Translations under genes and position numbers: made by a program
NCBI RefSeq assembly: GCF_004135365.1
Contig: NZ_CP035492.1
Location: 682,001 to 746,000 of the forward strand
Direction of reading: 5' to 3'
Length of the DNA: 64,000 bases
From: Paenibacillus protaetiae
GTDB taxonomy: Bacteria > Bacillota > Bacilli > Paenibacillales > Paenibacillaceae
The notes under the pieces: model-generated
Told to the model about the DNA's origin: nothing
Seen by the model: only the letters and a program-made list of their open reading frames with translations
The model's database searches: none
Shown: positions 1-64,000 of the stretch, in pieces
Layout of the letters: every line of letters begins with the position of its first letter
Numbering within the stretch: position 1 is the stretch's first letter

Positions 1-1
1 T

Positions 2-232
2 GCAAGCCGTGAAATCGTGCACGATTTATACGAGTCGATGAACGGAGCATGCGCCGAAATGGAAGGCGCGGCGGTTGCCCAAGTATGCGATATGAACAAT
101 ACGCCGTTTGTTGTGATTCGCTCCATGTCGGATAAAGCGGATGGTTCCGCACATATTAATTTTGCCGAATTTACGATTCAGGCAGCTAATCATTCTTATA
201 CGATGATTGAAGAAATGGTTAAAAATATGTAA
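2..232 (+). CDS. mtnN: MTA/SAH nucleosidase, C-terminal part (5' end outside window)
   Basis: Hydrolyses 5'-methylthioadenosine and S-adenosylhomocysteine to adenine plus the thioribose or homocysteine moiety, in methyl cycle and methionine salvage. Only the last 76 or so codons are present; the frame is open from the window edge. The visible part carries the family's substrate-binding stretch AEMEGAAVAQVC (ribose-contacting Glu) and then RSMSDKADG, whose Asp is the general acid of MTA/SAH nucleosidases. It ends in the usual short helix. It is followed directly by a strong hairpin terminator. Family assignment is firm; the start cannot be seen. Confidence 0.9.
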   Translation, partial: ASREIVHDLYESMNGACAEMEGAAVAQVCDMNNTPFVVIRSMSDKADGSAHINFAEFTIQAANHSYTMIEEMVKNM

Positions 233-270
233 AACAACCCGCCTATGTGAAGCATAGGCGGGTTGTTTTA
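231..270. terminator. bidirectional Rho-independent terminator
   Basis: A near-perfect stem (AAAACAACCCGCCTATG, loop TGAAG, then the complement ending GGTTGTTTTA) starts at the nucleosidase stop codon. A/T runs on both sides let it serve both this gene and the convergent acuC. Confidence 0.9.
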
Positions 271-272
271 CG

Positions 273-1487
273 TTATAAGTCCTGAACCGCGATTTGGCAA
301 ATATCGCGGTTTTTGCGTTCGATTTCCGCCCGGCGCGGAATAGGCGGAACCTCGCTTAAATCGTCCATCCAATACAGAGGCAATGGAACCGGGCTTTGGG
401 CAGCCCACGCTTCCGTCCAGGAGGAAGGCAGCCGGACGGTTGGCACAGCCCCGCCGCGGCGTGAAGACTCGTCTGCGCCGATCTCGGCAATAAGCGGGTG
501 ATCTGTCATCGCAAGCCATACGAGCGCCCAGGCGCGGGGCACTACGCGCCATATGTCATAACCGCCGCCGCCAAGGGCGACCCAGCGTCCGCCAGCATAT
601 TGATGCGCAAGCTCATGAATCAATTTGGGGATTGTGTAATAGATACGAGTGCTGCAATACATATGAGATAAAGGGTCAAACGCATGAGCGTCGCAGCCAT
701 GTTGGCTGACGATAATGTCCGGCTTGAAAGCTTTCGCTACTTTGCCGATGGTTGACTGAAAGCTTTCAATCCAGGAATCGTCTTCCGTATAAGGCTCAAG
801 CGGAATATTAAACGTTGCTCCGAAGCCGCGGTCGGAGCCTTTTTCATAAACGAAGCCGGTTCCCGGAAACAAATATTTGCCTGTTTCATGAATGGAATAT
901 GTACATATATCCGGATCATCGTAAAAGGCCCACTGGACGCCATCGCCATGATGGACATCGGTGTCGATGTACAATACCCTTGCGCCATAGCGGGCTTGCA
1001 AATGTTTGATTGTGATAGCCGTATCGTTATAGACGCAAAATCCGGCTGCTTTATGCGGAAAGCCGTGATGCAGCCCTCCGCCCATATGGTAGGCATGAGC
1101 GGCATGTCCTTTCATAACCGCGTCCGCTGCTGCAGTGGAGCCGGCAACAATCGCTGCCGCAGCGTCATGCATGCCTTCAAAATAAGGCGTATCCTCTGTG
1201 CCAAGGCCATATTGCTCAGCTTGCGCGATAACGTTTTGCGGCGGCGCTTTCGAGCTGAGCTGGCGTACGATGCCGATGTAATCGTCTCGGTGAACGAGGC
1301 GCAGCAGGCGTTCGGTCTCTTCATCGGAACAGGCGGAGGGCTGCATCATCAGTTGTGCCGGCAGCGCGCCTGTTTTCGATAACAGATCTTGTGATAACGT
1401 TAAACGAAGCGGGTCAAATGGATGGTGAACCGCAAATTGATAGCGGGCAGAATCCGGATGATGAACGAAAACAGCATCGTATGGCAT
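273..1487 (-). CDS. acuC: AcuC, class I histone-deacetylase-family protein deacetylase
   Basis: Zn-dependent lysine deacetylase. In Bacillus AcuC removes the acetyl group that AcuA places on acetyl-CoA synthetase, reactivating it. The 404-residue length fits. Visible HDAC landmarks: the GGGLHHG catalytic His-His pair, YIDTDVHHGDGVQ with the zinc-binding Asp and His, and the late GGGGYD loop. The open frame extends further upstream into acuA, but the ATG at 1485-1487 (MPYDAVFVHHPDSARY) matches the family N-terminus and has AGAGAGGAAA upstream. It lies 25 bp downstream of acuA and is probably cotranscribed with it. The acuB gene (CBS/ACT protein), which lies between the two in Bacillus, is absent here. 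Confidence 0.93.
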   Translation of the reverse strand: MPYDAVFVHHPDSARYQFAVHHPFDPLRLTLSQDLLSKTGALPAQLMMQPSACSDEETERLLRLVHRDDYIGIVRQLSSKAPPQNVIAQAEQYGLGTEDTPYFEGMHDAAAAIVAGSTAAADAVMKGHAAHAYHMGGGLHHGFPHKAAGFCVYNDTAITIKHLQARYGARVLYIDTDVHHGDGVQWAFYDDPDICTYSIHETGKYLFPGTGFVYEKGSDRGFGATFNIPLEPYTEDDSWIESFQSTIGKVAKAFKPDIIVSQHGCDAHAFDPLSHMYCSTRIYYTIPKLIHELAHQYAGGRWVALGGGGYDIWRVVPRAWALVWLAMTDHPLIAEIGADESSRRGGAVPTVRLPSSWTEAWAAQSPVPLPLYWMDDLSEVPPIPRRAEIERKNRDICQIAVQDL

Positions 1488-1512
1488 AACGCTTTCATTT
1501 CCTCTCTGCGGA

Positions 1513-2148
1513 TTAATACATAAATCGCTGTCTGAACCGGACCCGGTCAAATTGTTCGACCGATTGCAAAGGCACCTCTTTGCCAATGCGCACCATAAGA
1601 CAATTGGCGGGATGGGAGCAAATTTCGGGATCATCTGTCGCAAACCAAACCATACCTACGGATTTCATCAAATGCTCCATCATTTTACGATAGTCCCATA
1701 CGCTTAGTTTTGTGCCCTCCAAGTCCCAATGCCAATAATATTCCGTTGTGTAGACAATCGCGTTCTCCAGCTGGCCGTCCTCAAACGCAAGCTGAATCAT
1801 TCGCTTGCCCAGCCCGAAAGAGCGGTAGCTGCCGGCAACTTCGATGGCTCCTAATTCAATTAAATCTTCCATGCCGCCTTCGGACCAGCGCTCCAGTTCA
1901 TCGGGATAATGGAACGTGACATAACCGACGATAAGGCTATTTTCACGCGCAATAATGATACGCCCTTCTTCCAGCTCGGCAATTTCAATCAGAGCCTCAT
2001 GCTGGTCTTTAGGCCTGCGAAATGCGTCAAGGTCGTCGTGCATGGACATTTGCTTCAAACGTTCAGACGGCACCGGCCCTTCCAAAAAAAGCTCCCGCCC
2101 GTCCGGAAGCAGCAGCGGCAGCTGTCTAAAGCGCTTCCGATGTTCCAA
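1513..2148 (-). CDS. acuA: AcuA, GNAT acetyltransferase acting on acetyl-CoA synthetase
   Basis: Protein lysine acetyltransferase; its Bacillus relative acetylates and inactivates AcsA. 211 residues, the usual size. The GNAT acetyl-CoA-binding core is visible around ELGAIEVAGSYRSFGLGKRM, and the YYWHWDLEGTKLSVWDYRKM region is characteristic of AcuA. Translation starts at TTG (2146-2148), chosen because AAAGGAGG lies 9 bp upstream and no ATG fits. It is divergent from acsA across about 260 bp, the arrangement seen in Bacillus, and first gene of an acuA-acuC unit. Confidence 0.92.
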   Translation of the reverse strand: MEHRKRFRQLPLLLPDGRELFLEGPVPSERLKQMSMHDDLDAFRRPKDQHEALIEIAELEEGRIIIARENSLIVGYVTFHYPDELERWSEGGMEDLIELGAIEVAGSYRSFGLGKRMIQLAFEDGQLENAIVYTTEYYWHWDLEGTKLSVWDYRKMMEHLMKSVGMVWFATDDPEICSHPANCLMVRIGKEVPLQSVEQFDRVRFRQRFMY

Positions 2149-2352
2149 TGTCGGTGGCCTCCTTTCCAGCCATTACGCTTCCTATCATGGTCTGGCTATC
2201 TTGGTTATAACAAACTATGGTACTAATGAAAAGCATAGCTCCTTTAAAAGCGGATATGGTATAATGAGACATGTGGCGGTTAAGTGAATTTTTTAGCAAG
2301 ATGGGCAATAATCGATATCAATCCATGTGCCAGCATGGGGTGATGACTTGTT

Positions 2353-2366
2353 TGTAAGCGCATACC
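2353..2366 (+). promoter_or_regulatory. possible CcpA (cre) site upstream of acsA
   Basis: TGTAAGCGCATACC matches 12 of 14 positions of the Bacillus cre consensus TGWAARCGYTWNCW. It lies about 40 bp upstream of the acsA start, in the acuA-acsA divergent region. acsA is CcpA-repressed in B. subtilis, so the site is plausible, but a 12/14 match can arise by chance. Confidence 0.45.
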
Positions 2367-2407
2367 TTAATTAAAATTGCATGATTTTAATGGGAGAGTG
2401 ATAGTGT

Positions 2408-4135
2408 ATGATCAACTTGCATCAAGAACGTATTCCTGCTGTAGCGAAACATTCCAACTTGCTTAACTACGAAGAAACAGCGGCTTCCTTTGACTGGAAG
2501 GAAATAGAAAAACAATTTTCCTGGTACACGACGGGCAAAGTTAATATGGCCTATGAAGCAATTGACCGCCATGTTGAAGAAGGGCGCGGCAATAAAATCG
2601 CATTGTATTATAGCGATTCTGCCCGCGATGAATCGTATACGTTTGCACAGTTAAAAGAACAATCCGACCGGTTTGCTAACGTGCTGCGCAAGTTTGGTCT
2701 TGCCAAAGGAGACCGCGTCTTTATATTTATGCCGCGTACGCCGGAGCTTTATTTTGCAGCGCTGGGCGCTTTCAAGATTGGTGCAGTTGTCGGTCCGCTG
2801 TTTGAAGCGTTTATGGAAACGGCCGTTAAGGACCGTTTGCTGGACAGCGAAGCGGCTGCCATTGTGACGACGCCGGCTCTGCTTGGACGTATCCGCCGCG
2901 AGGAGCTTCCTGATCTGAAACAGATCATTGTAGTTGGCGACGAGGTACCGGCAGGGGAAGGAATCGTTGATTTTAAAGCGGAGATGGCGCAAGTTTCCGA
3001 TCAATGCGACATCGAATGGCTGGACCGTGAGGACGGGCTGATCCTGCATTATACGTCCGGGTCTACCGGCAAGCCGAAAGGCGTTTACCATGTTCAAAAT
3101 GCAATGATCCAACATTATTATACAGGCAAGGTTGTCCTAGATTTGAAGGAGGACGACATCTATTGGTGTACGGCCGACCCGGGCTGGGTAACCGGTACCT
3201 CCTACGGTATTTTTGCCCCATGGCTGAACGGTGTTACCAATGTTATTCGCGGAGGACGGTTTAGCCCCGCAGACTGGTACGGCACATTGCAAAAATACGG
3301 CGTGACCGTATGGTACAGCGCGCCAACGGCGTTCCGCATGCTGATGGGAGCAGGAGACGATGTTGTATCCCAATTTGACCTGAGCAAGCTGCGCCATGTG
3401 CTTAGCGTAGGCGAGCCGCTTAATCCGGAAGTCGTCCGCTGGGGGCTTAAAGTATACAACCAGCGCATCCACGATACGTGGTGGATGACGGAGACCGGCG
3501 GCCAGCTCATTTGCAATTATCCGTCAATGGATATTAAACCCGGCTCCATGGGCAAGCCGCTGCCGGGCATTCAAGCGGCTATTATCGACGATAATGGCAA
3601 TGAAGTGCCTCCATACCGGATGGGCAATCTGGCCGTAAAGACGCCATGGCCGTCCATGATGCGCAAAATTTGGAAAAACCCTGCCAAATACGAAGAGTAT
3701 TTCCGCTTGCAAGGCTGGTATATTTCCGGCGACTCGGCTTATATGGACGAAGACGGCTATTTTTGGTTCCAGGGCCGGATCGATGATGTTATTAATACGT
3801 CAGGCGAGCGCATAGGGCCGTTTGAAGTAGAAAGCAAGCTGGTTGAACATCCGGCGGTAGCCGAAGCAGGCGTTATCGGCAAACCGGATCCGATGCGCGG
3901 TGAAATTATTAAAGCATTTATTGCGCTTCGTGAAGGCTATTCACCGTCCGAAGAGCTTAAACAAGATATTTCGAAGTTTGTCAAAATCGGTTTGTCCGCA
4001 CATGCTGCGCCAAGGGAGATCGAATTTAAAGATAAACTTCCTAAAACGAGAAGCGGAAAAATTATGCGCCGCGTATTAAAAGCGTGGGAGCTGAACCTGC
4101 CTACGGGCGATTTGTCCACAATCGAAGACGACTGA
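2408..4135 (+). CDS. acsA: acetyl-CoA synthetase AcsA (AMP-forming)
   Basis: Activates acetate to acetyl-CoA through acetyl-AMP, in the cytoplasm. 575 residues, matching Bacillus AcsA (about 572). The adenylate-forming motif YTSGSTGKPKG (A3), the TWWMTETGG stretch (A5), the hinge ...WFQGRIDDVINTSGERIG, and the C-terminal PKTRSGKIMRR are all visible. The Lys in the last motif is the one acetylated by AcuA-type enzymes. Start ATG 2408 follows a purine-rich GGGAGAG site. Divergent acuA-acuC supply the acetylation/deacetylation control. A terminator follows directly. Confidence 0.97.
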   Translation: MINLHQERIPAVAKHSNLLNYEETAASFDWKEIEKQFSWYTTGKVNMAYEAIDRHVEEGRGNKIALYYSDSARDESYTFAQLKEQSDRFANVLRKFGLAKGDRVFIFMPRTPELYFAALGAFKIGAVVGPLFEAFMETAVKDRLLDSEAAAIVTTPALLGRIRREELPDLKQIIVVGDEVPAGEGIVDFKAEMAQVSDQCDIEWLDREDGLILHYTSGSTGKPKGVYHVQNAMIQHYYTGKVVLDLKEDDIYWCTADPGWVTGTSYGIFAPWLNGVTNVIRGGRFSPADWYGTLQKYGVTVWYSAPTAFRMLMGAGDDVVSQFDLSKLRHVLSVGEPLNPEVVRWGLKVYNQRIHDTWWMTETGGQLICNYPSMDIKPGSMGKPLPGIQAAIIDDNGNEVPPYRMGNLAVKTPWPSMMRKIWKNPAKYEEYFRLQGWYISGDSAYMDEDGYFWFQGRIDDVINTSGERIGPFEVESKLVEHPAVAEAGVIGKPDPMRGEIIKAFIALREGYSPSEELKQDISKFVKIGLSAHAAPREIEFKDKLPKTRSGKIMRRVLKAWELNLPTGDLSTIEDD

Positions 4136-4152
4136 TAGGGCCGAAAGGCAGC

Positions 4153-4192
4153 AGCGCTGCAAGCGGATGGATTTCCGCCTGCAGCGCTTTTT
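4153..4192 (+). terminator. acsA terminator
   Basis: Stem AGCGCTGCAAGCGG paired with CCGCCTGCAGCGCT (one mismatch, 8-base loop), followed by TTTTTG. It lies 17 bp after the acsA stop. Confidence 0.85.
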
Positions 4193-4238
4193 GCTGAAAC
4201 GCGATTGCAGCAGCAGCAAGGTCAGGGAAATAGATAAA

Positions 4239-4299
4239 ATTCAAAACAAAGAAGCTTCTTCCTTTTCCTAAGAAAGGGAGAAGCTTCTTTGTTTTGAAT
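4239..4299. terminator. long bidirectional terminator between acsA and the pbp gene
   Basis: A 21-bp uninterrupted stem (ATTCAAAACAAAGAAGCTTC and its complement) continues after one wobble pair to a loop at about 4266-4273. A-rich on the left and T-rich on the right, it can stop transcription from both strands. Confidence 0.85.
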
Positions 4300-4341
4300 G
4301 GACTGCCACACACCCGAGACTACGGTAGGTGACGATCCGTC

Positions 4342-7300
4342 TTATTGAAGGTTAATGGATTTGGAAGGGGAGGACTCTCCCCATAAGTTTTTGGCTGTTA
4401 CATATACGGAACCGCCCATTGGAGCTTGGATATCCACCGAAGGGTCCGATACGGACGAGATCAGCTTAAAGTCGCCGTCTTTCCCTTTGAAATAAACATT
4501 GTATTCAATGACCGATTCTCCGGCGGCATTCGCATTCCAGGTCACATGGTAGCTGGATCCGCTGTTTGTTGCATGCAGCCCGGATGGGGCGTCAGGCGCC
4601 GTCATATCCGTGCCGGAATGGTTATTACCGCCAGGAGTAGTCTCAGGGCTGTCTTCACCGTTGCCGTCTCCCGCAGGAGGCATCGTTGGCGGAGTTAAAA
4701 TACCGCCGTATTGCACGGTCGTGCTTGGTGACGATTCATGGCCAGCCACATCCACTGCTTTGACATAGAAAGCGGCTGCTTGCATTCCGCTTAATGAGAT
4801 CGTGGTCTCGTAAGGATTGCCTGCAAGAATCGAATTGCCGGCCTGCTGGAAGCTTACGCCGTCCGTCGTTTCATAAACCCGGTAACCTACAACATCCTCG
4901 GATGTGCTGGCTGCAAAACTAATGGTCACGTTGCCGCCGCTGGCGTTAATTGCTACATTGGTTGGCGCTGCAGGAGGCTGACCGTCGTCCGTTCTTGGGT
5001 CCTGCTTGGAAGGCGCTGATTTGTCTGCGTCCATCGGCAAGTAATAGGACATGTTGCGGCGGCTGCTTGCCGGCAGCTTGTCTTGAGCGGCTTGAATTTC
5101 ATCCATCAGCTCATCCAGCGGCTTCTCACGTTTAATGAGCAGCTTTTGCTGCGTCATGTCGGCAGGCGTCGCCGGATTTGGAATATAGTTCACGCCGTTA
5201 TACGTTACAATTTGCATGTTAACTAACGATTCATCCGTTTTGGTCGGTATAAATGGCTTGTTGAACCAATCCGTTACGAGCATGCCGGAATCTTTGGCAA
5301 GCTGGCTTGGAAGAAGCCCGCTGGCGCTCGAAACAGTCGCTTTCACAATACCGGAAGGCTGACTGAACTCCTTGGTCGGGAACAAATCCGGTTTCTTGCT
5401 GGTTACTTCATTCATAATATCCGCCCAAATGGAACGGGCGCGTTTTTTGCCGCTGTCGGACAGCGAGTAAGCTTGTTTCTCGTAGCCGGCCCAAACGCCA
5501 AGCGTAATGTCCGGCGTGAAGCCCATAAACCAGACGTCGCCATAGCTTTGGGTTGTTCCTGTTTTGCCGGCAATCGGAATCTTTTTATAATTTTTAAAGT
5601 CGCTTACAAGCGAATGTGCCGTGCCAGCCGAGCTGGAGACAACGGTACGAAGCATGTCCGTCATCAGGAATGCGGTTTGCTCGGAGAACACTTTCTTCGG
5701 CGCCGCTTGATGCTGATAAACGATATTGCCGTCGGCATCCGTAATATGGTCAATCATATATGCATCGTTAAAGACGCCGTTATTCGGAATGGAACCGTAG
5801 GCATTGGTCATCTCTTCAACGGTAACGCCTTTGCTCAAGCCCCCGATTACGCCGGTTTGAGCATATTCATCTTCAGGCTGCAAGGTTGTGATGCCCAGAT
5901 TACGGACAAAATCCCATGCGTTTTTGATGGTTACTTTATCGTTGAAAATTTTTAGCGCCGGCAGGTTCAGCGACCGGTTAAGCGCATCGCGTGCTGTTAC
6001 GAGGCCCCGGTAGTTATCGTTCGAGTTTTTCGGGATATGGAATCCTTTTTGCCCGTCCTTCAGCACCATCGGCGAGTCGTCCAAAATGCTGGCCGGCTGA
6101 ATCATGCCTTTATCAATCGCAGGCAAATAAGCGGCGAGCACTTTCATGGCCGAGCCCGGCTGCCTTGTCATTTGAGTCGCAAAGTTCATTTGCTCTTCAT
6201 AGAAGTCTCGTCCTTCAATCATGCCCAGAATAGCGCCGGTTTTATGGTCGATCATAACGGCAGCCGTTTGCTCCATCCCTTTGGTTTTACTGTCGGGCGA
6301 GAAGTTATCCGGGTTGGACGAGATGCCCTGCATAATTTGATATACCGCCGGGTCGATTGTTGTGTAAATATGATAACCGGCATGCAGCAGCTGCTCTCGG
6401 GATTCCTCCAGCAGTGTTGCGTTCTCCGGTTTGCTCAGATCAGCTTGCGTAAGCGTTTTGTTTTGCTGAAGCAACAAAATTTGAGCAGCTTCGCGTTCGG
6501 ACTCCAGCATCAGGTAAGGGTACGTGGTGTACGCTTTTTTCGCAGGCTTGGCCAGCGACGAGCGGAGGTCAAACGCTTTGGCCTCATCATATTCGGCCTG
6601 CGTAATTCTTCCGGTCTCCAGCATGCGGGTCAGAACTGTACCTTGGCGTTCAACGGCAAGCTTAAATCCGTCCTCGTTAAATTCGCCTTTGCTTGTAAAA
6701 GCGGTGTAAGCGGAAGGGCGCTGCGGCAGCCCCGCCAAATAAGCTGCTTGCGCAATATTTAACGACTTCAAGTCGTCGATATTAAAAATGCCCTTTGCTG
6801 CGGCTTTAATGCCGTAAAGGTTATAACCTGTAGAGCCGTTGCCAAACGGAACTTTATTCAGATAAGCGGTTAATATTTCCGGCTTCGTCAAATAACGCTC
6901 CATGCGCAAAGCGAGAAAAATTTCTTTTACTTTGCGGGAATCGGTTTTATCCAGACTTAAAAATACGCGGCGCGCCAGCTGCTGAGTAAGGGTGCTGCCG
7001 CCGGTTTGCGTATCTTCATTCAAGAGCTTTTGTTTCACAGCCCGTCCAAGACCGCTGATATCAACGCCATGATGCTCGAAGAAATTGTTGTCTTCGGTTG
7101 CAACAACGGCATTAATTACATTTTGCGGCAAGTCCTCATAGGTGATCGGAAGCCTGTCCTCTTCGGTTCGAAGCTGGCCGACAAGCGAGCCGTCATTAAA
7201 ATACACAAAGCCTGTTATCGAGTTTTCATTTACTTTTTCTTCAATTAAGGCTCTTGGTCTTACCGGTTCATCTTTGACGAGGGCTGCTACATATCCGGTT

Positions 7301-7431
7301 AAAGCACCTCCGACTAATAAAGCGATAAAAATTGCGAAATAGACCAGCCACTTGACTGTAATGAGAGAAACGATTCCGAACGTTCGCCATTTGCCTTTAC
7401 GAGGCGGCGATGGCTTGCGATCTTCCTGCAT
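4342..7431 (-). CDS. class A penicillin-binding protein (transglycosylase/transpeptidase) with two FN3 domains
   Basis: Bifunctional peptidoglycan synthase anchored in the membrane. About 1029 residues. Order: basic cytoplasmic tail, membrane segment around residues 25-52, GT51 glycosyltransferase domain (catalytic Glu in TEDNNFFEHHG near 115, then QQLARRVFL and LTAYLNKVPFG), transpeptidase domain with SAMK (about 429), SLN (about 489) and KTGTTQ (about 625), then two fibronectin type III repeats (about 820-910 and 945-1029). The region between the FN3 repeats is rich in Pro, Gly and Thr. The second ATG (7429-7431) is preferred over 7437 because AGGAGG then lies 10 bp away rather than 4. Monocistronic. 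It is longer than B. subtilis PBP1 and probably a PBP1a/PonA-type enzyme. Confidence 0.92.
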   Translation of the reverse strand: MQEDRKPSPPRKGKWRTFGIVSLITVKWLVYFAIFIALLVGGALTGYVAALVKDEPVRPRALIEEKVNENSITGFVYFNDGSLVGQLRTEEDRLPITYEDLPQNVINAVVATEDNNFFEHHGVDISGLGRAVKQKLLNEDTQTGGSTLTQQLARRVFLSLDKTDSRKVKEIFLALRMERYLTKPEILTAYLNKVPFGNGSTGYNLYGIKAAAKGIFNIDDLKSLNIAQAAYLAGLPQRPSAYTAFTSKGEFNEDGFKLAVERQGTVLTRMLETGRITQAEYDEAKAFDLRSSLAKPAKKAYTTYPYLMLESEREAAQILLLQQNKTLTQADLSKPENATLLEESREQLLHAGYHIYTTIDPAVYQIMQGISSNPDNFSPDSKTKGMEQTAAVMIDHKTGAILGMIEGRDFYEEQMNFATQMTRQPGSAMKVLAAYLPAIDKGMIQPASILDDSPMVLKDGQKGFHIPKNSNDNYRGLVTARDALNRSLNLPALKIFNDKVTIKNAWDFVRNLGITTLQPEDEYAQTGVIGGLSKGVTVEEMTNAYGSIPNNGVFNDAYMIDHITDADGNIVYQHQAAPKKVFSEQTAFLMTDMLRTVVSSSAGTAHSLVSDFKNYKKIPIAGKTGTTQSYGDVWFMGFTPDITLGVWAGYEKQAYSLSDSGKKRARSIWADIMNEVTSKKPDLFPTKEFSQPSGIVKATVSSASGLLPSQLAKDSGMLVTDWFNKPFIPTKTDESLVNMQIVTYNGVNYIPNPATPADMTQQKLLIKREKPLDELMDEIQAAQDKLPASSRRNMSYYLPMDADKSAPSKQDPRTDDGQPPAAPTNVAINASGGNVTISFAASTSEDVVGYRVYETTDGVSFQQAGNSILAGNPYETTISLSGMQAAAFYVKAVDVAGHESSPSTTVQYGGILTPPTMPPAGDGNGEDSPETTPGGNNHSGTDMTAPDAPSGLHATNSGSSYHVTWNANAAGESVIEYNVYFKGKDGDFKLISSVSDPSVDIQAPMGGSVYVTAKNLWGESSPSKSINLQ

Positions 7432-7572
7432 ATGCATAACTCCTCCTCTGAATAACAGATCTATTATAGCAATAAATTGGTCTTAGGAATAGCGGGAGCG
7501 GAAATCGAAAACCAGCTTCTAAGCGGGAGTTCTCTCCAAATAAACGTTCGCCCAAATGAATTTGTTGCAAGG

Positions 7573-7598
7573 TGAAACTATACGGGGAAATAGGCGTA
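7573..7598 (+). promoter_or_regulatory. sigma-W-type ECF promoter upstream of yuaF-floT
   Basis: TGAAAC, 16-base spacer, CGTA: an exact match to the B. subtilis sigma-W consensus, about 50 bp upstream of the yuaF start. The homologous yuaF-floT operon of B. subtilis belongs to the sigma-W cell-envelope stress regulon. Confidence 0.75.
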
Positions 7599-7647
7599 TT
7601 AAAGAGTAAGATATAACAATTAATGGGAGATGAGAAAGGAGGAGGAA

Positions 7648-8187
7648 ATGGAGGCGTTATTATGGGGGTGTTTGATTGGCGGCGCGTTATATGCGATTGT
7701 GTTCGTCGTATTTGGAGACGGGATCAGCCAAGCAATTGACGGCATGTTTGAGTTTTTATCATGGGACGGCCATCCGTGGGCGGAACCTACCACCATTGTA
7801 GGCGGCATTACGGTATTCGGCGGCGCAGGGCTGCTGCTGCGGCAATATTCTTCGCTTGGAGCATTAGCCGTAATCGTTCTGGCGCTTGTCATTGCGGCAG
7901 TTGTAAGCGGCGCTCTGTTTTTCCTATATGTCCGGCCGATGAAAAACAGCGAAAACTCCATCGCTTATTCCCTTCGGGAGTTCACGGGCGCTTTGGCCGA
8001 AGTCATAACCCCCATACCTGAACAGGGCTACGGCGAAGTGCTGGTTAAGGCTGGGGCGGGATATACGAACCAGATTGCGGCCAGTTTCGAAGGGAAGCCT
8101 ATTCCCGGCGGTGCCCGGGTTGTCGTAGTTGAAGTAAAAGAGGATACGCTGTATGTTTCGGAGCTGGACTTGGGACAAATTCAATAA
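7648..8187 (+). CDS. yuaF: YuaF-like NfeD-family membrane protein, flotillin partner
   Basis: 179 residues. An N-terminal membrane segment, a hydrophobic block (residues about 45-95) with two further membrane segments, and a C-terminal soluble beta-rich NfeD/OB-type domain ending EDTLYVSEL. In B. subtilis YuaF works with flotillin FloT in membrane organisation and stress resistance. An in-frame ATG lies at 7630, but the start at 7648 is chosen because AAAGGAGG is located just before it. The flotillin gene follows after 20 bp. Family assignment rests on topology and the floT neighbour as well as on sequence. Confidence 0.83.
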   Translation: MEALLWGCLIGGALYAIVFVVFGDGISQAIDGMFEFLSWDGHPWAEPTTIVGGITVFGGAGLLLRQYSSLGALAVIVLALVIAAVVSGALFFLYVRPMKNSENSIAYSLREFTGALAEVITPIPEQGYGEVLVKAGAGYTNQIAASFEGKPIPGGARVVVVEVKEDTLYVSELDLGQIQ

Positions 8188-8207
8188 GCGGCAAAGGAGC
8201 TGGATAA

Positions 8208-9752
8208 ATGGAGCAGTATATGGTTGTACCGGTTATCGTAATAGGGGTGTTGGTTGTACTGGCGCTTGCATTCTGGGCGCGTTACAAGACGGTAAGCCCG
8301 GATGAGGCGATGATTGTGACGGGTTCATTTTTAGGCAGCAAAAATGTAGCAGTTGATGAGACAGGCCGACGCATTAAAATTGTGCGGGGCGGCGGCGCAT
8401 TTATTCTTCCTATTTTCCAAAAATCGGAATTTTTATCGTTATTATCCCATAAATTGGATGTCTCTACGCCTGAAGTTTATACGGAACAAGGTGTTCCGGT
8501 TATGGCGGACGGCGTTGCTATCATCAAAATCGGCGGTGTAGTTGAAGACGTAGCGACAGCAGCCGAGCAATTTATGGGCAAGCCGGTTGAAGCGCTGAAA
8601 AGCGAAGCGCAGGAAGTGCTGGAAGGCCATCTGCGTGCCATTCTTGGCACGATGACCGTTGAGGAAGTATACCGCAACCGCGACAAGTTTGCACAGGAGG
8701 TGCAGGGCGTTGCGGCAAAGGATTTGAAGAAGATGGGGCTGCAGATTGTATCGTTTACAATCAAAGATTTGCGCGACAAACATGGCTATCTGGATGCGCT
8801 CGGCAAGCCGAGAATCGCAGCGGTGAAACGGGATGCCGATATCGCGGAAGCGGAAGCGATCCGGGATTCCCGGATCCAGAAGGCTCGCGCGGAGGAAGAA
8901 GGGCAAAAAGCCGAGCTGCTGCGTGACACGAATATTGCGGAAGCGTCGAAAGAAAAAGAAATGAAGGTTGCTTCATTTAAGAAAGAGCAGGATATGGCGC
9001 GGGCGGAAGCGGACCAGGCGTATTCGATCCATGAAGCGCGGGCGAAGCAAAGCGTGGTCGAAGAACAAATGCGCGTCGAAATTGTCCGCAAGGAACGGGA
9101 AATCGACATTGAGGAAAAAGAAATTTTACGCCGCGAGAAGCAATATGATGCAGAAGTGAAGAAGAAGGCCGACGCCGACCGTTATGCCGTTATACAGGCA
9201 GCGGAGGCTGATAAGGAGAAACGTCTGCGCGAGGCTGACGCGCTGCAGTACCGGATTGAAGCGGAAGCAAGAGCGCTCGCCGAGCAAAAAAAGCTGGAGG
9301 GCCTCGCAATTGCGGAAGCCGAGAGAGCGAAGGGTACCGCAGAAGCGGAGGTTGTCCGGCTGCGCGGCTTGGCGGAAGCGGAAGCGAAAGAAAAGCTCGC
9401 CGAAGCGTTCGGCAAATTTGGCGAAGCGGCCGTTCTCGACATCGTTGTGCGGATGCTGCCGGAGCTTGCCGGCAAAGTGGCTGAGCCAATCGCCGCCATT
9501 GATAAGCTGACCGTTGTGGATACCGGCAACGGTGAAGGAGCCGCGCGGGTGAGCAATTACGTCACTTCGCTTATGGCGACAGCGCCGGAGATGTTGAAGA
9601 GCGTATCCGGGCTTGATGTGAACGCCTTGATTCAAGGGCTGACCAGCAAGGCGGTTTCTGCTCCTGCCCGTAAGTCATCCGCGGTTCTGGCGGCGCCAGC
9701 TGGCGCTGCTCCGTCGCCGGCTGCTGCAGTACCGCCTGCGCCGGAAGCTTAA
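8208..9752 (+). CDS. floT: flotillin FloT (YuaG), SPFH-domain membrane scaffold
   Basis: Membrane-associated scaffold that organises functional membrane microdomains. 514 residues: one N-terminal membrane segment (about residues 4-24), the SPFH/band 7 domain (about 25-200, with GVAIIKIGG and DLRDKHGYLDALGKPR), a long Ala/Glu-rich coiled coil with repeated AEAEA units (about 200-400), and a C-terminal domain ending in an Ala/Pro tail. This order and length match B. subtilis FloT. It is the second gene of the sigma-W-type operon and ends before a strong terminator. Confidence 0.95.
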   Translation: MEQYMVVPVIVIGVLVVLALAFWARYKTVSPDEAMIVTGSFLGSKNVAVDETGRRIKIVRGGGAFILPIFQKSEFLSLLSHKLDVSTPEVYTEQGVPVMADGVAIIKIGGVVEDVATAAEQFMGKPVEALKSEAQEVLEGHLRAILGTMTVEEVYRNRDKFAQEVQGVAAKDLKKMGLQIVSFTIKDLRDKHGYLDALGKPRIAAVKRDADIAEAEAIRDSRIQKARAEEEGQKAELLRDTNIAEASKEKEMKVASFKKEQDMARAEADQAYSIHEARAKQSVVEEQMRVEIVRKEREIDIEEKEILRREKQYDAEVKKKADADRYAVIQAAEADKEKRLREADALQYRIEAEARALAEQKKLEGLAIAEAERAKGTAEAEVVRLRGLAEAEAKEKLAEAFGKFGEAAVLDIVVRMLPELAGKVAEPIAAIDKLTVVDTGNGEGAARVSNYVTSLMATAPEMLKSVSGLDVNALIQGLTSKAVSAPARKSSAVLAAPAGAAPSPAAAVPPAPEA

Positions 9753-9815
9753 GCATAAAGAATTGCATCCAAATCAAGGTGCGCTGCAGGATAAATGAGC
9801 AGCGTACGAAAATGA

Positions 9816-9851
9816 AAAACCCCTGCTGATCCTAGGATCAGCAGGGGTTTT
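9816..9851. terminator. bidirectional terminator between floT and rpsD
   Basis: Perfect inverted repeat AAAACCCCTGCTGATCC / GGATCAGCAGGGGTTTT with almost no loop. It serves the convergent floT and rpsD. Confidence 0.92.
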
Positions 9852-9855
9852 GTCA

Positions 9856-10458
9856 TTAACGGCTGTAGAACTCGACGATTTGTTTTTCGTCGATCTCTTG
9901 CGACAGCTCAGCACGTTCTGGCAGGCGAACGAATTTGCCTTCCATCGACGTGTCGTTGAACTCGAGGTAGTTCGGAAGGTGATGCAAGCCTTCACGAGCT
10001 TCCTTGATCGATTTCAGACCGCGGCTGCGTTCACGCAGGCCGATTACGTCGCCTACGGAAACCGTGTAAGAAGCGATGTCTACTTTTTTGCCGTTTACCG
10101 TAACGTGACCGTGCGATACCAATTGGCGAGCACCGGCGCGGGAGTTTGCAAGGCCAAGACGGAACACAAGGTTGTCCAGACGGCTTTCAAGCAAGATCAT
10201 GAAGTTTTCGCCGGAGATACCTTTCAGTTTCGTAGCTTTGTCAAACAGGTTGCGGAATTGTTTTTCGCCCAAGCCGTACATCAGGCGAAGTTTTTGTTTT
10301 TCTTGCAATTGAACGCCATAACCGCTCAGCTTTCTGCGTTGGTTAGGGCCATGTTGGCCTGGAGGGAATGGGCGTTTTGCAAGTTCTTTGCCAGTACCGC
10401 TCAGGGAAATGCCAAGGCGGCGGCTCAGTTTAAATTTAGGTCCGGTATAACGTGCCAT
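9856..10458 (-). CDS. rpsD: 30S ribosomal protein S4
   Basis: Primary rRNA-binding protein of the small subunit body. 200 residues, the standard length. Starts [16 protein letters not shown], and the S4 RNA-binding domain lies around residues 90-150 ([26 protein letters not shown]). The start is ATG 10456-10458 with AAGGAG 12 bp upstream; the open frame continues further upstream but that part lacks S4 similarity. It is a single gene with its own promoter, as in B. subtilis. Confidence 0.98.
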
Positions 10459-10628
10459 GTGTCGTATTAACTCCTTCATCAAAGAAAAGTATTTTGAGAA
10501 TGGGGTTAGGTTTCGCCGATTGCATTCTATGCAGCATAAATGCCGCCTGAAGGACAGTTCAGCCGCTGGCCCGTCAGCGAATTGCAATCATGAGGGTGAC
10601 ACAAAACGATTTGCCCATGCATTCATCT
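10459..10628 (-). promoter_or_regulatory. rpsD leader, candidate S4 autoregulatory RNA
   Basis: A leader of roughly 170 nt separates the predicted transcription start from the S4 start codon. It contains several self-complementary segments, such as GCTGACGGGCCAGC. B. subtilis rpsD is repressed by S4 binding its own leader RNA. The length and location fit, but I did not fold the RNA or match a covariance model. Confidence 0.45.
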
Positions 10629-10634
10629 ATTGAT

Positions 10635-10662
10635 ATTATATGAATTTGAGGTGTAATGTCAA
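10635..10662 (-). promoter_or_regulatory. sigma-A promoter of rpsD
   Basis: TTGACA (10657-10662) and TATAAT (10635-10640), both exact consensus, with a 16-base spacer, read on the minus strand. Appropriate for a ribosomal protein gene. Confidence 0.85.
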
Positions 10663-10852
10663 GGAGAAGCGGTCGGCGAAAGCTTCCAGAAGCAGCTGAC
10701 TTTTTCCTGCGAAAACAGGAACTAAAGTCCTATAATCTTCATCAGATATAGTGCAAAATTCTTAAGAATGCAGTATGATACTTATATTATAAAAGTTTCC
10801 ATTAATCATTGGCTGGCTCCTTGGTACAAGAGAGAAGGGCTGGGTGTTACAT
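10663..10852. other. intergenic stretch between the rpsD promoter and the GGDEF gene
   Basis: AT-rich region holding the divergent start region of the GGDEF gene. I see TATA-like hexamers around 10790-10797 but no convincing -35/-10 pair, no open reading frame and no clear hairpin. Confidence 0.5.
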
Positions 10853-12765
10853 ATGAAGAGCGGTAGAAGAGAAAACGGACCGTCTGCCTCCGGTCCGGTG
10901 CAGGATGAGAAGTTCGCGCGCCTATGGGAAACGGACAAGCCGGCGGCGCGCTCGTTGCTCGCGGAAAGTTATAAAGAATGGGTAAATGAAGCGGCGGAAC
11001 TGCCGCTGTTTCAGCATGTTACAATTATGCTTCTCGACCCGTCCGGCGAGCTGAGCGGATGGAACGGCTCTTCTTCGGCGGCAGATATAGCAACCCGGTC
11101 TATCCGGACAATGAGGGGCCAGTTCAATCACGATGAGCCGGGACAGATTCATCTTATAAATGCGCACGGATTGGACGCGGCTGTTATCGAAATCAAGCTG
11201 CCGGCCTCCGAACCTGCGTCCATCTATTGGATTGCAGCCACCGAATCCGGCGGGCTGCCGGACGGCCAGGTTGTTCAGCTTGGAGCTAAGTGGTGGCGCA
11301 GCTGCTTTTACCGGCTGCTGGACCGGCTGCATATTCGCGAACTGGAAGCGGAGCTGCAGCAGACCGTTCAAAAAGCGTCAGCCAACGAAACGTTGCACCT
11401 GGCTGCCAAGCGGCTGTACGATCAGTTCGAAGTATCGGCCGTTTTGACGGAGCTGCTTGCCAGCCTGGCAGCTTTTTACCCCCGCGCCGAGGTGCTGCTG
11501 TTTTTATCCCAGGATTACCGGCATGAAGACCCGCGTGTCAAACCTTTAATGTTCAAAAATACAACCCATGATCTGGTTGCCAAAGCTTTTCTCGAAGGAC
11601 GCCGCGTAATGGAGCGCCGGCCGGACGGCTCCGTAGATATCGCTCTGCCAATGTCGGGCAAGCAGGCCAATTATGGCGTCTTGTGCGCTGCTTTTGCTCC
11701 TGATGAATGGGATGAAGCCCATATGGCTTCCTTTATGCTGCTGGCGGATTCGGGCGGAACGGCTTTCGAGAATGCAAGGCTGTATGAGCAGTCCAATGTG
11801 ATGATCGACGAGCTCCGTTTAATTAACGAGCTGGCGAAGCAGCTCAACCAGTCGTTGAAGCTGAGCAAAATTTTTAATTATGTCACAACGGAGCTGCTTC
11901 GAATTTTTAATGCGGATTATTGTTGTGTTCTCCAGCTCGACAAACGGCAGGGCCGTTTTACGGTAATGAGCAGCAACATCCCGGCTATGAGCGAATTCAA
12001 CTTTTTGCCGGACTACGGCTTTAGCGGCATCGTCTGCCGAACGAAGGAACCGATCATTATTTCAGACTACTGGCAAACGCGAGTGGTGGATTCTGCGCTG
12101 ATGGATCAGACGGGTGCGCGATCGCTGATTGCATCGCCGATTTTGATCGAGAATGAAGTAGCTGGCGTTGTCATGACGATGCATAACGATCCGAACTATT
12201 TCTCTTACGACAATTATAAGCTGCTCCAGGTTATTTCCACACATATCGGTCTTGCGGTGACGAATGCTTCGCTGCATGCGGAAGTGCGGCGTATGGTCAT
12301 TACGGATACGTTAACCGGCCTTCATGCGCGCCATTATTTGAATGAGCAGATTCAAAGCCGCCAGCGGAAAGATACATTAGGTTCACTTATCCTGGTGGAT
12401 ATTGATTATTTCAAACAGGTGAACGATACGTTCGGCCATCAAGTGGGCGACCGGATATTGGTGCAGGTCAGCGAAATTATAAAAGCGAGTATTCGCCAAG
12501 GCGATATTGCGGCAAGATGGGCGGGGAAGAGCTGGCCATCTACTTGCCGGGCATCCCGTCGGATCAGGCTTACCGCATTGCGGAACGGATTCGGACCCGT
12601 GTTCAAGAAGAGACGCTGCCGGAAGTATCGGTATCTTGCGGCGTATCGGAGTGGACGTTCGAACATGAGAAGATTAGCGTCGAATCTTTGTTTTACCGGG
12701 CGGACATGGCCTTATATGAAGCCAAACATAAAGGGAAAAACCAAATCTGCATTCGTACGGGATGA
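10853..12765 (+). CDS. GAF-GAF-GGDEF diguanylate cyclase (apparent frameshift)
   Basis: Likely makes cyclic di-GMP. About 637 residues when one missing G near 12519-12521 is restored. Without it the frame leaves the GGDEF domain after GDIAARW; the next frame continues with GGEELAIYLPG to the family's usual end. N-terminal 180 residues unrecognised, then two GAF-like sensor domains (about 190-320 and 330-480), then GGDEF (about 490-637). The active-site motif reads GGEEL, and RQGD five residues ahead fits the inhibitory RxxD site. An in-frame GTG lies at 10844; ATG 10853 is the conservative choice. No membrane segment is seen, so the sensor is probably cytoplasmic. A terminator follows. Confidence 0.82.
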
Positions 12766-12803
12766 TCAAGCGAGCAGGTCGCTTCGATGCCCGTTACGGC
12801 CCC

Positions 12804-12829
12804 AAACGCTGCTGCTGCAGCGTTTTTTT
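12804..12829 (+). terminator. terminator of the GGDEF gene
   Basis: Stem AAACGCTGC / GCAGCGTTT with a 4-base loop, followed by a run of seven T. Confidence 0.85.
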
Positions 12830-12949
12830 ATTAGATATTAGCAGCCGCAACTCCGGTCCCGGCAGAAGAGAAGAGCCTCAGTTGTATAAGGAAACGTCAT
12901 GGCAGGGCAAATTAGAACCATGATGGAATGCTGGAGGAGGCAGGGAGCA

Positions 12950-13672
12950 GTGGGAACACTTCAAAAAGTAGCGAGTGCCGTCGTGGCGCTGGCGGCGGTT
13001 TGCTGTCTGGCGAGCTGCGGCGATGCAAATCGAAACGCGGATGAATGGCTGAGCTTATCAATTTCCGGTTTGGCGGGCATGGATGCTTTTGCGTATTCAG
13101 GACAGACGGTGACGACGCTTCCGAGCGGCATCTCCTATAGTCCGCGCAAATTTTCGGGGCAAGTTGTTGATCATCGTATGGCGAAGCAAAGCGGAGAGCA
13201 AGAATCGGATGCAAAACCGACCAATCTGTTATATGCGATGCAAAATATGAACAAGCAAGTCAGCTTCGGCAAGCAGCCAAAAGACCCGTCTCAAGTCAGC
13301 TTGATTGTCAAAATTTCGCCGGAGGACGCTTTGAACATTTGGAAAAACGATTTAACCCAGCAGATGGAGCAAATCAGCCTGAATGAGCCTCCGGCGGATG
13401 CGCCTTATAAAGCGGCGTGGGACAAGGAGCTCAATCGTTCGAAGAAGGCACTGAATGAACAGCTGAGCACGCTGAAAGTAAACTCGGAATATGAGGTTAT
13501 CGTCGACCGCGACCGGATGCTGCCGATTATGCTGCATGAAACATCCAAAGCGGCTTATACCAAAAAAGGGAAAACCATCGAAGAAAACCGCAATACCGAT
13601 ATCACTTTCAGCTCATTCAGCTCGGCCAATTCCTTAGCGCATAAGCCCCGGCTAATTCGCAGTGCAAAATAA
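12950..13672 (+). CDS. putative lipoprotein of unknown function
   Basis: 240 residues. The GTG start at 12950 is preferred (GGAGG 9 bp upstream) because it gives a textbook lipoprotein signal: Lys near the N-terminus, hydrophobic core, and LASC lipobox with Cys23. Longer in-frame starts from 12899 would put 17 extra residues before it. The mature part is hydrophilic with a predicted helical segment around SKKALNEQLSTLKVNSEY. I recognise no domain. Probably anchored on the outer face of the membrane. It stands alone between a terminator and the convergent aminopeptidase gene. Confidence 0.7.
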   Translation: MGTLQKVASAVVALAAVCCLASCGDANRNADEWLSLSISGLAGMDAFAYSGQTVTTLPSGISYSPRKFSGQVVDHRMAKQSGEQESDAKPTNLLYAMQNMNKQVSFGKQPKDPSQVSLIVKISPEDALNIWKNDLTQQMEQISLNEPPADAPYKAAWDKELNRSKKALNEQLSTLKVNSEYEVIVDRDRMLPIMLHETSKAAYTKKGKTIEENRNTDITFSSFSSANSLAHKPRLIRSAK

Positions 13673-13699
13673 AAAGGACGCAGAGCTGGCAGCTCTGCG
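13669..13699 (-). terminator. terminator of the M29 aminopeptidase gene
   Basis: Stem CGCAGAGCT / AGCTCTGCG (13679-13699), followed on the minus strand by CCTTTTTATTTT. The + strand side lacks a good T run, so it mainly serves the minus gene. Confidence 0.75.
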
Positions 13700-13713
13700 C
13701 CGGGTAAAACACA

Positions 13714-14829
13714 TTATTTCAAATGATCCGGATTCAAAATTTCAAGCTCCGGAATTACAAACTTGCCGTCCTTGCGGATCAGGCGGTCGTCAAACCAGAT
13801 TTCGCCGCCGCCGTATTCCGGACGCTGGATCAGCACCATATCCCAGTGAATGCCGGAGGTGTTGCCGTTGTAAGCTTCGTCGTAGCATTGGCCTGGCGTG
13901 AAGTGGATCGAACCGTCGATTTTCTCGTCAAACAAAATATCTTTCATCGGATGCTGGACGTACGGGTTGACGCCAATAGCAAATTCGCCGACATAACGTG
14001 CGCCTTCATCAGTGTTAAACACATTGGTAATCCGTTCGTTATCGTTGGATGTGGCTTCGACGATTTTGCCGTTTTCGAAGCGCAGCTTCACGTTTTCGAA
14101 TACGAAACCGTTATACGGGCTTGGCGTGTTGTAGCTGATTGTGCCGTTTACGCTGTCGCGTACAGGAGCCGTGTACACCTCGCCGTCCGGAATGTTCCGT
14201 TTGCCCGAGCATTTTACAGCCGGAATGTCTTTGATCGAGAACGTCAGGTCGGTTCCCGGGCTGACGAGACGGACTTTGTCCGTTTTGTTCATCAGGTCGA
14301 CAAGCGCGTCCATCGCTTTGTCCATTTTGGCATAATCCATCGTGCAAACGTCGAAATAAAATTGCTCGAACGCATCCGTGCTGGTGGAAGCCAGCTGTGC
14401 CATCGAAGGGCTTGGGTAACGGAGCACGACCCATTTGGTTTTCTTCACGCGGATTTCGGAATGGACATGGTGGTTGTACAACGTATTGTACAGCTTCAAC
14501 TTGTCATCTGGCACATCCGAAAGCTCGTAAATATTTTGGCCGCCGCGAACGCCTATGTACGCCTGCATTTGTTTCATTTGATGCGCGTCGATTTCCGCCC
14601 ATGTGCGGATTTGCTCTTCCGTTGCATCCATCAGAAGCTGGCGGATCACTTGATGGTCGCGAATGTTAACGTAAGGCCGGCCGCCGGCTTTATGAACTTC
14701 GTCTACAAGCGCCTTTACGAGCGGATTGTCGATGCCGAATGCTTCTATCAGGACATTCTCGCCGGGTTTAACTTCCGTAGAGTAATTAACGAGTACTTCG
14801 GCTAATCTTTTTAAACGTGGATCTAACAA
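13714..14829 (-). CDS. ampS: M29-family aminopeptidase (AmpS/PepS type)
   Basis: Metal-dependent aminopeptidase releasing N-terminal amino acids from peptides, in the cytoplasm. 371 residues, a full-length M29 enzyme. Recognisable: N-terminal RLAEVLVNYS and KPGENVLIEA; the conserved NIPDGEVYTAP; and the metal-binding half with EGARYVGEFAIG, IHFTPGQCYDEAY and SGIHWDMV. The TTG start (14827-14829) gives MLDPRLKRLAEVLVNYS with GGGTGA 6 bp upstream; no ATG nearby fits. On the minus strand a TATAAT hexamer lies at 14871-14876, a possible -10. Confidence 0.9.
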   Translation of the reverse strand: MLDPRLKRLAEVLVNYSTEVKPGENVLIEAFGIDNPLVKALVDEVHKAGGRPYVNIRDHQVIRQLLMDATEEQIRTWAEIDAHQMKQMQAYIGVRGGQNIYELSDVPDDKLKLYNTLYNHHVHSEIRVKKTKWVVLRYPSPSMAQLASTSTDAFEQFYFDVCTMDYAKMDKAMDALVDLMNKTDKVRLVSPGTDLTFSIKDIPAVKCSGKRNIPDGEVYTAPVRDSVNGTISYNTPSPYNGFVFENVKLRFENGKIVEATSNDNERITNVFNTDEGARYVGEFAIGVNPYVQHPMKDILFDEKIDGSIHFTPGQCYDEAYNGNTSGIHWDMVLIQRPEYGGGEIWFDDRLIRKDGKFVIPELEILNPDHLK

Positions 14830-15075
14830 TGTACTTCACCCTTCATCAATCAAAATTGTAATACACACCTATTATATGCTAATTTATAAAATAAAACGAA
14901 TGCTTAATGGACAACATTTACTTGTAATTTCAGATTGTGTTCAGCCCAGTTAGCAAAAATTTCCTATAATTTGAAGTTTATGAAATAGAAGCGTTTTGCT
15001 ACTTGAACGAATGGGTAATTCAGGTTATGATGTTGTCAGAGGTAAGCTTTACTAAATTATTTGGAGGGATCTCCC

Positions 15076-15318
15076 ATGTCCAACAATGCAGCTATTGTAG
15101 AAATTTCTCAGGCGGCTAGCCAATTCCGCTCTTCCATCGTTTTGCAAGCCGACAATAAATATATCGATGTTAAAAGCATTCTCGGACTGTTCACGACATT
15201 GGTGGGAGGCCATGCATACGAACTTCATGTACATGGACCGGACGCTGAAGAAGCTAAAGCAAAGATGAGCGAAGTATTCGCTAAACATAACTTGAACGTT
15301 ACGATTATTTCGGAGTAA
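15076..15318 (+). CDS. HPr-like small protein lacking the phospho-histidine region
   Basis: 80 residues resembling HPr from about residue 13 on. The segment YIDVKSILGLFTTL aligns with the HPr regulatory-serine helix, with Ser34 in place of Ser46, and the C-terminal beta-alpha-beta part follows. Aligning on that serine places Asn3 where HPr has His15, and the HARPA motif is missing. It therefore cannot carry PEP-dependent phosphate at that position. The ATG with GGAGG 8 bp upstream shows that this is the real start, not a truncated annotation. Single gene with its own terminator. A Crh-like regulatory role is possible but not shown. Confidence 0.72.
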   Translation: MSNNAAIVEISQAASQFRSSIVLQADNKYIDVKSILGLFTTLVGGHAYELHVHGPDAEEAKAKMSEVFAKHNLNVTIISE

Positions 15319-15343
15319 TTGCTGCAAAAACGATTGGTAACAG

Positions 15344-15378
15344 AAAGCGCCCGTGATTACCGGGCGCTTTTTGTTTTG
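15344..15378 (+). terminator. terminator of the HPr-like gene
   Basis: Stem AAAGCGCCCG / CGGGCGCTTT with a 7-base loop, followed by TTGTTTTG. Confidence 0.87.
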
Positions 15379-15453
15379 TCCTTGTGTATTATGTTCATTT
15401 CGTCTAATATAAGAATTATAGAAGACCGCGGATAGACGCACAGGGGGAAAACG

Positions 15454-15741
15454 ATGTCTTCACCGGAGATTACGGTACAATTGCATGATAAGGCGCTTCG
15501 AATCCTTACGGATGACGCGAATAAAATAGAGAAACTGATTGAGGTTCAAATGCAAAATTTGACCACCCGTCAATGTCCGTTGTATGAAGAAGTGTTGGAC
15601 ACTCAAATATACGGCTTCTCACGGGAAGTTGATTTTGCAGTCCGTGCCGGGCTCGTGGAAGAGAAGAGCGGCAAAGAAATGATCAGCAGGCTGGAGCGCA
15701 ATCTCGCTACGCTTTATGAAGCCTTAAATCAAAAAGAGTAG
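15454..15741 (+). CDS. ylaN: YlaN family protein (DUF1507)
   Basis: 95 residues. The stretch [19 protein letters not shown] is nearly identical to B. subtilis YlaN, a small soluble protein reported to bind Fe(II) and to modulate Fur activity. All-helical, no membrane segment. The start ATG 15454 is preceded by AGGGGGAAAACG. In B. subtilis ylaN sits next to ftsW, and an ftsW gene lies 1.7 kb away here on the other strand. Confidence 0.93.
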
Positions 15742-15769
15742 TCTCCCGAAGAGACTACTCTTTTTTTTT
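15731..15769. terminator. bidirectional terminator between ylaN and the antiporter gene
   Basis: Perfect 10-bp stem GAGTAGTCTC / GAGACTACTC, loop CCGAA, with AAAAA before and nine T after. It overlaps the ylaN stop codon. Confidence 0.9.
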
Positions 15770-15781
15770 GCCCTACAACGG

Positions 15782-16840
15782 CTATACGAGGAAAAAGGCA
15801 ACGCCCAGGATAAGGTACACCATCAGCAGCAGGAAACCTTCATACCAGTTCGTTCGGCCGTCCCGTGATACGGATGAAGCGATAAAGACGGATACGCCAA
15901 GCGCCGTAAGCTCGATAGGGGTGAAGACGATGTCCATCGTGTTGCCCATAAACGCGCTGACGAATATAAGCACCGGAGCAACAAACAAAGCGATTTGCAG
16001 GCTGCTTCCGATCGCAATTTCGACTGCGCCGCCGATTTTGTTTTTTAACGCCAGCAAAACTGCCGCGCTGTGTTCCGCCGCATTGCCGACGATCGCTACA
16101 ACAAACGCCCCGACAAACAGCTCGGATAACCCGAATTTATGCGTAAACGTATCCAGCGTATGTACCAGCCATTCGCTGACGAAAGCGACCATTACAGTCG
16201 CCACAACCAGGAATAAAACCGATTTGCCCTTTGACCATAACGGCTCTTCTTCGTGGTCCGGCTTCATTTCCTTGTCGGCCAGCATATCCTTATGCGTAAT
16301 CATGGAGAAAACAAGCCAGAGCAAATACGAGACAATCAGAATACCGGCAACAATGAGGCTCAAAGTTTGATCCTTCTTGACGGTGAAGTGCTCGGCTCCT
16401 ACAAATACAGCGGGTACAAACAATGCGATGACCGCCATAATCATCAGCGTGGAGTTATGTTCGCCAAGCCTTGCGTTAAACGATTGTTCCTTGAACTTGA
16501 GACCGCCGCTGAATAAGCTGAGCCCCAGCACGAGCAGCAGGTTGCCGATAATGGAACCGGTAATGCTCGCTTTGACGGTTTCAAATAGCCCTTCCTTGAT
16601 CAGGAAAAAGGCGATGATCAGCTCGGCTGCGTTGCCGAATGTTGCATTCAAAAAGCCGCCGACGCGGTCTCCGGCATAATGGGCGACGCTTTCCGTCGCT
16701 TTGCCCAGGAAACCGGCAACGAAGATGACGGCAATAGCCGACAAAATAAACTGCACGGTCATATCCCAATGTGCAAAATGGCCTACGGCACTTAGTACAA
16801 ACATGACGATCAAGCCGAGGTAAAACAATTTTCCTTTCAC
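15782..16840 (-). CDS. Ca2+/H+ antiporter, CaCA superfamily (Cax/ChaA type)
   Basis: 352-residue integral membrane exchanger that extrudes Ca2+ in return for protons. About eleven hydrophobic segments in two homologous halves. Each half carries the signature alpha repeat: NATFGNAAELI in the first, and VGNAAEHSAAV in the second. An acidic loop (HEEEPLW) separates the halves. The GTG start (16838-16840) is chosen because GAGGTG is located 8 bp upstream. Closest in type to B. subtilis YfkE. It stands as a single gene. Confidence 0.93.
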   Translation of the reverse strand: MKGKLFYLGLIVMFVLSAVGHFAHWDMTVQFILSAIAVIFVAGFLGKATESVAHYAGDRVGGFLNATFGNAAELIIAFFLIKEGLFETVKASITGSIIGNLLLVLGLSLFSGGLKFKEQSFNARLGEHNSTLMIMAVIALFVPAVFVGAEHFTVKKDQTLSLIVAGILIVSYLLWLVFSMITHKDMLADKEMKPDHEEEPLWSKGKSVLFLVVATVMVAFVSEWLVHTLDTFTHKFGLSELFVGAFVVAIVGNAAEHSAAVLLALKNKIGGAVEIAIGSSLQIALFVAPVLIFVSAFMGNTMDIVFTPIELTALGVSVFIASSVSRDGRTNWYEGFLLLMVYLILGVAFFLV

Positions 16841-17044
16841 GCAGGTAACACCTCTTTTTTCAAAATAACAAAAACGTATGTATTACAATATATAGGAAAA
16901 ATTTGATGAAGTAAACTTTGCCAATTAACTTGTTTCTGCCGCTAAGAAATCCGGCCCGTAACAAAACCGTTATATGGTGCATCTTGCTTCCGTTTTACCC
17001 ATCCGTTACAATGAATACAAATGGTAATATGAGGAGTGAGAACA

Positions 17045-17425
17045 ATGACCGAGGACCTTCAATCAGGCATTATTCGTATTTCTGACGACGTGGTTTCGAC
17101 AATAGCTGGTCTTGCCGCACTGGAGACACCGGGAATCGCCGCGATGTCCGGGGGCATTTCCGAGGGTCTTGCCAAACGTCTGAGCGGCAGGAACGTACAA
17201 AAAGGCGTATCGGTAGAAGTCGGTCAGCTGGAGGCAGCCATTGACCTTCGTGTAATTGTACATTATGGCATTCCTATACAAGAAGTTTGCCGTCAGCTTC
17301 AGCTGAACGTACGGGAAGCAGTTGAGAATATGACCGGCTTGAACGTAGTAGAGGTTAATGTAAAAGTCGAAGGAGTCGCTTTCAAGGAAGAAGAAGCGGC
17401 GGAAGAAACGCCAAGATTAAAATAA
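17045..17425 (+). CDS. Asp23/Gls24 family envelope stress response protein
   Basis: 126-residue soluble protein. The Asp23 pattern is clear: GIIRISDDVVSTIAGLAALETPGI (given here only as its two halves GIIRISDDVV and AGLAALETPGI), then VHYGIPIQEVCRQLQ and the closing NVVEVNVKVEGV. Related B. subtilis proteins are YloU and YqhY; S. aureus Asp23 sits at the membrane and influences the envelope stress response. ATG 17045 has GAGGAG upstream; an in-frame start at 17036 is too close to that site. It is not next to dhaK-like yloV or to accBC, so I cannot say which subgroup it is. Confidence 0.87.
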   Translation: MTEDLQSGIIRISDDVVSTIAGLAALETPGIAAMSGGISEGLAKRLSGRNVQKGVSVEVGQLEAAIDLRVIVHYGIPIQEVCRQLQLNVREAVENMTGLNVVEVNVKVEGVAFKEEEAAEETPRLK

Positions 17426-17428
17426 ATA

Positions 17429-17470
17429 ATAAAAGGTACTGTTCATCGGAACAGTACCTTTTATTTTTAG
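17429..17470. terminator. bidirectional terminator between the Asp23 gene and ftsW
   Basis: Perfect 16-bp stem ATAAAAGGTACTGTTC / GAACAGTACCTTTTAT with a 4-base ATCG loop and flanking A/T runs. Confidence 0.92.
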
Positions 17471-17478
17471 TGGAGCGG

Positions 17479-18666
17479 CTAAGCTACGACGCCTAAGGCT
17501 GGCTTCTTCTCTTCTGTACCGCGGTTGTATTCCCTCGAAATACTTAGCAGCACGCCCATGCTCATCAGACAAACAAGAAGAGACGAACCCCCGTAGCTTA
17601 TAAACGGCAGGGTAACCCCGGTAATCGGGATGGTGCCCGTTACGCCGCCGATGTTAATAAATGCCTGAATCGTAAACAGCCCCACGATACCGGCTCCCAC
17701 GACCGTTCCGTAAATATCCGGGCAGCGGAGAGCCACAATAAGGCCGCGCCATAAAAACAGCAAATAAAACAATAAAAACAAGGCGGAGCCGATAAAACCG
17801 AGCTCCTCGGCAATGACCGAAAAAATAAAGTCATTGTACGGATAAGGCAAGTAATGCAGCTTTTGCACACTTTCGCCGAATCCTGCCCCAAACAGACCGC
17901 CATGGCCAAGCGCCTGCAGCGAGGACACCAGGTGAAACGCCGAGTCCTGCTGATTGGCGGGGTCAAGCGGATGCATATAAGAGGTAAACCGATTAATCCG
18001 GTATTGCCAGCCTTTCGGGTCGGCTGCCATCCAGATGGCAAACACAACCACCACCAAAGCGAGCACGGCTCCGCCTGCAACCGTAATCTGCCTCAGGTTT
18101 GCCCCGCCTGCAAAAATCATAATCGAAGCGCATGCCGCCAGCACGAAGCAGGAGCCCATGTCCGGCTGCAATAAAATAAGGGCGCAAATAAAACCGACGA
18201 TAATGATGACAGGAAGCAGCCCTTTTTTAAAATCACGGAATTTCTCGCCTTTTTTCGAAATTAATGCTCCCAAATATAATATGATGGCAAGCTTTGCCGG
18301 CTCTGTCGGCTGAATGCCGAGTGACCCGACGCCAAACCAGCTTCGCGCACCGTTAATAGAACCTGAGCCCATAAACGGTACAACCATAAGCATGAAGACA
18401 ACAGGGAGAAAAAATAAAATAAAGCTTTTTTTGAAAAACGTGTAGCGCATGTTCATTAGAAACAGCATCATGAATATGCCTATAGCTGCCCAAGCTACTT
18501 GCCGTTTCGTAAAATAAAGCGCATCGTTGTGAAACTTCGGATCGACGACGGTCAGGTTCGAGCTCGCGCTGAATACCATCACGAGCCCAAAACCTACAAG
18601 CAGAAGCGTCATAATGAGGAGCAGAAAGTCCGGTCTTCCGCGACTTGCGTTCTGCGTCGTTTTCAT
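17479..18666 (-). CDS. ftsW: FtsW/RodA/SpoVE family peptidoglycan polymerase, probably FtsW
   Basis: SEDS-family glycosyltransferase that polymerises lipid II, for septal wall growth. 395 residues with about ten membrane segments. The family signature is complete: QPTEPAKLA, LLQPDMGS (catalytic Asp), the long extracellular loop with RINRFTSYMHP, FIFSVIAEELGFIG, and the closing TGVTLPFISYGGSSLL. Its start lies only 17 bp after the stop of yugN and has no good ribosome site of its own, so translational coupling is likely. ylaN nearby mirrors the B. subtilis ylaN-ftsW order, which favours FtsW over RodA or SpoVE. Confidence 0.9.
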   Translation of the reverse strand: MKTTQNASRGRPDFLLLIMTLLLVGFGLVMVFSASSNLTVVDPKFHNDALYFTKRQVAWAAIGIFMMLFLMNMRYTFFKKSFILFFLPVVFMLMVVPFMGSGSINGARSWFGVGSLGIQPTEPAKLAIILYLGALISKKGEKFRDFKKGLLPVIIIVGFICALILLQPDMGSCFVLAACASIMIFAGGANLRQITVAGGAVLALVVVVFAIWMAADPKGWQYRINRFTSYMHPLDPANQQDSAFHLVSSLQALGHGGLFGAGFGESVQKLHYLPYPYNDFIFSVIAEELGFIGSALFLLFYLLFLWRGLIVALRCPDIYGTVVGAGIVGLFTIQAFINIGGVTGTIPITGVTLPFISYGGSSLLVCLMSMGVLLSISREYNRGTEEKKPALGVVA

Positions 18667-18683
18667 ATGTGCTATGCTGGTCG

Positions 18684-19025
18684 CTATTGAAGCATTTGCT
18701 TCAGTTGAGCAAGCCGGTCGTTTGCTATTTTCAGGATCGGCTGCGGAACCGGCGATTCATATTCAAGCCCGTGCGGAAAAGTAGCTCGTCCAATATAAAC
18801 CGCTTCCACGGCTAAAATAGCATGCGGCGACTCCAGCCTTCCTTCAACAGCGCGGGTATTCATCCGAAGATAATACACTTCTCCGCTTTGATCTTCGAGC
18901 TTGCAGTCATATGTAGCGCGATAATATTCCCATTGTCCACGGAAAAAACCAAGCTTCTCAGTGGATTCATCCAGATGGGCCAAATCGCTTTGCACGCCTT
19001 CAAGCCCGCTGTTTTGAATGATCAT
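18684..19025 (-). CDS. yugN: YugN-like family protein
   Basis: 113 residues, soluble. Resembles B. subtilis YugN across its length: SGLEGVQSDLAHLDE at the start, GQWEYYRATYD in the middle and RATFPHGLEYE towards the end. Function unknown. The ATG at 19023-19025 is chosen because GGAGG lies 7 bp before it; a longer in-frame start at 19046 would begin within the ribosome site. It precedes ftsW in an apparent two-gene operon. Confidence 0.8.
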   Translation of the reverse strand: MIIQNSGLEGVQSDLAHLDESTEKLGFFRGQWEYYRATYDCKLEDQSGEVYYLRMNTRAVEGRLESPHAILAVEAVYIGRATFPHGLEYESPVPQPILKIANDRLAQLKQMLQ

Positions 19026-19318
19026 GTTGCAACCTCCTCCATTCATTGTGAAGCGCTTCGCTTCTTCGATTTCGGTCTCGTTCGATGTCTTATACGATTA
19101 TGAGGTGTGATGTCTCAGGCATAGGTGTATATTCATTTCCCATGATAGTATTTTTCCCCAGCCAGCGCAAGACTTACTCCGAGACAGCCGAATGGGCGTC
19201 AAGCATTATTTTTTACCAGCTAAAAGAACGGCTGGAGCCAGAGTTGTGCTTTATTCTTCCTAGCCGCTTCTGGTAAACTATTAAAATAAGAAGCAGTGAA
19301 CGAAAGGAGATGTTTAGC

Positions 19319-20512
19319 ATGGCCATGGCAAAAGAAGAGTTGCCCTACGAGCTGAACGATCTTTTCCCACACATGGTAAAGTGGAGACGGCATTTGCACC
19401 GTTATCCGGAGCTGTCGTTCCAGGAGGAGAAAACATCACGTTTCATCGCGGAACGACTGCTTGAGATGGGCTGCGAGGTGCGGGAGAAAGTTGGCGGGTA
19501 CGGTCTTGTCGCTGCGATAAAAGGAAATTTGCCGGGACCGGTCATCGCGCTGCGTGCGGATATGGACGCGCTCCCGATTCAGGATGAGAAAGATTGCGAA
19601 TATGCGTCTACCGTCAAAGGGGTTATGCATGCATGCGGCCATGACGGCCACACCGCGGCGCTGCTTGCGGTTGCTTCCTACTACCAGAAGCATAGGGAAG
19701 GGCTGGCCGGCGAACGCCGGCTGTTATTCCAGCCGGCAGAGGAATCGACGCCAGGCGGAGCGGTCAGCATGATCCGTGACGGCGCTCTGGAAGGCGCAGA
19801 TGCCGTATACGGCGTTCATTTATGGACACCGCTGCCTTACGGCCAGGTTTCTTCGAAGCCGGGAGCGTTTATGGCGGCGACGGATGAATTTACGATTGAA
19901 ATCACCGGGCTTGGCGGCCACGGCGGCATGCCGCACAAAACAATCGACACCGTCATTATCGGGTCGGCGCTTGTGCAAGCTTTGCAAACGATTGTCAGCC
20001 GCAGCGTTAATCCGCTTGATTCGGCGGTTGTAACAATCGGTTCATTCCATGCCGGCACCGCAAACAACGTTATCGCGGAAAAATGTGAGCTGAAAGGCAC
20101 TATCCGCACATTTAACGAATATGAACGGGAGCGTATCCGCAAACGGATCGAGCAGATGGTCCGCCATACTTGTGAAATGCATGGCGCAAAGTACCAGTTT
20201 GATTTGCGGGTCGGATACCCGCCTGTCGTCAACGATGAACGCGAAGCGGCTCGTTTTATGCAGGTCGGCGAACAGCTTTTCGGAGCGGAAGCCGTGCAAG
20301 TATCGGATGCCATTATGGTTGCGGAAGATTTCTCTTATTATTTGCAGCGCGTTCCCGGCTGCTTTATGTTTGTAGGCGCGGGCAATGAGGAAGTTGGCGC
20401 GTCATACGCCCACCATCATCCAATGTTTAATTTCGACGAGCGCGCGATGAAGGATGCCGCTTCGCTGCTGATTGCGATGGCGGAGAATTACGCTGACGAA
20501 GCTGAGAAGTAA
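19319..20512 (+). CDS. M20 family amidohydrolase (hippurate/N-acyl amino acid hydrolase type)
   Basis: Zn/Mn-dependent hydrolase that removes acyl groups from amino acids. 397 residues. The metal site of the M20D group is visible: MHACGHDGHTAALL (Cys and His ligands), FQPAEE (catalytic Glu and ligand), and AHHHPMFN near the end. The lid domain GLGGHGGMPH is intact. Start ATG 19319 is 9 bp after AAAGGAG; the ATG at 19310 would touch that site. Substrate not deducible; hippurate, N-acetyl-diaminopimelate and N-acetyl-cysteine hydrolases all share this architecture. A single gene. Confidence 0.9.
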   Translation: MAMAKEELPYELNDLFPHMVKWRRHLHRYPELSFQEEKTSRFIAERLLEMGCEVREKVGGYGLVAAIKGNLPGPVIALRADMDALPIQDEKDCEYASTVKGVMHACGHDGHTAALLAVASYYQKHREGLAGERRLLFQPAEESTPGGAVSMIRDGALEGADAVYGVHLWTPLPYGQVSSKPGAFMAATDEFTIEITGLGGHGGMPHKTIDTVIIGSALVQALQTIVSRSVNPLDSAVVTIGSFHAGTANNVIAEKCELKGTIRTFNEYERERIRKRIEQMVRHTCEMHGAKYQFDLRVGYPPVVNDEREAARFMQVGEQLFGAEAVQVSDAIMVAEDFSYYLQRVPGCFMFVGAGNEEVGASYAHHHPMFNFDERAMKDAASLLIAMAENYADEAEK

Positions 20513-20587
20513 CCGGGATCTTGCTCATGAACCGTGCAAATAAAGGATAAGTTATGGCCGGAACGGTTACGTTATACGAAGAGGCGG

Positions 20588-20633
20588 GCTTCCGCCAGGT
20601 CTGCAGGTAGACCCGGCGGAAGCTTATTTTTTT
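20588..20633 (+). terminator. terminator of the M20 hydrolase gene
   Basis: Stem GCTTCCGCC / GGCGGAAGC plus an inner AGGTCT / AGACC pairing, followed by TTATTTTTTT. It ends just ahead of the next gene's ribosome site. Confidence 0.83.
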
Positions 20634-20650
20634 CGGGCGGAGGTGCCGGG

Positions 20651-21094
20651 ATGGTCAAGAAGGTTAAAGAGTTAATGTCGACGGATTGTGTAACAGCTAC
20701 TTTGCAGGATAATGTATATGAGTTAGCCGTTTTGATGAAAAATCATGATACCGGCTATATCCCTGTCGTAGAAGGGAAAAAACTGATCGGGGTCGTCACG
20801 GACCGCGATCTGGTCATCCGGGGTTACGCAGAAAAGCATCCCGGATCGGCGGTGGTCAAACAGGTCATGACCGCTGAAGTGGAGACGATTGAGCCGGATG
20901 CAACAGCGGATGACGCTGTCAAGCTGATGGCTGCGCGCCAAATCCGCCGGCTGCCGGTGGTGGACGGCGGCGAGCTTGTCGGAATCGTTACGCTAGGCGA
21001 TTTGGCCGTTCATGATTCGCTTCTGGCGGAAGCCGGACATGCGCTAAGCGGCATATCCGAGCATGAGCATCGCGAACAGCCGCATGTTCATTAA
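20651..21094 (+). CDS. ylbB: tandem CBS-domain protein, YlbB-like
   Basis: 147 residues consisting of two CBS domains (about 6-60 and 70-130), each ending with the typical GVVTDRDLV / GIVTLGDLA motif. The His-rich tail (EHEHREQPHVH) is unusual and could bind metal. CBS pairs bind adenine nucleotides and serve as energy or ligand sensors. B. subtilis ylbB is a CBS protein a few genes upstream of ylbF-ylbG, as here, which suggests orthology, but the symbol is an inference from order and size. ATG 20651 follows GGAGGTGCCGGG. Confidence 0.8.
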   Translation: MVKKVKELMSTDCVTATLQDNVYELAVLMKNHDTGYIPVVEGKKLIGVVTDRDLVIRGYAEKHPGSAVVKQVMTAEVETIEPDATADDAVKLMAARQIRRLPVVDGGELVGIVTLGDLAVHDSLLAEAGHALSGISEHEHREQPHVH

Positions 21095-21108
21095 TACTCA
21101 ATAACTGC

Positions 21109-21155
21109 AAAAAAAGCCGGTTTCCGTTTTTTTACAACGGGACCGGCTTTTTTGC
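21109..21155 (+). terminator. terminator of the CBS-domain gene
   Basis: AAAAAGCCGGT / ACCGGCTTTTTT stem extended by CCGTT / AACGG with one bulge, followed by six T. Confidence 0.85.
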
Positions 21156-21241
21156 GGGCTGTTTATGCCGGCCTGACGGATAATTGGGGCATTTTAGCAA
21201 AATAATAAAAAGGAAAATGATGAAGGCTGGGGAGAATGGCC

Positions 21242-22939
21242 ATGTACGCGGATAAGCCGCTCATTATTCAATCAGACATGACGGTGCTGCTGGATACGGT
21301 TCATCGGGATGCCGAAGCGGCCAGAACGCAGCTGATCCGTTTTGCGGAACTTGCCAAACGGCCCGGCTTGATGCACACGTACCGCATGACGCCGCTGACG
21401 TTATGGAACGCCGCGGCCGGCGGCTGGAGCGCTGGCGATGTTCTTTCGGCGCTTAGCAGCAATGCCAGATACGGATTGCCGATGCAGACAGAAGCAGCGA
21501 TTACCCGGTATATGGGGCGGTACGGCAAGCTTCGGCTGGAGCTTGGGCAGGCTGGCAGCTTGTTGCTGCGCGGCGACAGCGGACTGCTTGCAGAGGCAGC
21601 CGGGAAACCGGCTGTTGCGGCTTTTTTGCGCGGGCGGGAGGCAGACGGGAGCTGGTGTGTGTCTCCGGATTGCCGCGGACGGCTGAAGCAGGAGCTGACA
21701 AGAGCCGGCTATCCGGTAATTGACACCGCCGGCTACCACGATGGGGAAGCGCTGGCTGTCTCCATGCTTTCTGTAACCAGATCAGGCCAGCCGTTTGCGC
21801 TGAGGGATTATCAGCAGCAAGCGGTGGATGCCTTTTACCGGGAAGGCTCTGTGCAAGGAGGGAGCGGCGTAGTTGTGCTGCCGTGCGGGGCGGGCAAAAC
21901 GATTGTAGGCTTGGCCGCTTTAGCCAGATCGAATAGCGCTGCGCTGATTTTAACCTCCAATACCACTTCGGTGAAACAGTGGAAACGCGAGCTGCTGGAA
22001 CGGACATCATTGGCCGAAGAGATGGTCGGCGAATATACCGGCCAGTTGAAGCAGGTCCGTCCGATTACCATTGCGACTTATCAAATTATGACGCACCGTC
22101 CGTCGGCTGAGTCGGGTTACCCGCATATGAGGCTGTTTTCGGAGCGGGACTGGGGGCTGATTGTATATGACGAGGTCCATTTGCTGCCGGCCCCTGTCTT
22201 CCGGATGACGGCGGAGATCCAGGCGACAAGGCGGCTTGGCTTGACCGCAACGCTGGTGCGGGAAGACGGGTGCGAAGAAGATGTCTTTTCGCTGATCGGG
22301 CCGAAACTTTATGAACTTGTATGGAAAAATGCCGAGTCGATGGGGCATATCGCCACTGTCTCCTGCTCGGAAATTCGGGTTCCGCTTCTACCCGAAGCCG
22401 CACAGCAATACCACGCGGCCCCTGAACGGGCCAAACAGCGGACAGCAGCGGAAAATCCCGCGAAGCTTCCGGTCATTCGGAAGCTGCTGGAGCGGCATAG
22501 CGGCAAGCAAACGCTGATCATCGGCCAATATTTGGACCAGCTGCATGAAGTGTCGGAGAAGCTTGGCGTCCCGCTGATTACGGGCGAGTTGAGCCAGCCG
22601 GAGCGAGAGGCGTGGTACGACAGGTTTAAAAAAGGGGAAGTGCCCGTACTGGCCGTATCTAAGGTTGCTAATTTTGCCGTTGATTTGCCGGACGCAGCTG
22701 TAGCCATTCAAATTTCCGGAAGCTTTGGTTCGAGGCAGGAGGAGGCGCAGCGGATCGGCAGGCTGTTGCGCCCGAAGGCAGGCAGCAATGAGGCATGGTT
22801 TTACACTATTGTAACCGAAGGCACCAAAGAAGAGCAGTTCGCGCGCAAACGCCAGCTGTTTATGGTGGAACAGGGTTATCAATATGAAACGGTAAGAGGT
22901 GCGGTCTCCGTGGACAAAGCCCAGAGGCTGGATACCTAG
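21242..22939 (+). CDS. XPB/Rad25-type superfamily 2 DNA helicase
   Basis: 3'-5' DNA helicase/translocase related to the eukaryotic repair and transcription helicase XPB. 565 residues. N-terminal 190 residues form a family-specific DNA-binding part, then RecA domain 1 with LPCGAGKT (Walker A, near 215), YDEVHLLPA (DEVH box, near 310) and LTATLVRED (motif III), then RecA domain 2 ending with the arginine-finger motif QEEAQRIGRLLRPK. ATG 21242 is preferred over 21236 because GGGAG is then 7 bp away. Followed after 15 bp by a helicase-associated protein, so the two are probably coexpressed. Bacterial XPBs are present in only some lineages. Confidence 0.93.
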   Translation: MYADKPLIIQSDMTVLLDTVHRDAEAARTQLIRFAELAKRPGLMHTYRMTPLTLWNAAAGGWSAGDVLSALSSNARYGLPMQTEAAITRYMGRYGKLRLELGQAGSLLLRGDSGLLAEAAGKPAVAAFLRGREADGSWCVSPDCRGRLKQELTRAGYPVIDTAGYHDGEALAVSMLSVTRSGQPFALRDYQQQAVDAFYREGSVQGGSGVVVLPCGAGKTIVGLAALARSNSAALILTSNTTSVKQWKRELLERTSLAEEMVGEYTGQLKQVRPITIATYQIMTHRPSAESGYPHMRLFSERDWGLIVYDEVHLLPAPVFRMTAEIQATRRLGLTATLVREDGCEEDVFSLIGPKLYELVWKNAESMGHIATVSCSEIRVPLLPEAAQQYHAAPERAKQRTAAENPAKLPVIRKLLERHSGKQTLIIGQYLDQLHEVSEKLGVPLITGELSQPEREAWYDRFKKGEVPVLAVSKVANFAVDLPDAAVAIQISGSFGSRQEEAQRIGRLLRPKAGSNEAWFYTIVTEGTKEEQFARKRQLFMVEQGYQYETVRGAVSVDKAQRLDT

Positions 22940-22954
22940 AAAGGGGAACAGCGG

Positions 22955-24975
22955 ATGTACGTGCAGCAAATCGTGCAAAAGCTGCCGCAAAATGAATTGC
23001 AGCAATTGCTGGAAGAGACGCCGGTATGGCAGCATGCACGCCAAGAGGGGTTAGCCTGGCCGGATGCGGTCAGGGACGAGCAGGCGCTCCGCAAGGCGAT
23101 AAGCGCCTTGACGCCCTATGGTGCTTACGTGCTGAAGTTTCAGCTTCGTTACAGCGGAGGCGCGCCGCTGGAGGAAGAGCAGCTGCTAAAGGCCGGGATG
23201 GCGGCAGGCGTTATGGCCGGCATCGAACTGCGGGCTGGAATAAGGGAGCTGCTTGCATGCGGTTTGTTATTTGCCGTGAACAAAATATGGGGAGAAAGGA
23301 TTCTTTTTGTGCCTCAGGATTGCAGCAGCAAGCTGATCCGCCTGTTCTTCCCGCTTGTACCCGAAGAGGCGGAGGAAGCAGGCTTAGGCAGCGGGCTGCA
23401 GGCGTTTGGACAGGCAGCGCTCCCACTCGGGCGGCAGCTGCTTGGCGCGTGGTCGGAGCTTTCGCAAGCGGGAACAGAACTGACGGCCAAAGGGCTGCTG
23501 CCCAAAAAAATAACCGCCAAGCTGCAGCAAAAGCTAAAGCTGGCGGACGAAATATTAAGCCGTTTTTTTCAGCCAAAGGGGGCGGAGGAGGAATATCCTC
23601 TTTCAGCTGCTTTTGTGTGCCACACCGGTTTAAGGTTTGGCTTGTTTGCCAAGGAAAGCCGCCGGCTTCGCTGGGATAAGGCGGGCTTAACGGATTGGCT
23701 GAGCGCGGCCGGAGCTAATAAGGAACATGAGCTGCGCGATTGGCTCGCCGATGAGCTGCTGGCAGCAAGTCCCGAACTGTATCTGTTTGCAGCCGCTTTA
23801 AACGGACTGCCGGCCGACAGGTGGATGAGCGAGCGGCTGCTGCTCGAATGGCTGGAGCGCACTGTTATGACGGACGCTCATCCATCCCGCGCGTTGGACG
23901 GGCTGGCCGAGTCCGTCCGCTATTGGCTGGAGCTTATGCAGCAATGCGGCTGGCTGGAGCGGGCAACTGCTTCTGACGGCAGCATCTGCTGCAGATGGAC
24001 GCTGGAACATCAAACAATCGCTAGCGCGGCTGAACAGCCCGGAACAGGCGTGGCGCCGCAGGCACTTGTACAGCCGAATGGCGAAATCATTGCTTTTCCC
24101 GAATGTTCGTATTTGCTTCGCTGGGAGCTGGCTGCTGCAGCTGAACTTGTGGAAGACGATTATGTAGCCGTCTACCGGCTGACGGACCGTTCCATCCAGC
24201 GGGCTGTTATGAACGGAAGAACCGCGGAAGAGCTGCAGCAGATGCTCCGTGCTGCTTCCGGCGATGCGCCGGTTCATGAGCCGCTGCTGGACTGGGTTGC
24301 CAGAACGGCAAAACAGGCCGGACTGGTCACTATGAACCAAGCCATGCTGCTGCAATGCGAAGATAAGCAGACCGCTGATGATTTGGCGTCAAACCCGTCA
24401 ATTGCGGCCTGCCTTGGGGAGCGGCTGGGGAACGTCATTTTGTAGTAGATGAAAGGATGGCCGAACGGCTGTATGCCAGTCTCATGCAGGCCGGTTACCC
24501 GGCACGGACGGGATCAACGGCTAATGCGGAGCATGCCCGTAAAGTGCCGTCTATTCCTGTTGGCGTCCTGTCAGCTTCCCGGCCGGCACATCAGCATGAG
24601 CCGCTTGTTCCTTGTGCGGCCGGCCTGCTCGGAAGCGCGATGGAGCTTAGCCGGTATGAATTGCTCGTACAGCCTCCGGAACAGCGTATGCCGCTTTTGC
24701 CGCAAATGGCCGATATTCCTGCGATGTGGCTTGGCAAGCTGCGCGCGTATCACCACTCCACTTGCAAAGAGCTGCTGGAGCGGGCGGTAGAATGGCAGAT
24801 GCCGGTGCAGCTGAAGTTAAAAGACGGCTTGCGGGCTTTTGTGCCGGAGAAACTGCTGGAGCATGCAGATAAAGGATGGGCCGTGAAAGGCCGTCTGCGC
24901 GATAACGGATTATCCAAGCCGGTAGTGTTAACGCCGGATTCGTGGGATGAACTGAAGCTGCTTGTACCGGAATGA
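22955..24975 (+). CDS. XPB-associated Helicase_C_3-type protein (apparent frameshift near 24442)
   Basis: Partner of the upstream XPB helicase. About 673 residues when one G is restored at about 24442. The first open stretch ends at GERLGNVIL followed by two stop codons. In the neighbouring frame the sequence reads VVDERMAERLYASLMQAGYP directly after, which is how this family continues, and runs to 24975. It has no Walker motifs. The region VQPNGEIIAFPECSYLLRWE with the following VYRLTDRSIQRAVMNGRTAE is the XPB/Ssl2-like helicase-associated domain. Rich in Leu and Ala. ATG 22955 follows AAAGGGGAACAG, 15 bp after the helicase stop. Alternatively there could be two genes, but the second lacks a ribosome site at a good distance. 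Confidence 0.78.
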
Positions 24976-25063
24976 ATCGGCTCTATTCACATCATTTGTA
25001 TTGGCTTTAAGGAAATGTTGTGTTAGTGTAGAGTTAAGCGAATAGGAAAGAAGGTGGCAATAG

Positions 25064-25543
25064 ATGCCGGCAGTTGAACGTTTGGCAGTGAATGCGGAAC
25101 CTTGGTCGGGCAATTCGATCGATATGGCATCACTGCTGCTAAGTGCTTATGAGCTGGGAGATTCCATCAATCAATCGGCGGAAGTGGCCGAATATTTATA
25201 TTGGAAAGAAATCGTTGAGAAGGACGAGCATGTGCGCGCCGTGCAGCGCCGGTTTTTCAAGGCAAAAGAGCTGTTTGAAGAATGCCAGCGCTTCGGGCGG
25301 TATCATCCGGATTTTCATTCCGCCAGGAAAGAAGCCAAAAAAATCGAGCAAGAGCTTGCCGAGATCGAATGCGTAAGCAAGTTTAAGGCGGCGGAGCTCG
25401 CGGTGGATACGCTGCTGCACGATGTAGCTGCGATGCTTGCAGAAGCGGTGTCCGATACGATTAAAGTTCCAAGCAATCAGGAGAAGCCAAGCGGCTGCGG
25501 CAACGGCGGCTCATGCAGCTGCGGAAGCGGCGGTTGCGGTTAA
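25064..25543 (+). CDS. ylbF: RicF (YlbF), subunit of the RicAFT complex
   Basis: 159-residue helical protein. In B. subtilis, YlbF with YmcA and YaaT forms the Fe-S-containing Ric complex, which promotes RNase Y-dependent mRNA maturation and acts on competence, sporulation and biofilm formation. The core YHPDFHSARKEAKKIEQEL matches YlbF. The C-terminal tail CGNGGSCSCGSGGCG holds five cysteines, as in B. subtilis, where the tail helps bind a 4Fe-4S cluster. Start ATG 25064 with AGAAGGTGG upstream. ylbG follows 19 bp later, the conserved order. Confidence 0.93.
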   Translation: MPAVERLAVNAEPWSGNSIDMASLLLSAYELGDSINQSAEVAEYLYWKEIVEKDEHVRAVQRRFFKAKELFEECQRFGRYHPDFHSARKEAKKIEQELAEIECVSKFKAAELAVDTLLHDVAAMLAEAVSDTIKVPSNQEKPSGCGNGGSCSCGSGGCG

Positions 25544-25562
25544 ATGGGGATGGAGGTGTGAG

Positions 25563-25826
25563 ATGCTCCCGGAACGAACAGGCTATATTATTTGGGTTAG
25601 CGATTTGAAAGCGGCAAGAACGCTGGAGAAATACGGAACCGTTCATTATATGTCCCGCAGAATGCACTATGTTGCTATGTATTTTAACGCTGAACGTGCC
25701 GATGATACGATTCGGCAAATCAGCAAGCTTCCGTTCGTTCGGAAGACGGAGCGGTCTTACCGGAACGAGCTGAAGACGGAATACAGCAAAGATACGGAAG
25801 ATAAAACACGTATGTACAGCTTATAA
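25563..25826 (+). CDS. ylbG: YlbG family protein (DUF2129)
   Basis: 87 residues, small soluble alpha/beta protein of unknown function that follows ylbF in many Firmicutes. Typical blocks: YIIWVSDLKAARTLEKYG and ISKLPFVRKTERSYR. ATG 25563 with GGAGGTG 6 bp upstream. A longer in-frame stretch overlapping ylbF exists but is not supported. Confidence 0.92.
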   Translation: MLPERTGYIIWVSDLKAARTLEKYGTVHYMSRRMHYVAMYFNAERADDTIRQISKLPFVRKTERSYRNELKTEYSKDTEDKTRMYSL

Positions 25827-25841
25827 TACTGCAAGAACAAC

Positions 25842-25879
25842 GATCCTTCCCGGATACATGCCGGGGAGGATTTTTTTGT
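25842..25879 (+). terminator. terminator of ylbF-ylbG
   Basis: 11-bp stem ATCCTTCCCGG / CCGGGGAGGAT (one G-T pair), 7-base loop, then seven T. Confidence 0.85.
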
Positions 25880-25959
25880 TATAGAGGCCGGCTATCAGTC
25901 AGGAATTATAATTTAGATTTTACTTATATTTACATATTTATCATCTGTTTATTTTATTG

Positions 25960-25988
25960 TTGAAAGCATGATGTATTGCACCTATAAT
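25960..25988 (+). promoter_or_regulatory. sigma-A promoter of the gene at 26033
   Basis: TTGAAA, 17-base spacer, TATAAT, ending 45 bp before the ATG. The 150 bp around it are distinctly AT-rich. Confidence 0.7.
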
Positions 25989-26032
25989 AGTAGGAAAGAC
26001 CTGGTTCTTAAGTTGGAGGTGGCGGTCGTTGT

Positions 26033-26467
26033 ATGAAAGATCGATTGACGGACAGATGGAGTACATATGAATCCTTTTATGTTGACTTGTATGACAAAAA
26101 AGTTGCCGATATCGTCATCACTAACCATGCCAAAAGCCGGTGGCTGGATCGTGTGGAAAGCGAAAGAACCGGGTATGAGGACATCGCCGCTTTTATGTGG
26201 GAATGCTTGAAGCAAGACCGGATTAAGTCGTATTACCGCAATGAGCAGGATGTTTATCTGATCGACGAAGATCTTGTATTTGTGGCCGAATTTGCCGAGT
26301 CTCACACGGAGACGGATATTATCGGCAATCCGCTTCATAAGATGATCGTGGTCACTTTTCTTGGCCGTATGTCTGAAACGATTGAGCTGAGAGACCTGAA
26401 ATCGTATTACTCCTGGCTGCGTCATTCGCGGCGTATGACTTTGGTGAAGAACAGCAGAAGGAAATGA
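26033..26467 (+). CDS. conserved-looking hypothetical protein
   Basis: 144 residues, no signal peptide, no membrane segment, basic C-terminus (RRMTLVKNSRRK). I do not recognise the family. The block ITNHAKSRWLDRV is reminiscent of small toxin-like or nuclease-like DUFs, in which a His-Ala-x-x-R motif starts the domain, but that is only a resemblance. The gene has its own sigma-A-type promoter, a GGAGGTG site and a terminator, which supports real expression. No partner antitoxin-sized gene is adjacent. Confidence 0.7.
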   Translation: MKDRLTDRWSTYESFYVDLYDKKVADIVITNHAKSRWLDRVESERTGYEDIAAFMWECLKQDRIKSYYRNEQDVYLIDEDLVFVAEFAESHTETDIIGNPLHKMIVVTFLGRMSETIELRDLKSYYSWLRHSRRMTLVKNSRRK

Positions 26468-26507
26468 TATTTTTAATAATTTGTAAAATAATCATAAAAT
26501 AATAATG

Positions 26508-26553
26508 ACCGGCTGATTACAATTAATCGTTGTGATGCAGCCGGTTTTTTTTA
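26508..26553 (+). terminator. terminator after the 26033 gene
   Basis: ACCGGCTG-ATTACAA paired with TTGTGAT-GCAGCCGGT (15 bp with minor mismatches), followed by TTTTTTTT. Confidence 0.85.
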
Positions 26554-26604
26554 TTTATATTTGCACTTTTGAGGCAAGTTAACAATTTTTTCTGCAGAGT
26601 GTAG

Positions 26605-26610
26605 TATAAT
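26605..26610 (+). promoter_or_regulatory. -10 hexamer upstream of the LysR gene
   Basis: Exact TATAAT 32 bp before the LysR start. No good -35 at 16-18 bp; TTAACA lies 20 bp upstream. Probably a regulated promoter. Confidence 0.4.
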
Positions 26611-26642
26611 ATTTGCATCATAATGAGATAGGTAGGACAAAT

Positions 26643-27554
26643 ATGGCGCTTAACTTTCATCAGCTGCATATATTTTATACCGTCGCGGAAAAAGGCAGCT
26701 TCTCCGCAGCAGCGCAAGCCTTGCATATGACACAGCCCGCCGTTACGATGCAGGTGCAGTCACTGGAGGATTATTTCGGGACCAAGCTGCTTCTTCGTTC
26801 AACCAAACGGATTGAGCTGACGGAGGCAGGCAAAGTACTAATGCCGTATGCGCAAAAAAGCATCGAGCTGATTAAAAATACGGATCAGGCGATGGCGACT
26901 TTCACGCAGCAGCTGAAAGGCAAATTGCTGCTCGGGTCCAGCTTGACTATCGGGGAATATATATTGCCGCGTTTGCTTGGTCCTTTCGGGCAGGAATATC
27001 CGCATATTACCATTAGCATGAAGGTGATCAATACAACACAAATCATGGAGGAAATATTAAATCACCAGTTGAATTTCGGGTTGATTGAAGCGCCTGTTAA
27101 TCACCCGGATATGCACATGGAGCCGGTTATGAATGATGAACTGAAGCTGGTTGTGCCAAAAGGGCATCCGCTAGCAGGAAGGGACAACGTTTCGATGGAA
27201 GAAGCGCTTAACTATCCGTTTGTGCTTCGGGAGCAGGGTTCAGGCACCAGAATCGTTATGGAAGAGCAGCTCCGGATGCAAAATATCGATCCGTCCCGAA
27301 TGAAAATCGTCATGGAGCTGGGCAGCACAGGAGCGGTCAAATCGGCTGTAGAAGCCGGGTTTGGCATTTCCGTTATATCGTCTTCCGCCGTGAAGCATGA
27401 GGTTGCGCTCGGACTTATTCATGTGGTGCCGCTGTCCGATATGGTATTTAAACGGCATTTTTATTCCATTTATTTGAAATCGTCGCTGCTTCCGATTTCG
27501 GCCGTTACTTTTTTATCTTTTTTGAGAGAGAGGGATTTGCGGCAATGGCTGTAA
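26643..27554 (+). CDS. LysR-family transcriptional regulator, CysL-like
   Basis: 303 residues. N-terminal winged helix (FHQLHIFYTVAEKGSFSAAA, TQPAVTMQVQSLED), linker helix, then the two-lobed effector-binding domain (about 90-295) with the typical GSTGAVKSAVEAGFGISVIS. The N-terminal sequence resembles the CysL/YwfK group that controls sulfite reductase genes, but there are no cys genes nearby, so that label is tentative. ATG 26643 gives a normal LysR start. The stop overlaps the start of the next gene by 10 bp, so the two are translationally coupled. Confidence 0.88.
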   Translation: MALNFHQLHIFYTVAEKGSFSAAAQALHMTQPAVTMQVQSLEDYFGTKLLLRSTKRIELTEAGKVLMPYAQKSIELIKNTDQAMATFTQQLKGKLLLGSSLTIGEYILPRLLGPFGQEYPHITISMKVINTTQIMEEILNHQLNFGLIEAPVNHPDMHMEPVMNDELKLVVPKGHPLAGRDNVSMEEALNYPFVLREQGSGTRIVMEEQLRMQNIDPSRMKIVMELGSTGAVKSAVEAGFGISVISSSAVKHEVALGLIHVVPLSDMVFKRHFYSIYLKSSLLPISAVTFLSFLRERDLRQWL

Positions 27555-28417
27555 GACGGGCAGATTTGCATACGCATACAACGGCTTCGGACGGCACGGC
27601 GTCTCCTGCGGAAAATGTGAGGCTGGCAAAACAAGCGGGTCTCGCCGCTGTTGCGATTACGGATCATGACACAATGGCCGGCGTGGCGGAGGCCGTTCGG
27701 GAAGGCGAGAAGCAGGGTATTACGGTCGTACCGGGTGTCGAAATCAGCACTTCGCTGAACGGCTGCGATATTCATATTCTTGGCTATTATCCCGATATGG
27801 AAAATGAGCGGTGGCTATCCCGGCTGCACGACCTGCGCCGGGTCCGGGAGCGGCGCAATGAGCAGATGGCCGGCAAGCTGAAGGCGCTGGGCATTGCGGT
27901 TGAGGCAGCCGAAGCCGAGCGGATCGCGGCGGAGAAAAGAGACGCCCCCTTGAACGGCCAAGCTTCAACGGGCAGGCCGCATTTTGCCGAGCTGCTGGTT
28001 CGCAAAGGTGTAGTTCGTACCGTTCGCGAAGCGTTCGACCGTTATTTGGGCGAAGGCTGTCCTGCTTATGCGGATTTATCCCGCATTACGCCGCAGGAGG
28101 CGGTGCTGTGGATTCGGGAAGCCGGCGGGACCAGCGTACTTGCTCATCCCGGCCTATACCGCAACGATGCGGTTGTGGAACAGATCGCCGCCTGCGGCAT
28201 CGACGGGATTGAAGTGTTCCATTCCGATCATGGACCGGAAGACGAGCGGAAATACAAGACGCTGGCGCAAGCACGCGGCCTGATCATGACAGGCGGCTCC
28301 GATTTCCATGGCAGCAAAGGGGACTCTTCGTATCATGGCGATCTGGGCAGCGTCTGGATCGAAGCCGGTGTAGTGGAATTATTGAAAGGCAAAGGCAGCA
28401 ACTTATTTAGGCAATAG
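27545..28417 (+). CDS. PHP-domain phosphoesterase (TrpH/RNase AM-like)
   Basis: 290 residues. Metal-dependent phosphoesterase of the PHP family; members remove 5' nucleotides from short RNAs or 3'-phosphate from 3',5'-bisphosphonucleotides. The metal ligands of the TIM-like barrel are visible: DLHTHTTASDG (motif 1), ITDHDTM (motif 2), GVEIS (motif 3), VLAHPGLY, and the closing GGSDFHG (motif 4). The start ATG lies inside the end of the LysR gene, and the lyase gene follows 16 bp downstream. Confidence 0.9.
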   Translation: MAVRRADLHTHTTASDGTASPAENVRLAKQAGLAAVAITDHDTMAGVAEAVREGEKQGITVVPGVEISTSLNGCDIHILGYYPDMENERWLSRLHDLRRVRERRNEQMAGKLKALGIAVEAAEAERIAAEKRDAPLNGQASTGRPHFAELLVRKGVVRTVREAFDRYLGEGCPAYADLSRITPQEAVLWIREAGGTSVLAHPGLYRNDAVVEQIAACGIDGIEVFHSDHGPEDERKYKTLAQARGLIMTGGSDFHGSKGDSSYHGDLGSVWIEAGVVELLKGKGSNLFRQ

Positions 28418-28433
28418 GGAGAGGAGCCTGACC

Positions 28434-30746
28434 ATGATAGCATTGTCCGAGCCGCAGAGCGGCAAGATGTCCGTACCGTACGCCCCCGATGAACACACGG
28501 CACTGCTTGAAAATCCGCCGCGCTTTACATGGATGCCGGCCGTACAGGAAAAGGGCTATTACGTGCTGCAGTACAGCACCTCTGAATCGTTTGAACAATT
28601 GAAAACGGTTACGGTGCAAGGGATTCCTTATAATCTATACACGCCGTCCACGGTGCTGGAGCCGGGGCGTTACTATTGGCGTTATGCACTAGCAGCGGAT
28701 CCGGCGGAAGGCGGCGGGCAGTCGGGCTGGAGCAAGGTTCGGGCGTTTACGGTGCCGGAAGGATTGCCGGAGACGCCTTTACCCGGCAGGGCGGAGCGGT
28801 ACCTCGGCACAAACACGGCACATCCGCGTCTATGGCTGAACGCGCAGCAGATCGCCGATTTTCAGGCGGAGCTCGCCAAAGACCCTGCATACTGCGGCTG
28901 GGACCGGTTCTATGCGCAATCTGTGAAACGGTGGATGGATGCAGCGCTTATACCGGAACCGGAGCGGTATCCGAACGATAAGCGGGTTGCCCGCTTGTGG
29001 CGCCAAATGTATATGGACTGCCAGGAAGCGCTGTATGCCGTTCGCCATTTAAGCGTCGCGGGGATTATGACAGAAAATGCTGCGATGATTGCCCGCGCCA
29101 AGGAATGGCTGCTTCATGTCGCGGGCTGGGATACGGAAGGCGCAACCGCCCACCATTATAACGATGAAGCGGCGTTTCGGGTTGCGGGGGCGCTGGCCTG
29201 GGGGTACGACTGGCTGTACCCGCATTTATCCGAACAGGAGCGGGCTGAAGTAAGGGCGGTGCTGCTGCGGCGTACCGGCCAGGTGGCGGACTACGCGATG
29301 AACCGCGTCAAAATCCATCATGTGCCGTACGACAGCCATCCCATCCGTTCCCTTTCGTCAGTGCTGGTCCCGTCCGGCATCGTGCTGCTGCACGAAGATC
29401 CGCAGGCCGCGGAATGGCTGGATTATACGCTGGAATATTACGCCTGCTTGTATTCGCCGTGGGGCGGAGAGGACGGAGGCTGGGCTGAAGGGCCGCAATA
29501 TTGGACGACGGGCCTCGCGTTTGTGCTTGATGCGATGAATTTGATCCGGGGTTATACAGGAATTCAGCTGCTCGAAAGGCCGTTTTTCACAAAAACAGGC
29601 GATTTCCCGCTGTATTGCGCCGCGCCGGGCACGGTTCGCGCCAGCTTCGGCGACCAGTCGAATTTAGGCGAGCCTGTAAGTTTGAAGACCGGCTTCAATA
29701 TCCGGCAGTTTGCCGGCCTGACAGGCAACGGGCTCTATCAATGGTATTACGAACAAACGGCGGAGTCGGATAAAGACGCCGATACGAAATTTTATAATTA
29801 CGGCTGGTGGGATTTCCGCTTTGACGAAATGATGTACCGCCATGATTATCCGGATGTTGCAGCGGTGCCGCCTGTAAACGGGGCGATTGAGCCTGTCAAA
29901 TGGTTCCGCGATATTGGCTGGGTGGCGATGCACAGCCGCATGGACGACCCGGAGAAGCATATTATGCTGCTGGCCAAAAGCAGCCGATACGGCTCGATCA
30001 GCCACAGCCACGGGGATCAGAACGGCTTTTTGCTCCACGCGTACGGCGAACCGCTTGCAATTGAAAGCGGACATTATGTGTCATACGGCAGCACCATGCA
30101 TATGAACTGGCGCCGCCAAACGTTATCGACCAATAACATCATTGTGGACGGTCTTGGCCAGTACGCTGGCAAAGATAAAGCGTTGTGCATGGAAGCAACC
30201 GGAATTGTGGAGGATGCCCGGTACTTGCCGGATAACGGCGGCTGCGGGTATGCCCGAATGGATGCAGCAAATGCCTACCTGAGCCATGTGCCTTATTTGC
30301 AGCGGTATACGAGAGAATTTTATTTCATCGGCGATTCATATATCGTTATTGCGGATGCGGTAGATTTGTCGCAGCCGGCCAAGCTGGACTGGCTGATGCA
30401 TACCCTTTATCCGATGGAGCTGGACGGCCAGACGTTTCATGTCAATGGGGTAAAAGCGGATATGACGGGCACTTTTGTGTACAGCTCATCCGGAGAATTG
30501 GCGCTTTCGCAGCATAACCGGTTTACGGGCGTAGATCCGGCTGAATTGGACGGCCTGGATAATCAATGGCATCTGCATGCGCAAACCGCAGCGGCGGCGC
30601 GCCACCGCCTGGTGACGCTGCTTGTGCCAAGCCGGAAAGGAACGGCTAAGCAAGTATCGTATCGCATGACGGAACGGGGCGAAGGCGTTGCTATTTCGTT
30701 CAGGGATGCAGCAAGCGGTGCGAGCCGTGAAATTGAAGTGCTGTAG
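28434..30746 (+). CDS. heparinase II/III-like polysaccharide lyase (DUF4962 type)
   Basis: 770 residues. N-terminal FN3-like DUF4962 domain (about 25-110), an alpha-toroid domain (about 130-480) and a C-terminal beta-sandwich (about 490-770). This is the layout of lyases that cleave uronic-acid polysaccharides by beta-elimination. The block ISHSHGDQNGFLLHAYG carries the His-containing catalytic/metal motif of heparinase II/III domains. No signal peptide is visible, so it should act in the cytoplasm on imported oligosaccharides. ATG 28434 with GAGAGGAGCC upstream. It follows the PHP gene by 16 bp. Substrate unknown; no sugar transporter is nearby. Confidence 0.82.
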   Translation: MIALSEPQSGKMSVPYAPDEHTALLENPPRFTWMPAVQEKGYYVLQYSTSESFEQLKTVTVQGIPYNLYTPSTVLEPGRYYWRYALAADPAEGGGQSGWSKVRAFTVPEGLPETPLPGRAERYLGTNTAHPRLWLNAQQIADFQAELAKDPAYCGWDRFYAQSVKRWMDAALIPEPERYPNDKRVARLWRQMYMDCQEALYAVRHLSVAGIMTENAAMIARAKEWLLHVAGWDTEGATAHHYNDEAAFRVAGALAWGYDWLYPHLSEQERAEVRAVLLRRTGQVADYAMNRVKIHHVPYDSHPIRSLSSVLVPSGIVLLHEDPQAAEWLDYTLEYYACLYSPWGGEDGGWAEGPQYWTTGLAFVLDAMNLIRGYTGIQLLERPFFTKTGDFPLYCAAPGTVRASFGDQSNLGEPVSLKTGFNIRQFAGLTGNGLYQWYYEQTAESDKDADTKFYNYGWWDFRFDEMMYRHDYPDVAAVPPVNGAIEPVKWFRDIGWVAMHSRMDDPEKHIMLLAKSSRYGSISHSHGDQNGFLLHAYGEPLAIESGHYVSYGSTMHMNWRRQTLSTNNIIVDGLGQYAGKDKALCMEATGIVEDARYLPDNGGCGYARMDAANAYLSHVPYLQRYTREFYFIGDSYIVIADAVDLSQPAKLDWLMHTLYPMELDGQTFHVNGVKADMTGTFVYSSSGELALSQHNRFTGVDPAELDGLDNQWHLHAQTAAAARHRLVTLLVPSRKGTAKQVSYRMTERGEGVAISFRDAASGASREIEVL

Positions 30747-30782
30747 CCGGGACTGCTAGATACAAAAAAACAATGTCATTAA

Positions 30783-30826
30783 AAACAAGAAGCCCGCTGT
30801 TTTTACCAGAAACAGCGGGCTTCTTG
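30783..30826. terminator. bidirectional terminator between the lyase gene and rqcH
   Basis: 17-bp perfect stem CAAGAAGCCCGCTGTTT / AAACAGCGGGCTTCTTG, 7-base loop, with A-rich sequence on the left giving a T run for the minus strand. Confidence 0.8.
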
Positions 30827-30934
30827 CGGCTTGTAGGCCGGCGGCGGTTCCGGCTGCTTTGCCCCGCCGGAACCATTTACTGGCCCGGACAAGCTCTTTC
30901 CCGGTCATCGGGCGGCCTTAGGCATACCGGTCGC

Positions 30935-32749
30935 TTATACGATTTTGACCGGCAGCGATTTCAGCTTGCTTTCGTCCGGTGTAATATAAAGCGTCTTCTG
31001 GTTGTCATAAATGACAAACCCCGGCTTCGCGCCGCTTGGCTTGCGTACATGCCGGATGAACGTATAATCGACAGGCACCTGGCTCGATTCCCGCGCTTTG
31101 CTGTAATGGGCAGCCAGCATGGCCGCTTCCTCTAACGTCGCATTGCCAAAGTCGCCGCCACGGATGACGACATGCGAACCCGGAATATCCTTCGTATGGA
31201 ACCAGGTATCCGACGGCGAGGCGAGGCGGTTGGTCAAATATTCGTTTTGCGTGTTGTTTTTGCCGACGTAAATCGGCACGCCTTCCGAGGACGTATAGCA
31301 CGCCAGCGCCGGACGGTCTTGTTTTTTTCGCTTCGGTCCGCGCTTGCTTCGGTCGCGCAAGTAGCCTTGGGCAACGAGCTCCTCGCGTATTTCCTCAATA
31401 TCGGCGAGCGCTGCATGTTCCAACTGCTGAAGCACCTGCTCGAAATAAGCGATTTCGGCTGCGGCGATCTCCATCTGTTCGTTCACATAAGCAATGCTGC
31501 TTTTTTGCTTGGCGTATTTGCGGAAATAACGCTGCGCGTTATCGGAAGGGCCAAGCTGCGGATCAAGCGGAATCGTCACTTCCGCCTGCTCCTCATCGTA
31601 AAAATTAACGAGCGTAATGGAGCTGTCTCCCCGATTGATCTGATGCATATAAGCGGTCAGCAGCTCGCCGAGCACCCGGTATTTCTCCGAGTCTTGCGCT
31701 TCCTCCAGCGTTTCCTTCAGCTTCTCCACTTTTTTCTCGTTTTTGCCGATCTCATTGTGCACGAACCGGATCAGGTCGCCTGCCCGCTGCTTGACCGTAT
31801 CCCGTTCGGCTTTATCGCCATAATAAGCTTCCAGGCATTCGCTTGGCGACTGGAACGGCTCAACCTGCACGGACGGCTGTTCGGCCAAATGCCGCAGTGC
31901 CGTAATGTAAAACGAAGTTTTGCCGTTCGCGTCGGTAACGATCACCGGGGAAAAATCCCCTTGCTTCATCTGCGCCGTAAAGGCGCTGAAGCTGTGCCAC
32001 AACGCGCTGCCGGCTTTTGCCGCCTCCTCGTGCGAGGCATGAGGGTGCGTGCCCGCTGTCGAACCGCTTGCCGCCTCAAATGCCGGTGCGCTTGCCCGGT
32101 AGGCCAGCTCCTTGCCCAGCAGCGGGCTGAAGCCGCTGAAGGCGGCGACCAGCTTGCGGTCGAGCCGCAGCTCGCCGCTTTCGTCTGCTTGGCGAAGCGC
32201 CGCTTCCATCTCGGCTTCGGACTGAACGGCGAAAGGATCGGTTTTGTGCTGGTCCGGCGGAGACGTATAGGTGCTGCCCGGCATGACGATCCGGTAGGTG
32301 CTGATGGCCGGCGTCACATGGTGAATGCCGTCATGGATCGTTCCGGTTGCCGGGTCCATCAAGATGATGTTGCTGTGCCGACCCATCAGCTCGATGACGA
32401 TCGTTTTGGATGACAAATCACCTAGCTCGTCGCGGTGGCGGACACCGATGCGGATAATCCGCTCCCGCCCGACCTGCTCAACGGACTCGATAACCGCTCC
32501 TTCGCAATATTTGCGCATCAGCATGCAAAACATCGGCGCTTCCATCGGATTGATAAAGGAGCTGGTTGTCCAGTGTACACGCGGATAAGTCGGGTTGGCG
32601 GATAGAAGCAGCTTGCCGTTAATACCGTTGCCGCGAATGCTGAACACCAGATCATGCTCCGCCGGCTGATGAATTTTATGAATACGCGCGCCAACTGCGC
32701 GCTCAAGCTCTTTCACGATGCTGTATGTAACGATTCCGTCTAAAGACAT
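30935..32749 (-). CDS. rqcH: RqcH (YloA), ribosome-associated quality control factor
   Basis: Binds stalled 50S subunits with peptidyl-tRNA and directs C-terminal poly-alanine tailing of the nascent chain. 604 residues. NFACT-N domain from the start (SIVKELERAVGARIHKIHQP, then MFCMLMRKYCEGA), a central coiled coil (about 300-440) and the NFACT-R domain (about 465-570) with YVGKNNTQNEYLTNRLA and WFHTKDIPGSHVVIR. Formerly annotated as fibronectin-binding protein. ATG 32747-32749 with AAGGAG upstream. It is divergent from the Ca2+-ATPase gene; in B. subtilis yloA and yloB are neighbours too. Confidence 0.94.
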   Translation of the reverse strand: MSLDGIVTYSIVKELERAVGARIHKIHQPAEHDLVFSIRGNGINGKLLLSANPTYPRVHWTTSSFINPMEAPMFCMLMRKYCEGAVIESVEQVGRERIIRIGVRHRDELGDLSSKTIVIELMGRHSNIILMDPATGTIHDGIHHVTPAISTYRIVMPGSTYTSPPDQHKTDPFAVQSEAEMEAALRQADESGELRLDRKLVAAFSGFSPLLGKELAYRASAPAFEAASGSTAGTHPHASHEEAAKAGSALWHSFSAFTAQMKQGDFSPVIVTDANGKTSFYITALRHLAEQPSVQVEPFQSPSECLEAYYGDKAERDTVKQRAGDLIRFVHNEIGKNEKKVEKLKETLEEAQDSEKYRVLGELLTAYMHQINRGDSSITLVNFYDEEQAEVTIPLDPQLGPSDNAQRYFRKYAKQKSSIAYVNEQMEIAAAEIAYFEQVLQQLEHAALADIEEIREELVAQGYLRDRSKRGPKRKKQDRPALACYTSSEGVPIYVGKNNTQNEYLTNRLASPSDTWFHTKDIPGSHVVIRGGDFGNATLEEAAMLAAHYSKARESSQVPVDYTFIRHVRKPSGAKPGFVIYDNQKTLYITPDESKLKSLPVKIV

Positions 32750-32920
32750 AACGATAGTTTCTCCTTCAATATAAGCTATTTACTATCATGCCATAGTTAA
32801 CGCAAAAACTTAAGTCCTTGGGATATTTTTTGGGTTGTCCGAATACATTTAGGCATACGAAGGATGGTTGTCTGCCATGCGGCTGCATGCGGGCGACGGA
32901 TAACGGGAGGGAATAAAGCG

Positions 32921-35704
32921 ATGGATGGATTGAAATGGCATCAGCTTGGGACAAGCGAGCTGCAGGAGCAGCTTGGCACCTCGCTGGAGAAAGGGCTCAC
33001 GGACGCGCAAGCTTCCGAGCGGCTGCAGCGGGACGGCCGGAACGAGCTTACCGAAGGGAAGCGGGTTTCGCCGATACTGCTGTTTCTGAATCAATTTAAA
33101 GATTTTATGGTGCTGGTACTGATCGGGGCAACGCTTATTTCCGGATTGCTGGGCGAATATTTGGATGCCATTACGATTATTGCGATTTTAATTATAAATG
33201 CGGTGCTGGGCTTCATCCAGGAGGTTCGGGCGGAAAATTCGCTCCGGGCTTTAAAAGAGCTGTCGGCGCCTATTGCCAAAGTCATTCGCAGCGGCGTGCA
33301 AATGTCCGTGCCGGCTAAAGAACTTGCAGTCGGCGATATCGTGCTGATCGAAAGCGGGGACCGGATTCCGGCGGATATCCGGCTGATTGATGCCAATAGC
33401 TGTTACGCCGAGGAATCCGCCTTGACCGGCGAATCGGTTCCGGTTAACAAACATGCCGCCGCCATCGCCGATGCGGAGCTGCCGCTTGGCGACCAGCGCA
33501 ACATCGGTTTTATGGGCACGATGCTGACGAGAGGCACCGCCAAAGGCGTTGTTATCCGGACGGGCATGAATACGGAGATGGGCAAAATCGCCGGGCTGAT
33601 CGAGCAGACGGAAGCAATGGAGACGCCGCTGCAGCACCGGTTGGAGCAGCTGGGCAAAATTTTGATCATTGTGGCCATCTCCTTAACGGTATTGGTTGTC
33701 ATTGCCGGTATTTTGCACGGGCAGCCGGCTTACGGCATGTTTTTGGCCGGCGTCAGCCTGGCGGTTGCCGCTATACCGGAGGGGCTGCCGGCAATCGTTA
33801 CGATCGCGCTGGCGCTTGGCGTGCAGCGGATGATCAAGCGGAAAGCAATCGTCCGCAAGCTGCCGTCGGTGGAGACGCTGGGCTGCGCATCGGTTATCTG
33901 CTCGGACAAAACAGGGACGCTGACGCAAAACAAAATGACCGTCACGAACGTATGGTATGGAGGCCGCAGCCTGGAAGTGACCGGGGACGGCTACAATCCG
34001 GCGGGATCGGCGCTGGAGGACGGCAAAGAAGTTGATATTAAAAATGACAGCACGCTTCGCCGGCTGCTGCAAATCTCGGCTCTGTGCAACAATGCGGTGC
34101 TGATTCATACGGAACAGGACGGGAAGAAGAAACGCGGCAAAGAAAAACAACAGGAAGAATGGGAGCTGAGAGGCGACCCGACGGAAGGCGCACTGGCTGT
34201 GCTGTCGGCCAAGCTGGGCGTTTCCGCCAAATCGCTGGAAGGGCTGTACAAGCGCGAGAAGGAGTTCCCGTTTGACTCGGAACGGAAACGGATGTCCGTT
34301 GTTGTTTCGCATCAGGGCGGGCGGATCATTTGCACGAAAGGCGCGCCGGACGTGCTGATGGATTTGTGCACCTATGTGCTGTGGGACGGCAAGGTCGTTC
34401 CTTTTACCGCAACGCTGAAACGGAAATGCATCGAAGCGGCCGAAGGGATGGCCGAGTCGGCGCTCCGGGTGCTTGGCCTTGCTTACCGCGATTTGCGCCC
34501 GGCGGAAACATGCGACAACGAGCAGGAAGCGGAATCGCAGCTGACGTTCGTCGGGTTGACCGGCATGATCGACCCGCCGCGCAAAGAAGTCCGCGACGCG
34601 ATTGCGGTATGCAGACGCGCCGGCATCAAAACCGTCATGATTACCGGCGACCATCAGCGTACGGCGGAAGCGATTGCGGCGCAGCTGGGCATTATGCCGC
34701 GCGGCGGAATCGCGATCAGCGGCAAGGAGCTGGAAGCGATGAGCGACGAGCAGCTGGACCGGCTGGCGGACAATATTTATGTATATGCGCGAGTGTCGCC
34801 GGAGCATAAGCTCCGTATCGTCAAGGCGCTCCAGCGCCACGGGCATGTTGTTGCGATGACAGGGGACGGCGTTAACGATGCGCCTGCCATCAAAGCGGCG
34901 GATATCGGCATCGCCATGGGCATCTCCGGCACAGATGTTTCGAAAGAAGCTTCTTCGCTTGTATTAAGCGACGACAACTTTGCTTCGATTGTAGCGGCAA
35001 TTGAGGAAGGGCGCGGCATTTACGAAAATATTCGCAAATTTATCCGTTATTTGCTCGCTTCCAACGTCGGCGAAATATTGGTCATGTTTTTGGCGATGAT
35101 GGCAGGCATGCCGCTGCCGCTTATCCCGATTCAAATCCTGTGGGTAAACCTCGTGACGGACGGCCTGCCGGCAATGGCGCTTGGCGTCGACCAGGCGGAA
35201 AAAGATTTGATGCAGCAAAAACCGCGCGGCGCCAAAGAAAACATATTTGCCAGAAGGTTAGGCTGGAAAATTATTAGCCGCGGCATATTGATTGGCGTTT
35301 GTACGCTGGCCGCCTTCTGGATTACGCTGCGCATCGCGCCAAACAGCGCGGACCAGCTGGTCAAAGCGCAAACCGTTGCTTTTGCCACACTGGTGCTCGC
35401 CCAGCTCATCCATGTATTTGATTGCAGAAGCTCAAGGTCGATCTTCCACCGCAACATATTGCAAAACAAATATTTGGTGTTTGCGGTATTGTCCTCGCTG
35501 CTGCTCATGCTGGCAGTGCTTTACATCGAACCGCTCCGCCCGATATTCAAGACGGTGCCGCTTGGCTTCCGGGAATGGTGCCTTGTGTTTGTAGCCGCAG
35601 GCATTCCGACGTTCTTTATGGGCATCGGCAGCGTGCTCAGCTCCAACCGCCCGAAGAAAAAAATAACAAAAATGACGGGTATGGCGAAGCCTTCCGTACG
35701 CTGA
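32921..35704 (+). CDS. yloB: P-type Ca2+-transporting ATPase (YloB type)
   Basis: ATP-driven Ca2+ export across the cell membrane, SERCA-like P2A pump, 927 residues. Cation-transporter N-domain first, TM1-2, actuator domain with [10 protein letters not shown]3-4 with the ion-site motif PEGLPA, phosphorylation motif [11 protein letters not shown] (Asp near 327), nucleotide domain (about 380-560, KGAPD), hinge [17 protein letters not shown], then TM5-10 with [19 protein letters not shown] 32921 follows GGGAGGG by 9 bp. It starts the + strand housekeeping cluster. Confidence 0.95.
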
Positions 35705-35836
35705 CAGCCGAAATGTTCAAGCCGAAACGGAAATTCGTGCAAATAATGATGCGATTGATGAATACCGTTTCGGATTCTGTTGCAGTATGCTTATAGGAAA
35801 CTCAGCTTAGCTGCAATAGAAGGAGTGCCTTGATCG

Positions 35837-36667
35837 ATGAATTTTACGAAAATGCATGGCCTTGGCAATGACTTTATCGTCGTTGCGGGCGAACGCGAAT
35901 TGCCAAGCAACGCTTCCGAACTGGCGGTTCAATTGTGCAACCGGTTTTTTGGAATCGGAGCTGACGGGCTGGTCTATATTTTGCCTTCCGAGGTTGCCGA
36001 CTTCCGGATGCGCATTATTAATTCCGACGGCTCGGAAGCAGAACAATGCGGCAACGCGATCCGCTGCGTGGCGAAGTACGTATATGATAACGGCTTGACG
36101 GACCGCCGCACCATTACGATTGAAACACTTGGCGCTGGCGCACAGGAAGTTGTGCTGCAGGTTGAAGACGGCAAAGTGCAAACCGTACGCGTTGACATGG
36201 GCGAGCCGATTTTGAATGGGCTTAAAGTGCCGACCACGGTTGACGCCGAGCAGGTCGTATCCCATCCGATCGAAGTGGATGGCAAGACGTTCCAGTTCAC
36301 AGCGGTTTCGATGGGTAACCCGCATTGCGTGATTTATGTGGATGACGCGGTCAATTTTGATTTGGCAACCTGGGGACCAAAGCTGGAAACCCATCCGATG
36401 TTCCCGCGCAAAATCAATGTGGAATTCGTAACCGTCAAATCCCGCACGCATACGGATATGCGCGTATGGGAACGCGGAGCCGGCCCTACGCTTGCTTGCG
36501 GAACGGGCGCTTGCGCAACGGTTGTCTCGTCCGTGCTGAACGGTTTAACCGAAAGAACGGCAACGGTCTCGTTAAAAGGCGGCGATCTGCAAATCGAGTG
36601 GAGCGAAGCCGACAATCACGTTTATATGACCGGCCCTGCGGCTGAAGTGTTCCGCGGCACGGTGTAA
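35837..36667 (+). CDS. dapF: diaminopimelate epimerase
   Basis: Converts LL- to meso-diaminopimelate, for lysine and peptidoglycan synthesis. 276 residues. The two catalytic cysteines are in EQCGNAIRC and LACGTGACA, one in each half of the pseudo-symmetric fold; KMHGLGNDFIVV at the start is typical. ATG 35837, AAGGAGTGCC upstream, 132 bp after the ATPase gene. A short hairpin terminator follows. Confidence 0.97.
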   Translation: MNFTKMHGLGNDFIVVAGERELPSNASELAVQLCNRFFGIGADGLVYILPSEVADFRMRIINSDGSEAEQCGNAIRCVAKYVYDNGLTDRRTITIETLGAGAQEVVLQVEDGKVQTVRVDMGEPILNGLKVPTTVDAEQVVSHPIEVDGKTFQFTAVSMGNPHCVIYVDDAVNFDLATWGPKLETHPMFPRKINVEFVTVKSRTHTDMRVWERGAGPTLACGTGACATVVSSVLNGLTERTATVSLKGGDLQIEWSEADNHVYMTGPAAEVFRGTV

Positions 36668-37183
36668 CAGCAGCGGAAGCGGGCTTCGTGCAAGCGAAGC
36701 CGCAACAGCTGCATGAAGCAAAAGGGAACCTGCCGTTTACGGATAGCGTTCCCTTTTGGCGTTTTGGCCAGAAGCTCAAATAGGCGGGATATTGTTTCTT
36801 TTTAACCATTTTTCGCTTCTTTTCGCATTTTCTCTTGTTCGTTTGCAAGAAATCCTTTAGAATAGTTCAAAGGAAATGATGAAGGGCCGCAAATTTGGCA
36901 TCGTTTTTATTCAGCCTCCAGCTGTAAGCATTTGTGATGCAAAGCGGCGCAACGGTTGATATGAACGTATGCCCCGGACTTTTTTCGTCAACAATAATGT
37001 AATGGTTCCGTATTATTCCAGTTTTTTTGTGTTCATATCATCTCAATAGATCAAGCTTATCCGAACTGCAAACATGCATGATACGGGCATTTTATTTCCG
37101 TGAAACAAGCATTCCCGTTTCGGCGGGCGGTACAGGTTTCTGCTTGGGAAGTTGCGCGAGGAAGACCGGAGGGGGATCCTTAG
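36668..37183. other. 516-bp gap between dapF and remA
   Basis: Two hairpins come first: GCGGGCTTCG / CGAAGCCGC at 36679-36703 and the terminator CAAAAGGGAAC / GTTCCCTTTTG at 36719-36758. Next is an AT-rich stretch with a moderate sigma-A candidate (TTGTTC at 36835, 17 bp, TAGAAT at 36858), a possible promoter for remA-gmk-rpoZ with a leader of over 300 nt. B. subtilis has yloC (YicC family) in this place; I see no trace of it. No convincing gene. Confidence 0.6.
36719..36762 (+). terminator. dapF terminator
   Basis: 11-bp stem CAAAAGGGAAC / GTTCCCTTTTG around an 18-base loop; the T run is weak, so termination may be partial. Confidence 0.6.
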
Positions 37184-37444
37184 TTGGCCATTAAACTTAT
37201 CAATATCGGGTTCGGGAACATCGTTTCCGCAAACCGAATCATCTCGATCGTAAGTCCGGAATCGGCGCCGATCAAACGGATTATTCAAGAAGCCCGTGAT
37301 CGCCACATGCTGATTGATGCGACTTACGGCAGACGGACACGCGCTGTTATTATCACGGACAGCGATCATGTAATTTTGTCCGCCGTGCAGCCGGAGACGG
37401 TTGCCCATCGTTTGTCCACTAAAGACGACGATAATGACGAATAG
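37184..37444 (+). CDS. remA: RemA (DUF370), extracellular matrix regulator
   Basis: 86-residue DNA-binding protein. In B. subtilis RemA activates biofilm matrix operons and osmoprotection genes, and the family sits upstream of gmk. Sequence blocks [16 protein letters not shown] and [19 protein letters not shown] are nearly invariant. It starts with TTG at 37184; GGAGG lies 11 bp upstream and no ATG is available before the conserved start. gmk follows after 13 bp. Confidence 0.95.
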
Positions 37445-37457
37445 TACGGGGAGTAAT

Positions 37458-38077
37458 ATGAATAAGGGATTGTTAGTTGTGTTATCCGGACCTTCCGGTG
37501 TCGGCAAAGGAACTGTGTGCTCCGTGCTTCGCAAGAAGCTTCCGGATCTTGTTTATTCGGTATCGGCAACGACTCGTTCGCCAAGACAGGGCGAAACGAA
37601 CGGAGTTAATTATTTTTTTAAGACGCGCGAGCAGTTTGAAGAAATGATTTCGCGTGATGCTTTGCTGGAGCATGCGGAGTATGTAGGCAACTACTATGGA
37701 ACGCCGCGTGATTTTGTGGAGCGTACAATTGAAGAAGGCAAAGATATTATTTTGGAAATTGAAGTACAGGGCGCCTTAAAGGTGAAAGAGAAATTCCCTG
37801 AAGGCATTTTTATTTTCCTGCTGCCCCTTCGCTGGATGAGCTGAAGCAGCGCATTACCGGAAGAGGAACGGAAACCCAGGATACGATCAATCATCGGATG
37901 TCCGTTGCGGTAGAAGAGATGAATTTGCTTCGCCATTACGATTATGCGGTTGTGAATGATGAAATTGACTTGACATGCCGCCGGATCGAGAGCATTATTA
38001 TTGCCGAGCATTGCCGCAAGGAACGTTTTTTGGAGGAGCTCTCCAGTCCCGAGGCTGCACCAATCGAGAAAGCCTGA
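37458..38077 (+). CDS. gmk: guanylate kinase (apparent frameshift near 37824)
   Basis: Phosphorylates GMP to GDP. 206 residues when one C is added to the CCCC run at 37824-37827 (B. subtilis Gmk has 204). As given, the frame stops at codon 129 after IFIFLLP. In the next frame [19 protein letters not shown] and the rest of the kinase, with YDYAVVND, continue to a stop at 38075-38077. P-loop [11 protein letters not shown] at the start and GMP-binding [11 protein letters not shown] are intact. Gmk is essential in B. subtilis, so the lesion is most likely a sequencing error. ATG 37458 with GGGGAG. rpoZ follows by 16 bp. Confidence 0.93.
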
Positions 38078-38093
38078 GTGAGGTGGAACAATT

Positions 38094-38297
38094 ATGTTAT
38101 ATCCGTCTATTGATGAAATGGTGAAAAAAGTAGACAGCAAATATTCGCTTGTTGTTGCTGCTTCCCGCCGTGCGCGTATGCTGCGCGATGGTGCGAAATC
38201 TGAACTTCGCAATCCAAGATCGCATAAGTTCGTTGGCGTAGCGCTGGAAGAAATTTATGGCGATTACATTCAAGTGGAAACGAAGCCGGAAGACTAA
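38094..38297 (+). CDS. rpoZ: RNA polymerase omega subunit
   Basis: 67-residue omega subunit that helps assemble RNA polymerase around beta-prime. MLYPSIDEMVKKVDSKYSLV and KSELRNPRSHKFVGVALEEI are typical of Firmicute RpoZ. Third gene of remA-gmk-rpoZ. The operon ends in a terminator here, whereas in B. subtilis coaBC follows directly. Confidence 0.96.
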   Translation: MLYPSIDEMVKKVDSKYSLVVAASRRARMLRDGAKSELRNPRSHKFVGVALEEIYGDYIQVETKPED

Positions 38298-38334
38298 GCG
38301 GCTGAATGCGCTGCACACACAGCCGTGTAAAGAA

Positions 38335-38374
38335 GATAACCCTTTGCTTAATTGAGCAAGGGTTATTTTTTTAT
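38335..38374 (+). terminator. terminator after rpoZ
   Basis: Stem ATAACCCTTTGCT / AGCAAGGGTTAT (one bulged T), loop TAATTG, then seven T. Confidence 0.87.
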
Positions 38375-38471
38375 GTGTGAAATAGATATCATAATTATAT
38401 AATATCGTATCCCCGCTCGAATAAGAGTTATGTTAAAATGAATAGACTTGGGGGGAATTGGAGGAAATGGT

Positions 38472-38861
38472 ATGGTAATAGGAGATGACGGATTTTCTAA
38501 TGGTTTTTTTGGGGGAATTCCGCCTGTGTTTATTTTCTTTTTTGTTTTAATTTTTGTGTTGGTTATTGGCACTATTATTTTCGCTCTTGTGCGCGGAATC
38601 GGCACATGGGCTTCCAATAATGCGGCCAACGTCGAAACGCAAAACTGTAAAGTCGTATCCAAAAGGACAGAGGTCCGCGGCGACCACGATAATTTCAGAG
38701 CGAATACGAATTATTACGTTACGTTCGAGTTATATAATGGCACCCGGGTAGAACTGCCGGTAAGCGGCCCGGATTTTGGCGTAATGGTGGAGGGCGATTA
38801 CGGTACCGTCACTTATCAAGGTACAAGGTTTAAGCAGTTTACAAGACAAATAACAGGGTAG
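38472..38861 (+). CDS. DUF2500 family membrane-anchored protein
   Basis: 129 residues. One membrane segment (about 18-42, very rich in Phe, Ile and Val), then a soluble beta-rich DUF2500 domain with VVSKRTEVRGD and the closing EGDYGTVTYQGTRFKQF; the E. coli member is YhhM. Function unknown. The ATG at 38472 has GGAGG 7 bp upstream; an in-frame TTG at 38448 is further up but lacks a site. It may be cotranscribed with the 52-residue membrane protein 10 bp downstream. Confidence 0.85.
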   Translation: MVIGDDGFSNGFFGGIPPVFIFFFVLIFVLVIGTIIFALVRGIGTWASNNAANVETQNCKVVSKRTEVRGDHDNFRANTNYYVTFELYNGTRVELPVSGPDFGVMVEGDYGTVTYQGTRFKQFTRQITG

Positions 38862-38871
38862 GGGGCGCCTA

Positions 38872-39030
38872 ATGGTAGAGGCTGTTTCTATATTTCCCGT
38901 TTTCCTTGTGCTTATTTATTTTGCTTTAATTGTAATGGGCGTTGTACTTGCCGTTCTACTCATTATGCTTGTGCTGCGAGCCATTAAGGCGCTTGACTTA
39001 TACATAGAAGATAAGAAGCGGCGGCTATAA
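38872..39030 (+). CDS. small membrane protein, 52 residues
   Basis: Starts MVEAVSIFPVFLVLIYFALI, continues as a long hydrophobic stretch that could be one or two membrane passes, and ends in a charged tail (LYIEDKKRRL) that should be cytoplasmic. The ATG is preceded by AGGGGGCG at 5 bp, and the reading frame lies exactly between the DUF2500 stop and a terminator. These points favour a real gene although it is short and I recognise no family. Perhaps a partner of the DUF2500 protein. Confidence 0.6.
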   Translation: MVEAVSIFPVFLVLIYFALIVMGVVLAVLLIMLVLRAIKALDLYIEDKKRRL

Positions 39031-39047
39031 CGTGCCGCACTTTCGTG

Positions 39048-39094
39048 AAGGTATGGATTCCTTACAATCCATGCCTTTTATTTTTGTTTTTATT
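39048..39094 (+). terminator. terminator after the DUF2500/small membrane protein pair
   Basis: 12-bp stem AAGGTATGGATT / AATCCATGCCTT, 6-base loop, then TTATTTTTGTTTTTATTTTTTT. Confidence 0.85.
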
Positions 39095-39100
39095 TTTTTA

Positions 39101-39114
39101 TAAAAGCGTATTCA
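39101..39114 (+). promoter_or_regulatory. possible cre (CcpA) site upstream of the rhamnose operon
   Basis: TAAAAGCGTATTCA fits 12 of 14 positions of the cre consensus and is directly next to the putative -35 region, as expected for catabolite repression of a sugar operon. Chance matches are possible. Confidence 0.4.
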
Positions 39115-39157
39115 AACGAAAACGAATCTGCTATTATACAGATAAACAAAAACGAAC
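39113..39157 (+). promoter_or_regulatory. rhaEW promoter with direct repeats, candidate DeoR-regulator operator
   Basis: AAACGAAAACGAA (39114-39126) recurs as AAACAAAAACGAA (39144-39156), 12 of 13 bases, exactly 30 bp apart, about three helical turns. TATTAT/TTATAC at 39132-39139 between them fits a -10. DeoR-family repressors commonly bind such direct repeats; the regulator would be the one encoded at 44406. Confidence 0.5.
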
Positions 39158-39180
39158 AATCACAAACGGAGGAGAACACA

Positions 39181-41250
39181 ATGGTTCAAAGCTTATGGGA
39201 GCAATCGAAAGCGTCACAACTGCAGGCCGGGCTGGATGAGCTTGTTTACCGTTCCAATCTAATCGGCACCGACCGCCGCGTATGCAACTGGGGAGGCGGC
39301 AATACATCAAGCAAAACGGTGGTGCAAGATTTTCGCGGCCGCGACGTTGAGGTGATGTATGTCAAAGGCAGCGGTTCCGACCTTGCAACGATGAAAGCCG
39401 GCAATTTCACCGGCTTGCGCATGGAAGACATCCGCCCGCTGTTTGAACGGGATGCCATGACCGATGAAGAGATGGTCGCTTATTTGGCCAACTGCATGAT
39501 AGACGCCAAGCATCCGCGCGCTTCGATCGAGACGCTGCTTCATGCTTTTCTGCCTTTTAAACATGTGGACCATACTCACCCGGATGCCATTATCAGCTTG
39601 TGCTGCGCACATAACGGCAAAGAGCTGGCACGTGAAATATATGGCGACCGTTTCGTTTGGGTGCCTTATGTGCGTCCCGGCTTTGCTTTATCCAAGATGA
39701 TTGCGCAGGGCGTCCTCGACAACCCGAAAGCCGAGCTTGTGCTGATGGAAAAACACGGCCTCGTCACATGGGGCGAAACAAGCGAAGCTTGTTATGCAAA
39801 AACGATCCAAATCATTAATGAAGCCGAGCAGTTTATTGAAGCCCGTGTCCATAACGACAAGCTGTTCGGCGGCGCGAAGCATGAGCCTCTTCCCGCTGAT
39901 GTCCGCCGCGCGGTTGCAGCGGCCGTCATGCCGGCGATTCGCGGCGCGGTAAGCGATTCGAAAAAAATGATCCTCACCTTCGACGACGAAGCGGATGTGC
40001 TGACATTTGTCGGCGGCCATCATTCTGCGCAGCTGTCGCAAGTTGGCGCAGCATGCCCGGACCATCTGGTGCACACGAAGGTCGTGCCGCTGTTTGTGAA
40101 CTGGAAACCGGATGCAAACGATATCGAAGGGCTGAAGGCGGTTTTGAAGGAATCGATCACCGCTTACAAGCAGCAATATGAAGCTTATTTCAACCGGAAC
40201 AGCAGCGAAGGCGACGTCATGTTCGAATCGGCTCCGCGCGTTATCCTTATCCCTGGCGTCGGCATGATCAATACCGGCAAAAGCTGGTCCAATTCGAAAG
40301 TAAGCGGCGCGCTTTACCACCGCGCGATTGCGGTTATGCGCGGCGCGACGGCGCTGGGCGAGTTTGTATCCTTAAGCGAAAACGAATCGTTTAACGTGGA
40401 ATATTGGCCGCTCGAGCTGTACAAATTGTCGCTTGCGCCTGCCGAAGCCGAGTTTTCCCGCCAAGTGGCGCTTATTACGGGCGGAGCCGGCGGCATCGGC
40501 AGCGAAACGGCACGCCGGCTCGTGTCCGAAGGCGCACATGTCGTGCTTGCCGACTTGAACCTGGAGGGCGCGCAGCATGTCGCAGAAGAATTGAACGCCA
40601 AATATGGCGAGAACCGGGCGATTGCCGTTAAAATGGATGTAACAAACGAAGAGCTTGTTCAATCGGCATACCAAGAAACGGCGCTTACTTACGGCGGCAT
40701 AGACATTATTGTCAATAACGCCGGTCTCGCAACTTCCAGCAAGTTCGAGGACACTTCCCTCAAGGAATGGAACTTGAACATGAATGTCCTTGGAACCGGC
40801 TATTTCCTGGTCGCACGTGAAGCTTATAAGGTAATGCTGGAGCAGGGCATCGGCGGCAATATGGTCTTTATCGGCTCTAAAAATTCAATATTTGCAGGCA
40901 AAAGCGTTACCGCATACAGCGCGGCAAAAGCGCTGGAAGCGCATCTTGCACGCTGCATCGCGGCCGAAGGCGGCGAGCATGGCATCCGCGTCAATACGAT
41001 TCTTCCGGATGCGATTTTGCAGGGCTCGGCGATCTGGAACAGCAATTGGCGCAACGAACGCGCAGCGGCTTACGGCATCGAGCCGGACCAGCTGGAGGAG
41101 CATTACCGGAAACGGACGACGCTGCTCGTGAACATCTATCCGAAAGATATCGCAGAAGGCGTCGCTTTCTTCGCTTCTTCGAAATCGGCTAAAACGACCG
41201 GCTGCATGCTGACGATTGACGGCGGCGTGCCGGCAGCTTTTACACGATAA
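39181..41250 (+). CDS. rhaEW: RhaEW, bifunctional rhamnulose-1-phosphate aldolase / lactaldehyde dehydrogenase
   Basis: Splits L-rhamnulose-1-phosphate into DHAP and L-lactaldehyde and, through its second domain, oxidises the aldehyde to L-lactate. 689 residues, like B. subtilis RhaEW (YuxG). Class II aldolase domain, residues about 1-410, with HVDHTHPDA supplying metal-binding His. Short-chain dehydrogenase domain, about 425-689, with ALITGGAGGIGSE (NAD site), NNAG and the catalytic YSAAK. ATG 39181 preceded by GGAGGAG. First gene of the rhamnose operon, with an ASRT protein, rhaA, rhaB and a DeoR regulator following in the same direction. Confidence 0.93.
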   Translation: MVQSLWEQSKASQLQAGLDELVYRSNLIGTDRRVCNWGGGNTSSKTVVQDFRGRDVEVMYVKGSGSDLATMKAGNFTGLRMEDIRPLFERDAMTDEEMVAYLANCMIDAKHPRASIETLLHAFLPFKHVDHTHPDAIISLCCAHNGKELAREIYGDRFVWVPYVRPGFALSKMIAQGVLDNPKAELVLMEKHGLVTWGETSEACYAKTIQIINEAEQFIEARVHNDKLFGGAKHEPLPADVRRAVAAAVMPAIRGAVSDSKKMILTFDDEADVLTFVGGHHSAQLSQVGAACPDHLVHTKVVPLFVNWKPDANDIEGLKAVLKESITAYKQQYEAYFNRNSSEGDVMFESAPRVILIPGVGMINTGKSWSNSKVSGALYHRAIAVMRGATALGEFVSLSENESFNVEYWPLELYKLSLAPAEAEFSRQVALITGGAGGIGSETARRLVSEGAHVVLADLNLEGAQHVAEELNAKYGENRAIAVKMDVTNEELVQSAYQETALTYGGIDIIVNNAGLATSSKFEDTSLKEWNLNMNVLGTGYFLVAREAYKVMLEQGIGGNMVFIGSKNSIFAGKSVTAYSAAKALEAHLARCIAAEGGEHGIRVNTILPDAILQGSAIWNSNWRNERAAAYGIEPDQLEEHYRKRTTLLVNIYPKDIAEGVAFFASSKSAKTTGCMLTIDGGVPAAFTR

Positions 41251-41280
41251 GCGGCTATAGGGAAAAGGAGAGGTTGACAG

Positions 41281-41658
41281 ATGCAGAAGCAGGCATGGGG
41301 AGAACGACATTGGTTTATACCGGACGGCTACATTCCGGAAACAAGCTCGGGTTCGCTGACGAGCCACGAATCGGTTTGCGTGCTGAATACGTCGGACCGC
41401 GATGCGTCGCTTTCCTTTACGATTTATTTCGAAGACCGGGAGCCGATGGAGCATATTGCCTTTACCGTTCCCGGACGAAGAACCAAACATATTCGAACAA
41501 GCTTGCTGCAAAAGGACGGTGCGCCGATTCCGGTCGGCGTGCCCTATGCGATCGCGGTCGAAAGCGATATTCCGGTTGTCGTCCAGTACAGCAGGCTTGA
41601 TTCTACGCAAGCGGAAAATGCGTTAATGTCGACGCTCGCTTTTCCGGTCAAAGGGTAA
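41281..41658 (+). CDS. ASRT-family (sensory rhodopsin transducer-like) protein
   Basis: 125 residues and full length for the family. It resembles the Anabaena sensory rhodopsin transducer: WFIPDGYIPE, SHESVCVLNTSDRDA, PGRRTKHIR and the closing DSTQAENALMSTLAF all have counterparts in that protein. There is no rhodopsin gene here. The ASRT superfamily has been proposed to bind small molecules, probably sugars, and here it sits between rhaEW and rhaA, 30 bp after the former. It takes the place where other rhamnose operons have the mutarotase RhaM. A rhamnose-binding or -sensing role is inference. ATG 41281, AAAGGAGAGG upstream. Confidence 0.82.
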   Translation: MQKQAWGERHWFIPDGYIPETSSGSLTSHESVCVLNTSDRDASLSFTIYFEDREPMEHIAFTVPGRRTKHIRTSLLQKDGAPIPVGVPYAIAVESDIPVVVQYSRLDSTQAENALMSTLAFPVKG

Positions 41659-41691
41659 GCTTAAATTCCAAGCAGAGAGGATGTTGGCGAT

Positions 41692-42911
41692 ATGTCGGAC
41701 CGCGCCTATTCATTATTTGAAGAGCAGCAGCAAGCACGCGGCATCAAGCTGGAGCAAGTACGGGAGAAGCTGAAAGCGCTCCGGATCGAAACTCCGTCCT
41801 GGGGTACGGGGATTCCGGTACACGGTTCAAAAATTTTCAAAAGGTTGGCGTTCCGCGCGACCCGTTTGAAAAATTTGACGATGCCGCCGTTGTGCATAAA
41901 CTGACCGGCCTCGCTCCTTCCGTAGCGATTCATATTCCTTGGGACAAAGTGGAGGATTACAGCAAACTGAAAGCGCATGCAGAAAACGTCGGGCTGAAAA
42001 TCGGCGCGGTTAACCCCAACCTGTTCCAGGAAGACGATTACATGCTGGGCAGCGTGACGAACACCGATGAGGCAGTGCGCCGCAAAGCGATCCAGCATTT
42101 GCTGGAATGCGTCGACATTGCCAAAGAAACCGGGTCGCGCGATTTGAGCTTATGGTTTGCAGACGGGACCAATTATCCGGGCCAAGGCGATATCCGCCGC
42201 CGCAAAGCATGGATGCACGAGGCGCTTTCGGAAATGTATAAAGCGCTGACTCCAGACATGAGAATGCTGATCGAATACAAAACGTTTGAGCCGGCGTTCT
42301 ATCATACCGATATCGCCGATTGGGGCATGGCGTATACGATGGCGCAAAAGCTTGGCCCGCAGGCGCAGGTGCTGGTCGATACCGGCCATCATGCGCAGGG
42401 CATCAACGTTGAGCATATCGTCGCTTATTTGATCGACGAACAGCGGCTCGGCGGCTTCCATTTCAACAACCGCAAATATGCGGATGACGATCTCATCGTC
42501 GGCACAATTAATCCGTACGAACTGTTCCTTATTTTTTATCAAATTTTAAATGCGGCAAACGATTCCGACGCCGGTATCGCCAGCACCGTCAACCATATCG
42601 CGTATATGATTGACCAGTCGCATAATATCGAGCAAAAAATTCCGGCCATGATCCGATCTGTCCTGAACGTACAGACCCAATACGCAAAAGCGCTGCTCGT
42701 CAATCACGAAGAAGTGCTGGATGCGCAAAACCGGAATGACGTGCTGGGCGCGGAAGACGCGGTGCGCAAAGCATTTGAATTCGATGTTACGCCGCTGCTG
42801 CATGCTGTCCGCGAGGAGCAGGGGCTTCCGCTTGATCCGATGAAAGCGTATTTGAACAGCAGCTACGGTACGGACATACTGGCAAGGGGCAAAGGCGGTG
42901 CCAGCTGGTGA
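41692..42911 (+). CDS. rhaA: L-rhamnose isomerase (apparent frameshift near 41801)
   Basis: Interconverts L-rhamnose and L-rhamnulose; TIM-barrel metal enzyme of the RhaI type. 406 residues after adding one G to the GGGG run at 41801-41804. As given, the frame after ETPSWG is wrong; the corrected one reads YGDSGTRFKNFQKVGV and continues through VAIHIPWDK, EYKTFEPAFYHTDIADWGM, VDTGHHAQGINVEH and GGFHFNNRKYADDD to the stop. The last four stretches hold the metal-binding Glu, Asp and His residues. The start ATG 41692 follows GAGAGG. Its TGA stop overlaps the rhaB GTG start. Confidence 0.92.
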
Positions 42912-44376
42912 CCGTTCTGGCCTACGATATCGGAGCGAGCAGCGGCAGGGCGATTATCGGCCGGTTGACGGACAGCACCATGCAAACCGAAGAAATCCAC
43001 CGGTTCCCGAACGATCCCGTTATGGCCGGCAGCCGCATGCACTGGGATATTTTGCGGCTGTTTCATGAGCTGAAGCAGGGGCTGCTGAAGGCGAAGCAAG
43101 CCGGTGCCGCCCCGCCAGCCTTGGCATTGATACGTGGGCGGTCGACTTTGGTTTAATCGGCCGGGACGGCGAGCTGCTTGGCAATCCGTATCATTATCGC
43201 GACCGGCATACGGAAGGCGAGATGGAGCGGGTATTTGCGAGCGTGCCGCAAAGCGAGATTTTTAGCCGGACAGGGATTCAATTTTTGCCGTTTAATACGA
43301 TCTACCAACTGACGGCTATGAAACGCAGCAGTTCTCCGCTGCTTGGCATTGCACATAAGCTGTTGATGATTCCCGATCTTCTCCGGTATTATTTAACGGG
43401 AGAGATATTAAGCGAATTTTCGAATGCGACTACAACTCAGCTGTTTAACCCGCGGCTCGGCGATTGGGATAAGGAGCTGATCGGGAAGCTTGGCTTGCCG
43501 GAGCATCTGTTTGGCGCGATTGTCCATCCGGGCTCGGCCGCAGGCTATGTAAGACCTTCGGTCCGGTCCGAGCTTCAAATCGGCGAAATGCCGGTCATTG
43601 CCGTTGCGGAGCATGATACGGGTTCGGCGGTTGCGGCTGTTCCGGCGCTGGAGCGTTCTTTTGCTTATTTAAGCTGCGGCACTTGGTCGCTGATGGGAAC
43701 GGAAGTCGAACGGCCGGTTCTTGATGAGCGGGCGCAGAAGCTTAACTTTACGAATGAAGGCGGCGCAGGCAACACGTACAGGCTGCTGAAAAATATAATG
43801 GGCCTCTGGATTTTACAGGAAACAAGGCGTGAGCTGGAGCGTGCAGGGCAGTCCTATACGTTCCCGCAGCTTGTCCGGCTGGCAGAAGAGGCGAATCCCT
43901 TTGCGGCCTTGATCGAGCCGGACGATGCTTTGTTTTTACACGCGGGCGATATGACGCCGCGCATCCGCGAGTATTGTCTCCGGACGGGGCAGAAGCCTCC
44001 GGAAGAGGTTGGCGCTGTAGTGCGCTGCATTCTCGAAAGTTTGGCGCTGCAATACCGCCGCGTATACGAAATGACGGAGCAGCTGTCCGGGCAAACGTTT
44101 GGCGGGCTCCATATGGTAGGCGGCGGCATTCAAAACAGCCTGCTGTGCCAATGGACGGCTAATGCCATCGGCAAGCCGGTATGGGCCGGCCCGACGGAAG
44201 GCAGCGCCATCGGCAATCTGGCCGTACAATGGATCGCAAGCGGCGAGCTTCGGGATATTTGGGAAGCGCGCCGGGTGATACGGGATTCCTTTCCGGTGGA
44301 TGTGTACGAGCCGGAAGACCGGGCGTCTTGGGAAGAGGCCTACGGCCGGTTCCTCCGCCTGACGGAATCGGAATAA
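42908..44376 (+). CDS. rhaB: rhamnulokinase (apparent frameshift near 43124)
   Basis: Phosphorylates L-rhamnulose at C1 with ATP; FGGY kinase. 489 residues once one G is added at 43123-43124. As given, the frame runs out after KQAGAAPPAL; the corrected one reads GIDTWAVDFGLIGRDGELLG, the invariant family block, and continues to 44376. N-terminal AYDIGASSGRAIIGRL (phosphate loop) and C-terminal MVGGGIQNSLLCQWTANAIG (ATP-binding) are visible. It starts with GTG 42908 inside the rhaA stop, so it is translationally coupled to rhaA. The next gene is the DeoR regulator. Confidence 0.92.
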
Positions 44377-44405
44377 TTTCAAGCAGGAAGAATGGAGAGA
44401 AGGTT

Positions 44406-45164
44406 ATGCTGGTTGCAGAACGGTATGAAAAAATCGTACAGCTTGTGAATGAAAGAGGAAGCATCCGGGTTTCCGAATTAAGCGAGCTGTGCCAGGTGAC
44501 AGAGGAAACGATACGGCGGGATTTGGACCGTCTCGAACAGGACGGCAGGCTTAAACGTTCACATGGCGGTGCGGTCAGCGTAAAAGATCAGCAGCCGGAA
44601 ACTCCATTTGCAGAGAGGGAAATTGCACATGCCGAGGAGAAGAAACGGATCGCCGAAGAGGCGGTGAAGCTGATTCAGCCCCATGACCGCATCGTGCTTG
44701 ATGCAAGCTCTACGGCATGGTATATGGCCGCTATTTTGCCGGATATGCCGATTACCGTGCTGACCAACTCCATTAAAGTAGCGGTGGAGCTAAGCACGAA
44801 GGAAAAAATCGAAGTCATTTCGACGGGCGGGTTGCTTTCTTCGCGGTCGCTATCTTACGTAGGGCCGCTTGCCGAGCGGTCGCTGGACGCTTATTACGTA
44901 GGGAAGCTGTTTTTATCGTGCAAAGGCGTTCATCTGGAGCGCGGCATCAGCGAATCCAACGAGCTGCAAGGACGGATTAAGCAAAAGATGATCGGTATCG
45001 CCGAGAAGGTTATTTTGCTGGCGGATTCAAGCAAATTTGGCGTGCAGGCGTTTACCCACGTAGCGGAGCTTGGCGAGGTTCATACCGTCATTACAGACCG
45101 GATGATCGGACAGGAGACATTAGCCCGGCTGCAGGAAAAAAATATACCGGTCACGACGGTATAA
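44406..45164 (+). CDS. rhaR: DeoR-family transcriptional regulator, probable rhamnose repressor
   Basis: 252 residues. N-terminal DeoR helix-turn-helix with RYEKIVQLVNERGSIRVSEL and VTEETIRRDLDRLEQDG, then the sugar-phosphate-sensing domain (about 75-235) with DASSTAWYMA and STGGLL. B. subtilis RhaR (YulB) is of the same family and lies in its rhamnose operon, where rhamnulose-1-phosphate is the inducer. The symbol is from context. ATG 44406 with GAGAGAAGG, 29 bp after rhaB; last gene of the operon. Confidence 0.87.
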   Translation: MLVAERYEKIVQLVNERGSIRVSELSELCQVTEETIRRDLDRLEQDGRLKRSHGGAVSVKDQQPETPFAEREIAHAEEKKRIAEEAVKLIQPHDRIVLDASSTAWYMAAILPDMPITVLTNSIKVAVELSTKEKIEVISTGGLLSSRSLSYVGPLAERSLDAYYVGKLFLSCKGVHLERGISESNELQGRIKQKMIGIAEKVILLADSSKFGVQAFTHVAELGEVHTVITDRMIGQETLARLQEKNIPVTTV

Positions 45165-45173
45165 CGCTTCGTG

Positions 45174-45201
45174 TTCCTCCCGCAAGGGAGGGATTTTTTT
45201 C
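45174..45201 (+). terminator. terminator of the rhamnose operon
   Basis: 8-bp stem TTCCTCCC / GGGAGGGA with tetraloop GCAA, then seven T. Confidence 0.85.
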
Positions 45202-45209
45202 GGATCAAC

Positions 45210-45220
45210 TTGTCTGACAA
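45210..45220 (+). promoter_or_regulatory. palindrome upstream of lutA, candidate LutR operator
   Basis: Perfect inverted repeat TTGTC-T-GACAA, 56 bp upstream of lutA. It overlaps a possible -35 (TTGTCT), with AATATA 17 bp on. FadR-type GntR regulators such as LutR bind short palindromes of this kind. Confidence 0.5.
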
Positions 45221-45276
45221 CCTGATAAAGCGAATATAAATAGAAGTGCCACTCTTGAAACAAGAAGGTGCCCTCC

Positions 45277-46005
45277 ATGAAGGTTTCATTATTTATTACC
45301 TGCTTAAGCGACGCGATTTATCCCCGCGTAGGGGAGGCGATGGCGCGGCTTCTGGCGAGATACGGCGTCGAGCTTCATTTTCCAAAGATACAAACCTGCT
45401 GCGGCCAGCCTGCATTCAACAGCGGTTATTGGGACGAAGCGCGGACATCGGCCAGAACGATATTGGATGCGTTTGAAGACAGCGATTTTGTTATTGCGCC
45501 ATCGGGCTCTTGCACGGGAATGATCCACCATTATCCAAAGCTGTTTGAACAAGATCCCGTCAACCTGGCAAGAGCGCAGAGGCTGCAGGAGAAAGCGTAC
45601 GAATTTACGCAATTTCTTGTGCAGGTGCTTGGGGTGGAAGATGTCGGCGCCAGCTTTCCGCATAAGGTAACGTATCACCCTTCCTGCCACGGTTCACGGA
45701 TTTTGGGCATTAAAGACGAACCGATGACGCTGATGAAGCATGTGGAAGGGCTGGAATTGGTACCGCTTCCTTATGCGGAAGACTGCTGCGGCTTCGGTGG
45801 CACGTTTGCTGTAAAAATGTCCGATATATCCGGTGCGATGGTGACGGAAAAAGCCGACCATGTGCTGGAGTCGGAAGCAGAGGTGCTGGTTGGGCTGGAT
45901 ATGGGCTGCCTGATGAATATCGGCGGCAATTTGCGGTACCGGAACAAACCGGTCAAGGTGATGCACTTGGCTGAACTTTTGTACGAAGGGGTGACGAGCC
46001 GATGA
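45277..46005 (+). CDS. lutA: LutA, lactate utilisation Fe-S subunit
   Basis: One of three subunits of the L-lactate oxidising LutABC system, which converts L-lactate to pyruvate. 242 residues with two CCG domains that bind Fe-S cofactor: QTCCGQPAFNSGYW in the first half and EDCCGFGGTFAVK in the second, plus YHPSCHG. ATG 45277 is chosen because the family starts with MKVSLFITC; an in-frame GTG at 45268 forms part of the ribosome site. The stop overlaps the lutB start (ATGA). Confidence 0.94.
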   Translation: MKVSLFITCLSDAIYPRVGEAMARLLARYGVELHFPKIQTCCGQPAFNSGYWDEARTSARTILDAFEDSDFVIAPSGSCTGMIHHYPKLFEQDPVNLARAQRLQEKAYEFTQFLVQVLGVEDVGASFPHKVTYHPSCHGSRILGIKDEPMTLMKHVEGLELVPLPYAEDCCGFGGTFAVKMSDISGAMVTEKADHVLESEAEVLVGLDMGCLMNIGGNLRYRNKPVKVMHLAELLYEGVTSR

Positions 46006-47525
46006 GCGCAGCTTCCCAAAAAGCGGCTGGTTCTACTGTTAAAGAGCGGGCGGGTCTCGCTTTAAACGACGATTTCCTGCGCAAAGCGGTCCGCTTCACG
46101 ACGGAACGGCTGCGCAACGGCAAAAAAACCGCTTCCGCCGATCAAGGCAATTGGGAGGAATGGCGCGAACGCGGCCGTCAAATCCGCCTGCATACGATTG
46201 CCCATTTGGACTATTATTTAAATTTATTTGTCGAGAATGCGCGCGCGAACGGCGTCCATGTCCATTTTGCCGACAAAGGGGAAGATGCGGTAGCCATCGC
46301 GCTGGAAATTGCGGAACGGAAAAACGCCAAGTCCGTTGTTAAATCGAAGTCGATGGTTTCCGAGGAGCTGCATCTGAACAAGGCGCTGGAGCAAATCGGC
46401 GTAGAAGCGGTCGAAACCGATCTGGGCGAATATATTATTCAGCTGGCGGACGAGACGCCGTCTCATATTGTCATTCCGGCCATTCATAAAAACCGCTACC
46501 AGATTGCCGAACTGCTGTCCAAGGAAGCGGGAGAGACGCTGCCGCCGGATACGACGGCTTTGGCCGGCTTCGTGCGGCGCAAGCTGCGCGAGAAATTTCT
46601 CGAAGCGGATATCGGCATGACGGGCTGCAACTTTGCGATTGCCGAAACCGGCTCGATGGTGCTGTTCGAGAATGAGGGGAACGCCCGTATGGTCACCACG
46701 GTACCGAAAACGCAAATCACCCTGATGGGCATGGAACGGATTATTCCATCGTTTGAAGATCTTGAAGTGCTTGCGACATTGCTGCCGCGTTCGGCTACGG
46801 GACAAAAGCTGACGATGTATATGTCCGCCATCTCGGGGCCACGCCGTTCGGAGGACGCGGACGGTCCGGACGAAATGCATATTATTATCGTGGACAACGG
46901 ACGTTCGCTGCAGCTTGGCGATCCGGAATTCCAGGAGCTGCTGAACTGCATCCGCTGCGGCGCTTGCTTGAATGCATGCCCGGTATACCGCCATATCGGC
47001 GGCCATTCGTACGGCGGCACGTACAGCGGCCCGATTGGCGCGGTGCTGACGCCGGCGCTGAAGCAAAATGTCGCGGAATGGGACGATATCGCCAACGCGT
47101 CCAGCTTATGCGGCGCTTGCTACGAAGCATGCCCGGTCAAAATCCCGCTGCATGAAATGCTGGTTTATTTGCGCCGGCGCAAGCAGGAGGGCGGGTACAA
47201 CGATAAGCTGGAGACGGTCGGCATGAAAGGGTTCGCGGCAGTGACCGGCAGCTCGAAGCTGTTCAAGGGCGCAGTCAAAATCGGCCAGCTCGGGCAAAAG
47301 CTTGTGGTGCGCAATGGCGGCATTCCGCTCAAGGTCGGCCCGCTTAAAGGCTGGAACACGTACCGGATATTCCCGAGCCTGCCGAAGCAGTCGTTCCGCG
47401 ACAGCTGGCATACGATTGAGCAGGAAATCCGCGGCGAACTGAAAGCGATGGATCCGGCGATGAAAGCGCGGATGGAAGCGATCCGGAATCGTCAAGGAGG
47501 AGGCGCAGCACATCATGGCTCATGA
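46002..47525 (+). CDS. lutB: LutB, lactate utilisation ferredoxin-type subunit
   Basis: 507 residues. N-terminal LUD-type domain (about 60-300), then two 4Fe-4S clusters of the CxxCxxCxxxCP kind: CIRCGACLNACPVY near 319 and CGACYEACPVK near 370, preceded by a separate Cys. The end (LKGWNTYRIFPSLPKQSFR) is typical of LutB. Electron-transfer core of LutABC. The start ATG is within the lutA stop; the stop overlaps the lutC start by 11 bp. Confidence 0.95.
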   Translation: MSAASQKAAGSTVKERAGLALNDDFLRKAVRFTTERLRNGKKTASADQGNWEEWRERGRQIRLHTIAHLDYYLNLFVENARANGVHVHFADKGEDAVAIALEIAERKNAKSVVKSKSMVSEELHLNKALEQIGVEAVETDLGEYIIQLADETPSHIVIPAIHKNRYQIAELLSKEAGETLPPDTTALAGFVRRKLREKFLEADIGMTGCNFAIAETGSMVLFENEGNARMVTTVPKTQITLMGMERIIPSFEDLEVLATLLPRSATGQKLTMYMSAISGPRRSEDADGPDEMHIIIVDNGRSLQLGDPEFQELLNCIRCGACLNACPVYRHIGGHSYGGTYSGPIGAVLTPALKQNVAEWDDIANASSLCGACYEACPVKIPLHEMLVYLRRRKQEGGYNDKLETVGMKGFAAVTGSSKLFKGAVKIGQLGQKLVVRNGGIPLKVGPLKGWNTYRIFPSLPKQSFRDSWHTIEQEIRGELKAMDPAMKARMEAIRNRQGGGAAHHGS

Positions 47526-48240
47526 GCATCAAGCTTGGCTGAACCATATGGAGCAGCAATCAAAAGCGAAGCAGCAGCAGTTTATGGACGGCATTGCCGC
47601 AAGGCTGAAGCGGCCGCGCCAGCTGGAGAAGCCGGAACAGCCGTTCCGCGGCGCCCCGGAGTTTTGGCAATCGTATACGCTGGGTGAAGAGGAGCGTGTG
47701 CATACGTTTTCCGAACATTTCAATAGCGTTGGCGGGCATGTTGTCCGCGCTGCCGATATGGAGGAAGCAAAAGCATTTATCGTCAGCAAAGCCGAGGAGA
47801 CGGGCGCGCGTTATCTGGTGCGTCAGCAGGAGCCGGCGCTGGAAGCGCTGGCTCTCGAAGAAGCGCTGCCTGAAGCGGAATTGTCCGTCTGGAACAGCGG
47901 CACGGAGGAGAATTGGAAAGCGCGTGCCGCCGAAGCGGACTTTGGCATTGTAATGGCCGACCATGCGGTTGCGCATACCGGCTCGGTTGTTGTGCGGTCA
48001 GCGAAGGAGAAAGGAAGATCGGTCAGCCTGCTGCCGACCGTACTGCTGATTATTGTCCCGGTTGAACGAATCGTCACGAGACTTGGCGAGGTGTTGAAGC
48101 CGCTTGACGAAAGCGGTCGCGAGCACCTGCCGGCAGGCATTCATTTTATTTCGGGTCCCAGCCGTTCTTCGGACATTGAGAATGATTTGACGATTGGCGT
48201 TCATGGCCCGGGAATCGTTTATGCTATACTGGTTGGCTAG
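47515..48240 (+). CDS. lutC: LutC, LUD-domain lactate utilisation protein
   Basis: 241 residues, third subunit of LutABC. The LUD domain covers about residues 60-240; FGIVMADHAVAHTGSVVV and IHFISGPSRSSDIENDLTIG are its conserved blocks. ATG 47515 with AAGGAGGAGG upstream inside lutB. The regulator lutR lies 25 bp downstream in the same direction. Confidence 0.94.
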   Translation: MAHEHQAWLNHMEQQSKAKQQQFMDGIAARLKRPRQLEKPEQPFRGAPEFWQSYTLGEEERVHTFSEHFNSVGGHVVRAADMEEAKAFIVSKAEETGARYLVRQQEPALEALALEEALPEAELSVWNSGTEENWKARAAEADFGIVMADHAVAHTGSVVVRSAKEKGRSVSLLPTVLLIIVPVERIVTRLGEVLKPLDESGREHLPAGIHFISGPSRSSDIENDLTIGVHGPGIVYAILVG

Positions 48241-48265
48241 ATAAACGAAACGGAGGATTCGCCTG

Positions 48266-48973
48266 TTGGAAGTAACGAAGCTGACCAAACAAAATCATTA
48301 CGAAGCGATTGCGGAGCAGATCAAGCAGCTGATTACAGCCGGCAGCCTGAAGCCGGGCGATAAGCTGCCGTCCACCAAGCAAATGTCCGAGCAGTTTGGC
48401 GTCGGGCGCTCGACGACCCGTGAAGCGTTAAGCGCGCTCAAGGCGATGGGGCTGATCGATATTCGGCAAGGGGGAGGATGTACGGTCATTGGGCCGCCTT
48501 CCGGCCCGGCGGAGCTGCCGGAGCTGGAGAAGCTGCGCCTGAACAAAGCGACGCTGCTGGAGCTGCTGGAAGCGCGCAAATCGTTTGAATCGTCCAATGC
48601 CGCATTAGCGGCCGGTAAACGGACCAAAGAGGACATTGACAGCTTGAAGCGGATTGTCGAGCAGATGAAGGATGCAATCGGAGATGAAGCGGAAGGTGAA
48701 CGAACCGATATCCAGTTTCATCTGACGATTGCCAAAGCAACCCATAACGCTGTGCTCCTCCAGCTGTACGAGTCGGTGATGAACGAAATCGAAGCGGCAA
48801 TCCGCGACGTGCGCCGAGTGGAAATATACGCGAACGCCGCTGTTGCCAGCCAGCTGTATGAGCAGCATTCCGCTATTTTTATGGCGGTGGCAAGCGGAAA
48901 CAGCGAGGCGGCGGAAGCGGAGATGAAACGCCATTTGGGGCACATCGAATCGATTCTGCACAAATATATGTAA
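48266..48973 (+). CDS. lutR: LutR, GntR/FadR-family regulator of lactate utilisation
   Basis: 235 residues. GntR winged helix (YEAIAEQIKQLITAG, GDKLPSTKQMSEQFGVGRST) and an all-helical FCD effector domain (about 85-225) whose metal-binding residues are in FHLTIAKATHN, YEQHSAIFMA and MKRHLGHIESI. B. subtilis LutR represses lutABC, and lactate relieves repression. It is in the same orientation just after lutC, not upstream as in B. subtilis. TTG start at 48266 with CGGAGG 10 bp upstream. The likely target is the palindrome at 45210. Confidence 0.9.
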   Translation: MEVTKLTKQNHYEAIAEQIKQLITAGSLKPGDKLPSTKQMSEQFGVGRSTTREALSALKAMGLIDIRQGGGCTVIGPPSGPAELPELEKLRLNKATLLELLEARKSFESSNAALAAGKRTKEDIDSLKRIVEQMKDAIGDEAEGERTDIQFHLTIAKATHNAVLLQLYESVMNEIEAAIRDVRRVEIYANAAVASQLYEQHSAIFMAVASGNSEAAEAEMKRHLGHIESILHKYM

Positions 48974-49002
48974 GCGGCCGGACTAACAGCCGAATAACCA
49001 CG

Positions 49003-49086
49003 CAAAAATCCCGCCTGCACCTCGAAACGAACGTTAACCGCCATATGAATGGGGTTGCGGTTGTTCGGGCGCCGGCGGGATTTGTG
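49003..49086. terminator. long inverted repeat between lutR and the convergent regulator gene
   Basis: AAATCCCGCC (49006-49015) pairs with GGCGGGATTT (49074-49083) around a 58-base interior that itself holds CGAAC-TTAACCGC against GCGGTT-GTTCG. The minus strand ends in GGGATTTTTG, suiting termination of the 49119 gene. The loop is longer than in other terminators of this window. Confidence 0.6.
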
Positions 49087-49118
49087 TGCCGGGGCGGCAG
49101 TCCATGTATCGGATCGGA

Positions 49119-49757
49119 TTATAGCCGGTCTTGCTTCTTAATATGATAAACACATTTGCTGCCGCCTTTGGCCAGGCATTCCGTCCGTTTCACTTCGGCG
49201 TCCAGCAGCGATTCAAACAGTCGCCGCTCGCAAGTACAGGCATGCGTATAGTTATTCGCCACTTGCGCAATCGGGCAGTTGTATTCCGTTAACACATATT
49301 CATGGTCGCTTGTTTGGGCAAGCTCCGCCATATAGCCGTTTTCGTTTTGAATATCGGCCAGCACGGAAACTTTGTCGTGAAACGGCATGTTCTCCATCCG
49401 GCTTTCGTATTTGTGCTGCAGCGTTTCCTTGCGGCGTTCAAACAGCCGGTTCACCATGACCTCGCCGGATTCGGCTGCAAGCTCGCCAAGCAAATCAAGA
49501 GCAATGGTATTATAGTTTTTCGGAAAAAAAGAGTCCGCTTGCGACGAAAGGCTATATACGGCTGTTGGCCGCCCCATCGGCTGCCGCAGCGTCCTGGACT
49601 GGATCAGATGATCTTTCTCCAGCGTGCCGATATGCCGGCGGACGGCCATACTCGTAATGCCAAGCTGCTCCGTCAAGTCTTTGGCGCTAAGGCTGCCTTG
49701 CGTTTTGAGCATATGCATAATTTTCTCGCGGGTAGACAAATCTGCTTGTTCGTTCAT
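49119..49757 (-). CDS. HTH transcriptional regulator with SufR-like cysteine cluster
   Basis: 212 residues. N-terminal winged helix (KIMHMLKTQGSLSAKDLTEQ, GITSMAVRRHIGTLEKDH), then an effector part with cysteines in NCPIAQVANNYTHACTC, ECLAKGG and SKC. The first, second and last are spaced C-X12-C-X27-C, the spacing I recall for the Fe-S cluster ligands of cyanobacterial SufR. An Fe-S or other metal/redox sensor is therefore likely. It starts 26 bp after trhO on the same strand and probably belongs to that operon. No suf genes are near. A regulator of its own operon through the palindrome at 50769 is possible. Confidence 0.8.
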   Translation of the reverse strand: MNEQADLSTREKIMHMLKTQGSLSAKDLTEQLGITSMAVRRHIGTLEKDHLIQSRTLRQPMGRPTAVYSLSSQADSFFPKNYNTIALDLLGELAAESGEVMVNRLFERRKETLQHKYESRMENMPFHDKVSVLADIQNENGYMAELAQTSDHEYVLTEYNCPIAQVANNYTHACTCERRLFESLLDAEVKRTECLAKGGSKCVYHIKKQDRL

Positions 49758-49783
49758 CTTTGATCACCGCCTGATTTTATGGC

Positions 49784-50692
49784 TTACTTGCTTGCAATTC
49801 TGGCGAGCTCGTGCTCTTCACATGCGGTGGAGCAGAAACCGTGACGGGTCTCCAAACAATCCTCGCAAACGATATGCTGGCGATGGCAAGTGTCGTCCTT
49901 GCAGTTAATATAATGGTCGGCAGGCGTATCGCAATGATAGCAGCGGCCAACTACGACATCTTCGTCCGTATGATTGATCGGAACGGAAATCCGCTCGTCA
50001 AATACATAACATTTGCCGTCGAACAAACGGCCTTGTACCTCTTCGTCCTTGCCATAGGTAACGATGCCGCCGTCCAGCTGATATACATCGGTGAATCCTT
50101 CGTTCATCAGAATGCCGGTCAGCTTCTCGCAGCGGATTCCGCCCGTGCAGTATGTCAAAATCGGTTTGTTTTTGTGTTCTTCGCCCAAGTTGTTGCGAAC
50201 CCACTCCGGAAACTCCTTGAACGTTTCCACTGTCGGGCGGATCGCGCCGCGGAAGTGGCCGAGGTCGTATTCGTAATCGTTGCGGCCGTCCACGATAATA
50301 ACGTCGTCGCGCTGCAAATATTCGTAGAACTGTTTAGGAGAAAGATGCGTGCCCGTCAGCGTGTTAGGATCAAGCGGCTGCTCGTAGCGGAGGGTAACCA
50401 GCTCTTTCTTGAAGCGGACGAACATTTTTTTGAACGCGTGGCTGTCAGCCGGGTCCACTTTAAACACGATATCGGAGAAAAGCGGGTTGGCGCGAAGGTC
50501 GCGCATATAGGTTTCCGTTTGCTCCACCGTACCGGAGAGCGTTCCGTTAATGCCTTCTTCGGCGATAAGAATACGGCCTTTCAGGCCAAGTTCCTTGCAA
50601 TAGGCTAAATGCTCGGCGGTAAAGGCTTCCGCATCAGGGATCTGGACATATTTATAAAACAGCAAAACTTGATACGGCTGCTGATGACTCAT
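49784..50692 (-). CDS. trhO: TrhO, tRNA uridine-34 hydroxylase (rhodanese family)
   Basis: Prephenate-independent, oxygen-dependent 5-hydroxylation of U34 in tRNA, the first step to mo5U/cmo5U. 302 residues. N-terminal ferredoxin-like domain (about 1-95, [16 protein letters not shown]), rhodanese domain (about 125-225) with the active Cys in [11 protein letters not shown], and a C-terminal Cys-rich part ([30 protein letters not shown]) likely binding zinc. Close to B. subtilis YbfQ and E. coli YceA. ATG 50690-50692, AAGGAAG upstream. First gene of a two-gene minus-strand unit. Confidence 0.94.
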
Positions 50693-50768
50693 TTCGTTTG
50701 AACTTCCTTCCTGAAAATAAAGTGAAGCGGCAGAAAGGTAACCTCTCTCCCGCTAACCGTTTGTTAGG

Positions 50769-50785
50769 TGCATAAATTATGCACT
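50769..50785 (-). promoter_or_regulatory. perfect 17-bp palindrome at the trhO transcription start, candidate operator
   Basis: GTGCATAA-A-TTATGCAC, a perfect inverted repeat just downstream of the trhO -10 box and covering the expected +1. Position and symmetry suggest a repressor site that blocks initiation. Confidence 0.65.
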
Positions 50786-50787
50786 CA

Positions 50788-50816
50788 TTATAAAAAAATG
50801 GCGTCTTTTTGTCAAC
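50788..50816 (-). promoter_or_regulatory. consensus sigma-A promoter of trhO
   Basis: TTGACA (50811-50816), exactly 17 bases, TATAAT (50788-50793), read on the minus strand. Both boxes are exact consensus, so the operon should be strongly expressed unless repressed. Confidence 0.88.
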
Positions 50817-50854
50817 ATAGATGTATAGAAAGTGCTGAAAACTTCCAGCGGGCA

Positions 50855-50883
50855 TTGACAAAACAAACTGATCAAAACATAAT
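50855..50883 (+). promoter_or_regulatory. sigma-A promoter of the free-standing LysR-domain gene
   Basis: TTGACA (50855-50860), 17 bases, CATAAT (50878-50883). Confidence 0.8.
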
Positions 50884-50886
50884 TAG

Positions 50887-50902
50887 TATATATTAATATA
50901 TA
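50887..50902 (+). promoter_or_regulatory. 16-bp AT palindrome at the start of the LysR-domain gene transcript
   Basis: TATATATTAATATATA, perfectly self-complementary, covers the expected +1. It may be an operator for the encoded protein or simply a melting-prone AT tract. Confidence 0.4.
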
Positions 50903-50930
50903 TAAAGTAAACGGAACGAGGAGATGGCTT

Positions 50931-51218
50931 ATGAACCTGGAACAATTGGGTTATGCGGTGGAGGTAGCCAAGGCCAGATCGTTTTCAGCCGCTTCCAAAC
51001 GATTGTTTCTAAGCCAATCGGCGGTCAGCCAGGCCGTTATGAATTTGGAAGAAGAGCTTGGCGTCAAACTTTATTTGCGGACGAAGTCGGGCGCAAGCGT
51101 CACGCCGGAAGGCAGTTTGCTTATTGCCAAAGCCGAAGAAATATTAAACAAAGTCGATGAACTAAAACTAGCGGCGCGCCGGCAGCAAGGAGCGAATGCG
51201 GCTGAACCGGCAGAATAA
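50931..51218 (+). CDS. free-standing LysR-type DNA-binding domain protein
   Basis: 95 residues: a complete LysR winged helix (LEQLGYAVEVAKARSFSAAS, LSQSAVSQAVMNLEEELG, LYLRTKSGASVTPEG) and the start of the dimerisation helix (LLIAKAEEILNKVDELK), then a short Ala/Glu tail. The whole effector-binding domain (about 200 residues) is missing. There is no remnant downstream in any frame before a strong terminator, so this is not a simple frameshift. Own promoter, GGAG site, and terminator indicate a functional small regulator, perhaps a constitutive DNA-binding protein or a modulator of a full LysR protein. Confidence 0.82.
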   Translation: MNLEQLGYAVEVAKARSFSAASKRLFLSQSAVSQAVMNLEEELGVKLYLRTKSGASVTPEGSLLIAKAEEILNKVDELKLAARRQQGANAAEPAE

Positions 51219-51236
51219 TTGGAAATGCTTCGGCAA

Positions 51237-51309
51237 TCAAACAGGCAGGCAGCCTTTGCTAAGGACGAACGGTAATCGTCCTGCAATGGCTGCCTGCCTG
51301 TTTGTTTTT
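51237..51309. terminator. bidirectional terminator between the LysR-domain gene and the J-domain gene
   Basis: 17-bp perfect stem CAAACAGGCAGGCAGCC / GGCTGCCTGCCTGTTTG with an inner AGGACGA / TCGTCCT hairpin, then TTTTTAT. Confidence 0.88.
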
Positions 51310-51310
51310 A

Positions 51311-52225
51311 TCATTTGCCGGACTTCAGGAACTGCTCGATAAATTGCTCGGACTTCTCAATGTTTTTGGAGTTGCTGCGAATAGCTGCAATAAGTTCGAC
51401 TGGCTGCGTCTTCGTCACGATCGGCAAGCCTTGCGCGAGCTTCGTGCCGCTGATATCGATACCGTATACATGCTCATCCGGATTATCTTTTGTAGCCATT
51501 TTTACGGCGGTACCGCTGCCGGCATCCAGGTAAGGCTTCCATTGTCCGGAAGCAAGATCGTCTAAAGGAAGGAAGGCGTCCTGCGGACCCATCCAGTCAA
51601 ATGCTTTTTTATCCATGATGTAAATATCCGGCCGTTCCGTTGCCAGGACGACGACTGCTTTTTGCTGCGCGGCCATGTCGGTTTCATTGCTCGCATCAAG
51701 CGGCAAGTAGTTCAGCAGCACCTTAAACCGCTTCCAGTCCGGAAATTTGCTTAAGAGCGATTGCTCTAGCGGACCGGTCTCGTTGCTGAAATCGTTCATA
51801 TAATAACCGCCGAGCATCATAATGGATACATCAACCGGGGGGAGCTTGGCAAGCCTTGCTTTTTCCTCCTGATGGTTGTGAAATGCGCTAATGCCGTAAA
51901 TAATAAGTGCCAGGACGACAATGCCGCCCAAAACGTGAAACTTGTAATACCGCCAAAAATGGTCCAGCTTTTCCGCTGAGCGGGCCATTCCTTTATACTT
52001 GCCGTACGCTTTCTGGTTGAAAGCTTCGGCTGCTTTGCGGTCTTCGTAAGTCAGAATATAACGGTAAGCTTTCGTTATTTCGTCGAAGCTTTCGTCTTTT
52101 CCTTCGCCGCTCCGCTCTTTCGCGCGAGCTCTTCGGAGCAGTGTGTCATAACGCTTCTCCACTTCTTCTCTTGTTGCCGTTTCCGGCAAGCCAAGCCGTT
52201 CGAATGACTGTTTCAGCTCGTCCAT
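51311..52225 (-). CDS. membrane protein with degenerate J domain and extracytoplasmic domain
   Basis: 304 residues. Residues 1-70 look like a DnaJ domain (SFERLGLPETATREEVEKRY, DESFDEITKAYRYIL), but the HPD tripeptide that activates Hsp70 is missing: the loop reads RRARAKERSGEGK. One membrane segment follows (about 97-115, VLGGIVVLALIIYGISAF). The rest (about 125-304) would lie outside the cell and contains a stretch, IYIMDKKAFDWMGPQDAFLP, like those in extracytoplasmic solute-binding proteins. Function unknown; it cannot act as a standard DnaK partner. ATG at 52223-52225. It is convergent with the LysR-domain gene and divergent from coaBC. Confidence 0.78.
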   Translation of the reverse strand: MDELKQSFERLGLPETATREEVEKRYDTLLRRARAKERSGEGKDESFDEITKAYRYILTYEDRKAAEAFNQKAYGKYKGMARSAEKLDHFWRYYKFHVLGGIVVLALIIYGISAFHNHQEEKARLAKLPPVDVSIMMLGGYYMNDFSNETGPLEQSLLSKFPDWKRFKVLLNYLPLDASNETDMAAQQKAVVVLATERPDIYIMDKKAFDWMGPQDAFLPLDDLASGQWKPYLDAGSGTAVKMATKDNPDEHVYGIDISGTKLAQGLPIVTKTQPVELIAAIRSNSKNIEKSEQFIEQFLKSGK

Positions 52226-52468
52226 GAAGTCACCTCTGTTGATATTAAATTACCTCTAATGCTATACGTAAGTATATAACCTCGGGCTTCAAATTTCCAT
52301 GCTTGCCCTTAAACCGTTTTCAACAGGCAGATCTCGTCGTTAAACGGGAGCGGGCGGATCGAAGCCGCCCTTTATTTGGCGAGCCCGTATGGTATGATAG
52401 GATAAATGTTCAATTATTCGGCTTGAATAGGCTTTTCAGCCGTTTTAGCTTTGCTGCGGGGGGAAACA

Positions 52469-53689
52469 ATGTTAACAGGCAAAACGATCATACTCGGCAT
52501 TACGGGCGGCATTGCCGCTTATAAAGGGGCTGCTTTGTGCAGCAAGCTTGTGCAGGCCGGCGCTGAGGTCCATGTCATGATGACCGAATCGGCGGCTAAA
52601 TTCATAACGCCGTTAACGCTCCAGACGTTGTCGCGCCATCCGGTCCATATCGACACATTTGACGAGCGGAATCCATCTGTCGTGACGCATATTCATCTGG
52701 CGGATAAAGCGGATCTGATTGTTGTCGCCCCGGCAACGGCCAACGCGATTGCGAAGCTGGCGGGCGGCTTTGGCGACGATATGCTGACAACGACACTGCT
52801 GGCGGTAACCTCGCCGATCCTGATTGCGCCGGCCATGAATGTCCATATGTATGAGCATCCGGCAGTTGTTCGCAATATGGAGCTGCTTGCAGAACGCGGA
52901 GCGATGTTTGTTGAGCCGGGCACAGGGCAGCTGGCTTGCGGGTACGTAGCCAAAGGAAGGCTTGCGGAGCCGGAAGAGATTGTACTGGCCGTAGAAGCTT
53001 TTTTCCGTCAGGAGCAGAAGCTGGCAGGCAAAAAAGTGCTTGTGACGGCAGGAGGCACCATGGAGCGGATTGATCCGGTCCGTTATATTACGAACGATTC
53101 TTCGGGCAAAATGGGATTTGCCATCGCTGAAGCAGCCAGGCTGATGGGGGCAGACGTAACGATTGTGGCGGGAAGGACTTCTGTTCAGCCGCCCGGCGGC
53201 GTGAAGGTAGTCCGCGTGGAATCGGCGCAGCAAATGCTTGAAGCGGTTCAAGCAAGGTACGGGGATTCGGATATTGTCATTAAAGCCGCCGCTGTTGCCG
53301 ACTACCGCCCTGTCCATGTGCATAGCCGTAAAATGAAAAAGTCGGATGACAAGCTGGTGCTGGAGCTGGAAAAAACGGCCGATATACTGGCAACGCTCGG
53401 CGCAGCCAAGCAAGGGCAGTTTCTTGTCGGTTTTGCAGCGGAGACGGATCAGGTCGAGCAATATGCGATGGACAAGCTGAATCGCAAACATTGCGATTTG
53501 ATTGTCGCAAACGATGTCAGCGCGGATGGCGCCGGCTTTAACGTGGATACAAACGTTGTGCAAGTGTACGGCCCGGAAGGTCTTGTCGAGGCGCTGCCGC
53601 TGATGTCCAAGCGGGAAACCGCTGTCCGGCTGCTGGCTATCATTGCCGCACGGATGGAGCGGCGTCATTCCGGAGGCGAGGCGGAATGA
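52469..53689 (+). CDS. coaBC: CoaBC, phosphopantothenoylcysteine decarboxylase / phosphopantothenate-cysteine ligase
   Basis: Two consecutive steps of coenzyme A synthesis. 406 residues. N-terminal flavoprotein decarboxylase (CoaC) with GITGGIAAYK, active HIHLADKADL and ACGYVAKGRL; the linker and C-terminal ligase (CoaB) with VLVTAGGTMERIDPVR, YITNDSSGKMG and KAAAVADYRP. ATG 52469 follows GGGGGGAAACA. Its stop overlaps the priA start (ATGA). It resumes the ylo-type cluster after the 14-kb block. Confidence 0.95.
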   Translation: MLTGKTIILGITGGIAAYKGAALCSKLVQAGAEVHVMMTESAAKFITPLTLQTLSRHPVHIDTFDERNPSVVTHIHLADKADLIVVAPATANAIAKLAGGFGDDMLTTTLLAVTSPILIAPAMNVHMYEHPAVVRNMELLAERGAMFVEPGTGQLACGYVAKGRLAEPEEIVLAVEAFFRQEQKLAGKKVLVTAGGTMERIDPVRYITNDSSGKMGFAIAEAARLMGADVTIVAGRTSVQPPGGVKVVRVESAQQMLEAVQARYGDSDIVIKAAAVADYRPVHVHSRKMKKSDDKLVLELEKTADILATLGAAKQGQFLVGFAAETDQVEQYAMDKLNRKHCDLIVANDVSADGAGFNVDTNVVQVYGPEGLVEALPLMSKRETAVRLLAIIAARMERRHSGGEAE

Positions 53690-56180
53690 TCGCCAAAGTG
53701 ATTGTGGACGTGCCGAGCCGCCAGACGGACCGGCCGTTTGATTACAAGGTGCCTCCGGAAATGGAGGCATGGATTGAGACCGGCAGCCGCGTAGGCGTTC
53801 CGTTTGGCGGCCGGGTGCTGCAAGGTTTTGTTATTTCGCTGGCGGCCGGCACGGAATTGGATCCGAAACGGGTGAAGCCGATTGCCGAGCTGCTTGACCC
53901 GGCTCCGCCGCTGCTGCCGGATCTGATCGAGCTGGCCAAGTGGATGAGCGACAAATATGTATGCACATGGACGGCGGCGCTGCAAGCGATGGTCCCATCT
54001 GCATTAAAAGGAAAAGCTGAACGCTACGTCGTGATGAACGGCGCCGGAGTGCCGGCAGCCGCAAATGGACTGGCCTTTCCGCTGCCGGCAGAGCTGGAGG
54101 CATGGCTCGCCAAAGAAGGTTACGTTAAGCTGGAGGCGCTGCTTGCCCGATATCCGGAACATGCGGCAATCGTCAAGATTGCGCTCAAAGACGGACGGCT
54201 GGCCGAACGGACTTCCATTCAGGACCGTATCGGCATCCGTAAAGTGCTGACGGTGTACCCGCCGGAGGATTTGGCATGGGGCCGGCAGGCGCTGTCGGAG
54301 CTGCCGCCGCGGGCGGGCAAGCAGCGCGAGCTGTTTGCTTTTATGCTGGAGCGGGGGGAGCCGATGCCTTTGCAGCAGCTGCTTGCGGAGGCGGGAGGTT
54401 CGGCGGCAAGCGTACGCGCGCTGGCGGACAAAGGGCTGCTGCTGCTGCAAGAGGAAGAGCAGCAGCGCGATCCGTATGCCGGCCGCGAATTTCAGCGGAC
54501 GAAACCGATGGCGCTTATGCCGGGCCAGCAGCAGGCTTTTGGGCATATAGCAGATGCGATAGACCGCTCGGAACCTCGTGTCATGCTGCTGCACGGCGTG
54601 ACAGGCAGCGGCAAAACGGAAGTGTACCTGCAGTCCATCCAGCATTGTCTGGATAAAGGACGGCAGGCCATCGTACTGGTGCCGGAAATATCGCTGACAC
54701 CGCAAATGGTGGAACGGTTTAAAGGGCGTTTCGGCGATCTGGTAGCGGTGATGCACAGCCGGCTGTCCCATGGAGAGCGTTATGATGAATGGCGCAAAAT
54801 CCGAAACGGGGCCGCGCAGGTTGCGATCGGCGCGCGTTCCGCCGTATTTGCGCCTTTTGAGCATATTGGCCTTATTATTATTGATGAAGAACATGAATCG
54901 TCTTATAAGCAAGAGGATACGCCCAAATATCATGCCCGCGACGTAGCGGTCCGGCGGGCGCGCCAGCATGGGGCAGCCGTCGTGTTAGGCTCGGCTACGC
55001 CTTCGCTGGAGTCATATGCGGCAGCCTCGCGCCAGTCGGCAGGCAGCGGCTCGATGCTGCTGCCGATGCCGGACCGGGTGGCAGGCAGGCCGATGCCGCC
55101 TGTCCATGTTGTCGATATGCGCAGCGAGCTGATGAGCGGCAACCGCTCCATGTTCAGCCGCTCGCTCCATGAGGGGCTTGCGGAGCGGCTGGAGCGGGGC
55201 GAGCAGTCGGTGCTGCTGCTCAACCGCAGAGGATATTCGACGTTTGTCATGTGCCGGTCATGCGGATATACAGCTACTTGTCCGCATTGTGACATCTCGC
55301 TGACGTTCCATCAGAAGTCGCGGGCGCTGCGCTGCCATTACTGCGGCCATGCGGAGCTGTCGCCCGCCGCCTGCCCTTCCTGCGAAAGCGAACATATCCG
55401 CTACTTCGGGACCGGCACACAGCGGGTCGAAGAAGAGCTCGCCAAGCTGTTCCCGGGCATTCGGGTTATCCGGATGGACGTAGATACCACTTCGGAGAAA
55501 AACGCGCACGAAAAGCTGCTGAAACGGTTTGGGAACCGTGAGGCGGATGTGCTGCTTGGCACGCAAATGGTTGCGAAAGGGCTGGATTTTCCGTATGTTA
55601 CGCTGGTTGGCGTCATTGCGGCCGATACTTCGCTAAATTTGCCCGATTTCCGCTCGGGGAGCGGACGTTCCAATTGCTGACGCAGGTAGCGGGGCGCGCG
55701 GGCAGGCATGAGCTGCCGGGCGAAGTTATTATCCAGACGTATTCGCCGGAACATTACGCGATTGAAACCGCCCGGCACCATGATTACAGCGCTTTTGTTG
55801 CGGAAGAGTTGAAACATCGCAGCGTCATGGGCTACCCGCCGTTTTGCCGGCTCGTGCTTATTACGATGTCGCATGAGCAGCTTCCGCTGCTGTCGGCAGC
55901 TGCCGAGCAGTTTGCGGAGCAGCTGCGGGGACTGGCGGCAAGCGCCGGTTACCTCGGCCAGCTGGATAACGGCGCTCCCAAGTCGATGGAGGTGCTGGGG
56001 CCGACAGCATCATCGATTTCAAAAATGAAAGATCGCTACCGTTTTCAATGTGTGATAAAATATCGTGGAAACATTGACGTTTCGGCCTTGCTGCGTGCGG
56101 CGATGATGCCTTTTATGGAAGGGCCGGCCCAGCGCCAGGTGCTGTTCAGCGTTGATGTGGATCCGCAAGTTATTTTGTAA
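53686..56180 (+). CDS. priA: PriA, replication restart helicase (apparent frameshift near 55656)
   Basis: Reloads the replisome at collapsed forks. 831 residues once one G is added to the GGGG at 55656-55659. As given, the frame ends after LPDFRSG; the corrected one reads ERTFQLLTQVAGRAGR, helicase motif VI, and runs to 56180. N-terminal DNA-binding domain (about 1-200), Walker A GVTGSGKT near 303, IIDEEHESSYKQ (DEEH), eight zinc-binding cysteines (CRSCGYTATCPHC, CHYCGH, CPSC), and AADTSLNLPDFR. PriA is essential or nearly so in Bacillus, so a sequencing error is likely. Overlaps coaBC. Confidence 0.94.
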
Positions 56181-56222
56181 ATCCAACATTATAGATTGTT
56201 TGTGAAAAGGAAGGGAACTGAC

Positions 56223-56726
56223 ATGGCAATTCGTATTATTGTAAAAGATCCGGATCCGGTTCTGCGCGAAACGGCAAAGGAAGTTACGAAATTTAACTCC
56301 AACCTGCAAAAGCTGTTGAAAGATATGGCCGAAACGATGTATGACGCGGAAGGCGTTGGCCTTGCTGCGCCGCAAATCGGCATTTCGAAGCGGGTCATTG
56401 TGGTTGACGTAGGAGATGAGAACGGACTGATCGAGATGGTCAACCCTGTCATTACCGAAAGCGACGGCGAGCAGGTCGGGCCGGAAGGCTGCCTCAGCAT
56501 TCCGAACCTGAACGGCGAAGTGCGCCGCGCCAACCATGTCGTGGTAACCGGGCAGAACAGCGCTGGCGAAACGTTCACGGTTGATGCAACCGGTTATTTG
56601 GCGCGTGCATTCCAGCATGAGATTGATCATTTGAACGGCATTTTATTTACGGACATCGCAGAATCCATTTACGACATTTCCGAGCGTTCGGAATCGTCCG
56701 GCCGTTCTTCTAAAGGCGGCGAATAA
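56223..56726 (+). CDS. def: peptide deformylase
   Basis: Removes the formyl group from nascent proteins. 167 residues. All three motifs: GVGLAAPQIG, EGCLS (Cys metal ligand) and QHEIDHLNG (two His ligands and catalytic Glu). ATG 56223 with AAGGGAA upstream, 42 bp after priA. fmt follows by 4 bp, the usual def-fmt pair. Confidence 0.97.
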   Translation: MAIRIIVKDPDPVLRETAKEVTKFNSNLQKLLKDMAETMYDAEGVGLAAPQIGISKRVIVVDVGDENGLIEMVNPVITESDGEQVGPEGCLSIPNLNGEVRRANHVVVTGQNSAGETFTVDATGYLARAFQHEIDHLNGILFTDIAESIYDISERSESSGRSSKGGE

Positions 56727-56730
56727 CGTT

Positions 56731-57681
56731 ATGCGTATTGTATTCATGGGGACGCCGGATTTCGCCGTCCCTTCTTTACATGTTTTGCTGGAGCAAGGGT
56801 ACGACGTTGTTGGCGTTGTGACGCAGCCTGATCGTCCAAAAGGCCGCAAACGCACCCTTACGCCTCCTCCGGTCAAGGAAGAAGCCATGAAACGCGGCCT
56901 TCCTGTATTGCAGCCGGAGCGGATGCGGAGCGAAGAAGCGGTTGCTGCTTTGGCTGAGCTGAAGCCGGATTTGATTGTAACGGCGGCATATGGGCAAATT
57001 TTGCCGAAAGCGGTACTGGAGCTGCCGCGCTTCGGCTGTATTAACGTGCACGGCTCACTGCTGCCGAAATACCGCGGCGGCGCGCCGATTCAGCGCTCGA
57101 TTATTAACGGCGAGAAGGTGACCGGCGTTACGATTATGTATATGGCGGCCGGACTGGATACGGGCGATATGATCAGCCGCGTCGAAGTGCCGATTGCCGA
57201 TGATGACACGTCGGGCACATTGTTTGCGAAGCTGAGCGAAGCCGGCGCGGCTTTGCTGAAGGAGACGCTGCCGTCTATTATCGGCGGCACGGCCAAAGCC
57301 GAACCGCAGGTGGAAGAAGATGCCACCTACGCCCCGAATTTGACCCGCGACGACGAACGTATAGACTGGAGCAAAACAGCGCTTCAGATTTACAATCAAA
57401 TCCGCGGATTGTCGCCAATGGCCGGAGCTTTCACGTATTTGGCCGGGGAAGTGTTTAAAGTGTGGGCGGCATCGCCTCACAGCTCCGTGAAGCCGAATGC
57501 AGCGGCTGCTGCCGGCGAAGTGCTTCAAGCGGACAGCGAAGGCATTGCAGTGCAAACGGGCAGCGGCGTGCTGCTGCTGAAGGAAATTCAGCCGGCCGGC
57601 AAACGCGCGATGGCTGCATCCGAATGGCTGAAAGGCGCACGGCTTGAAGCTGGCGTCGTGTTTGGCGGTGAGCCGCAATGA
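56731..57681 (+). CDS. fmt: methionyl-tRNA formyltransferase
   Basis: Formylates initiator Met-tRNA using 10-formyl-THF. 316 residues. FMGTPDFAVPSL at the start, the folate/catalytic stretch HGSLLPKYRGGAPIQRSI, and the C-terminal tRNA-binding OB domain (about 205-316). The ATG at 56731 lies 4 bp after the def stop. Its TGA overlaps the rsmB ATG. Confidence 0.97.
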   Translation: MRIVFMGTPDFAVPSLHVLLEQGYDVVGVVTQPDRPKGRKRTLTPPPVKEEAMKRGLPVLQPERMRSEEAVAALAELKPDLIVTAAYGQILPKAVLELPRFGCINVHGSLLPKYRGGAPIQRSIINGEKVTGVTIMYMAAGLDTGDMISRVEVPIADDDTSGTLFAKLSEAGAALLKETLPSIIGGTAKAEPQVEEDATYAPNLTRDDERIDWSKTALQIYNQIRGLSPMAGAFTYLAGEVFKVWAASPHSSVKPNAAAAAGEVLQADSEGIAVQTGSGVLLLKEIQPAGKRAMAASEWLKGARLEAGVVFGGEPQ

Positions 57682-59141
57682 GTAATCAACGCAGTCCTCG
57701 CGCTGGCCGGAAGCCTGCTCCAGAAGCCGGCGCACCCGGTAAGGGAACGCAGCCGAAGCGCGCGCCGAAGCCGCGCTCCGCACGCGAGCTCGCTCTCGAT
57801 ACGCTGCTCAAGGTGATGGAAACCGGCGCTTACAGCAACCTGCAGCTGAACCGTACGCTGCAGGAAGCGCAGCTTGCGCGCGCCGACGCAGCGCTCGTGA
57901 CCGAGCTTGTGTACGGAACGATCCAAAGAAGAGCCTCACTGGATTACTGGCTGGGCCAATTTGCAGCCAAAGGCTTGCATAAGCTGGAGCCTTGGGTGCT
58001 GGAGTTGCTGCGGCTGAGCGCGTATCAGCTGCTTTATTTGGACCGGATCCCGTCCCACGCAGCTGTTAATGAAGCGGTTGTAATCGCCAAGCGGCGGGGG
58101 CATCAAGGAATATCCGGAATGGTAAACGGCATGCTTCGCAATATGGTCCGCCGCCGGGAGGAGCTAGTGCCTGAAGCGATTCAAGCGGACAGCCCAGCTG
58201 CGCTGCTTGCAGTCAAACATTCGTATCCGGAGTGGCTGGTAAAGCGCTGGATTGACCGGTACGGTTTCGAACTGGCGGAGACGATATGCGAATCCGGCAA
58301 CGAACCGCCGCATGCGTCGGTTCGCGTGAACGTGCTGAAGCAATCGGCCGCCGAAGCGCTGGGATTGCTGAAGGAAGCGGGGTATACGGCCGAGCTTTCT
58401 GCCGCATTGCCTTCGGCCGGTATCGTAATTGACCGGGGCGGCAACTTGGCGGATACCGACGGTTACCGGGAAGGGCGCTGGACGGTGCAGGACGAAAGCT
58501 CCATGCTGGTTGCAGTGGCCGTAGCGCCGCAGCCGGGGATGAAGGTGCTGGATTGCTGCGCCGCTCCGGGCGGCAAAACAACCCATCTGGCCGAGCTGAT
58601 GCAGGGCAAAGGCAAAGTATGGGCAAACGACATTCATCCGCATAAAAAACAGCTGATTGAAAGCCATGCGCAGCGTCTCGGCCTGGACAACGTCGAGGCG
58701 ATTACGGAGGATGCCGCCAAACTTGGCGAGCGGTTCGCGCCGGAGTCGTTTGATGCTGTATTGCTTGATGCGCCTTGTTCCGGATTTGGCGTTATACGCC
58801 GCAAACCGGAAATCAAATGGACCAAGACAGCCGGGGATGTAGCAGCGATTGCCGCACTGCAGGGGGAACTGCTGGAGACGGCAAGCAGCCTGGTCCGTCC
58901 CGGCGGCGTGCTTGTATACAGCACGTGCACGATTGAACGGGAAGAAAACGAGCTTCAAGTGGAACGGTTTCTGGAACAACATCCGGAATTTGACTTGGAC
59001 GCGGAATGGAATGACGCCGTACTTGCGCCGCTTCGTGAAGCAGGGGTTGTGGACGCTTCTTTTACAGGATGTTTGCAGCTGCTCCCGCACCATTTTCAAA
59101 GCGACGGCTTTTTTATTGCCCGGCTGAAAAAACGGCTATAA
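57678..59141 (+). CDS. rsmB: RsmB, 16S rRNA (cytosine-967-C5) methyltransferase
   Basis: Makes m5C967 in 16S rRNA. 487 residues. A basic, Pro-rich N-terminus of about 35 residues, a NusB-like RNA-binding domain (about 35-165) and the SAM-dependent methyltransferase domain (about 245-487) with DCCAAPGGKTTHLAEL, LDAPCSGFGVIRRKPEI (catalytic Cys pair with the next) and YSTCTIEREENE. It overlaps fmt by 4 bp. B. subtilis yloM. Confidence 0.95.
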   Translation: MSNQRSPRAGRKPAPEAGAPGKGTQPKRAPKPRSARELALDTLLKVMETGAYSNLQLNRTLQEAQLARADAALVTELVYGTIQRRASLDYWLGQFAAKGLHKLEPWVLELLRLSAYQLLYLDRIPSHAAVNEAVVIAKRRGHQGISGMVNGMLRNMVRRREELVPEAIQADSPAALLAVKHSYPEWLVKRWIDRYGFELAETICESGNEPPHASVRVNVLKQSAAEALGLLKEAGYTAELSAALPSAGIVIDRGGNLADTDGYREGRWTVQDESSMLVAVAVAPQPGMKVLDCCAAPGGKTTHLAELMQGKGKVWANDIHPHKKQLIESHAQRLGLDNVEAITEDAAKLGERFAPESFDAVLLDAPCSGFGVIRRKPEIKWTKTAGDVAAIAALQGELLETASSLVRPGGVLVYSTCTIEREENELQVERFLEQHPEFDLDAEWNDAVLAPLREAGVVDASFTGCLQLLPHHFQSDGFFIARLKKRL

Positions 59142-59248
59142 GAGCTAATGTGGCTCCGCATAGGCGTTTGTGGTAGAATATTCGACAACGGCGCGCGGGA
59201 AAAATTTTTCATGCGCCTTATTAAAACGTACAGGTGTGATATTTAGTA

Positions 59249-60295
59249 ATGAAACCGTTCATTTATGACTATACGCTCGACCAGCTTCAGGATTGGATGA
59301 AAGAGAACGGCGAACCTGCGTTCCGCGCCGGTCAGCTGTTCGACTGGCTTTATGTCAAACGGGTCAAACAGTTTGAAGAGATGACCAACCTTCCGAAGGA
59401 ACTGAGGCAGAAGCTTGATGACCAGTTTGCTTTCGTGACGCTGACCGAGATTACTAAGCTCGAATCCAAAGACGGCACCGTCAAATATTTGTTTGGCCTG
59501 CATGATAACCATGCGATTGAGACGGTTGTCATGCGCCATAATTACGGCAACAGTATATGCGTAACGACGCAGGTCGGCTGCCGGATCGGCTGCACGTTTT
59601 GCGCATCGACGCTTGGCGGCCTGAAGCGGAATTTGACTGCCGGCGAGATTGTGGCGCAAGTGGTTACCGCCCAGCAAATGCTGGACGCGACAGGCGAGCG
59701 CATCTCGAGCATCGTCATTATGGGCTCGGGCGAGCCGTTTGAGAACTACGATGCGACAATGGCGTTCCTTCGCACAATGATTCATGAAAAAGGTCTGAAT
59801 ATCGGACAGCGGCATATAACGGTATCGACCAGCGGAATTGTGCCAAGCATTTACAAGTTTACGGAAGAAAACACGCAAATTAACCTGGCGATCTCGATCC
59901 ATGCGCCTAACGATGCACTGCGTTCCAAGCTGATGCCGGTCAACCGCCGTTATCCGTTTGAAGACGTGATGGAGTCGCTTCGCCACTATATTGCCAAAAC
60001 AGGACGCCGGGTTACGTTCGAATACGCGCTTATCGGCGGCGTAAACGATCAGCCTGAACATGCACAGGAGCTTGCAGATGTACTCAAAGGCTTGCTCTGC
60101 CATGTCAACCTCATTCCGGTCAACCATGTGCCGGAACGGAAATATGTGCGCACGTCGCGCGATGAAATTTTCGAATTTGCCCGCGTGCTGGAGCGCAACA
60201 ACATCAATGTGACGATCCGAAGAGAGCAAGGACATGATATTGCGGCTGCTTGCGGCCAATTGAGAGCGAAACATATGGAGTCCACGGCGAGGTGA
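59249..60295 (+). CDS. rlmN: RlmN, dual-specificity 23S rRNA A2503 / tRNA A37 methyltransferase
   Basis: Radical SAM enzyme that makes 2-methyladenosine. 348 residues. The cluster motif [10 protein letters not shown] (CxxxCxxC), [11 protein letters not shown], and the C-terminal conserved Cys near [16 protein letters not shown] for the methyl-transfer Cys355-type residue. ATG 59249 with GTGTGATATTTAGT upstream, a weak ribosome site; gap of 107 bp from rsmB. Its end precedes prpC by only 5 bp. Confidence 0.96.
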
Positions 60296-60300
60296 TAGCG

Positions 60301-61062
60301 TTGATAACGGCGAACCAAAGCGATGTCGGCAAGATTCGTCAATTAAACGAAGATTACTCATGGGTCGGCCAGCTGGCTGACGGAATAACGCTCGCCATTG
60401 TGGCGGATGGCATGGGAGGACATCAGGCTGGCGATGTGGCCAGCCGAGTAGCCGTTGACGCTATGAAAGAAGCGGTGTCGCGTGCGATTGGAGACGGCGC
60501 TTTTACGCCTGAAGAAGGGCGGGCGCTTATCCGAAGCGCGATGGAAGGCGCCAATGCAACGGTATTTGAATTGGCATCCGGGAATGAGCAGTATTACAAC
60601 ATGGGCACAACGCTGATTGCCGCATTAGTGCGGGGCAGCGAAGCGACGATTGGTCATATCGGGGACAGCCGTGTCTATTTGATCGATTCTGCAGGTATTA
60701 AGCAGATTACGGAAGATCATTCGCTTGTGAACGAGTTGGTTCGTTCCGGCCAGATCAGCCCTGAGGAGGCTGCTCATCATCCGAGAAGGAATGTCGTAAC
60801 GAGAGCGGTTGGAACGGATGAGTACGTTGAAGCTGACGTGCTGACGGTACAGCTGGAGCAAGATGCCGTGCTGCTGCTTTGCAGCGACGGTTTGACAACA
60901 ATGGTGAGTGACGAGCAGCTGCTCGAAACGATTACAACGAAAGAGCTGGAGCTCTCCGCCAAGGCGGAACGCCTCATTCAGCTGGCTCTGCAAGCCGGAG
61001 GAGATGACAACGTTACAGTCACTCTTCTTCAGCATTCCGCAGGCACGAAGCAGGAGGTGTAA
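60301..61062 (+). CDS. prpC: PrpC, PP2C-type serine/threonine protein phosphatase
   Basis: Dephosphorylates PrkC and its targets. 253 residues, Mn/Mg-dependent. PP2C motifs: QLNEDYSWVG, VADGMGGHQAGDVAS, GTTLIAALV, HIGDSRVYLI, EDHSLVNELV, LCSDGLTTM, GGDDNVTV with the metal-binding Asp residues. The TTG start (60301) is chosen because GAGGTG is 6 bp upstream and gives the family N-terminus (ITANQSDVGKIRQLNED). GTG at 60292 is possible. prkC follows by 5 bp. Confidence 0.94.
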   Translation: MITANQSDVGKIRQLNEDYSWVGQLADGITLAIVADGMGGHQAGDVASRVAVDAMKEAVSRAIGDGAFTPEEGRALIRSAMEGANATVFELASGNEQYYNMGTTLIAALVRGSEATIGHIGDSRVYLIDSAGIKQITEDHSLVNELVRSGQISPEEAAHHPRRNVVTRAVGTDEYVEADVLTVQLEQDAVLLLCSDGLTTMVSDEQLLETITTKELELSAKAERLIQLALQAGGDDNVTVTLLQHSAGTKQEV

Positions 61063-61067
61063 AGATT

Positions 61068-63263
61068 GTGATAGGACATGATTTAGGCGGACGCTATGAG
61101 ATTATATCCCGGATCGGCGGGGGCGGCATGGCGCTTGTCTACAAGGCGCATGACGTGCTGTTAAACCGTTATGTCGCTGTTAAAGTGCTGCGTCAGCAGT
61201 TTGTTCATGATGAGGAATTTATTCACCGCTTTCGCCGCGAGGCGCAATCGGCAGCTGCGTTATCCCATCCGAATGTCGTCAGCATCTACGATGTTGGACA
61301 AGAGGATGATACCCATTATATCGTCATGGAATATATCGAAGGCCATAATTTGAATGAGATTATACAAGAACGCGCGCCGCTGCAGGCAGAGGAAGCGGTG
61401 CGTATTGCCGTGCAAATCGCGGATGCTCTAGACCATGCGCATTCTAATCATATTATTCATCGCGATATTAAACCGCATAATATTCTGATCGGCAAAAACG
61501 GCCGGGTCAAAGTAACGGATTTCGGCATCGCAAGAGCCGTCACCTCGTCTACCATTACGCAAACCGGCTCGGTTGTCGGGTCGGTCCATTATTTTTCGCC
61601 GGAGCATGCCAAAGGTGTAACCGCCGGCGAGAAGTCGGATATTTATTCGCTTGGCATTGTGCTCTATCAGATGGTGACGGGCCGCCTTCCTTTTCTGGGA
61701 GAAAGCCCGATCAGCGTAGCGCTTAAGCATTTGCAGGAACCGTTTGAGGAGCCGCGCAAAGTAAATCCGCATATTCCTCAAAGCGTGGAAAACATTATTT
61801 TAAGGGCAATGCGCAAAAATCCTTCTGAGCGGTACGTTTCCGCTCGTGAAATGTTAAGTGATCTGGACAATTGCCTGCGGCCGGAAAGACTGAACGAACC
61901 GAAAGCCGATTTTGAATCGGATCATGATCTGGAGGAAACAAGGGTCATGCCGGCGATTCGTCCCGGCGATTTCAAGCCAGCAGCCAGCATTGCAGATAAG
62001 CCGCCTGAGCGTCACCCGGCGCATGCGAATCCCGCTCATTCTGCGTCTCCTGTACTGGAACGAAAACAAGCCAGCGCAGACACCGCTTCTCCGAAAGCGA
62101 AAGGCTGGAAGCGGCCGACAACGATTGTTATCTCGACACTCGTTATATTGGCTTTAATCATTTGCGGCTTTATATGGCTGCTTGGCAAACTTGACACGCC
62201 TGAAGTGGACGTGCCAAATGTCATTGGCCAGACGGAAGAAGCGGCAAGGCAGATGATTGAAGAGAAAGGCTTGAAAGTTGAGGAGCCTGTCCAGCATGAA
62301 TATAACGATGAGATAGCTAAAGGTATCGTCTTTGACCAGAATAAGCAGCATATGACGACCAAGCAAGGTTCCAGCATTGCTCTAAAGGTCAGTGACGGGC
62401 CGCAGCCTGAATTGTTAAGCGATTATCGCGGACAGCAGATCAAATCGGTCAAAGATGCGCTAATCGCGTTAGGCGTTGATGCCAATAGCATCCAAGTGAC
62501 CGAACAATACAGCGATGATCAGGATCCGGGAGTTGTCCTGGAGCAGACGCCGGCGCCGCAGTCGGAATTTGTGCCGGAAGAAGCGACTTTTACTTTTGTG
62601 GTCAGCAAAGGCAAAGAAACGTTCAACATGCCTAAACTTGTCGGCAAGTCGCTTGCGGATGCGAAGAAGATGATCGCGGATGCCGGATTAAAGCTTTCCG
62701 ACGATGATATTTTATATGAAAGCAGTTATGAGTATGCCAAAGACCAAGTTATTGACCAGTCTCCGTACGCGGCGGGCGAAGCGGTATCCAAAGGCGCAAG
62801 CATCTCGCTTCGCGTAAGCTCGGGCGCACCGGCAGATGCTAAGCAATATCAGTTTAACGTGGACATTTCGCCGGCCCAGGAAGGCAAAAAAAGCGAAGTG
62901 CTGCTTATTTACAGCGATGCCCGCGGCCAAAATGTAGAAGAGAAGCATACGATTACGAAACGCCAAGTGTTCCCGGTAACGGTCATTTTGTCGCCGAACA
63001 CGGAAGCGACGCTTATGGTCATGAGGGATGACCAGTTTATCGATACGGTATCGATCAGCTACGACGATATTGTGAATGGGGAAACGTCATCCGTCGTCGC
63101 GGTGCCGGCCGATAATAAACCGGCGGACAGCCAGCCGAGCCCGGACCAGTCGCCGGATAATCCGGCAAGCCCGGATAATGGCAGCGGCACGGACGCCGGA
63201 CATAACGGCAATAATGGAAACGGCGACGGCAAGAATCACGGCGGCAATGAAGGAAATAACTAA
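61068..63263 (+). CDS. prkC: PrkC, membrane Ser/Thr kinase with PASTA repeats
   Basis: Eukaryotic-type kinase that senses muropeptides and controls wall metabolism and spore germination. 731 residues. Kinase domain (about 1-270): GGGGMALVYKAHD, HRDIKPHNIL, VTDFGIARAV, SVHYFSPEHAKG. One membrane segment (about 347-367), three PASTA domains outside (about 378-445, 446-520, 521-590), then a beta-rich part and a 50-residue Asn/Gly/Asp/Pro-rich tail. GTG start with AGGAGG 8 bp upstream. Pairs with prpC. Confidence 0.96.
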   Translation: MIGHDLGGRYEIISRIGGGGMALVYKAHDVLLNRYVAVKVLRQQFVHDEEFIHRFRREAQSAAALSHPNVVSIYDVGQEDDTHYIVMEYIEGHNLNEIIQERAPLQAEEAVRIAVQIADALDHAHSNHIIHRDIKPHNILIGKNGRVKVTDFGIARAVTSSTITQTGSVVGSVHYFSPEHAKGVTAGEKSDIYSLGIVLYQMVTGRLPFLGESPISVALKHLQEPFEEPRKVNPHIPQSVENIILRAMRKNPSERYVSAREMLSDLDNCLRPERLNEPKADFESDHDLEETRVMPAIRPGDFKPAASIADKPPERHPAHANPAHSASPVLERKQASADTASPKAKGWKRPTTIVISTLVILALIICGFIWLLGKLDTPEVDVPNVIGQTEEAARQMIEEKGLKVEEPVQHEYNDEIAKGIVFDQNKQHMTTKQGSSIALKVSDGPQPELLSDYRGQQIKSVKDALIALGVDANSIQVTEQYSDDQDPGVVLEQTPAPQSEFVPEEATFTFVVSKGKETFNMPKLVGKSLADAKKMIADAGLKLSDDDILYESSYEYAKDQVIDQSPYAAGEAVSKGASISLRVSSGAPADAKQYQFNVDISPAQEGKKSEVLLIYSDARGQNVEEKHTITKRQVFPVTVILSPNTEATLMVMRDDQFIDTVSISYDDIVNGETSSVVAVPADNKPADSQPSPDQSPDNPASPDNGSGTDAGHNGNNGNGDGKNHGGNEGNN

Positions 63264-63276
63264 CAAGGGGATCGAC

Positions 63277-64000
63277 ATGGCTGAACAGCAGCTCAAAGGA
63301 CGGATTGTAAAGGCGTTAAGCGGATACTATTATGTGCGGCCGGATGAAATCACGAGCGCTGGCCACGATATTCAATGCCGGGCGAGAGGCGTGTTCAAAA
63401 AACGCGGCCTCTCGCCGCTTGTCGGCGATCATGTAATCTACAGCCTCACCGAAAACGGGGAAGGCGTAGTAGACGAACTGCTTCCGAGAAGAACGGAGCT
63501 CGTTCGTCCGCCGGTTGCGAATGTGGACTTGGCCGTCCTCGTCTTCTCGGTGACAGAACCGGCGCTTAATTTGCAGCTGCTTGACAAATTTCTCGTCCAT
63601 ATTGAACATGCCGAGATCCGCCCGGTTTTATGTTTAAGCAAAAGCGATCTGGAGCACGAAGGATCGCAGTCGATTGAAGCTAAAGCTGCAGCGGACAAAG
63701 TAAGAGAGCTGTATACCTCGATCGGCTACGAAGTGCTTGGCACCAGCTCCCGGCACAGCGAAGGCATTGACCAGCTGCTGAGCAGGCTTCAAGGGCATGT
63801 AGCTGTATTTGCCGGCCAGTCGGGCGTCGGCAAATCCTCGCTGTTAAACGCCATTGTGCCGGGTCTTGCGCTTGAAACCAATGTAATCAGCAACAAGCTC
63901 GGGCGCGGGAAGCATACGACCCGCCATGTAGAGCTGATAGACGTAGGCGGTGCATACGTTGCGGATACGCCAGGCTTCAGCCAGCTGGACTTTCAAGAGC
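63277..64000 (+). CDS. rsgA: RsgA (CpgA/YloQ), ribosome assembly GTPase, 5' part (runs off window)
   Basis: Circularly permuted GTPase that helps mature the 30S subunit. First 241 codons present. N-terminal OB fold (about 1-75, GRIVKALSGYYYV, then RARGVFKK), next the GTPase with permuted order: LCLSKSDLE (G4), TSSRHSEGI (G5), then AGQSGVGKSSLLNAI (G1), GRGKHTTRH (G2) and DTPGFSQ (G3). The C-terminal zinc domain is beyond the window end. ATG 63277 with AAGGGGATC upstream, 13 bp after prkC, the B. subtilis order. Confidence 0.95.
   Translation, partial: MAEQQLKGRIVKALSGYYYVRPDEITSAGHDIQCRARGVFKKRGLSPLVGDHVIYSLTENGEGVVDELLPRRTELVRPPVANVDLAVLVFSVTEPALNLQLLDKFLVHIEHAEIRPVLCLSKSDLEHEGSQSIEAKAAADKVRELYTSIGYEVLGTSSRHSEGIDQLLSRLQGHVAVFAGQSGVGKSSLLNAIVPGLALETNVISNKLGRGKHTTRHVELIDVGGAYVADTPGFSQLDFQE

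Follow-up and report, generated by a model that had tools for sequence, protein, structure and literature searches.

An ASRT-family gene in Paenibacillaceae rhamnose operons alternates with RhaM and may encode an L-rhamnose mutarotase

The window, a stretch of 64,000 nucleotides from Paenibacillus protaetiae, contains a rhamnose operon in which a gene of the ASRT family lies between rhaEW and an L-rhamnose isomerase gene (Table 1). The ASRT gene opens with an ATG, 10 bp downstream of an AGGAG motif, and encodes a protein of 125 amino acids; it starts 30 bp downstream of rhaEW, and the ATG of the isomerase gene follows 33 bp past its stop codon. A preliminary description of this DNA had placed the ASRT protein between rhaEW and rhaA. 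The location and the family assignment were confirmed, but the isomerase belongs to the RhaI type (TIGR02635) and not to the family of E. coli RhaA. The same description had reported that a RhaM-type mutarotase is missing from the window, and this holds genome-wide, as a search of the whole genome for RhaM (PF05336) returned no match. As assembled, the isomerase gene and rhaB each contain one frame break relative to a related genome, in a one-contig assembly that is 99.99% complete. The isomerase open reading frame at 41892-42911 scored above the TIGR02635 cut-off (1.3e-165), and the match of the rhaB open reading frame at 43222-44376 to TIGR02627 (5.8e-116) fell under the curated cut-off because this frame is partial. 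The two breaks are probably assembly indels, yet they could be real; a genuinely disrupted isomerase could leave ASRT without a task in this strain. A guanylate-kinase-like open reading frame at 37401-37844 also looks short, probably through another assembly indel.

Table 1. Features of the rhamnose operon, numbered from the first nucleotide of the window
Feature	Position	Strand	Evidence or remark
rhaEW, bifunctional L-rhamnulose-1-phosphate aldolase / lactaldehyde dehydrogenase	39181..41250	+	TIGR02632 8.2e-303, NF006190 over cut-off
Ribosome-binding site AGGAG of the ASRT gene	41266..41270	+	Read from the sequence
ASRT-family gene (PF07100)	41281..41658	+	PF07100 1.8e-49, PDB matches, structure model; SHESVCVLN signature at residues 28-36
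L-rhamnose isomerase, RhaI type (TIGR02635)	41692..42911	+	Two frames, break within 41802-41847
Rhamnulokinase rhaB	42908..44376	+	Two frames, break near 43117-43129
DeoR-family regulator, likely RhaR	44397..45164	+	PF00455 2.4e-52; in 71/71 loci with RhaEW (best 80 of 190)
lutABC-like lactate utilisation genes	45268..48240 (45268-46005, 46002-47525, 47515-48240)	+	CCG, LUD and LutB_C domains

The window protein matches PF07100 (formerly DUF1362) over residues 7-122 and profile positions 2-119 of 119, with 167.1 bits against a cut-off of 25, and gave no match to the PF05336 profile. Among proteins of known structure, it matched Anabaena ASRT (2ii7, 3.2e-32) and Thermotoga TM1070 (1nc7, 6.7e-24), two PF07100 members with which it has in common the full-length match, the beta-sandwich and the SHExxCxxN strand signature (S28, H29, E30, C33 and N36). 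A monomer model (pLDDT 87.7) predicted a beta-sandwich like that of 1nc7 (Foldseek E 1.8e-11; VIA Z 18.1, rmsd 1.9 over 116 residues). Beyond the family, the first fold matches were carbohydrate-binding modules at Z 6.6, a level that the tool rates as weak and at which they were mixed with unrelated proteins; as the tool describes such neighbours (Z up to 6.6) as sharing a common arrangement, we drew no function from them. For conservation, we reduced 199 matches, nearly all from Bacilli, to 141 distinct sequences by dropping those of fewer than about 100 residues or with a stop and merging identical ones, which with the window protein gave a set of 142. Seven residues are the same in all 142 (W11, P19, N36, R67, Q102, R105 and D107), and five more are nearly invariant (H29 in 140, E30 in 138 with Asp in the other 4, C33 in 138, H70 in 139 and R72 in 141). 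TM1070, which lies outside this set, has Lys at position 67. So many invariant polar residues appear rich for a simple binding domain and would fit acid-base chemistry on a sugar ring. Seven pairs were compared for the dN/dS of the gene (NG86): four yielded a value, below about 0.25 and with dS above 1, and no dS was obtained for the remaining three.

In rhodopsin research, ASRT is known as a signal transducer. No match to rhodopsin (PF01036) was found in the source genome or in 79 other ASRT genomes, an absence that is weak evidence because no control genome gave a match either. The rhamnose-operon setting and, if it is real, this absence distinguish the window protein from the known PF07100 members. 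DNA binding and looping, with contacts through R109, Q110 and N113, are described for the Anabaena protein at the pec promoter in the accessible part of the published work, so that a DNA-binding regulator has to be considered. The window protein retains Q110 and N113, but the contact Arg aligns with a Thr, as it does in 121 of the 142 sequences (Arg in 11), and the operon already has a DeoR regulator; this is the least probable of the readings that we weighed.

The superfamily was defined by De Souza et al (2009; PMC2739507), who, in the accessible part of their paper, proposed from fold, pocket and gene neighbourhoods that its members are sugar-binding sensors. They described ASRT operons with sugar isomerase, aldolase and kinase genes, including one in Thermotoga, as well as ASRT relatives in bacteria without rhodopsin, and put forward the idea that a role unrelated to light came first. 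Sugar binding by the family, as far as that text goes, was thus proposed in 2009, and its link to sugars is already known; what is new here is the evidence for displacement and the specific reaction.

To see how far the arrangement extends, species genomes were scanned with the window protein, and the best 80 loci of 190 relatives were retained. These loci came from Paenibacillus, Cohnella, Thermobacillus, Gordonibacillus, two entries named 'Bacillus sp.' and Paenibacillaceae, with a few species represented twice. RhaEW lies upstream of ASRT in 71 of the 80, at a distance of 13-350 bp (median 35), and every one of the 71 also has RhaB, a DeoR gene and an L-rhamnose isomerase. The recurrence of the same gene order in 71 of these best 80 loci speaks against a chance arrangement. 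The isomerase is of the E. coli RhaA type in 44 of the 71 and of the RhaI type in 27, and as two unrelated isomerase families occur beside ASRT, the link is with the reaction rather than with a single partner. No RhaM match was found at any of the 80 loci within the 8-20 kb fetched for each. RhaEW is missing at the remaining nine (L114, L128, L131, L134, L148, L152, L153, L161 and L164).

RhaM (RhaU; PF05336) is, like ASRT, a small single-domain gene tied to rhamnose use, and the two alternate across genomes with RhaEW. We compared them in two overlapping sets, a class set of 299 genomes searched for ASRT, RhaEW and PF05336 and an order set of 179 genomes, with RhaEW scored solely above its curated cut-off and all PF05336 members taken, as an assumption, to be rhamnose mutarotases. 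ASRT fragments in G168 and G109 were excluded from the class set and two weak RhaM rows (G064 and G081) were retained, and the order-set count includes G445 (an ASRT fragment) and G340 (a split ASRT). The class set contained 55 RhaEW genomes, of which 27 had ASRT only, 22 RhaM only, none both and 6 neither; RhaEW was above the cut-off in every one of the 27 genomes whose ASRT match was near full length. Among the 126 RhaEW genomes of the order set, the corresponding counts were 61, 43, 14 and 8. Over the union of 159 RhaEW genomes, with the broken ASRT of G445 taken as absent, they were 72, 61, 13 and 13 (Fisher p 2.5e-18, kinship ignored). Within 12 kb of rhaEW, RhaM was found in 12 genomes, ASRT in 38 and both in none, against 2.9 expected, which is weak by itself. 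These counts, and the tree described below, cover Bacilli; other phyla were seen through nine plasmid neighbourhoods and the control genomes, where ASRT was found in one of 14, RhaM in five and both in none.

As a single genus (g3) dominates the class set, we rejected genome counts alone as proof and used a tree-based test. The RhaEW tree covers 95 of the 159 genomes: 40 of the 72 with ASRT only, 37 of the 61 with RhaM only (including G445), 5 of the 13 with both and all 13 with neither. ASRT avoids RhaM on this operon tree; the states are intermixed, with 18 parsimony changes for each gene, and a Pagel test (four-state Markov comparison, 95 tips) rejected independence (LR 33.9, p 7.7e-7) with the ASRT of G445 scored as absent. 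The result was similar with G445 scored as ASRT-bearing (LR 31.2, p 2.8e-6), with large genera thinned to 71 tips (p 3.4e-6) and with the damaged ASRTs of G445, G340 and G055 all scored as absent (p 3.5e-6); relabelling eight ASRT-only tips as 'both', in eight random draws, gave p of about 0.002. By the fitted rates, which are rough, ASRT is lost about 13 times faster when RhaM is present, RhaM genomes acquire ASRT at a rate close to zero, and RhaM arises solely in ASRT-bearing lineages, so both genes must coexist for some time.

The exclusion could still reflect the inheritance of two operon types in different lineages, with no functional meaning. In keeping with this, 15 of the 27 class-set genomes with ASRT belong to g3, the tree takes in all of the 'neither' genomes and a smaller share of the 'both' genomes, and the failure of ASRT and RhaM to coincide near rhaEW is set against a small expectation. 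The 18 changes of each gene and the persistence of the signal after thinning argue against it, as does the presence of both states inside one genus (g147), and we regard this explanation, already weakened, as very unlikely. Of nine rha loci fetched from PF05336 genomes of g147, eight lack ASRT in the slot between rhaEW and the isomerase gene and one (G372) has it, and in G344, a PF05336-free member of the genus, ASRT occupies that slot. In G445 the slot holds an ASRT remnant and RhaM lies elsewhere in the genome, whereas the remnant in G356 is 27 aa long and both the isomerase and most of rhaB are lost. Two further genomes have a damaged ASRT gene, which is split between two frames in G340 and has one internal stop in G055; both have the isomerase at the locus and lack PF05336, and this damage may be sequencing error.

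The 14 genomes with both genes were considered as possible carriers of PF05336 proteins for other sugars. The PF05336 tree does not allow this for all of them, and they were kept as 'both' in the tests, apart from the changes in the scoring of G445 given above. Six have their PF05336 protein in a clade without any member within 12 kb of rhaEW, and one of these proteins adjoins an L-fuconolactonase gene (L347). Seven share a clade with proteins of G125, G179, G136, G200 and G056 that are encoded less than 12 kb from rhaEW; within it, the one examined protein of a five-genome subgroup adjoins an arabinose-isomerase-like gene (L354). The protein of G445 belongs to the most widespread PF05336 clade, which is also found in G311, and a second PF05336 protein of G315 forms a long branch next to the clade of operon RhaM. 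Separately, a PF05336 clade of 27 rows (L337-L344, L346 and L348) mostly lacks rha genes in the fetched flanks; it is near rhaEW only in G341, G087 and G175, yet it alternates with ASRT, and its substrate is putative.

The presence of ASRT or RhaM is linked to that of an L-rhamnose isomerase. The order set holds 118 RhaEW genomes that carry ASRT or RhaM; 80 of these, drawn at random, were searched for the isomerase at E 1e-50, and the 13 genomes with neither gene at 1e-3. All 80 have an isomerase (31 of the RhaI type and 50 of the RhaA type, G401 having both), as opposed to 6 of the 13, the other 7 having neither family over the cut-off (Fisher p 1.8e-7, or 5.8e-7 when G340 and G055 are counted as 'neither', kinship uncorrected in this test). 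The six genomes with isomerase and RhaEW and neither gene are G166, G332, G092, G285 and G289 (98-100% complete) and G434 (78% complete). In G336, G339, G358 and G423, the locus carries rhaEW, DeoR and lut genes, and ASRT is absent, as is an isomerase anywhere in the genome. That such rhaEW-DeoR-lut loci lack ASRT and RhaM when the isomerase is gone suggests that the missing function belongs to the first pathway step and not to downstream regulation. These four RhaEW-DeoR-lut operons (L370, L371, L373 and L374) lie in genomes that have neither of the two known isomerase families, and RhaEW may serve another substrate there.

With moderate confidence, we consider that ASRT would do the job of RhaM in the rha operon, most simply as an L-rhamnose mutarotase. 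It would speed the exchange between alpha- and beta-L-rhamnose and would thereby supply the adjacent L-rhamnose isomerase with the anomer that it uses. The shared job would be mutarotation and the sugar L-rhamnose, and His29, Glu30 and His70, together with the invariant Arg and Asp residues, would make up the active site. Against this reading stand the six genomes with RhaEW and an isomerase and neither gene, the damaged ASRTs of G340 and G055, the genomes that carry both families, the period of coexistence implied by the fitted rates, the position of ASRT outside the rha operon in g3 and the Lys of TM1070 at position 67. The preliminary description had listed a supply of mutarotation among three options, and this option gains backing from the mutual exclusion of RhaM and ASRT and from the coupling of both to the isomerase; the other two, in which ASRT would bind rhamnose or signal the sugar status, are compatible with the data.

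The main alternative follows the published proposal (De Souza et al, 2009; PMC2739507), which in its accessible part rests on fold, pocket and neighbourhoods: ASRT would be an intracellular sugar sensor that binds L-rhamnose or a product unchanged and tunes the enzymes, the transporter or DeoR by contact. The carbohydrate-binding modules among the fold matches point the same way, at the weak level already described. In addition, ASRT stands beside a DeoR gene at six loci (L131, L153, L161, L385, L389 and L395) with rha enzymes absent from the fetched flanks; these pairs favour a regulatory tie, are not accounted for by mutarotation and would fit a sensor at least as well. A pure sensor, however, gives no reason for the avoidance of RhaM or for the faster loss of ASRT when RhaM is present. 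ASRT is missing from the four isomerase-free genomes that retain RhaEW, DeoR and lut genes, and it accompanies two unrelated isomerase families; both observations speak against a sensor. We give this alternative a minor but appreciable chance.

The proposed mutarotase role can be compared with two known rhamnose systems. In the accessible part of Rodionov et al (2013; PMC3750489), the rhamnose operon of Thermotoga maritima is given as rhaMADBC and is induced 27-37-fold on rhamnose. Our control search of this genome found an ASRT match and a RhaI-type isomerase and no PF05336, so that the 'rhaM' of T. maritima is probably TM1070; if so, the name would be a tentative earlier assignment of a mutarotase to an ASRT protein. 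As far as those parts of the published descriptions go, this operon resembles the one in the window in being a DeoR-controlled rhamnose operon with ASRT, an isomerase and no PF05336. It differs in that Thermotogales have RhaD (accessible part of PMC3870299), and a search of T. maritima for RhaEW at E 1e-100 returned no match. The B. subtilis-type rhaEW operon, in the accessible part of Rodionova et al (2013; PMC3870299), shares RhaEW, isomerase, kinase and regulator with the window, whereas in our control searches B. subtilis has RhaM and lacks ASRT. Literature searches, with subscription papers outside their coverage, found nothing joining 'mutarotase' with 'rhodopsin transducer'; those for ASRT with rhamnose returned other subjects, judging by titles and abstract openings, and those for a rhamnose mutarotase in Paenibacillus returned another enzyme, judging by its listing.

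ASRT genes also occur outside rha operons. In all 15 fetched loci of genus g3, one such gene lies with genes for a sugar-binding protein (transporter) and a GDSL esterase; the esterase resembles YxiM and, at a weaker level, rhamnogalacturonan acetylesterase. A neighbour resembling rhamnogalacturonan acetylesterase is also present at L383, L384, L388 and L393. In a survey of plasmids, nine regions were opened from 79 records with an ASRT match (59 of the 79 from Sinorhizobium), and in all nine, sugar-oxidation, sugar-acid or glycosidase genes lie within 8 kb, on the opposite strand from ASRT in four (Methylomagnum, Nitrobacter, Caballeronia and Klebsiella). ASRT adjoins a D-arabinono-lactone oxidase on the Natrononativus plasmid. 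Two Deinococcus plasmids and that of Caballeronia have varying sets of GMC oxidoreductase or gluconate-2-dehydrogenase-type genes, TPP enzymes and GH15 near it, and the Nitrobacter region has such a set without GH15. Glycosidases lie near ASRT in Methylomagnum; in Sinorhizobium, two ASRT copies occur with amylase and FAD-oxidase genes; and on a Klebsiella pneumoniae IncFIB plasmid (L256) ASRT adjoins a sugar porter, an SDR, a mandelate-racemase-family enzyme and a GntR regulator. An association of ASRT with sugar operons in other genomes, whose absence the preliminary description had named as a refutation of its proposal, was thus found, in the form of rha operons at 71 of the best 80 of 190 loci and sugar genes in nine of nine opened plasmid regions.

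Such contexts bear on a third possibility, in which ASRT is another small enzyme or ligand carrier tied to the free aldose; it might, for instance, release or protect one ring form once an oligosaccharide has been cleaved, and its overlap with RhaM would be only partial. The rhamnogalacturonan-acetylesterase-like neighbours (15 of 15 g3 loci and the four others) and the aldose oxidases and glucoamylases near ASRT would suit it. A reaction shared with RhaM is the simplest account of the complementary pattern and of the tie to the isomerase, and we consider this third possibility unlikely. Several of the plasmid neighbours act on free aldoses, as a mutarotase would need, which is suggestive only. 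A broader extension of the mutarotase reading, conceivable but doubtful, is that the whole ASRT family is an unrecognised class of aldose mutarotases, acting on L-rhamnose in rha operons and on other aldoses near sugar oxidases and glucoamylases; the Anabaena 'transducer' would then be a present or former mutarotase bound and gated by a light sensor, and light would control the rate of a change in sugar ring form.

For the rha operon itself, the displacement pattern narrows the idea that ASRT proteins bind sugars to a single reaction on a single substrate, which one bench assay can address. If the assignment as an L-rhamnose mutarotase is right, it adds a family of mutarotases with no sequence relationship to RhaM, supplies a step that is missing from rhamnose use in Paenibacillaceae and probably in Thermotoga, and suggests what was recruited once a rhodopsin had ASRT as its partner. 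One minor observation concerns the paired Sinorhizobium genes: the second ASRT copy (L252:9610 and L258:9721) has lost pocket residues (H29R, E30D, C33A and H70R) next to an intact first copy, and is perhaps a non-catalytic partner subunit.
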